Shown: in pieces, positions 1-20,447 of the stretch
Layout of the letters: each line of letters begins with the position of its first letter
Position numbering within the stretch: position 1 is the first letter of the stretch
DNA from: a virus
Virus record (IMG/VR): IMGVR_UViG_3300046028_001944
Span: 1-20,447 of that record
Direction: 5' to 3' (one strand)
DNA length: 20,447 bases
Made by a program: the position numbers and the translations under genes
Notes under the pieces: generated by a model
Databases searched by the model: none
Told to the model about the DNA's origin: nothing
What the model saw: the letters and a program-made list of their open reading frames with translations, nothing else

Positions 1-485
1 CATTAGATTGTAAAGATGCAATCGGTGGTATAAAGAAAGTATACTTTGGAAACGCTGAACCTAGTGCTATGACATTAGGAACAAACGCTTCAGGAGTTAT
101 TACAAGTGTAAGCGGTATCTCTTTCTATGCTTATGAATTATTACCACAAGGTAAAAATAACTTTACCGAGACTATTAATTCAAATGCAGAAGTAGGTACT
201 TTATTTTATACTCAGTTATTGAGTTTAGAATTTACAAAATTAACCCAAGCAACCCGAAACAAATTAGCTACAATAGCTAAAAGAAGAAACGTAGTAATCG
301 TGGAAACACACGATGGCACTTTCTTTATGTTAGGTGAAACTTATGGGTTAGAGTGTTCAGGCGGTACTGCTATGAGCGGTGCAGCTATGGGCGAATTTCA
401 AGGTTATCAATTAGCTTTAACAGGTATGGAGAAAAATCCAATGGACCAAGTTTTAGCAGTTACAGCATTCACGATAGTTAGTTAG
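1..485 (+). CDS. Phage virion protein, tail-tube-like, 5' partial
   Basis: The reading frame is open from the first complete codon at base 3, upstream of the first ATG at 69, and reads L-D-C-K-D-A-I-G-G-I-K-K-V-Y-F-G, so the gene starts before the window. It ends in a TAG at 483-485. The visible 161 residues are beta-rich and end in a G-Y-x-L-x-x-T-G-M-E motif. The pattern 'DC-x-x-x-IGGIKKVY', a central F-T-E-T-I and this C-terminus resemble a widespread Bacteroidota phage structural protein that I would place as a tail-tube or other virion component. That assignment is from recollection of the family and context, not a search. An intrinsic terminator follows directly, so it closes a transcription unit lying mostly upstream. 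Confidence 0.6.
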   Translation, partial: LDCKDAIGGIKKVYFGNAEPSAMTLGTNASGVITSVSGISFYAYELLPQGKNNFTETINSNAEVGTLFYTQLLSLEFTKLTQATRNKLATIAKRRNVVIVETHDGTFFMLGETYGLECSGGTAMSGAAMGEFQGYQLALTGMEKNPMDQVLAVTAFTIVS

Positions 486-507
486 TTTTCGATGTTAGTT
501 GTATAAG

Positions 508-535
508 AGAGGCTGCCTATATGGTAGCCTTTTTT
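508..535 (+). terminator. Rho-independent terminator
   Basis: A 7-bp stem GGCTGCC (511-517) / GGTAGCC (523-529), with one G-U pair and a 5-nt TATAT loop, is followed by six T (530-535). AGA upstream can extend pairing into the T tract. It lies 25 bases after the stop of the first gene and separates it from the portal-containing operon. Confidence 0.85.
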
Positions 536-566
536 ATTATATTTAGTCTAAAGTATATTTATAGTT

Positions 567-953
567 ATGGTGATACTAAATCAAGGGGCAAACAATGTTA
601 TTTTAACACTTACAGAAAAGGTGACAATAAGTAACCCTATCTTTTTATTTGCCCTTAGTTCTATTCAGACAAATGCAACAGTTTATTTTATTGCTACTGA
701 TACCTCACAATACAAAGAGCGTTACAATAAATTCACGTGGACTATAAAGACCAACCCTAACAATAACGCAGGGGAGTTTAACCTACCTATTGAGGGCTTA
801 TATTCTTACCAAGTTTACCAACTATCAACACCAAGTTTAACACCGCCTGAGGGTGCTATAATATTAGAAGTAGGGAATGTTCAGTATGGTTATTCTGAGC
901 AAGATTTAACGATTTACGAATTACCAACAACACAAATCAAGATTTATGAGTAG
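567..953 (+). CDS. Small beta-rich virion-associated protein, function unknown
   Basis: This 128-residue protein begins M-V-I-L-N-Q-G-A-N-N and is rich in beta-branched residues, without signal peptide or membrane segment. It contains a run of short strands ending in 'TTQIKIYE'. Proteins of this shape recur next to virion genes in Bacteroidota phages, which is my reason for calling it structural; I do not recognise an enzyme motif. It overlaps the portal start by 8 bases, so the two are probably translationally coupled. Its start lies about 31 bases after the preceding terminator, leaving little room for a promoter; no TAnnTTTG box is correctly placed there (TATATTTA at 554-561 abuts the ATG). 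Confidence 0.65.
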   Translation: MVILNQGANNVILTLTEKVTISNPIFLFALSSIQTNATVYFIATDTSQYKERYNKFTWTIKTNPNNNAGEFNLPIEGLYSYQVYQLSTPSLTPPEGAIILEVGNVQYGYSEQDLTIYELPTTQIKIYE

Positions 954-2877
954 AGTTCAGTTTGCAGGCGAAGATATTGACAAGTACAAAACGCCAGAGT
1001 TTTATCAGGAGAAAAATAAAAAGTATGTGAACTTTGGTTCGGATAATTTATATCCATTATACCTTGTAGACTTGTTTAACAGGTCAGCAAAACACAACGC
1101 TATTTTAACAGGAAAGCAGACTTACGTTTACGGCTCAGGTTTGAAGATGGAGGGCGTATGGGATTTATTTGCCAACGCAAACAGATTTGATTCATTAGAT
1201 GAGATATTCAATAAGTGCATTTTAGACAAGTTATTGTATGGCGGTTATGCCTTGCAAGTGATTTGGGATAGAGTTGGCGAATCAATAGCCGAGATTTATC
1301 ACATGGACTTTAGCAAGATTCGTTCAAATGTAGATAACACCGAGTTCTATTTTTCAAACGATTGGGCTGACCCTAAAAGTAAGCAGAAAAGTTACAAGGT
1401 ATTTAACCCTGAAAAGAAGCAAGGCGCACAAATATATTATTACAGAGATTACAGACCTGCAACGGCTACTTATCCTTTACCAGAATACATCGGAGCGATT
1501 CCTTATGTAGAGTGTGATGTAGAGATAGCCAATTACCATAGAAGCAACTTGCACAATGAGTTCTTTTTTGGTGGTATTTTGTCTTTTAACAATGGCGAGC
1601 CAACTGAAGACGAGAAGCAAGACTTAGTTCGCAGGTTAAACAGACGGCACAAAGGCACGGATAACGCAGGTAGATGGATAATAAACTTCTCAGATAGAGT
1701 AGACAACGCACCAACTGTAATCCCTATTCAGCCGAACGAATTAGATAAGCAATTTAACCTACTTAACGAGCAGGTTCAGCAGGAAATATTTGTCGCACAT
1801 AAGATAACTTCACCAATGTTCTTCGGGATAAGAGTTGAAGGTCAACTTGGTGGCAGAGCAGAGATGATAGATTCATTTAAGTTATTTGAACAAAACTACA
1901 TTAGACCAATTCAGCAGCATTTTGAGCAGTTGTTTGATTACCTAGCTAATAAGTCAGGTAGTATGGCAACAATCGAAGTTCAACCTTTAGAAATGTTTAA
2001 GCCTGCGTTTAGTGAGCAGACCTTAATTCAAATTTCTACCAACGATGAGATGAGAGAAATGGCAGGATTAAAAGCGTTTGATGTTGTTAAGACAGAAGGT
2101 CAGAAACTTGCAGAAGAAATCGGCAAATTAAGTCCATTAGTTGCAAACAAAGTTTTGAGTTCATTAAGTCAAGAAGAAATCAGACAGATGGTAGGGTTAA
2201 CAGGTGATGTAATAGTCCCTGAATTAGATGAAACCACACCACTAGAAATGAGCAGCCAAGATTGGGAAAGCGAAATAAGGGTATTCTCAGAGTTTGGCGA
2301 AAGTGCAGATTTATACGATGAGATTGAATCTCGCAAGATAACTTTTAGCGATGACCATTACGAGTTCGAGAGCCATTTAGAGTTCAACGAAAAGGAATTA
2401 TTCGCAACAATTTACGAGCCAACCACAGCCGAAAAAAAGTTACTAGATATAGTTAAAAAGAATCCGCTAATTTCTCAAACTGACATAGCCAAAATAATGG
2501 ATATGACTAGGGGCGCAGTCGGCAATATGTTAGACAAACTAAAGCGTGAGAAATTACTTGGCATTACTGAGGGTGCTTGGAACATTTTAACAGTGCCACC
2601 AAGAAGCAGCGTTTTAGATAGGGTAACGGATGAACTTTCTAAGTTCAATGTGAAGTATAAATACACAGGTCCGAGAGATAACAAGAACAGGGATTTTTGC
2701 AGAGCGTTACTGAATCTAAACAAGGTTTATACAAGAGCAGAAATTGACAAGATAAGCGGCATAGTAGACAGAAATGTTTGGACAAAAAGAGGCGGATGGC
2801 AGACAGTCAAAGGCACAGATATTCATTTACCATTTTGCAGACATCAGTGGAGTTCAGTATTAGTTAAGAAAAAATAA
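946..2877 (+). CDS. Portal protein with winged-helix insert and Cys-rich C-terminal domain
   Basis: The N-terminal ~400 residues have the pattern of a phage portal protein: 'NFGSDNLYP' near residue 30, 'NAILTGKQTYVYGSGL' near 50, a central 'HKITSPMFFG' and 'EQNYIRPIQQHFEQLFDYL' region. Residues ~495-549 read as a winged helix-turn-helix ('KKLLDIVKKNPLISQTDIAK', then a recognition helix with R-G-A-V-G-N-M-L). Residues ~565-643 form a third unit with F-C at 584-585, a G-G-W, and C-R-H at 631-633, somewhat like the C-terminal part of Mu gpF-type minor head proteins. At 643 residues it is longer than many portals, consistent with added domains. It would form the dodecameric DNA gate at the capsid vertex. 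The following connector gene starts at once after the stop. Confidence 0.85.
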   Translation: MSRVQFAGEDIDKYKTPEFYQEKNKKYVNFGSDNLYPLYLVDLFNRSAKHNAILTGKQTYVYGSGLKMEGVWDLFANANRFDSLDEIFNKCILDKLLYGGYALQVIWDRVGESIAEIYHMDFSKIRSNVDNTEFYFSNDWADPKSKQKSYKVFNPEKKQGAQIYYYRDYRPATATYPLPEYIGAIPYVECDVEIANYHRSNLHNEFFFGGILSFNNGEPTEDEKQDLVRRLNRRHKGTDNAGRWIINFSDRVDNAPTVIPIQPNELDKQFNLLNEQVQQEIFVAHKITSPMFFGIRVEGQLGGRAEMIDSFKLFEQNYIRPIQQHFEQLFDYLANKSGSMATIEVQPLEMFKPAFSEQTLIQISTNDEMREMAGLKAFDVVKTEGQKLAEEIGKLSPLVANKVLSSLSQEEIRQMVGLTGDVIVPELDETTPLEMSSQDWESEIRVFSEFGESADLYDEIESRKITFSDDHYEFESHLEFNEKELFATIYEPTTAEKKLLDIVKKNPLISQTDIAKIMDMTRGAVGNMLDKLKREKLLGITEGAWNILTVPPRSSVLDRVTDELSKFNVKYKYTGPRDNKNRDFCRALLNLNKVYTRAEIDKISGIVDRNVWTKRGGWQTVKGTDIHLPFCRHQWSSVLVKKK

Positions 2878-2878
2878 G

Positions 2879-3469
2879 ATGTTAAACACAACAGTACTAT
2901 TTATAGGAGAGGCGGCACTAAAGCAAGAAAGTGTTATTAGTGAAAACGTAGACCCAAAACTTTTGATACCTACAATCAAAGAGGTTCAGAATATTTATAT
3001 CCTGCCATTATTGGGAACTGCTTTGTATAACGAATTAGTTACGCAAGTAAGTGGCAATAGCGTGAGCGCAGATAACACCATTTTACTTCAGTCGTATGTT
3101 CAACCAACGATGATTAAATACTGCGTGTACGAGTCTATGTTAGATTTAAGTTTCAAGTTCCAGAACAAGAACGTAGCTACTAAATCCTCAGAGTTCAGTC
3201 AGCAAGCAAGTTTGAACGATATTCGTTACTTAATGGATAAGGCTATCAACAGAGCGCAGTATTATGCTGAGCGAGTGACCTTGTTTCTAATGGCAAACAA
3301 CATGAAATATCCTGCTTATTTAAATCAAGGCAATGCAGACATCTCGACAATTTATCCAACCGCTAAGAACTACTCAAATGGGATGTATTTGGGTGGAGAT
3401 ATAGACTGCGATGACATACCTGCAAGAATAAAGTATCAAGGCAATAACCCAAGAAGGTGGATGTTATGA
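2879..3469 (+). CDS. Head-tail connector / adaptor-like protein
   Basis: A mainly helical 196-residue protein starting one base after the portal stop. The segment 'IYILPLLGTALYNELVTQV' (around residues 40-58) followed by long helices and a short tail resembles DUF6712-type neck proteins of Bacteroidota phages. That type usually sits directly after the portal and plays the role of a gp6-like adaptor ring. No enzymatic motif is visible. The stop overlaps the next small ORF in an ATGA arrangement. The function rests on gene order and recalled family resemblance; another neck protein is possible. Confidence 0.6.
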   Translation: MLNTTVLFIGEAALKQESVISENVDPKLLIPTIKEVQNIYILPLLGTALYNELVTQVSGNSVSADNTILLQSYVQPTMIKYCVYESMLDLSFKFQNKNVATKSSEFSQQASLNDIRYLMDKAINRAQYYAERVTLFLMANNMKYPAYLNQGNADISTIYPTAKNYSNGMYLGGDIDCDDIPARIKYQGNNPRRWML

Positions 3470-3600
3470 GAAAAGAAGGAAGCAAGAATAAAAGTAATGT
3501 AGAGAAATTAAAACAATTTGTAAAGAAATATGAAGGTCACTTTAAATCAGTTGATTGCCGAGTTGCAAACAATAGCAACAAACCACGAGCAAATAAATAG
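3466..3600 (+). CDS. Short basic 44-residue ORF between neck genes
   Basis: An ATG overlaps the upstream stop (ATGA at 3466-3469) and opens a 44-codon frame rich in Lys and Asn ('MRKEGSKNKSNVEKLKQFVK' at its start), ending TAG at 3598-3600. It is below usual length cutoffs. The coupled start supports translation, but the last 71 bases overlap the next gene in another frame and the C-terminal part looks low in information. It may be a real small virion or assembly protein, or simply a translational bridge to the next gene. Confidence 0.4.
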   Translation: MRKEGSKNKSNVEKLKQFVKKYEGHFKSVDCRVANNSNKPRANK

Positions 3601-3964
3601 CTTTTTCTTTGGTGACATTGCGGACTTAGGAACGGAAAGCCCTATGCAGTATCCTGTATTTTATGCAGACGTTACGCCTTCAAACTTTACTTACAAAGTG
3701 ATTGCAGTTAACTTGCAAATAATGGTGATGGATATCGTTAAAAAAGACCTATCAAACGAAAACGATGTGTTGAGCGATTGCCTTCAAATAATTGAGGATA
3801 TAATTATCAAGTTGCGTGACCCAAGTAAGGTGTATTTAATACAAGATTCTATCAGTCTAAACCCATTTAGCGATTCTCAGGGCGATGAGGTAAGCGGATG
3901 GACTGCGAACATTACCATAAATATTCCAAGCACTTACAACGAATGTGCAGTTCCTTCAAATTAG
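3530..3964 (+). CDS. Tail completion / tail terminator-like protein
   Basis: A 144-residue alpha/beta protein with an N-terminal helix, 'FFFGDIADLGTESPMQYPVF' near residues 25-45, a beta hairpin ('VNLQIMVMD'), a long helix ('VLSDCLQIIEDIIIKLRDP') and a final strand pair. This size, fold pattern and place two genes after the portal match tail-terminator or head-tail joining proteins of Bacteroidota siphophages. No catalytic motif is visible. Its start at 3530 lies inside the preceding short ORF and I kept it because the frame reads as a normal domain from this Met. The exact neck role is inferred from synteny. Confidence 0.55.
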   Translation: MKVTLNQLIAELQTIATNHEQINSFFFGDIADLGTESPMQYPVFYADVTPSNFTYKVIAVNLQIMVMDIVKKDLSNENDVLSDCLQIIEDIIIKLRDPSKVYLIQDSISLNPFSDSQGDEVSGWTANITINIPSTYNECAVPSN

Positions 3965-3993
3965 TATAAAAACAAAAATTAATATTTAAAGAT

Positions 3994-4266
3994 ATGACAA
4001 ATGACCAAAAGATTTTAGGCGGTAATGGATGTTTATTCATTGATGCAGCCTCGACAGGCAATAGATTTTACTGCTTAGTGGTGAATGCAAGTTGCGTTTT
4101 AACTACTTTAACAAGTGCAGGAGGTCAAAACTTGCTTTCTCAGTATGGTTTATCAGGTAAGACTTTATCAGCAGGCATGGTTATTCCTATGTTCAATGGT
4201 GACCCGATAGCAGCAGTAACTCCTTCAAGTGGTTCAGTTATCGGTTACGGATATAGGGAGGTTTAA
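3994..4266 (+). CDS. Small Gly/Ser-rich virion-type protein
   Basis: A 90-residue beta-rich protein with the stretch 'GGNGCLFIDAAS', two central Cys and a C-terminal 'SSGSVIGYGYREV'. There is no membrane segment. Small proteins with an 'LSGKTLSAGMVIP' type motif occur among structural genes of Bacteroidota phages, where they might decorate the head or act as fibre cofactors. I do not know the function. It is separated from the upstream gene by an AT-rich gap of 29 bases and followed closely by the fibre gene; its own 3' end carries the fibre gene's ribosome binding site. Confidence 0.5.
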   Translation: MTNDQKILGGNGCLFIDAASTGNRFYCLVVNASCVLTTLTSAGGQNLLSQYGLSGKTLSAGMVIPMFNGDPIAAVTPSSGSVIGYGYREV

Positions 4267-4268
4267 AT
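4256..4268 (+). promoter_or_regulatory. Strong Shine-Dalgarno site for the fibre gene
   Basis: GGGAGG (4256-4261) lies 7 bases before the ATG at 4269. Most starts here are preceded by A-rich sequence without a clear Shine-Dalgarno, so this one is unusual and supports both the chosen start and high expression of the fibre. Confidence 0.6.
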
Positions 4269-6311
4269 ATGATTGGAGTCGGTATCGGTATCCCATTTTT
4301 TAAATCATTTGGCGGCATAGACGCACAAGCACAAGCGCACTACAATAGAGTAATAGCTGATGGCGGATTAGTGCCTAGTGGTTTAAGTGGCGTTAATGCC
4401 TTTTTTAATACTATTAAAACCATTTACGGAACCTCAGATATAAATACTGCCATTAGTGTAGGATTAGACCCTCAGGTGCTAGGCTATAAACTTGGAGCAG
4501 GTTCGGGTACTACATTAGGACAAGCAGCGCAGAAATTGTATTCTCCAAAAGATGTATTTGGTGGCATAGGAACAGGAAATGCATATTGGGAAGGTAGTGG
4601 GGTTGCAGGTAATTATGTAAGTACACCAAATGCAGCCGCTAATCAAATAACGGGAGATATTGAAATAATTTCAAAAATTGATTATAAAAACAACACAACA
4701 CTTCAAACAATAATTGATAAGTCAAATGGAACTGCATTTAATTATTCTTTATATATTGACGGTTCAAATGTGCCAAAGTTTATTTATAGCGTATTAGGGT
4801 CTGTTCAAACTGCAATTTGCAGTTCAAATATAGGCGCTTCATTTAGTGGTTACATAAAAGTTACAAGGACATTTGTAAACGGAGTGTTTAAATTTTTTAC
4901 TTCTTCGGATGGGATTACTTACACACAATTAGGAACTAATATATCAGGCACAATAGGATTACTAGATTCTAACTCTCACCCCGTAACAATAGGGATATTA
5001 CAACCTTCTTCTTTTCCATTCCAAGGCAAAATCTACCGAGCCACACTTTCCAATACAATCGGAGGCTCTCCCGTAGTTGACTTCAACCCTAATCAATATA
5101 CAGGAGCAAATACATGGACATCTACTACCTCAGAGGTATGGACAGTAAATAGAACAGGAGCAGGTTTAGCAGACGTGGTGCAAACAACGGCAGCAAGTCA
5201 GCCTCTTTTATTGGTGCATAGTGGGGCGAATTATTGGTTTGGTAGTGGGGTAGATGGAAATTATACTCAATCTAGTTTACAATCAACTTTTAATTTTGGT
5301 AGCAATTTTTCAATTGTTTTTGAAATAGAGCCAAGAGCAAGCACAACGGGCGAATTCTCAGGATGTTTAAATGGTTTGTTTTATACTTTTGCTTTAATTT
5401 CATCAGGAATTATAAGATTTAATGGAGGAGGTCAAACTATTAATTCAACTACTCCAATTACATTTACAAGGCAATGGATAAGAGTTTCAAGGTCAGGAAG
5501 TACTTGGTCGTTTTTTACTTCATTAGACAGAATTACTTGGACTTCATTAGGTACTGCAACAAATGCAGTTATTTTGCTTGGCACTCCAATAAATATAGAA
5601 GTTGGTAGGGGTTCAGGTGGCGTAGGGGTTGCATTTGCGGGCAAAATTCATAGGGCTTTGTTCTATATGGATGCAACAGTAACAACAATAGTAAGAGATT
5701 TCAACCCTTCAACATACAACGCAGCAACAAGTCAAACACAATGGACTAGTTCAACGGGTGAGGTTTGGACTTTAAACGTAGGAACGGCTGCAACGGGGTA
5801 TAAAGGTGCTTTGGTTGATAGGACTATTGTGCAAGGCGATGGGGTAGATGATAGGTTAGTTGTTAATTCTGCATTCTCTTTAACTTCAAGAACAAATTAC
5901 GTTGCAGCCAATTTGTTTTCTGCGGCATTCCAATATGTAATAGATGACACTGGAGGGAGTATTGCTAGAAATGCAGTGGTAAAAACTGGAGTTTCTAGTC
6001 AAGTTGGTGCATATCTAAATACAACAACAACAAGGACAGATTCAACATTTACTATAAATATAAATTTAATTACTTGCCAAATTGCAACAAGTCAAAACCA
6101 AAATATACAAGTAAATAATGGGGCTGTAACGTCAAATGCAGGGCTAACCCCTTCTACAATAACGGGATTGTCTGTATTGACAAGAGCAGATGGAGGAAGC
6201 CCTGCAAACGCTGCAATAAGAACTATTATTATAGCACCAAGTTATGATAATAGTACAGTAAAAACAACTATGTATAATATCATCCGTTCAATGTCAAATA
6301 ACGCTTTTTAA
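4269..6311 (+). CDS. Tail fibre / receptor-binding protein with repeated jelly-roll modules
   Basis: A 680-residue Gly/Ser/Thr/Asn-rich protein. The N-terminus (to ~100) looks like an attachment region. Three similar units follow: from ~105 ('YWEGSGVAGNY'), ~319 ('YWFGSGVDGNY') and ~521 ('VQGDGVDDRL'). Each begins with the same aromatic-Gly motif, runs through many beta strands with 'FFTS-DGITYTQLGT' or 'FFTSLDRITWTSLGT', and ends in 'GKIYRA' or 'GKIHRA'. Units one and two are followed by linkers with V-x-DFNP-x-x-Y and a W-T-S-x-T-x-E-V-W-T pattern. This is what I expect of concanavalin-A/LamG-like sugar-binding folds in adhesins. The virion-to-lysis position fits a host-binding fibre. Unit three is more diverged. 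Confidence 0.8.
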   Translation: MIGVGIGIPFFKSFGGIDAQAQAHYNRVIADGGLVPSGLSGVNAFFNTIKTIYGTSDINTAISVGLDPQVLGYKLGAGSGTTLGQAAQKLYSPKDVFGGIGTGNAYWEGSGVAGNYVSTPNAAANQITGDIEIISKIDYKNNTTLQTIIDKSNGTAFNYSLYIDGSNVPKFIYSVLGSVQTAICSSNIGASFSGYIKVTRTFVNGVFKFFTSSDGITYTQLGTNISGTIGLLDSNSHPVTIGILQPSSFPFQGKIYRATLSNTIGGSPVVDFNPNQYTGANTWTSTTSEVWTVNRTGAGLADVVQTTAASQPLLLVHSGANYWFGSGVDGNYTQSSLQSTFNFGSNFSIVFEIEPRASTTGEFSGCLNGLFYTFALISSGIIRFNGGGQTINSTTPITFTRQWIRVSRSGSTWSFFTSLDRITWTSLGTATNAVILLGTPINIEVGRGSGGVGVAFAGKIHRALFYMDATVTTIVRDFNPSTYNAATSQTQWTSSTGEVWTLNVGTAATGYKGALVDRTIVQGDGVDDRLVVNSAFSLTSRTNYVAANLFSAAFQYVIDDTGGSIARNAVVKTGVSSQVGAYLNTTTTRTDSTFTININLITCQIATSQNQNIQVNNGAVTSNAGLTPSTITGLSVLTRADGGSPANAAIRTIIIAPSYDNSTVKTTMYNIIRSMSNNAF

Positions 6312-6313
6312 TT

Positions 6314-6577
6314 ATGATAGAACCAACACAAATTTATCCTTGCTTTTTTGCTTGTAAAAATGAAGCAGAGTTTGAAAGTTTAGATACACAAGCCTGCGAA
6401 TTGTTAGACTTTCCAAATGCAGGGGCGTTGGATTATTGTAACCCGATTATTGATGTTAATGAAGTTTATTATTTTACTGTGAATCCTGAGGTGACTTCTT
6501 TATTTACTCAAGAACAATTAGACACTTGCATACCTTACGAGGATATTCCAATGCCAACCCCTGAGCCGATAGGATAA
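6314..6577 (+). CDS. Cys-containing small protein after the fibre, unknown
   Basis: An acidic 87-residue protein with five Cys ('CFFACKNEAEF' near the N-terminus, others near 28, 42 and 72) and a Pro-rich end 'PMPTPEPIG'. It has no signal peptide or membrane helix. It starts two bases after the fibre stop and its last base is the first of the holin ATG. Being directly after a fibre, it could be a fibre chaperone or accessory tip protein, but nothing in the sequence proves it. Confidence 0.55.
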   Translation: MIEPTQIYPCFFACKNEAEFESLDTQACELLDFPNAGALDYCNPIIDVNEVYYFTVNPEVTSLFTQEQLDTCIPYEDIPMPTPEPIG

Positions 6578-6954
6578 TGAAAGAGAAATACACCATTTAT
6601 TTAATCACTGGTCTGATAGCTTATCTTACGCCAATTTTAACGAGTTTATTATTTGTTGGCGGATTAGTGATGTTCGATTGGATAACTGGCATAATAAAGG
6701 CACATAAGCTAGGAACGCTAAGTAGTAGAACAATGATAAAAAAGTTTTACACTGGTTCAAGTTACTTAGTATCAATCGCAGCAGTTAGATTATGTGAGGT
6801 GTATTTTGGTGATGAAATTCCATTGGTAAAACCTGTGATTGCTATGATAGCTTTGAGCGAGTTACAATCTATGCGAGAAAATATCCAAGCAATTACAGGC
6901 ATAGACTTATTAAAGAATTTGTTTAACGTATTACAACGCAAAACTGAAGCATGA
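6577..6954 (+). CDS. Phage holin
   Basis: A 125-residue membrane protein with hydrophobic segments at about residues 6-33, 61-78 and 84-97 and charged termini. The motif 'FDWITGIIKAHKLGTLSSRT' (about 33-52) is typical of the phage holin_4_1 (toxin-secretion/phage-lysis holin) type family, where D-x-x-T-G-x-x-K-A follows the first hydrophobic segment. It would form inner-membrane lesions that release the endolysin. Its stop overlaps the amidase ATG by four bases, giving a classic coupled holin-endolysin pair. Confidence 0.85.
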   Translation: MKEKYTIYLITGLIAYLTPILTSLLFVGGLVMFDWITGIIKAHKLGTLSSRTMIKKFYTGSSYLVSIAAVRLCEVYFGDEIPLVKPVIAMIALSELQSMRENIQAITGIDLLKNLFNVLQRKTEA

Positions 6955-7385
6955 GAAAGATTGATTACTTAGTTGTTCATTGTACAGCTGGTCCACAAGA
7001 CCAAAAAACGCAAGACATTAAACATTATTGGGCTAAGGTGCTAGGTTGGAAAAGTTATGGCTATCACTATTTAATCAACAAGGATGGCAGCGTTGAAAAC
7101 CTCACCGACATATCTAAACCTACTAACGGAGTTAAAGGCTATAACGCTAACTCAATTCACGTTTGCTACAAAGGTGGAGTGAATGGTAAGGACACACGAA
7201 CACACGACCAAAAAGCAGCGTTAGAACGTGTTTTAAAAACATTGAAAGTAATGTTTCCAAAGGCTCAGATAAAAGGTCACAGAGATTTCTCGCCAGACTT
7301 AAACAAAGATGGCAAGATAACTTCAAACGAATGGATTAAGCAATGCCCTTGTTTCGATGCGATGGTAGAATACAAGACAATCTAA
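6951..7385 (+). CDS. N-acetylmuramoyl-L-alanine amidase (endolysin)
   Basis: A 144-residue Amidase_2 / T7-lysozyme-type domain that cuts the amide bond between MurNAc and the stem peptide. Visible site residues: H10 in 'VVHCTAG', Y38-H39 in 'YGYHYLI', H110 in 'GHRD', and K130-Q-C132 before 'PCF'. By analogy to T7 lysozyme, H10, H110 and C132 would bind zinc, with Y38 and K130 as catalytic partners. A Ca-loop-like insert 'DLNKDGKI' precedes the last ligand, common in Bacteroidota relatives. There is no signal peptide, so export depends on the adjacent holin. Confidence 0.92.
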   Translation: MRKIDYLVVHCTAGPQDQKTQDIKHYWAKVLGWKSYGYHYLINKDGSVENLTDISKPTNGVKGYNANSIHVCYKGGVNGKDTRTHDQKAALERVLKTLKVMFPKAQIKGHRDFSPDLNKDGKITSNEWIKQCPCFDAMVEYKTI

Positions 7386-7615
7386 TGCAAGAAGAAGAAA
7401 CGGAAGAATTATACTATGAAGATTACGATACAAGGGCTGAGGTAATCAATCAATGCCATTCTGCTTTAACTGCCATTGAATACGTTGACCCATACGACAA
7501 GAAAGGGCAGGAGCAAAAGAACAGAATCAAACGCAAGGCTTTAGACGTTTTAGACTATTACATTTCGGAAATTCACGCAGAAATATTTGACGTAACCTAT
7601 GAAGAAGAAGACTAA
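7385..7615 (+). CDS. Acidic helical 76-residue protein, unknown
   Basis: I start this gene at the ATG at 7385, which overlaps the amidase stop (TAATG), rather than at an in-frame ATG at 7343 lying well inside the amidase. The product is very acidic at both ends ('MQEEETEELYYEDYD' and 'YEEED') with a helical basic middle ('KNRIKRKALDVLDYYISEIH'). No motif is recognised. It lies between endolysin and metallophosphoesterase and overlaps the latter by 17 bases. Confidence 0.6.
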   Translation: MQEEETEELYYEDYDTRAEVINQCHSALTAIEYVDPYDKKGQEQKNRIKRKALDVLDYYISEIHAEIFDVTYEEED

Positions 7616-8606
7616 ATCAGAATTGACTAAGGAGGTAATGTTGGAGAACCCAACAATTACTACAAATAGAACGCTTGCAAAAGCTCTTTTAAATAAATAT
7701 CCAATGCTATTTAAAGACTTGGAGGATGCAAGGGCTTCTATCAGATACGTTCAAGGCAAATCTGGACAACAAAAATACAAACAAATAGCAGATAAAATTC
7801 CAATCTTCTTAGAAAAGTTAAATGCTGAACGTGCAAAATACGATTTAGACCTAAGAACACAAGAAGATAAGACACCTTACATATTTGGCGAAAACCATAA
7901 TAAGGCACTTGTAGTGGGCGATTTTCATTATCCCTATACAGACATTGACTCTTTAACTTTAGCGTTAGAATACGGCTTTAATGAGGGCGTAGACTGCATA
8001 ATTATAAACGGAGATAGCTTAGACTTCAACACCATTTCAAGATTCGTTAGTAAACCAAACGAAATGCGAGTAATGGAGCAGATTGAAGGCGTTAAGAACT
8101 TGTTGGCTTGGATGCTAAAAGTAATGGATGTAAAAATAGTATTTCATGCAGGTAATCACGACAAGAGAATTGAGGATTACGTTATCAGGCAAGCACCTGA
8201 ACTTTATTTAAACAATAAGTTAGAAAAGTTACTCATGCTTGAGGACATGAAGATTGATTACGTTCAAGATTACAGGTTTATGAAGTTTGGCAAACTAAAC
8301 ATTGCACACGGACACCACATAGTAAAGGGCATATTCGCACCCGTAAGCCCTGCAAGGGGAGTATTTACCAAGACAAACACATCAACGCTTATAAGCCACG
8401 TTCATAGAACCTCTGAACACATGGAGTCGGACATGAATGGTAACGTCTTAGGATGCTTTTCTATTGGCGCTATGACAACGATAACTCCAGACTATAACCC
8501 ACAAGTATCTAAACACAATCAAGGTTTTGCAATCGTTACCAAAGACCCTAAAACGGGTGATTTTGAGGTTAACAATAAGAAGATAATCAATAAGAAGATA
8601 CGATGA
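7599..8606 (+). CDS. Calcineurin-like metallophosphoesterase
   Basis: This 335-residue protein has the full set of metallophosphoesterase motifs: D108-x-H110 in 'VVGDFHYP', G-D139-S-x-D142, G185-N-H-D188, H237-G-H-H240 and H267-V-H269. Together they form the two-metal site of the superfamily. Residues 1-100 are a separate helical region ('NRTLAKALLNKYP', 'ARASIRYVQGKSGQ') that looks like a small DNA-binding or docking domain. Such enzymes are common in phages; substrates may be nucleic acid, phosphoprotein or nucleotide, and the sequence does not tell. It sits inside the lysis cluster between endolysin and the spanin-like gene, overlapping the next gene by four bases. Confidence 0.85.
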   Translation: MKKKTKSELTKEVMLENPTITTNRTLAKALLNKYPMLFKDLEDARASIRYVQGKSGQQKYKQIADKIPIFLEKLNAERAKYDLDLRTQEDKTPYIFGENHNKALVVGDFHYPYTDIDSLTLALEYGFNEGVDCIIINGDSLDFNTISRFVSKPNEMRVMEQIEGVKNLLAWMLKVMDVKIVFHAGNHDKRIEDYVIRQAPELYLNNKLEKLLMLEDMKIDYVQDYRFMKFGKLNIAHGHHIVKGIFAPVSPARGVFTKTNTSTLISHVHRTSEHMESDMNGNVLGCFSIGAMTTITPDYNPQVSKHNQGFAIVTKDPKTGDFEVNNKKIINKKIR

Positions 8607-8863
8607 ACGAGAAGCGCAAACAAGCTGTTATTGATTTGATTAATCTAATGTTTTCCATTAGCAAACATAATGTATCTTATGAAGATGTGGTTGGTAGGCA
8701 AGATGCTTGGTATAATGAATACACGATGACCTTAGAGCAAAATCACGAATGGATTGAGCAAGGTGTGAAATATTTATCTAAGAAACTAAAGATTACTCAC
8801 GTTCAAGCTAGAAAAGAAATGCTTTGGGTTAATCTTATGTGGGGTTTAAAGACTATTGAATAA
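8603..8863 (+). CDS. Small helical protein, unknown
   Basis: An 86-residue, mostly helical protein starting in an ATGA overlap with the metallophosphoesterase stop. It contains Trp residues near 36, 50, 75 and 79, and 'KITHVQARKEMLWVNLMWGL' at its C-terminus. There is no signal peptide or clear membrane helix. I do not recognise the family. Its last base is the first base of the next ATG, so it is translated as part of the lysis-region operon. Confidence 0.6.
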   Translation: MNEKRKQAVIDLINLMFSISKHNVSYEDVVGRQDAWYNEYTMTLEQNHEWIEQGVKYLSKKLKITHVQARKEMLWVNLMWGLKTIE

Positions 8864-9243
8864 TGAAAAATTTATACATATTATTAGCCCTTACTACCTT
8901 AGTAAGTTGCTACACAAAGAAACGTGCTATTGAAAAATTCTGCATTACCGACACATTAGAGGTAACGCTGCACGATACTATTCGCACCGAAACAATACGC
9001 AAAGACACGGCATTCGTTTATAAGGGCGATACAGTCACAATCATAAAAGATAGGCTGCAAATCAAGTATTACCGAGTAAACGATACTACCTACATAGATG
9101 GTGCTTGCATTGGCGACACAATTTATATCACCAAATCGGTAAAAATCCCTACACTTCAACCCAAACCGCATCCTTTTAAGTGGTGGTGGTTGCTATTCGC
9201 TGCATTATTTGGAGCAGTAATAGTGCTTACTATAAAAAAATAA
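8863..9243 (+). CDS. Lipoprotein with C-terminal membrane anchor, u-spanin-like
   Basis: The N-terminus is a lipoprotein signal peptide with lipobox L13-V-S-C16, predicting acylation at C16. The mature part is short, periplasmic and beta-rich with repeated D-T motifs ('DTLEV', 'HDTIR', 'GDTVTI', 'NDTTYI', 'GDTIYI'). A Pro-rich linker and W-W-W lead to a C-terminal hydrophobic helix (~107-124) ending K-K. Outer-membrane lipid anchor plus inner-membrane C-terminal helix is the topology of a unimolecular spanin (T1 gp11 type), which fuses inner and outer membranes in the last step of Gram-negative lysis. The position near holin and amidase agrees. There is no sequence-level proof; it could be another envelope protein. 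Confidence 0.65.
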   Translation: MKNLYILLALTTLVSCYTKKRAIEKFCITDTLEVTLHDTIRTETIRKDTAFVYKGDTVTIIKDRLQIKYYRVNDTTYIDGACIGDTIYITKSVKIPTLQPKPHPFKWWWLLFAALFGAVIVLTIKK

Positions 9244-9308
9244 TCATTTGTTTTTCAGTTAGTTATGATTTAATTATAAAATAATTATTTAATTTATACT
9301 TGCGTTGC

Positions 9309-9338
9309 TTGCATATATAAATAGTTATTGTAGATTTG
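9309..9338 (+). promoter_or_regulatory. Promoter P1 (Bacteroidota type)
   Basis: TTG at 9309-9311, a 19-bp spacer, then TAGATTTG at 9331-9338, matching TTG-N19-TAnnTTTG. It lies in the 119-bp gap after the lysis cluster, 22 bases upstream of the ATG at 9363. AT-rich sequence upstream includes an inverted repeat TAATTAT (9271-9277) / ATAATTA (9281-9287). A weaker box, TATACTTG (9295-9302), lies upstream. Confidence 0.7.
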
Positions 9339-9362
9339 CCCTACACTTAACAACCAAATAAT

Positions 9363-9617
9363 ATGAAAGTAAGATTTAATCTTAATCAAGAAGTTTTTTT
9401 AGGCGACAATCCTTGTGAATATTATGAAAAATATTTAAAGGATTATGGTTTTATTTTTGACTTAAAAAATGAAGATGTTTATAAAGAAATTGATAAACCA
9501 ATTTTTTTAAACATAAATGATAATGTAGAATTTAAAAATATTGGATTTTATCGTATAGAAGAAAAATACTATGATGTAGAAAATGATTTTATTTCGTACT
9601 CATTAATAGAACACTAA
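9363..9617 (+). CDS. AT-rich small acidic protein, unknown
   Basis: First gene behind P1. The 84-residue product is rich in Asp, Glu, Asn, Lys, Tyr and Phe with 'NPCEYYEKYLKDYGFIFDL' near the N-terminus and no membrane segment. My hand count gives only about one G/C base in five for the gene, well below its neighbours, with Lys as AAA, Phe as TTT and Leu as TTA. That suggests recent acquisition or a moron-like early gene. No family is recognised. Confidence 0.6.
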   Translation: MKVRFNLNQEVFLGDNPCEYYEKYLKDYGFIFDLKNEDVYKEIDKPIFLNINDNVEFKNIGFYRIEEKYYDVENDFISYSLIEH

Positions 9618-9619
9618 CA

Positions 9620-9742
9620 ATGGCAACACTAATCACCCTCACTTGCATGGCTATTTTAACTAGCATATTTTGCAATTATGTTGAAGCAAACAACAAAGCA
9701 TCTAAGAAGACTAAGAAAGAAAACACAATAACATACTTATAA
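9620..9742 (+). CDS. Tiny single-pass membrane protein (40 residues)
   Basis: A short frame starting two bases after the previous stop: 'MATLITLTCMAILTSIFCNY' forms one hydrophobic helix, followed by a polar Lys-rich tail ('NNKASKKTKKENT') and TAA at 9740-9742. It fits exactly between two genes, two bases from the first and one from the second, with no overlap, which supports it as a real small gene. Function unknown; tiny early membrane proteins of phages often act on host envelope processes, but nothing here specifies that. Confidence 0.55.
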   Translation: MATLITLTCMAILTSIFCNYVEANNKASKKTKKENTITYL

Positions 9743-9743
9743 A

Positions 9744-9929
9744 ATGGCAAACATAACTAAACCAAAACGTAAAGTAGCAACAACGCTACTCAATGTAGAC
9801 CTCCCAAATAGGCTGCAAGCCCTACAAGTAAGGCGTAACAAAATCAAAGCAGATTCTGAACCAATCGTATCAATCGCTGACTTACACAATGAGGCTATTG
9901 AGATGCTTTTAAAAAAGGAGCAAATATGA
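9744..9929 (+). CDS. Ribbon-helix-helix-like small protein
   Basis: A basic 61-residue protein: after 'MANITKPKRK', a strand-like 'TTLLNVDLP', a helix 'NRLQALQVRRNKIK' and a second helix 'SIADLHNEAIEMLLKK'. This strand-helix-helix order and size resemble Arc/CopG-type ribbon-helix-helix DNA-binding proteins, with polar or hydroxyl residues in the strand facing DNA. That assignment is by pattern only. As an early gene directly behind P1 it could be a phage regulator. The stop overlaps the next ATG. Confidence 0.5.
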   Translation: MANITKPKRKVATTLLNVDLPNRLQALQVRRNKIKADSEPIVSIADLHNEAIEMLLKKEQI

Positions 9930-10114
9930 TGTGGCTATTTACATTAACGCTGCTTGCCTTAATAGTTGGCAAGGAAGCTAGGAAAGAACGCCAAGACTTC
10001 ATTAAACGCAACGGCATGACACGTAATCAACTATTCAGAGCGTGTAAGTATATGAGAGGCGAGAAAGGCAAAGTAAGCTATCGGGAGTTATTGCAAAACA
10101 TGAATAATAACTAA
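9926..10114 (+). CDS. Small membrane-anchored basic protein, unknown
   Basis: A 62-residue protein with an N-terminal hydrophobic segment ('MWLFTLTLLALIV', about 2-15) and a basic soluble tail with 'NGMTRNQLFRACKYMRG'. The start overlaps the previous stop (ATGA at 9926-9929); a second ATG at 9929 would remove only one residue. The N-in/C-in or signal-anchor topology cannot be decided by eye. No family recognised. Confidence 0.55.
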   Translation: MMWLFTLTLLALIVGKEARKERQDFIKRNGMTRNQLFRACKYMRGEKGKVSYRELLQNMNNN

Positions 10115-10115
10115 T

Positions 10116-10538
10116 ATGGAAAAAGAATTTATACCTTACAAACAAGCATTAGCTTTAAAAGAACTAGGGTTTGATGAACCTTGTATTTTATTATATAGGG
10201 GTTTAGACACTCAACCAGTTTGTCAAATAGGTTATGAGTTTAAAACAGAAAAAAACTCTGATTATAATGATGAAACAAATTATTGGTTAACAGTTCCAAC
10301 ATACTCCCAAGCATTTAAATGGTTTAGAGAGAAGTATGGATTATATCATTCAATAGGATTAGATGATTCATTAGAAAATAATATTAATTGTGATTATCAA
10401 ATAATAAATCATTCTCAGTCAATATCTGAATTAGAAACAAGTTTTAAATCTTACGAAGAAGCAGAACTTGCTTGTTTAATCAAATTAATAGAAATTGTAA
10501 AAAAAAATGAAACGCACAGAATTAAAACTAAAAATTAA
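10116..10538 (+). CDS. Conserved phage hypothetical protein
   Basis: This 140-residue protein begins 'MEKEFIPYKQALALKELGFD', has 'TVPTYSQAFKWFREKYGL' in the middle and 'SYEEAELACLIKLIEIVKKN' near the end. I recognise this three-block pattern as a hypothetical protein frequent in Bacteroidota phages and prophages, of unknown function. The two flanking blocks look helical and the middle one Trp/aromatic-rich. It uses more AT-rich codons than the gene after it. Its last 32 bases overlap the next gene. Confidence 0.7.
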   Translation: MEKEFIPYKQALALKELGFDEPCILLYRGLDTQPVCQIGYEFKTEKNSDYNDETNYWLTVPTYSQAFKWFREKYGLYHSIGLDDSLENNINCDYQIINHSQSISELETSFKSYEEAELACLIKLIEIVKKNETHRIKTKN

Positions 10539-10740
10539 AAAATCAACTGATAACACCATCAGGCTATTTAATAACTACGGAAAGCAAATCAAAGTTTGCA
10601 ACTCAGAAAACAGCACGGATGAAGACTTCACAATCCTAACCAAGATTAAAGAAGACTGGCACGAAGCAAGCCTAGAAGCCACAAAATACGAAACATTACT
10701 AACAAACTTTTATTACAAGAAAAATGGAATACATAATTGA
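10507..10740 (+). CDS. Small basic protein, unknown
   Basis: A 77-residue Lys/Asn/Thr-rich protein, starting within the end of the preceding gene and overlapping the next start by 17 bases. The middle 'DFTILTKIKEDWHEASLEAT' is helical. No motif is recognised; codon use (CTA, AAC, ACA) differs from the preceding gene, which argues that the frame is real and independently acquired. Confidence 0.5.
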   Translation: MKRTELKLKIKKSTDNTIRLFNNYGKQIKVCNSENSTDEDFTILTKIKEDWHEASLEATKYETLLTNFYYKKNGIHN

Positions 10741-10963
10741 TGACGCAAAAAAGCACCAAGCACTACTAGATTACGTTGAATCGGACTTGATAGATAGAGT
10801 TTACGAGGCTAACTGCCCAACTGCAATAGAAGCATTAAAGAAAATCAAAGCGGTGGTGCTACATCCCGAACTAGCAGATAAAATAGATGCTGCTTGGACT
10901 ATAAGGCAGAACGAAATAAACCAGTTAAACTATTTGGATAAACTTGGTTCAACTTATTTCTAA
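10724..10963 (+). CDS. Small helical protein, unknown
   Basis: A 79-residue, mostly helical, slightly acidic protein ('DYVESDLIDRVYEANCPTAI' near 16-35, 'AVVLHPELADKIDAAW' near 43-58). It has no membrane helix and no known motif. It is the last gene before promoter P2 and overlaps the preceding gene by 17 bases. Confidence 0.5.
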   Translation: MEYIIDDAKKHQALLDYVESDLIDRVYEANCPTAIEALKKIKAVVLHPELADKIDAAWTIRQNEINQLNYLDKLGSTYF

Positions 10964-10981
10964 TAAATAGTAAAATAATTA

Positions 10982-11011
10982 TTGCATAATAAAAGTAATT
11001 AACTATATTTG
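10982..11011 (+). promoter_or_regulatory. Promoter P2 (Bacteroidota type)
   Basis: TTG at 10982-10984, a 19-bp spacer and TATATTTG at 11004-11011 give an exact TTG-N19-TAnnTTTG. It lies in the 69-bp gap before the recombination operon, 21 bases before the ATG at 11033. AAAATAATTATT (10972-10983) just upstream also occurs at 9278-9289 near P1, so it may be a shared regulatory motif. Confidence 0.75.
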
Positions 11012-11032
11012 CACAACTAACTAACAACAACA

Positions 11033-11218
11033 ATGAGTAACACAGAATCAATCAAAGCCGTTTTAATCAAACAGATTATTGATAGCGGCAGTAACATCCC
11101 ACTAGGCACTTTAACAGGTAACATTAACCTGCTTATCAAGTCGGCTGAGTTGGATGGCTTTACGCAAGCAAAAGAAATTATGTTTCCAACAATTACAGAC
11201 CATCCAAATACTATCTAA
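11033..11218 (+). CDS. Small protein leading the recombination operon, unknown
   Basis: A 61-residue protein, first in the P2 unit, with 'ESIKAVLIKQIIDSGSNIPL' and 'GNINLLIKSAELDGFTQAKE'. Its stop is directly followed by the ATG of the annealing protein (TAAATG), so translation is probably coupled. No known motif. By position it may assist recombination or regulate the operon. Confidence 0.5.
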   Translation: MSNTESIKAVLIKQIIDSGSNIPLGTLTGNINLLIKSAELDGFTQAKEIMFPTITDHPNTI

Positions 11219-11761
11219 ATGGAAAACAAACTACCAACCCTCGCAGACTTAACTCAGGATATTGAGTTAGCGTACAAGAACGACCAACTAAACCTACTAC
11301 TTAACCAACCACCACCAACTAAATGGGTTAAAGAGCATCCTTTTATAAGGGGCTACAAATACCTACCGATTGACAAGGTAGAGTATTTACTTACTCGCAT
11401 CTTTAAAACCTATCAGATACAGATTACAGGTCAAGGAACGGCTTTCAATGGAGTATGGGTGACTGTTAGGTTAACAGTAAAGAACCCTACCAACGGCGAA
11501 GTGATGCAGTTTGATGGCATTGGGGCGGCACAATTACAAACTAAGAAGGACACTAGCCCTGCCGACCTGCAAAACATTAACAATGGAGCATTATCAATGG
11601 CGTTTCCAATAGCCAAAACAATAGCTGTAAAGGATGCAGCCGACCACATCGGTAAACTATTCGGTGCAGACTTGAATCGTAAGGATGTTATCCAATACCA
11701 ACCAGACAAAGACCTAGCAGAAAAGTTCGGAAACAATAAGGAGAAGCTAAATGGAAATTAA
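11219..11761 (+). CDS. Rad52-like single-strand annealing protein
   Basis: The 180-residue protein shows 'WVKEHP-x-x-RGYKYLPIDKVEYLLTRIF' (about 36-62), then strands 'FNGVWVTVRLTV' with a polar turn and 'FDGIGAAQLQT' (about 76-108), then helices 'NNGALSMAFPIAKTIAVKDA' and 'ADHIGKLFGADLNR' (about 121-154). This beta-hairpin-helix order and the 'A-x-K-D-A-A-x-x-I-G-x-x-FG' ending resemble Rad52-superfamily (Sak-type) phage annealing proteins. Its gene overlaps a YqaJ exonuclease by 11 bases, the usual partner. It would coat and anneal resected DNA. RecT or ERF types look less likely, but I cannot test this here. Confidence 0.65.
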   Translation: MENKLPTLADLTQDIELAYKNDQLNLLLNQPPPTKWVKEHPFIRGYKYLPIDKVEYLLTRIFKTYQIQITGQGTAFNGVWVTVRLTVKNPTNGEVMQFDGIGAAQLQTKKDTSPADLQNINNGALSMAFPIAKTIAVKDAADHIGKLFGADLNRKDVIQYQPDKDLAEKFGNNKEKLNGN

Positions 11762-12428
11762 AAGATTCGTATTTGAAACAGAAACCGATTGGTTACACCA
11801 TCGCAAAGACCAATTCACAGCCTCAGAGGTTAATAGGCTAATGGCTGAACCAACCAAAAAGGCACAAGCAGAGGGAAGATTGCTAAGTGACGGAGCGATT
11901 ACTTATCTACTAGAAAAGGTTGCAGCCTATTTTGATAGTCCTAAACCTAAGTTCTATAATAGCGAAATGGATTGGGGAAAGGAAAACGAACCCGAAGCAG
12001 CGTTCAGACTATGCGAGTTATTGAACCTTAACCCTGCAAGCGAAGATGTGATTTACACTTCATCAGGTGGCTTTGTATTCTTTACTAATGGCAAGTTAGG
12101 TGGAACTCCTGATATGATTTTGACAAGTGAAAAAAAGATAGTAGAAATTAAATGCCCTAATTCAGACACGCATCTTTATTACAAGGCATTTGTTAACGCT
12201 AAAAACTTTCAGAGTGAGTTGCCGAAGTATTATGACCAGATACAAACGAACCTTTACCTATGCGATTCTGATTCGTGTTACTTCATGAGTTACGACCCAC
12301 GCTTTAAGGATTCCAAACGTAGCTATCATTTAATCGAAATAGAACGCAATCAGGAGCGAATAGACCAAATACTAGCTAAAGTAGAAATAGCGCATGAAAT
12401 GATGCTTAAATTAATAAACACACTATAA
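11751..12428 (+). CDS. YqaJ-type viral recombinase (5'-3' exonuclease)
   Basis: A 225-residue PD-(D/E)XK exonuclease of the YqaJ/lambda-exonuclease family. It has 'W-x-x-x-R-x-x-x-FTASE' at 14-26, 'LLSDGAITYLLEK' at 44-56, 'WGKENEPEA' at 75-83, 'GGTPDM' with D121, E132-I-K134 in 'VEIKCP', and 'YDQIQTNLYL' with Q165. E80/D121/E132/K134 are the probable metal and catalytic residues. It would degrade one strand of linear duplexes to make 3' tails for the adjacent annealing protein. The sequence looks complete and intact. Confidence 0.92.
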   Translation: MEIKRFVFETETDWLHHRKDQFTASEVNRLMAEPTKKAQAEGRLLSDGAITYLLEKVAAYFDSPKPKFYNSEMDWGKENEPEAAFRLCELLNLNPASEDVIYTSSGGFVFFTNGKLGGTPDMILTSEKKIVEIKCPNSDTHLYYKAFVNAKNFQSELPKYYDQIQTNLYLCDSDSCYFMSYDPRFKDSKRSYHLIEIERNQERIDQILAKVEIAHEMMLKLINTL

Positions 12429-12440
12429 ATAAATAAACAG

Positions 12441-12701
12441 ATGGAAATTCAGGGAACATTAAAACAGATTCTACCATTAGAATCAGGCGAAAGCAAGTCA
12501 GGCAAAGCATGGCAAAAACAAACTATTGTAATAGAAACTCAAGAAACTTACCCAAAGTTAATTGCAGTTGAGGTAAGCGAGAAAGCAATAAGCAGGCTGC
12601 AAGACTACCAAATAGGTCAAACTATTACCTGTTCGATTAATATCGAATCTAGGGAATATAACGGCAGGTGGTTCACATCGGTAAAGGCTTGGAAAATCTA
12701 A
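12441..12701 (+). CDS. DUF3127-type OB-fold ssDNA-binding protein
   Basis: An 86-residue protein that matches the DUF3127 pattern: 'MEIQGTLKQILPLESGESKS', 'WQKQTIVIET', 'ISRLQDYQIGQTI' and a C-terminal 'ESREYNGRWFTSVKAWKI'. DUF3127 proteins are small OB-folds of Bacteroidota and their phages, and next to an exonuclease and annealing protein the likely role is single-stranded DNA binding. It ends at the Trp-Lys-Ile without an acidic SSB tail. Twelve bases separate it from the exonuclease gene. Confidence 0.8.
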   Translation: MEIQGTLKQILPLESGESKSGKAWQKQTIVIETQETYPKLIAVEVSEKAISRLQDYQIGQTITCSINIESREYNGRWFTSVKAWKI

Positions 12702-12709
12702 ATTAACAA

Positions 12710-12737
12710 GGCGGTAGGCGGGCAACTGCTTACTGCC
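12710..12737 (+). promoter_or_regulatory. 12-bp RNA hairpin with GCAA tetraloop
   Basis: Bases 12710-12721 pair without a bulge to 12726-12737 around a GCAA (GNRA) loop at 12722-12725. Nine pairs are Watson-Crick and three are G-U, so the pairing is good only in + strand RNA. No T tract follows, which argues against an intrinsic terminator. It lies in the 50-bp gap between the OB-fold gene and the MazG-like gene and could be a processing, stability or protein-binding element. Confidence 0.6.
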
Positions 12738-12751
12738 ATTAACTAAACACT

Positions 12752-13045
12752 ATGAACCAAGATTTAGTAAACGAATACATCCAATGGTCGCATGAAACTT
12801 TTGGAGATGAAAGATGGCTAGACGTATTATCCAAACTGCGAAACGAAGAAGTTTGGGAGTTTAGAAAGGCGGTAGTCTTGGATGGCAGAAACGAGCAAGC
12901 AGATGAACTAGCAGACTGCTTCTTTCTAATGTTTAAAATGGCTCATTTGACAGGCTTTAACGTAGAAGATATTGAGGCAGCGATGGCAAAGAAATTAATT
13001 GAATTACACACTAGAAAATACATTGAAGGCAAAAGAATTAAATGA
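12752..13045 (+). CDS. MazG/DUF550-like nucleotide pyrophosphohydrolase
   Basis: A 97-residue all-alpha protein with 'W-S-x-E-T-F-G' near the N-terminus, E32/E33-x-x-E36 ('EEVWE') and E52-x-x-D55 ('DELAD') 15 residues on. This is the metal-binding arrangement ExxE(12-28)ExxD of the MazG-like/DUF550 fold. 'K-x-x-x-L-H-T-R-K-Y' near the end is also family-like. It would hydrolyse a (d)NTP to the monophosphate plus pyrophosphate, cleaning nucleotide pools or acting on an alarmone. It is a single compact domain, shorter than full MazG. It overlaps the next start (ATGA). Confidence 0.75.
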   Translation: MNQDLVNEYIQWSHETFGDERWLDVLSKLRNEEVWEFRKAVVLDGRNEQADELADCFFLMFKMAHLTGFNVEDIEAAMAKKLIELHTRKYIEGKRIK

Positions 13046-13386
13046 CACTACTAATAAGCAAACCAAACTTCTATGTTCGAGTTCACGGAGTTAACAAACA
13101 CAAGATTACACTTGATGGCATCATTTGGGCAGTAACTAAAGTAAGCGGATATTCAGAAAAGGAACTAACATCCAACAACCGCAAACGTGAGATAATGTGG
13201 TGGAGGCATTGCATAGCTTACTTAGCTTGTAAGCATACTTACAACAGCCTACAATCAATTGGATTAAGATTAGGAGGGCGTGACCACACTACAATAATGA
13301 ACGCTCGAACCAAGATTCAGAATTATCTAGATTACAAGGATGCGTTTTTTGTAGATAGGATTAAAAAAATAGAAACGCTATTATGA
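13042..13386 (+). CDS. Free-standing DnaA domain IV-like protein
   Basis: A 114-residue protein with the DnaA signature 'GGRDHTTI' at 78-85, preceded by a helix 'R-x-x-x-x-Y-L-A-C-K-H-T-Y-N-S-L-Q-S-I-G' and followed by 'N-A-R-T-K-I'. This is the helix-turn-helix that reads DnaA boxes; the AAA+ ATPase part of DnaA is absent. Residues 1-40 differ from DnaA. It could bind the repeats 280-800 bases downstream, mark a phage origin, or compete with host DnaA. Overlaps at both ends (ATGA) place it in the P2 operon. Confidence 0.85.
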   Translation: MTLLISKPNFYVRVHGVNKHKITLDGIIWAVTKVSGYSEKELTSNNRKREIMWWRHCIAYLACKHTYNSLQSIGLRLGGRDHTTIMNARTKIQNYLDYKDAFFVDRIKKIETLL

Positions 13387-13667
13387 TATCAGAAAGAACT
13401 ATTATCCAAAACCTGCTAATGGCTTATATGTGCAGCAAAGCAGCGAGCGAAGCAATGCAGACAGTCTGGAGTTGCAGAGATGCAATCGACAACAAGCACA
13501 TTATAGGAGTAATTAAAGAGGCTAAACCAAAGATTAACTACTTCATTAAACAGATTGATGAAACCTTACTGAGCGATGCCAGATTTAAAAGCAAAGATTG
13601 GGAGCAGTTGCAAGATTCGATGTATCAGGTGCTAGAAGGTTTGGATGAGGAATTAAAGAAACTATGA
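13383..13667 (+). CDS. Helical 94-residue protein, unknown
   Basis: The start overlaps the previous stop (ATGA at 13383-13386). The product is helical, with Met/Cys-rich 'LLMAYMCSKAASEAMQTVW' near the N-terminus and a C-terminal 'DSMYQVLEGLDEELKKL' helix. There is no strong membrane segment and no known motif. It is the last gene of the P2 operon and its TGA is directly followed by the left arm of an inverted repeat. A role in origin function is possible only by position. Confidence 0.5.
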   Translation: MISERTIIQNLLMAYMCSKAASEAMQTVWSCRDAIDNKHIIGVIKEAKPKINYFIKQIDETLLSDARFKSKDWEQLQDSMYQVLEGLDEELKKL

Positions 13668-13849
13668 AATACAGATAATACAGGTTTACACATTTTTTGG
13701 CTAGTTCATCCATTATAGAAATGATAAAGGCAAAAGTTTTTCCAAAAGTTTCTGAAAAATTGCAAAAATGTGTACTATCTGTCAGGATGCCCGAAAACAC
13801 TAGGCTTTTAAATTTACAATGTGTATTTTCAATGTGTATTATCTGTATT
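13668..13849. repeat. Nested inverted/direct repeat cluster, candidate origin or operator
   Basis: A perfect 14-bp inverted repeat (13668-13681 / 13836-13849, right arm GTATTATCTGTATT) bounds the segment. A second 11-bp inverted pair lies inside (13687-13697 / 13764-13774, AAAAATGTGTA on the right). The 11-mer CAATGTGTATT is repeated directly at 13817-13827 and 13830-13840, a 13-bp period. TGTGTA occurs four times (three +, one -) and TATCTGT three times (two +, one -). TGTGTATTA at 13833-13841 differs by one base from the DnaA-box complement TGTGNATAA. I see no credible gene here. The position between a DnaA-domain gene and the primase-helicase suits an origin. Confidence 0.6.
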
Positions 13850-13897
13850 AATTAATAAAAAGATTTGCACAATGGTATTAGTTTTAATAAATAGATG

Positions 13898-13905
13898 TAG
13901 TTTTG
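13898..13905 (+). promoter_or_regulatory. Possible promoter P3 -7 element before the primase
   Basis: TAGTTTTG matches TAnnTTTG, but no TTG lies 19-21 bases upstream, so the -33 part is weak or replaced by an activator. Transcription from it would begin around 13910-13915, right where the structured leader starts. Confidence 0.4.
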
Positions 13906-13914
13906 TTCTATAAA

Positions 13915-13983
13915 ATCGGGTTTCAGCGGCGGCTGTCTAAAAGGTTTGAATGACCCTTCCCCGATATTTTTTAAGTCATTCAA
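13915..13983 (+). promoter_or_regulatory. Structured RNA leader with predicted pseudoknot
   Basis: Outer stem ATCGGG (13915-13920) / CCCGAT (13960-13965) encloses hairpin CAGC/GCTG (13924-13927 / 13932-13935) and hairpin AAGG/CCTT (13941-13944 / 13955-13958). The loop of the latter holds TTGAATGAC (13946-13954), which pairs over 9 bases with GTCATTCAA (13975-13983) outside the outer stem, making a pseudoknot. ATTTTTT follows the outer stem, so that stem alone would look like a terminator. It ends 16 bases before the primase ATG, so it could control primase-helicase expression. Pairings are read by eye; no known RNA class is recognised. Confidence 0.55.
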
Positions 13984-13999
13984 CTAAAACATTCAAAGT

Positions 14000-16378
14000 A
14001 TGAGTAAAATATTAGTATCAGTATTTAAGAGCGCACAGGATGCCTCTAACCCTTTTCATAGGGCAGTAGAAATTTGCTTACAGCGAATTATCGAAGGTAA
14101 CTCCAAAGAACTTGTAGAAAAGTTTAGATTAACCAAAGAAGATAAGTATAAGAAGCAGTTGCCTGGCGTTTGTTTCAATGGAACTTTTAGCCATAGAGCA
14201 AATAAAAACATTTTAGAACCTAGCGGTTTGATGATTGTTGATTTTGATAAGTTCCCAGATATGGAAATATTAAATGAAACTAAGCAGAGATTAATAAATT
14301 TACCTTATATCTTTTCTGTTTTCATTTCACCATCTGGTAGCGGATTAAAAGCATTGGTTAAGATTCCAAAGGATGCCGAAAACTTTAAAGGTTATTTTAA
14401 TGCTTTTATGGCTGAGATTGATAGCCCTTATTTTGATAAGTCGACAAAGGATATAAGCAGGTTTTGTTACGAAAGTTATGACCCTGAACTATATTACAAT
14501 CCAGAGGCGATTGAATACGATACTATTGAAGTCGAAGAATACACCGAAATTGGTTCAACTTATAGTGATGTGGTAGTTCCGTTAAAATCTGAATCACAAA
14601 TTATTGATAGGCTAACAACTTGGTTCAATAAAAAGTATAGTATGGCAAATGGAGAAAGGAATAGTAATCTTTTCAAATTTGCTATGAGTTTAAACGATTT
14701 CGGCATTAGTCAAATAACTGCATCTAATCACCTGCTTAAATATGCTGAAAAAGACTTTAATGGCAATGAGATACAAGACCTAGTCAATAGTGCCTACAAG
14801 CGTGGTAAAAATACCTTTAGCACAAAGTTTTTTGAAGATAGCAACACTAAGTCACATATTCAAAAACAAATATTAAGCGGCAAACGAATTGAACAAATAA
14901 AGACTAACCTAGAAAGAGCATCTAATCCACATGAAATAGAAACGATTGAGAGGGTTAAGGAATCGATGGAGGTGGATGACTTTTGGAATGTATCAGATAA
15001 GGGTAAAATTTCTTTAAGCCCTCTTAAATTTAAGAAATGGTTAGAGCAAGAAAACTTCATGAAGTATTATCCTGCGGGCGGTAATACTTATACATTCATA
15101 AAAAGACAAGGTAATTTTATTGAGGAAACAAATGAGAAAAGAATAAAGGATTTTGTTTTAGAATACCTGCTTGCCAATGATAAAATAGGGATTAAGCCAT
15201 ACGATTACATAGCAGGCAACCCTCAGTTTTTTACTCCAAACTATTTATCCTTTCTAAAGTCCGCAGATATTAAAATGAAAGAGGATACTCAAACAGAGTG
15301 CTTTATTTATTATGAAAACTTAGCCCTGAAGATTACCGATAACAAGACTGAAAAGATAGACTATCTAAATTTAGACGGCTACGTTTGGAAGAATCAAATT
15401 ATTAATAGAACCTACACAGACACCGACCATCACGAGGCAATATTTAGGGAGTTTATTTGGCTGATTAGCGGTAAGAATAGAGATAGATATAATACTTTTA
15501 AATCAGTTATTGGTTATCTATTGCACACCTTTAAGACATCAGCAAATAACAAGGCTATTATTTTCAATGATGAAACAATAAGCGAGAATCCTAATGGCGG
15601 AAGCGGCAAGGGTGTGTTCTGGAATGCCATCTCTAAGATGAAAAAGGTTAGTATGATTGATGGTAAGTCCTTTGAGTTTACAAAAACTTTCCCATATCAG
15701 ACAGTAAGCACAGATTGTCAAGTACTGGTATTTGATGACGTTAAAAAGAACTTTACTTTTGAATCACTATTTAGTTTAATTACTGAGGGGATAACCATTG
15801 AGTACAAAGGGCAGGATGCAATTAAGTTACCAATCCAAAAAAGCCCTAAAATATTAATTACTACTAACTACACGGTGGGCGGTGTAGGTGGTTCATTTGA
15901 ACGTAGGAAGTTTGAGGTTGAAATGAGCAGCTACTTTAATTCAAACAATACACCTCTTGACCATTTCGGTCATTTATTATTTGATGATTGGGTTGATGAA
16001 GAATGGGCAAGGTTTGATGCTTATATGGTTAATTGCTTGCAGTACTATTTAAAGAATGGTTTAGTTAATAATGAGTTTGGGAATCTTTTAACACGAAAGT
16101 TTATTGTTGAAACTGCTCACGAGTTTTTTGAATGGACTAAAGAAGGAAACATTAAATTAAACGAAAGGCTTTACAAGGGCAAAATATTTGAAGACTTTGT
16201 AAATGAGTTTCCAGACTTTAAGAAGTTTCTTAGCCAAAAGAAGTTTAAGAAGTGGTTAGAACTCTATGCCATATTTGTTGATGCAAAATATACAGAAGGG
16301 AATAGTGTAGATGGCAGATGGTTTCAACTTTCAAAAGATATTATCGAGCCAATGTTTAAAACCGATATTCCTTTTTAA
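14000..16378 (+). CDS. VirE/BT4734-type primase fused to SF3 helicase
   Basis: A 792-residue two-part replication protein. Residues ~55-135 have 'GVCFNGTFSHR', 'GLMIVDFDKF' (D-x-D near 80-84) and 'SPSGSGLKALV', the pattern of the VirE-N/BT4734 archaeo-eukaryotic primase-like domain. Residues ~205-275 ('NGERNSNLFKFAMSLNDFGI', then 'AYKRG') resemble a PriCT-type helical domain. The C-terminal half is an SF3 helicase: Walker A 'GGSGKG' with K537, Walker B 'VLVFDD' at 575-580, and 'ILITTNY' at 618-624. It would prime and unwind at the phage origin. Its start at ATG 14000 follows the structured leader. An SF2 helicase gene follows two bases after the stop. Confidence 0.85.
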   Translation: MSKILVSVFKSAQDASNPFHRAVEICLQRIIEGNSKELVEKFRLTKEDKYKKQLPGVCFNGTFSHRANKNILEPSGLMIVDFDKFPDMEILNETKQRLINLPYIFSVFISPSGSGLKALVKIPKDAENFKGYFNAFMAEIDSPYFDKSTKDISRFCYESYDPELYYNPEAIEYDTIEVEEYTEIGSTYSDVVVPLKSESQIIDRLTTWFNKKYSMANGERNSNLFKFAMSLNDFGISQITASNHLLKYAEKDFNGNEIQDLVNSAYKRGKNTFSTKFFEDSNTKSHIQKQILSGKRIEQIKTNLERASNPHEIETIERVKESMEVDDFWNVSDKGKISLSPLKFKKWLEQENFMKYYPAGGNTYTFIKRQGNFIEETNEKRIKDFVLEYLLANDKIGIKPYDYIAGNPQFFTPNYLSFLKSADIKMKEDTQTECFIYYENLALKITDNKTEKIDYLNLDGYVWKNQIINRTYTDTDHHEAIFREFIWLISGKNRDRYNTFKSVIGYLLHTFKTSANNKAIIFNDETISENPNGGSGKGVFWNAISKMKKVSMIDGKSFEFTKTFPYQTVSTDCQVLVFDDVKKNFTFESLFSLITEGITIEYKGQDAIKLPIQKSPKILITTNYTVGGVGGSFERRKFEVEMSSYFNSNNTPLDHFGHLLFDDWVDEEWARFDAYMVNCLQYYLKNGLVNNEFGNLLTRKFIVETAHEFFEWTKEGNIKLNERLYKGKIFEDFVNEFPDFKKFLSQKKFKKWLELYAIFVDAKYTEGNSVDGRWFQLSKDIIEPMFKTDIPF

Positions 16379-16380
16379 TT

Positions 16381-17607
16381 ATGTTTGAATTAAGAGATTA
16401 TCAACAAACTGCTGTGAATAATGGCAATGAGATATTAAAAGCCAATGGCATATTAATATTGAACTTTGAGGTTAGAACAGGTAAAACTCATATTGCTTTA
16501 GCTATTGCAAGTGATTATCAAAATACTTTATTTGTCACTAAAAAGAAAGCGATAAGCAGTATTGAATCAGACTATCAAACGGCTGAACATTGCAATAAGC
16601 TAACGGTTATTAATTATGAGCAGCTAAGTAAATACAAAGCAGAGTATGACTTAGTAATATTTGATGAATCTCACGGACTAGGAGCGTTCCCGAAGCCAAA
16701 CAAAAAGATTAAAGAGGCGGCTAATGTTTGCTTAAATGGATGCGATGTTATTTTAATGAGTGGAACGCTTATGCCCGAATCCAATGCCCAAATATTTCAC
16801 CAATTATGGGTGAGCAGTTGCAGCCCATTCAAAGATTACAAGAATTTTTATAGGTGGTTTGAATCATTTGGTAAGCCTAAACTAAAATATACATCATACG
16901 GCACTTGTAATGATTATAGCGATGTTAGTTACGATAAGATAAGACCTTACATTGAACCGATAATATTAACTAAAACACAGGGCGAAGCGGGGTTTGTTAG
17001 CGAAATAGTGGAGCAGGTGCATACGGTTATAATGCAGCCAAGTACTTACAATGTAATTGACAAACTAAAGAAGGATAAAGTGGTTGAAGGTAAAAAGGGA
17101 GTAGTGCTTGCAGATACAGCGGTAAAAGAAATGCAGAAACTACACCAACTATACAGCGGCACAATAAAGTTTGAAGATGGAAGTAGGTTTGTATTCGATG
17201 AAACAAAGTCTAAGTTCATAGCCCAGAAGTTTAAGAATCAAAAGATAGCTATATTTTATAAGTTCATTGCTGAACTAGAAGCAATCAAACGGCATATTGA
17301 CGTAACAGATAATATTCATGAGTTCAATACCACAGATAAAAACATAGCCTTGCAGATAGTTAGCGGCAGGGAAGGGATAAACCTAAGTGCAGCGAGTGCG
17401 ATTGTTTACTATAACATTGATTTTAGCGCAGTAAGCTATTGGCAGAGTAGGGATAGGATGACCACAAAGGATAGAGTAAAAAGTAATATCTATTGGATAT
17501 TTTCTCATAAAGGAATAGAGCAGCAAATTTATAAAGCAGTAATGAATAAGAAAGACTTTACACTTCAAACTTTTAAGAAATGGCATCAAAACATCAATCA
17601 AAGATAA
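16381..17607 (+). CDS. SF2 (SNF2/DEAD-like) helicase
   Basis: A 408-residue helicase with Q-motif-like 'LRDYQQ' (4-9), Walker A 'EVRTGKT' (30-36), motif II D-E-S-H (95-98), motif III S-G-T (127-129), and in the second RecA-like lobe 'SGREGINLSAAS' (~327-338) and 'QSRDRM' (~355-360). The compact form without large insertions is common in phage replication modules. It would move on duplex DNA to remodel forks, branched intermediates or bound proteins. It is followed, with a 28-base overlap, by a VRR-NUC nuclease, a frequent partner of SNF2-like phage helicases. Confidence 0.88.
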   Translation: MFELRDYQQTAVNNGNEILKANGILILNFEVRTGKTHIALAIASDYQNTLFVTKKKAISSIESDYQTAEHCNKLTVINYEQLSKYKAEYDLVIFDESHGLGAFPKPNKKIKEAANVCLNGCDVILMSGTLMPESNAQIFHQLWVSSCSPFKDYKNFYRWFESFGKPKLKYTSYGTCNDYSDVSYDKIRPYIEPIILTKTQGEAGFVSEIVEQVHTVIMQPSTYNVIDKLKKDKVVEGKKGVVLADTAVKEMQKLHQLYSGTIKFEDGSRFVFDETKSKFIAQKFKNQKIAIFYKFIAELEAIKRHIDVTDNIHEFNTTDKNIALQIVSGREGINLSAASAIVYYNIDFSAVSYWQSRDRMTTKDRVKSNIYWIFSHKGIEQQIYKAVMNKKDFTLQTFKKWHQNINQR

Positions 17608-17825
17608 TAAAGAAAATGGAGGCAGATGGATGGTATGTGGTTAATTTAATCAAAACAAATAAGAACGGCATCCCAGACTTAATGTGTCTAAAGGATGGTA
17701 AATGTGTTTTCATTGAATGCAAAGAATACACCGACACGCTAAAGCCATTACAAAAATTTAGGATTGAAGAATTAAACAGAATGGGGTTTACTGCTTATGT
17801 GGATAAGGCTGAAAAAATAAAATAA
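17580..17825 (+). CDS. VRR-NUC domain endonuclease
   Basis: An 81-residue stand-alone VRR-NUC nuclease: 'KMEADGWYVVNLIKTNKNGI', P-D33, E46-C-K48 in 'FIECKE' and a following 'LKPLQKFRIEELNRMGF' with Q58. These are the PD-(D/E)XK active-site residues of the family, which cuts branched or flap DNA. The start at 17580 includes the N-terminal helix the family needs; an internal ATG at 17616 would drop it. Together with the overlapping SF2 helicase it could resolve replication or recombination intermediates. Confidence 0.9.
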   Translation: MASKHQSKIIKKMEADGWYVVNLIKTNKNGIPDLMCLKDGKCVFIECKEYTDTLKPLQKFRIEELNRMGFTAYVDKAEKIK

Positions 17826-17848
17826 GTTACATATTAAATATTTATTTA

Positions 17849-17856
17849 TACTTTTG
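17849..17856 (+). promoter_or_regulatory. Promoter P4 -7 element before the sigma-like gene
   Basis: TACTTTTG matches TAnnTTTG. A TTA rather than TTG lies at the 19-bp spacing (17827-17829), so the -33 part is degenerate. It sits in the only gap between the helicase/nuclease block and the sigma-like gene, 13 bases before the ATG at 17870. Confidence 0.55.
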
Positions 17857-17869
17857 TAATACACTACTA

Positions 17870-18421
17870 ATGAATAAAGCACAAATAATAGAGGCTATCT
17901 ACAAAGATGCTGCTTACCGAAATGTTTGCAGAAACATAGCCTCACCTGCTTTATTTGAAGACTTGTTTCATGAGGTTATAATTAACCTGCTCGATATGCC
18001 TGATGAGAAAATACTCGAGGCTAAAGAAAAAAAATACTTAAAGTTCTTATTTGTAAAGATTGCACACAACTCTTGGAACTCAAAGCACTCGCCATTTTAC
18101 CGCAAGTATAGGCACAATGACCAAACGGAGAGCATAGACTTGTTAATTGGATTGGAAGGTGACTTAGACCCTGAACTAGAAAATAGGGAAGATGTGTTCC
18201 AAACCTTCACCCAAGAAGTAAAAGATAAGATTGATAGCTTAGATTGGTATGACCAAACACTTTTAAAACTTTACATTGACATTGGGGAGTTCAGAAAGAT
18301 TTCAGTAATGACTGGCATTAAATACGGAGCAGTCCAATACACGATACAAAAAACAATTAAAAAACTAAAACTAGAAAACCATGACAGATTTAAAAACTTT
18401 TCTGATTCTTACAACACTTAG
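17870..18421 (+). CDS. Sigma-70-like RNA polymerase sigma factor
   Basis: A 183-residue protein with an ECF-like two-domain plan. Residues ~28-70 ('LFEDLFHEVIINLLDM', 'KYLKFLFVKIAHNSW') resemble sigma region 2, which binds core polymerase and the -10 element. Residues ~123-168 ('LDWYDQTLLKLYIDIGEFRK', 'KYGAVQYTIQKTIKKLK') resemble the region 4 helix-turn-helix. The linker is acidic. A phage factor of this kind could direct host polymerase to phage promoters. The assignment is by pattern; a sigma-like anti-host regulator remains possible. The end overlaps the next gene by 41 bases. Confidence 0.7.
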   Translation: MNKAQIIEAIYKDAAYRNVCRNIASPALFEDLFHEVIINLLDMPDEKILEAKEKKYLKFLFVKIAHNSWNSKHSPFYRKYRHNDQTESIDLLIGLEGDLDPELENREDVFQTFTQEVKDKIDSLDWYDQTLLKLYIDIGEFRKISVMTGIKYGAVQYTIQKTIKKLKLENHDRFKNFSDSYNT

Positions 18422-18641
18422 TGCATCCTTCGGGATTGGTGCGAGTGATTTCTTAACTAACGTCTATGGCAAACTATTTGGGGAGCAACTACCTAAGCCT
18501 TTCGGATGTTCTTTCTGTATGGCATTTTGGGGCGGTTTAAGCTACTCTTTGTATTTAGGCAATGGATTTGTTGATTCGTTTATGATTGGCTGCGCTAGTA
18601 GCGTTTTGAGTGCTTTTATTTCTAAATACCTAAACGTATGA
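18381..18641 (+). CDS. Small membrane protein with PFGCSFCMAFW motif
   Basis: An 86-residue protein with hydrophobic segments at about 6-25, 45-60 and 64-81. The motif 'KPFGCSFCMAFWGGL' (39-53) places a C-x-x-C just before a membrane helix, similar to DUF1360-like small membrane proteins (C-x-x-C-x-x-F-W). Function unknown; the Cys pair could bind metal or be redox active. It overlaps the sigma-like gene by 41 bases; no later Met gives a sensible start. It lies before surface-sugar enzymes, so an envelope role fits. Confidence 0.65.
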   Translation: MTDLKTFLILTTLSASFGIGASDFLTNVYGKLFGEQLPKPFGCSFCMAFWGGLSYSLYLGNGFVDSFMIGCASSVLSAFISKYLNV

Positions 18642-18862
18642 ATCAAGAACAATACGAAAGACTAAAGCCATTTAAAGAAAGATGGTTGACATTTAAAACT
18701 AATCACGCTATGAAGTGGAGCGGCTTAGAGATATTAGCATTCCAACAAGCGCATAAAGATTTATTTGGATATGTGACTGCAAACATTCATTGCGGTAATT
18801 GCCAGAACGAATTAATTCACAAAGTATTCAACGCCTTTGAAGATTATGAATCTAAAATTTAA
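18638..18862 (+). CDS. Small protein with CGNC motif, unknown
   Basis: A 74-residue protein starting in an ATGA overlap. It has helical N-terminal parts ('YERLKPFKERWLTFK', 'GLEILAFQQAHKDLFG') and a C-G-N-C pair at about 53-56 followed by a helix, which may be half a zinc site. No membrane segment. Not recognised. It overlaps the glycosyltransferase start by 17 bases. Confidence 0.55.
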   Translation: MNQEQYERLKPFKERWLTFKTNHAMKWSGLEILAFQQAHKDLFGYVTANIHCGNCQNELIHKVFNAFEDYESKI

Positions 18863-19601
18863 ACACTCGGGGGCAAGTGGAGATATACTCTACTCTATGC
18901 CTGCCATTCAGAAAGCCTGCGAGATACACGACAAAGAGGCGATTCTTTACGTTAACATCAATGCACCTAATGTTGGTGGCAATCCTACCTTCAAACACGC
19001 TTACGGAGATGTGATGCTAAACGATTACGCTTACAAGATGCTCAGACCTTTGTTAATGGAGTTTGACTTTATTTACGATGTGTTGCCTTATAGGAATCAG
19101 AAAGTAGATTACGACTTAGACAAGTTCAGGAGCATAGGAATGAATTTGGCAGCCTACGATATTAAACGATGGTATGCTTTAGCCTTTCCTGAGTTAACAA
19201 ATGTAAACTACTCAGAGCGGATATTGCACATTGATACTATGCCAAATGATTACATAGTGGTAAATAGAACTGAACGCTATCAGAATCCTAATATTGACTA
19301 CACAGTCTTAAACGACCTTAAAGAAACAATTTACTTCACAGGTTCAACTGCTGAGTATTCAATATTTAGTCAAAAGGTAAACTGCAAATATCTGGCAGTT
19401 CAAAACTTCTTAGACTTAGCACGAATTATAAACAACTCAAAGCTATTTATTGGGAATCAATCAATGAACTTTGCAATCGCTGAATCTTTGAAGTGTAAGC
19501 GAGCATTAGAGATATGCTACTATGCACCCAATGTAATACCTGCGGGTGGAGAATATTACGAGTTATGGAATACTGAAGGTTTAATAAATGCAATAAAATG
19601 A
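18846..19601 (+). CDS. Glycosyltransferase family 9-like (heptosyltransferase-like)
   Basis: I start at ATG 18846 rather than at an in-frame TTG at 18837. The 251-residue product opens with 'KFKHSGASGDILYSMPAIQK', the N-terminal signature of ADP-heptose:LPS heptosyltransferase-like (GT9) GT-B enzymes. Its C-terminal half has 'LFIGNQSMNFAIAESLKCKR' (about 200-219), the usual nucleotide-sugar region. It is shorter than host heptosyltransferases (about 320-350), so it is a compact phage form. It would transfer a sugar to a glycan or virion component. The stop overlaps the next glycosyltransferase start. Confidence 0.75.
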   Translation: MNLKFKHSGASGDILYSMPAIQKACEIHDKEAILYVNINAPNVGGNPTFKHAYGDVMLNDYAYKMLRPLLMEFDFIYDVLPYRNQKVDYDLDKFRSIGMNLAAYDIKRWYALAFPELTNVNYSERILHIDTMPNDYIVVNRTERYQNPNIDYTVLNDLKETIYFTGSTAEYSIFSQKVNCKYLAVQNFLDLARIINNSKLFIGNQSMNFAIAESLKCKRALEICYYAPNVIPAGGEYYELWNTEGLINAIK

Positions 19602-20447
19602 AAATACTACTAGTCACAGGTCAAAAAATAATGGGTGGCGAATACCACAGGTTAATCGTTCCACATTCAAAGATGCACTTGCAAGGACACGAGGTCAGCC
19701 AAATGGCAAGCATAGACCACGTTCCTGAATCGCAGTTATCTCAGTTCGATTTAATTATTGCAAGCAGGTCAATCTCAAGAATAGGCAACGAGGAAAACGT
19801 ATGGAAGATTCTAAAACGATTAGGCATCCCCGTAATTATAGATACGGATGACCATTATCAGCTAAGCGATAGCCACGTGCTTAAAAAAGAGTGGAAGTTA
19901 AACCATAGGGCAGAGGCATTGATTTACAACTTTAGTCAAGCAGATTCGATAATGGTGACAACTCCTTACCTTAAGTATGTAGTATCTCAATTCAATAAAA
20001 ACGTAGAAGTGTTCCCAAACACAATAGATTTCGAACAACCTCAATTCATACCTAACCCAGAGATTGCAGCAATGAAGTCCGAGTTGGTAAACATTGGATG
20101 GAGTGGTTCAGTAACCCACCTAGAAGATTTGCAACTAATCGAGGGCGAAATACTATCTTTGAATAAAAGCCCGTATAAAGATTACAAGTTCATGCTTGCA
20201 GGATTCTACGATGGCGATTCGATTTGGCACAAGTACGAAAAAATATTCACTTCAAACTACATACTAGATGACAATAACTACGGAAGAATAAATGCAGCAG
20301 ATGTTTATAGCTATGCTCAAGCGTATAATTTAATGGACATCGGATTGATTCCTTTAAGATACAACGAGTTCAATAGAGCAAAGTCTGAATTAAAGATGCT
20401 AGAAATGGGTGCATTCGGTTTAGGTGTAATCGTTTCGGATGTGGACT
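19598..20447 (+). CDS. GT4-like glycosyltransferase, 3' partial
   Basis: An uninterrupted frame from an ATGA overlap at 19598 to the window end (283 codons). It begins 'MKILLVTGQKIMGGEYHRLI', has 'IPVIIDTDDHYQLSDSH' near 82-98, 'IGWSGSVTHLEDL' at ~166-178 opening the second GT-B lobe, and 'GLIPLRYNEFNRAKSELKML', then 'EMGAFGLGVIVSDV', at the end, the donor-sugar E-x-x-x-x-G region of GT4-type retaining enzymes. Only the extreme C-terminus is missing. With the GT9-like gene it forms a phage sugar-transfer pair, acceptor unknown. Confidence 0.8.
   Translation, partial: MKILLVTGQKIMGGEYHRLIVPHSKMHLQGHEVSQMASIDHVPESQLSQFDLIIASRSISRIGNEENVWKILKRLGIPVIIDTDDHYQLSDSHVLKKEWKLNHRAEALIYNFSQADSIMVTTPYLKYVVSQFNKNVEVFPNTIDFEQPQFIPNPEIAAMKSELVNIGWSGSVTHLEDLQLIEGEILSLNKSPYKDYKFMLAGFYDGDSIWHKYEKIFTSNYILDDNNYGRINAADVYSYAQAYNLMDIGLIPLRYNEFNRAKSELKMLEMGAFGLGVIVSDVD

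Follow-up and report, generated by a model that had tools for sequence, protein, structure and literature searches.

The leader of the primase-helicase gene in a virus record from IMG/VR (IMGVR_UViG_3300046028_001944, positions 1 to 20,447; this whole 20,447-bp stretch is hereafter called the window) is, on sequence comparison, a new RNA family with no counterpart in Rfam 15. We regard it as almost certain that the structure of this leader is genuine and conserved ahead of phage replication genes, and the leader probably acts, in cis or in trans, on the expression of its replication gene. Our main reading, to which we assign a probability slightly below one half, is that the loop of hairpin P3 selects one of two downstream partners, R1 or R2, and that this choice would govern translation of the replication gene. 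A structured leader had been proposed from the letters of the window (the original prediction); that proposal missed both the R2 copy before the AUG and the coordinated switching of loop, R1 and R2.

The elements of the leader and its surroundings are listed in Table 1. The 6-bp P1, P2, P3, the 9-bp pairing of the P3 loop with R1 and the U-run of the original prediction were all confirmed, and the 9-bp pairing was also recovered as inverted repeat I4 of a repeat scan. In the window, the P3 loop can alternatively pair through positions 13945-13952 with R2 instead of R1. Elsewhere in the window, the R1 core matched once, at 10346, which is the chance level. Single-sequence folding of the window leader gave a minimum free energy of -17.6 kcal/mol and a z-score of -0.46, no better than a shuffled sequence. 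Neither the window nor 14 relatives matched Rfam 15 at the gathering threshold, which agrees with the original assignment to no known class. Therefore, the case for the leader structure was built on its relatives. In the relaxed Rfam search, the window hit Ocean-VII alone (9 nt), and the relative L060 hit SAM-II, AdoCbl-II (both on the minus strand) and SSRC8_2, all far below gathering; a known ribozyme or riboswitch was rejected because it had no Rfam support.

Table 1. Positions of the leader elements and neighboring features in the window.
Feature	Sequence	Position	Strand	Remark
DnaA domain IV-like DNA-binding protein gene		13042-13386	+	PF08299, E 9.9e-19
Intergenic repeats, origin-like	AATGTGTAnTATCTGT; CAATGTGT	13668-13849	+	AATGTGTAnTATCTGT at 13767-13782 and 13831-13846; CAATGTGT copies; inverted copies
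-7 box (TAnnTTTG, Bacteroidota-type)	TAGTTTTG	13898-13905	+	sequence; ends 10 nt before P1
Predicted transcription start		near 13910	+	inferred from the -7 box
P1 5' strand	AUCGGG (ATCGGG)	13915-13920	+	6 bp with 13960-13965
P2 hairpin	CAGC-GGCG-GCUG (DNA CAGC-GGCG-GCTG)	13924-13935	+	sequence and covariation in relatives
P3 5' strand	AAGG	13941-13944	+	pairs with 13955-13958; AAAGG in most relatives
P3 loop		13945-13954	+	sequence
Pseudoknot 5' strand, in P3 loop	TTGAATGAC / UUGAAUGAC	13946-13954	+	9 bp with R1
P3 3' strand	CCUU (CCTT)	13955-13958	+	covariance alignment
P1 3' strand	CCCGAU (CCCGAT)	13960-13965	+	covariance alignment
U-run after P1		13967-13972	+	sequence
R1, pseudoknot 3' strand	GTCATTCAA / GUCAUUCAA	13975-13983	+	ends 16 nt before the ATG at 14000
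R2, second loop-complementary copy	CATTCAAA / CAUUCAAA	13990-13997	+	-10 to -3 of the AUG
Primase-helicase gene, BT4734-like_N / VirE-type, 792 aa		14000-16378	+	PF08800, E 1.7e-21; phrog_28855 and primase/helicase PHROGs

Relatives of the leader (class A leaders) were gathered from IMG/VR phage contigs via primase-helicase loci and DNA patterns. Candidates were chosen by the core pattern and the TAnnTTTG box alone, not by the pseudoknot, which yielded 88 sequence-distinct promoter-linked candidates, 86 of them real and two false (L332 and L078). The class A fold is a three-way junction of P1, P2 and P3, the P3 loop of which is paired with R1 downstream of P1. In a covariance-model alignment of 40 members, which leans to structure, 94.4% of the cells across P1-P3 were paired and 12 of the 16 pairs showed two-sided changes (76 cells compared with 20.6 ± 3.5 in shuffled alignments and with 16 or fewer in slid registers). 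A MAFFT alignment of 28 members, which was not fitted to structure, pointed in the same direction (42 two-sided cells compared with 16.5 ± 2.7). Among the relatives, two-sided changes were present in five of the six P1 pairs (with variants GAGAGG/CCUCUC and AAUGGG/CCCAUU) and in all five P2 pairs, the P2 loops being GGCA, GGCG, UUAGCUG or CCG-type. The cells of P3 were 97.5% paired; its A-U part was almost invariant, and L009 carried AAAGU/ACUUU. The longest U-run after the core measured 4-10 nt across 44 distinct relatives. Finally, a covariance model built from 28 relatives, with the window itself left out and its near relative L005 included, matched the window with 43.5 bits (E 1.9e-10). 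The covariation of P1-P3 and the pseudoknot, together with this match, supports the proposed structured leader RNA of the primase-helicase gene, and the compensatory changes by which it was to be checked were found in relatives for both the 6-bp stem and the 9-bp pseudoknot.

We examined the pseudoknot in the 37 distinct P3 loops among the class A candidates. The best loop-R1 helix had a mean length of 8.16 bp compared with 5.24 bp when partners were permuted (sd 0.18, maximum 5.78 in 1000), and the mean duplex energy was -10.4 compared with -4.0 ± 0.4 kcal/mol; z-values from these permutations overstate significance because the relatives are not independent. P1 and the pseudoknot are compatible, i.e., P1 and the loop-R1 helix do not compete. 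The original prediction had considered that terminator-like and pseudoknot states might alternate; this switch was rejected because R1 lies 3' of the U-run, and is thus made after it, and because P1 can coexist with the pseudoknot.

Most members repeat the R1 sequence between R1 and the AUG; the 3' end of this copy, R2, is typically 1-6 nt from the AUG. Across members, R1 occupies about -25 to -14 of the AUG, R2 occupies about -12 to -2 and in some cases extends as far as the AUG, and the order R1-UUAAAA-R2-AUG is frequent. L093, L150 and L118 are members with a short R2 or none. The mean loop-R2 duplex energy was -6.7 kcal/mol compared with -3.4 ± 0.25 kcal/mol with permuted partners; the tracking of the loop by R2 is statistical, and from it we infer R2 pairing in the RNA. 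G-U wobbles accounted for 5 of 19 internal non-Watson-Crick positions in R1 and 6 of 32 in R2, neither judged to be above 1/6; these counts are compatible both with RNA pairing and with DNA-level repeats such as an operator. The competition visible in the sequence is that of R1 and R2 for the P3 loop, which cannot hold both.

Loop sequences also differ between close relatives. Different loops were found in 31 of 95 phage pairs whose downstream proteins are at least 93% identical, and the differences ranged from one or two bases in some of these 31 pairs to complete replacement in others. Near-identical phages with different loop/R1/R2 sets were L096/L182, L068/L081 and L152/L365. The proteins of L096 and L182 are 98.7% identical, the cores are identical and the upstream 290 nt almost identical; one carries the loop/R1/R2 set CACGCTG / TAGCGTGG / TAGCGTAA and the other CACTGTT / AACAGTGGA / AACAGTAA. 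The comparison of such sequences shows that loop, R1 and R2 change as one unit. Short recombination could be the carrier of the set, and the change may be neutral. The leaders of the three pairs form a natural series for RNA specificity.

The distance from the -7 box to the last G of the P1 5' strand was 8 nt in 40 of 55 members and 9 nt in a further 10, and it was 15 nt in the window's own group. In flavobacteria, the -7 box lies at -12 to -5 (PMC9723704); given this position and the spacing in members, the 5' end of the transcript is expected inside P1 or directly beside it, in line with the original prediction of a -7-like box 10 bases upstream that would start the RNA at the structure. Replication genes of several unrelated families were located downstream in all 85 readable class A leaders. 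The downstream open reading frames belonged to a linked primase/helicase group (BT4734-like_N/VirE, Prim-Pol and DUF3987) in 62 of the 85 leaders and to DUF6291/DnaD-like loaders in 22; the one left, the L364 protein, resembles a DnaD-type initiator as judged by eye. The link to VirE-type primases that had been proposed holds in the window, and the family is broader, as it also includes Prim-Pol, DUF3987 primase/helicases and DUF6291/DnaD-type loaders.

Upstream of the RNA, a DnaA domain IV-like gene was present in 40 of 56 class A loci according to clustering and Pfam, which recover the distant relatives that tblastn with the DnaA-like protein of the window alone misses; the Pfam E-values of five example genes ranged from 4.1e-8 to 1.6e-5, and two of the five exceeded the curated cut-off. 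The repeats of the window sit between this gene and the leader promoter. Iteron-like repeats occupy the same place in other phage groups and vary in sequence with the group (GTTTACAGT in L096 and GGTACACATT in L060), and the repeats suggest an origin bound by the small DnaA-like protein. The order of the module is DnaA domain IV-like gene, iterons, promoter, leader RNA, and primase or helicase-loader gene. Positions 12441-12701 of the window encode a DUF3127 protein (PF11325, E 1.2e-29), possibly a phage single-strand binding protein; 18 of the 56 class A loci have a relative of this gene. The hosts of these phages are presumed to be Bacteroidota from the promoter type, the lack of a Shine-Dalgarno-like sequence and the gene families, not from named hosts.

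A second type of leader occupies the same place upstream of the primase in other phages (L012, L013, L016, L019, L022, L027-L031 and L052). It is an H-type pseudoknot of helices S1 and S2 without the class A core, is located just after a TAnnTTTG box and in several cases has a U-run after S2. The scores of most second-type leaders were above those of all shuffles, the exceptions being L016, L022, L024 and L025, and covariation was clear by eye (CTCTCTGA/TCAGAGAG compared with GTGGTGG/CCACCAC). In L039 and L041, the same arrangement was recognized by eye (TTGGTGG/CCACCAC with ATCCTTTCGG/CCGAAGGGAT); the automatic search chose another helix pair. This type may form an RNA family of its own that serves the same purpose. 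In L026, which encodes a primase relative, the 130 nt upstream of position 3001 contain yet another leader, which is G+C-rich (AAAAGGCGT ... ACGCCTTTT) and lacks the class A core.

We searched for the RNA beyond these contigs. Nucleotide searches of INPHARED phages and plasmids with leader sequences yielded chance matches only, and the matches in the GTDB genome collection, which was scanned for the pattern, likewise looked like chance. In about 780 Bacteroidota genomes (a genus draw of 399 and a phylum draw of 395, partly overlapping), the class A pattern had 14 distinct chance-like matches, none with the P2 hairpin. A covariance search of six genomes, in which 150 candidates were scored per genome, adds weak evidence. 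The class A pattern captures a part of the variation in the family, and hence prophages are likely, but not proven, to lack the RNA. In the named primase relatives Panino, P12024S, elemoE, Leef_1 and ctfjg026, the annotated primase start lies near or overlaps the preceding gene and thus leaves little room for a leader. A literature search that covered mostly open-access main texts gave no description of the RNA.

In our main reading, the mRNA of the replication gene would carry, at its 5' end or close to it, a conserved and structured RNA that acts in cis. With the loop on R1, the start region would be free and the replication gene translated, whereas movement of the loop to R2 would cover the start codon; the balance would be set by a phage protein, a ligand or another RNA. 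In Flavobacterium, low pairing within -20 to +20 accompanies efficient initiation (PMC6847099), and R2 overlaps this zone. We placed partner choice first because the loop holds one partner at once and because of the positions of R1 and R2 relative to that zone. The P1-P3 covariation, the loop-R1 and loop-R2 statistics, the coordinated switching and the link to replication genes were counted in its favor. Against it, we counted the R1 pairing, which is more stable than that of R2 and can form first, the weak or missing R2 in some members, and the wobble counts. The original prediction had seen a cis-regulatory or self-processing layout; a cis-acting leader is the most likely form, and nothing points to self-processing. 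From its place in the replication module, the leader probably adjusts when phage DNA replication sets in or the level that it reaches.

The main rival, which we consider rather unlikely, is antisense control of the kind known from P4 CI or from plasmids. The P4 operon under CI control encodes the alpha primase-helicase. According to this explanation, the leader would terminate at the U-run or be processed, leaving a short RNA; through its unpaired P3 loop, this RNA would bind R1 and R2 of full-length mRNAs in trans and repress the replication gene in proportion to genome copies; loop diversity would then reflect immunity or incompatibility groups among related phages. One loop is indeed complementary to two strands of the same leader, the U-run is conserved, and near-identical phages carry wholly different loop/R1/R2 sets; frequent loop switching would fit trans-acting specificity better than a purely cis switch. 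The leader precedes primase-helicase genes, comparable to P4, in which the pairing of CI RNA with seqA and seqC blocks the replication genes (PMC4825925). However, a pattern scan called no terminator in the window, P1 is a short junction stem, recombination and neutral drift could equally yield loop diversity, and there was no sign of lysogeny, with no true member in the approximately 780 Bacteroidota genomes searched with a pattern for part of the family.

Autogenous control is improbable in our assessment. A replication or single-strand binding protein would recognize the pseudoknot and spread over the A/U-rich stretch to the AUG, in the manner of gp32 on its own T4 mRNA. The frequent R1-UUAAAA-R2-AUG order resembles T4 gene 32 mRNA, in which a 5' pseudoknot is followed by a segment of lower structure that contains UUAAA/UAAA repeats and the start site (PMC535899). 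However, the downstream families are unrelated and the RNA core is the same, so there is no single shared encoded product, and a shared self-binding product in the style of gene 32 is unlikely. In addition, this mechanism does not explain why R2 follows changes in the loop sequence.

We hold a 5'-end protector, in which junction and pseudoknot block 5'-dependent decay as in exoribonuclease-resistant RNAs, to be very unlikely: the predicted transcription start within or next to P1 and a topology like that of flaviviral xrRNA with PK2 (PMC8571300) would suit it, but R2, its site at the AUG and the loop switching are left unexplained. It is just as doubtful that the transcript primes or opens the origin, with loop, R1 and R2 serving partly as DNA-level sites, because the constant R2 at the AUG and P1 at the promoter fit an mRNA leader better and P1-P3 show RNA-level covariation, despite the DnaA domain IV-like gene and iterons directly upstream and the exclusive association with replication genes.

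This family combines extensive compensatory change with an occurrence only before phage replication genes of several unrelated families, which suggests that what stays constant in the module is the RNA rather than the protein downstream. With it, RNA-based control of phage replication can be put to the test in a phylum from whose phages few regulators are known; the coordinated switching likewise allows RNA-based specificity among co-infecting phages to be tested directly. A widespread specificity system of Bacteroidota phages, in which the loop and its two targets switch jointly, control the replication gene and decide which co-infecting phages repress each other, is a far-reaching and, in our view, unlikely extension.

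Several known systems share parts of this arrangement. In ColIb-P9 repZ, an IncI/IncB-type plasmid system, a leader loop pairs with a strand just upstream of the start of the replication gene and loop specificity matters, as would be the case here; unlike the phage leader, in which neither was found, it has an antisense Inc RNA and a leader peptide. Flaviviral exoribonuclease-resistant RNA of subclass 1a has the same P1/P2/P3 three-way junction, in which the P3 loop and a strand located 3' of P1 form PK2 (PMC8571300); sequence, place and host are different, and the likeness is one of predicted topology, in the junction and PK2. The gene 32 leader of T4 and RB69 likewise combines a phage replication gene with a 5' pseudoknot and then an A/U-rich start region, as found here; however, the T4 pseudoknot is about 28 nt, the gene encodes a single-strand binding protein, and no second loop-complementary strand is described (PMC535899). 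P4 is temperate, and the targets of CI lie up- and downstream of CI, acting via transcription termination, whereas in the phage leader both partners are downstream, at the start codon, the three-way junction and pseudoknot are conserved, and a trans-acting RNA is hypothetical. Nevertheless, both place RNA control in the leader of replication genes and have one segment complementary to two others, i.e., CI with seqA and seqC (PMC4825925) and the P3 loop with R1 and R2.
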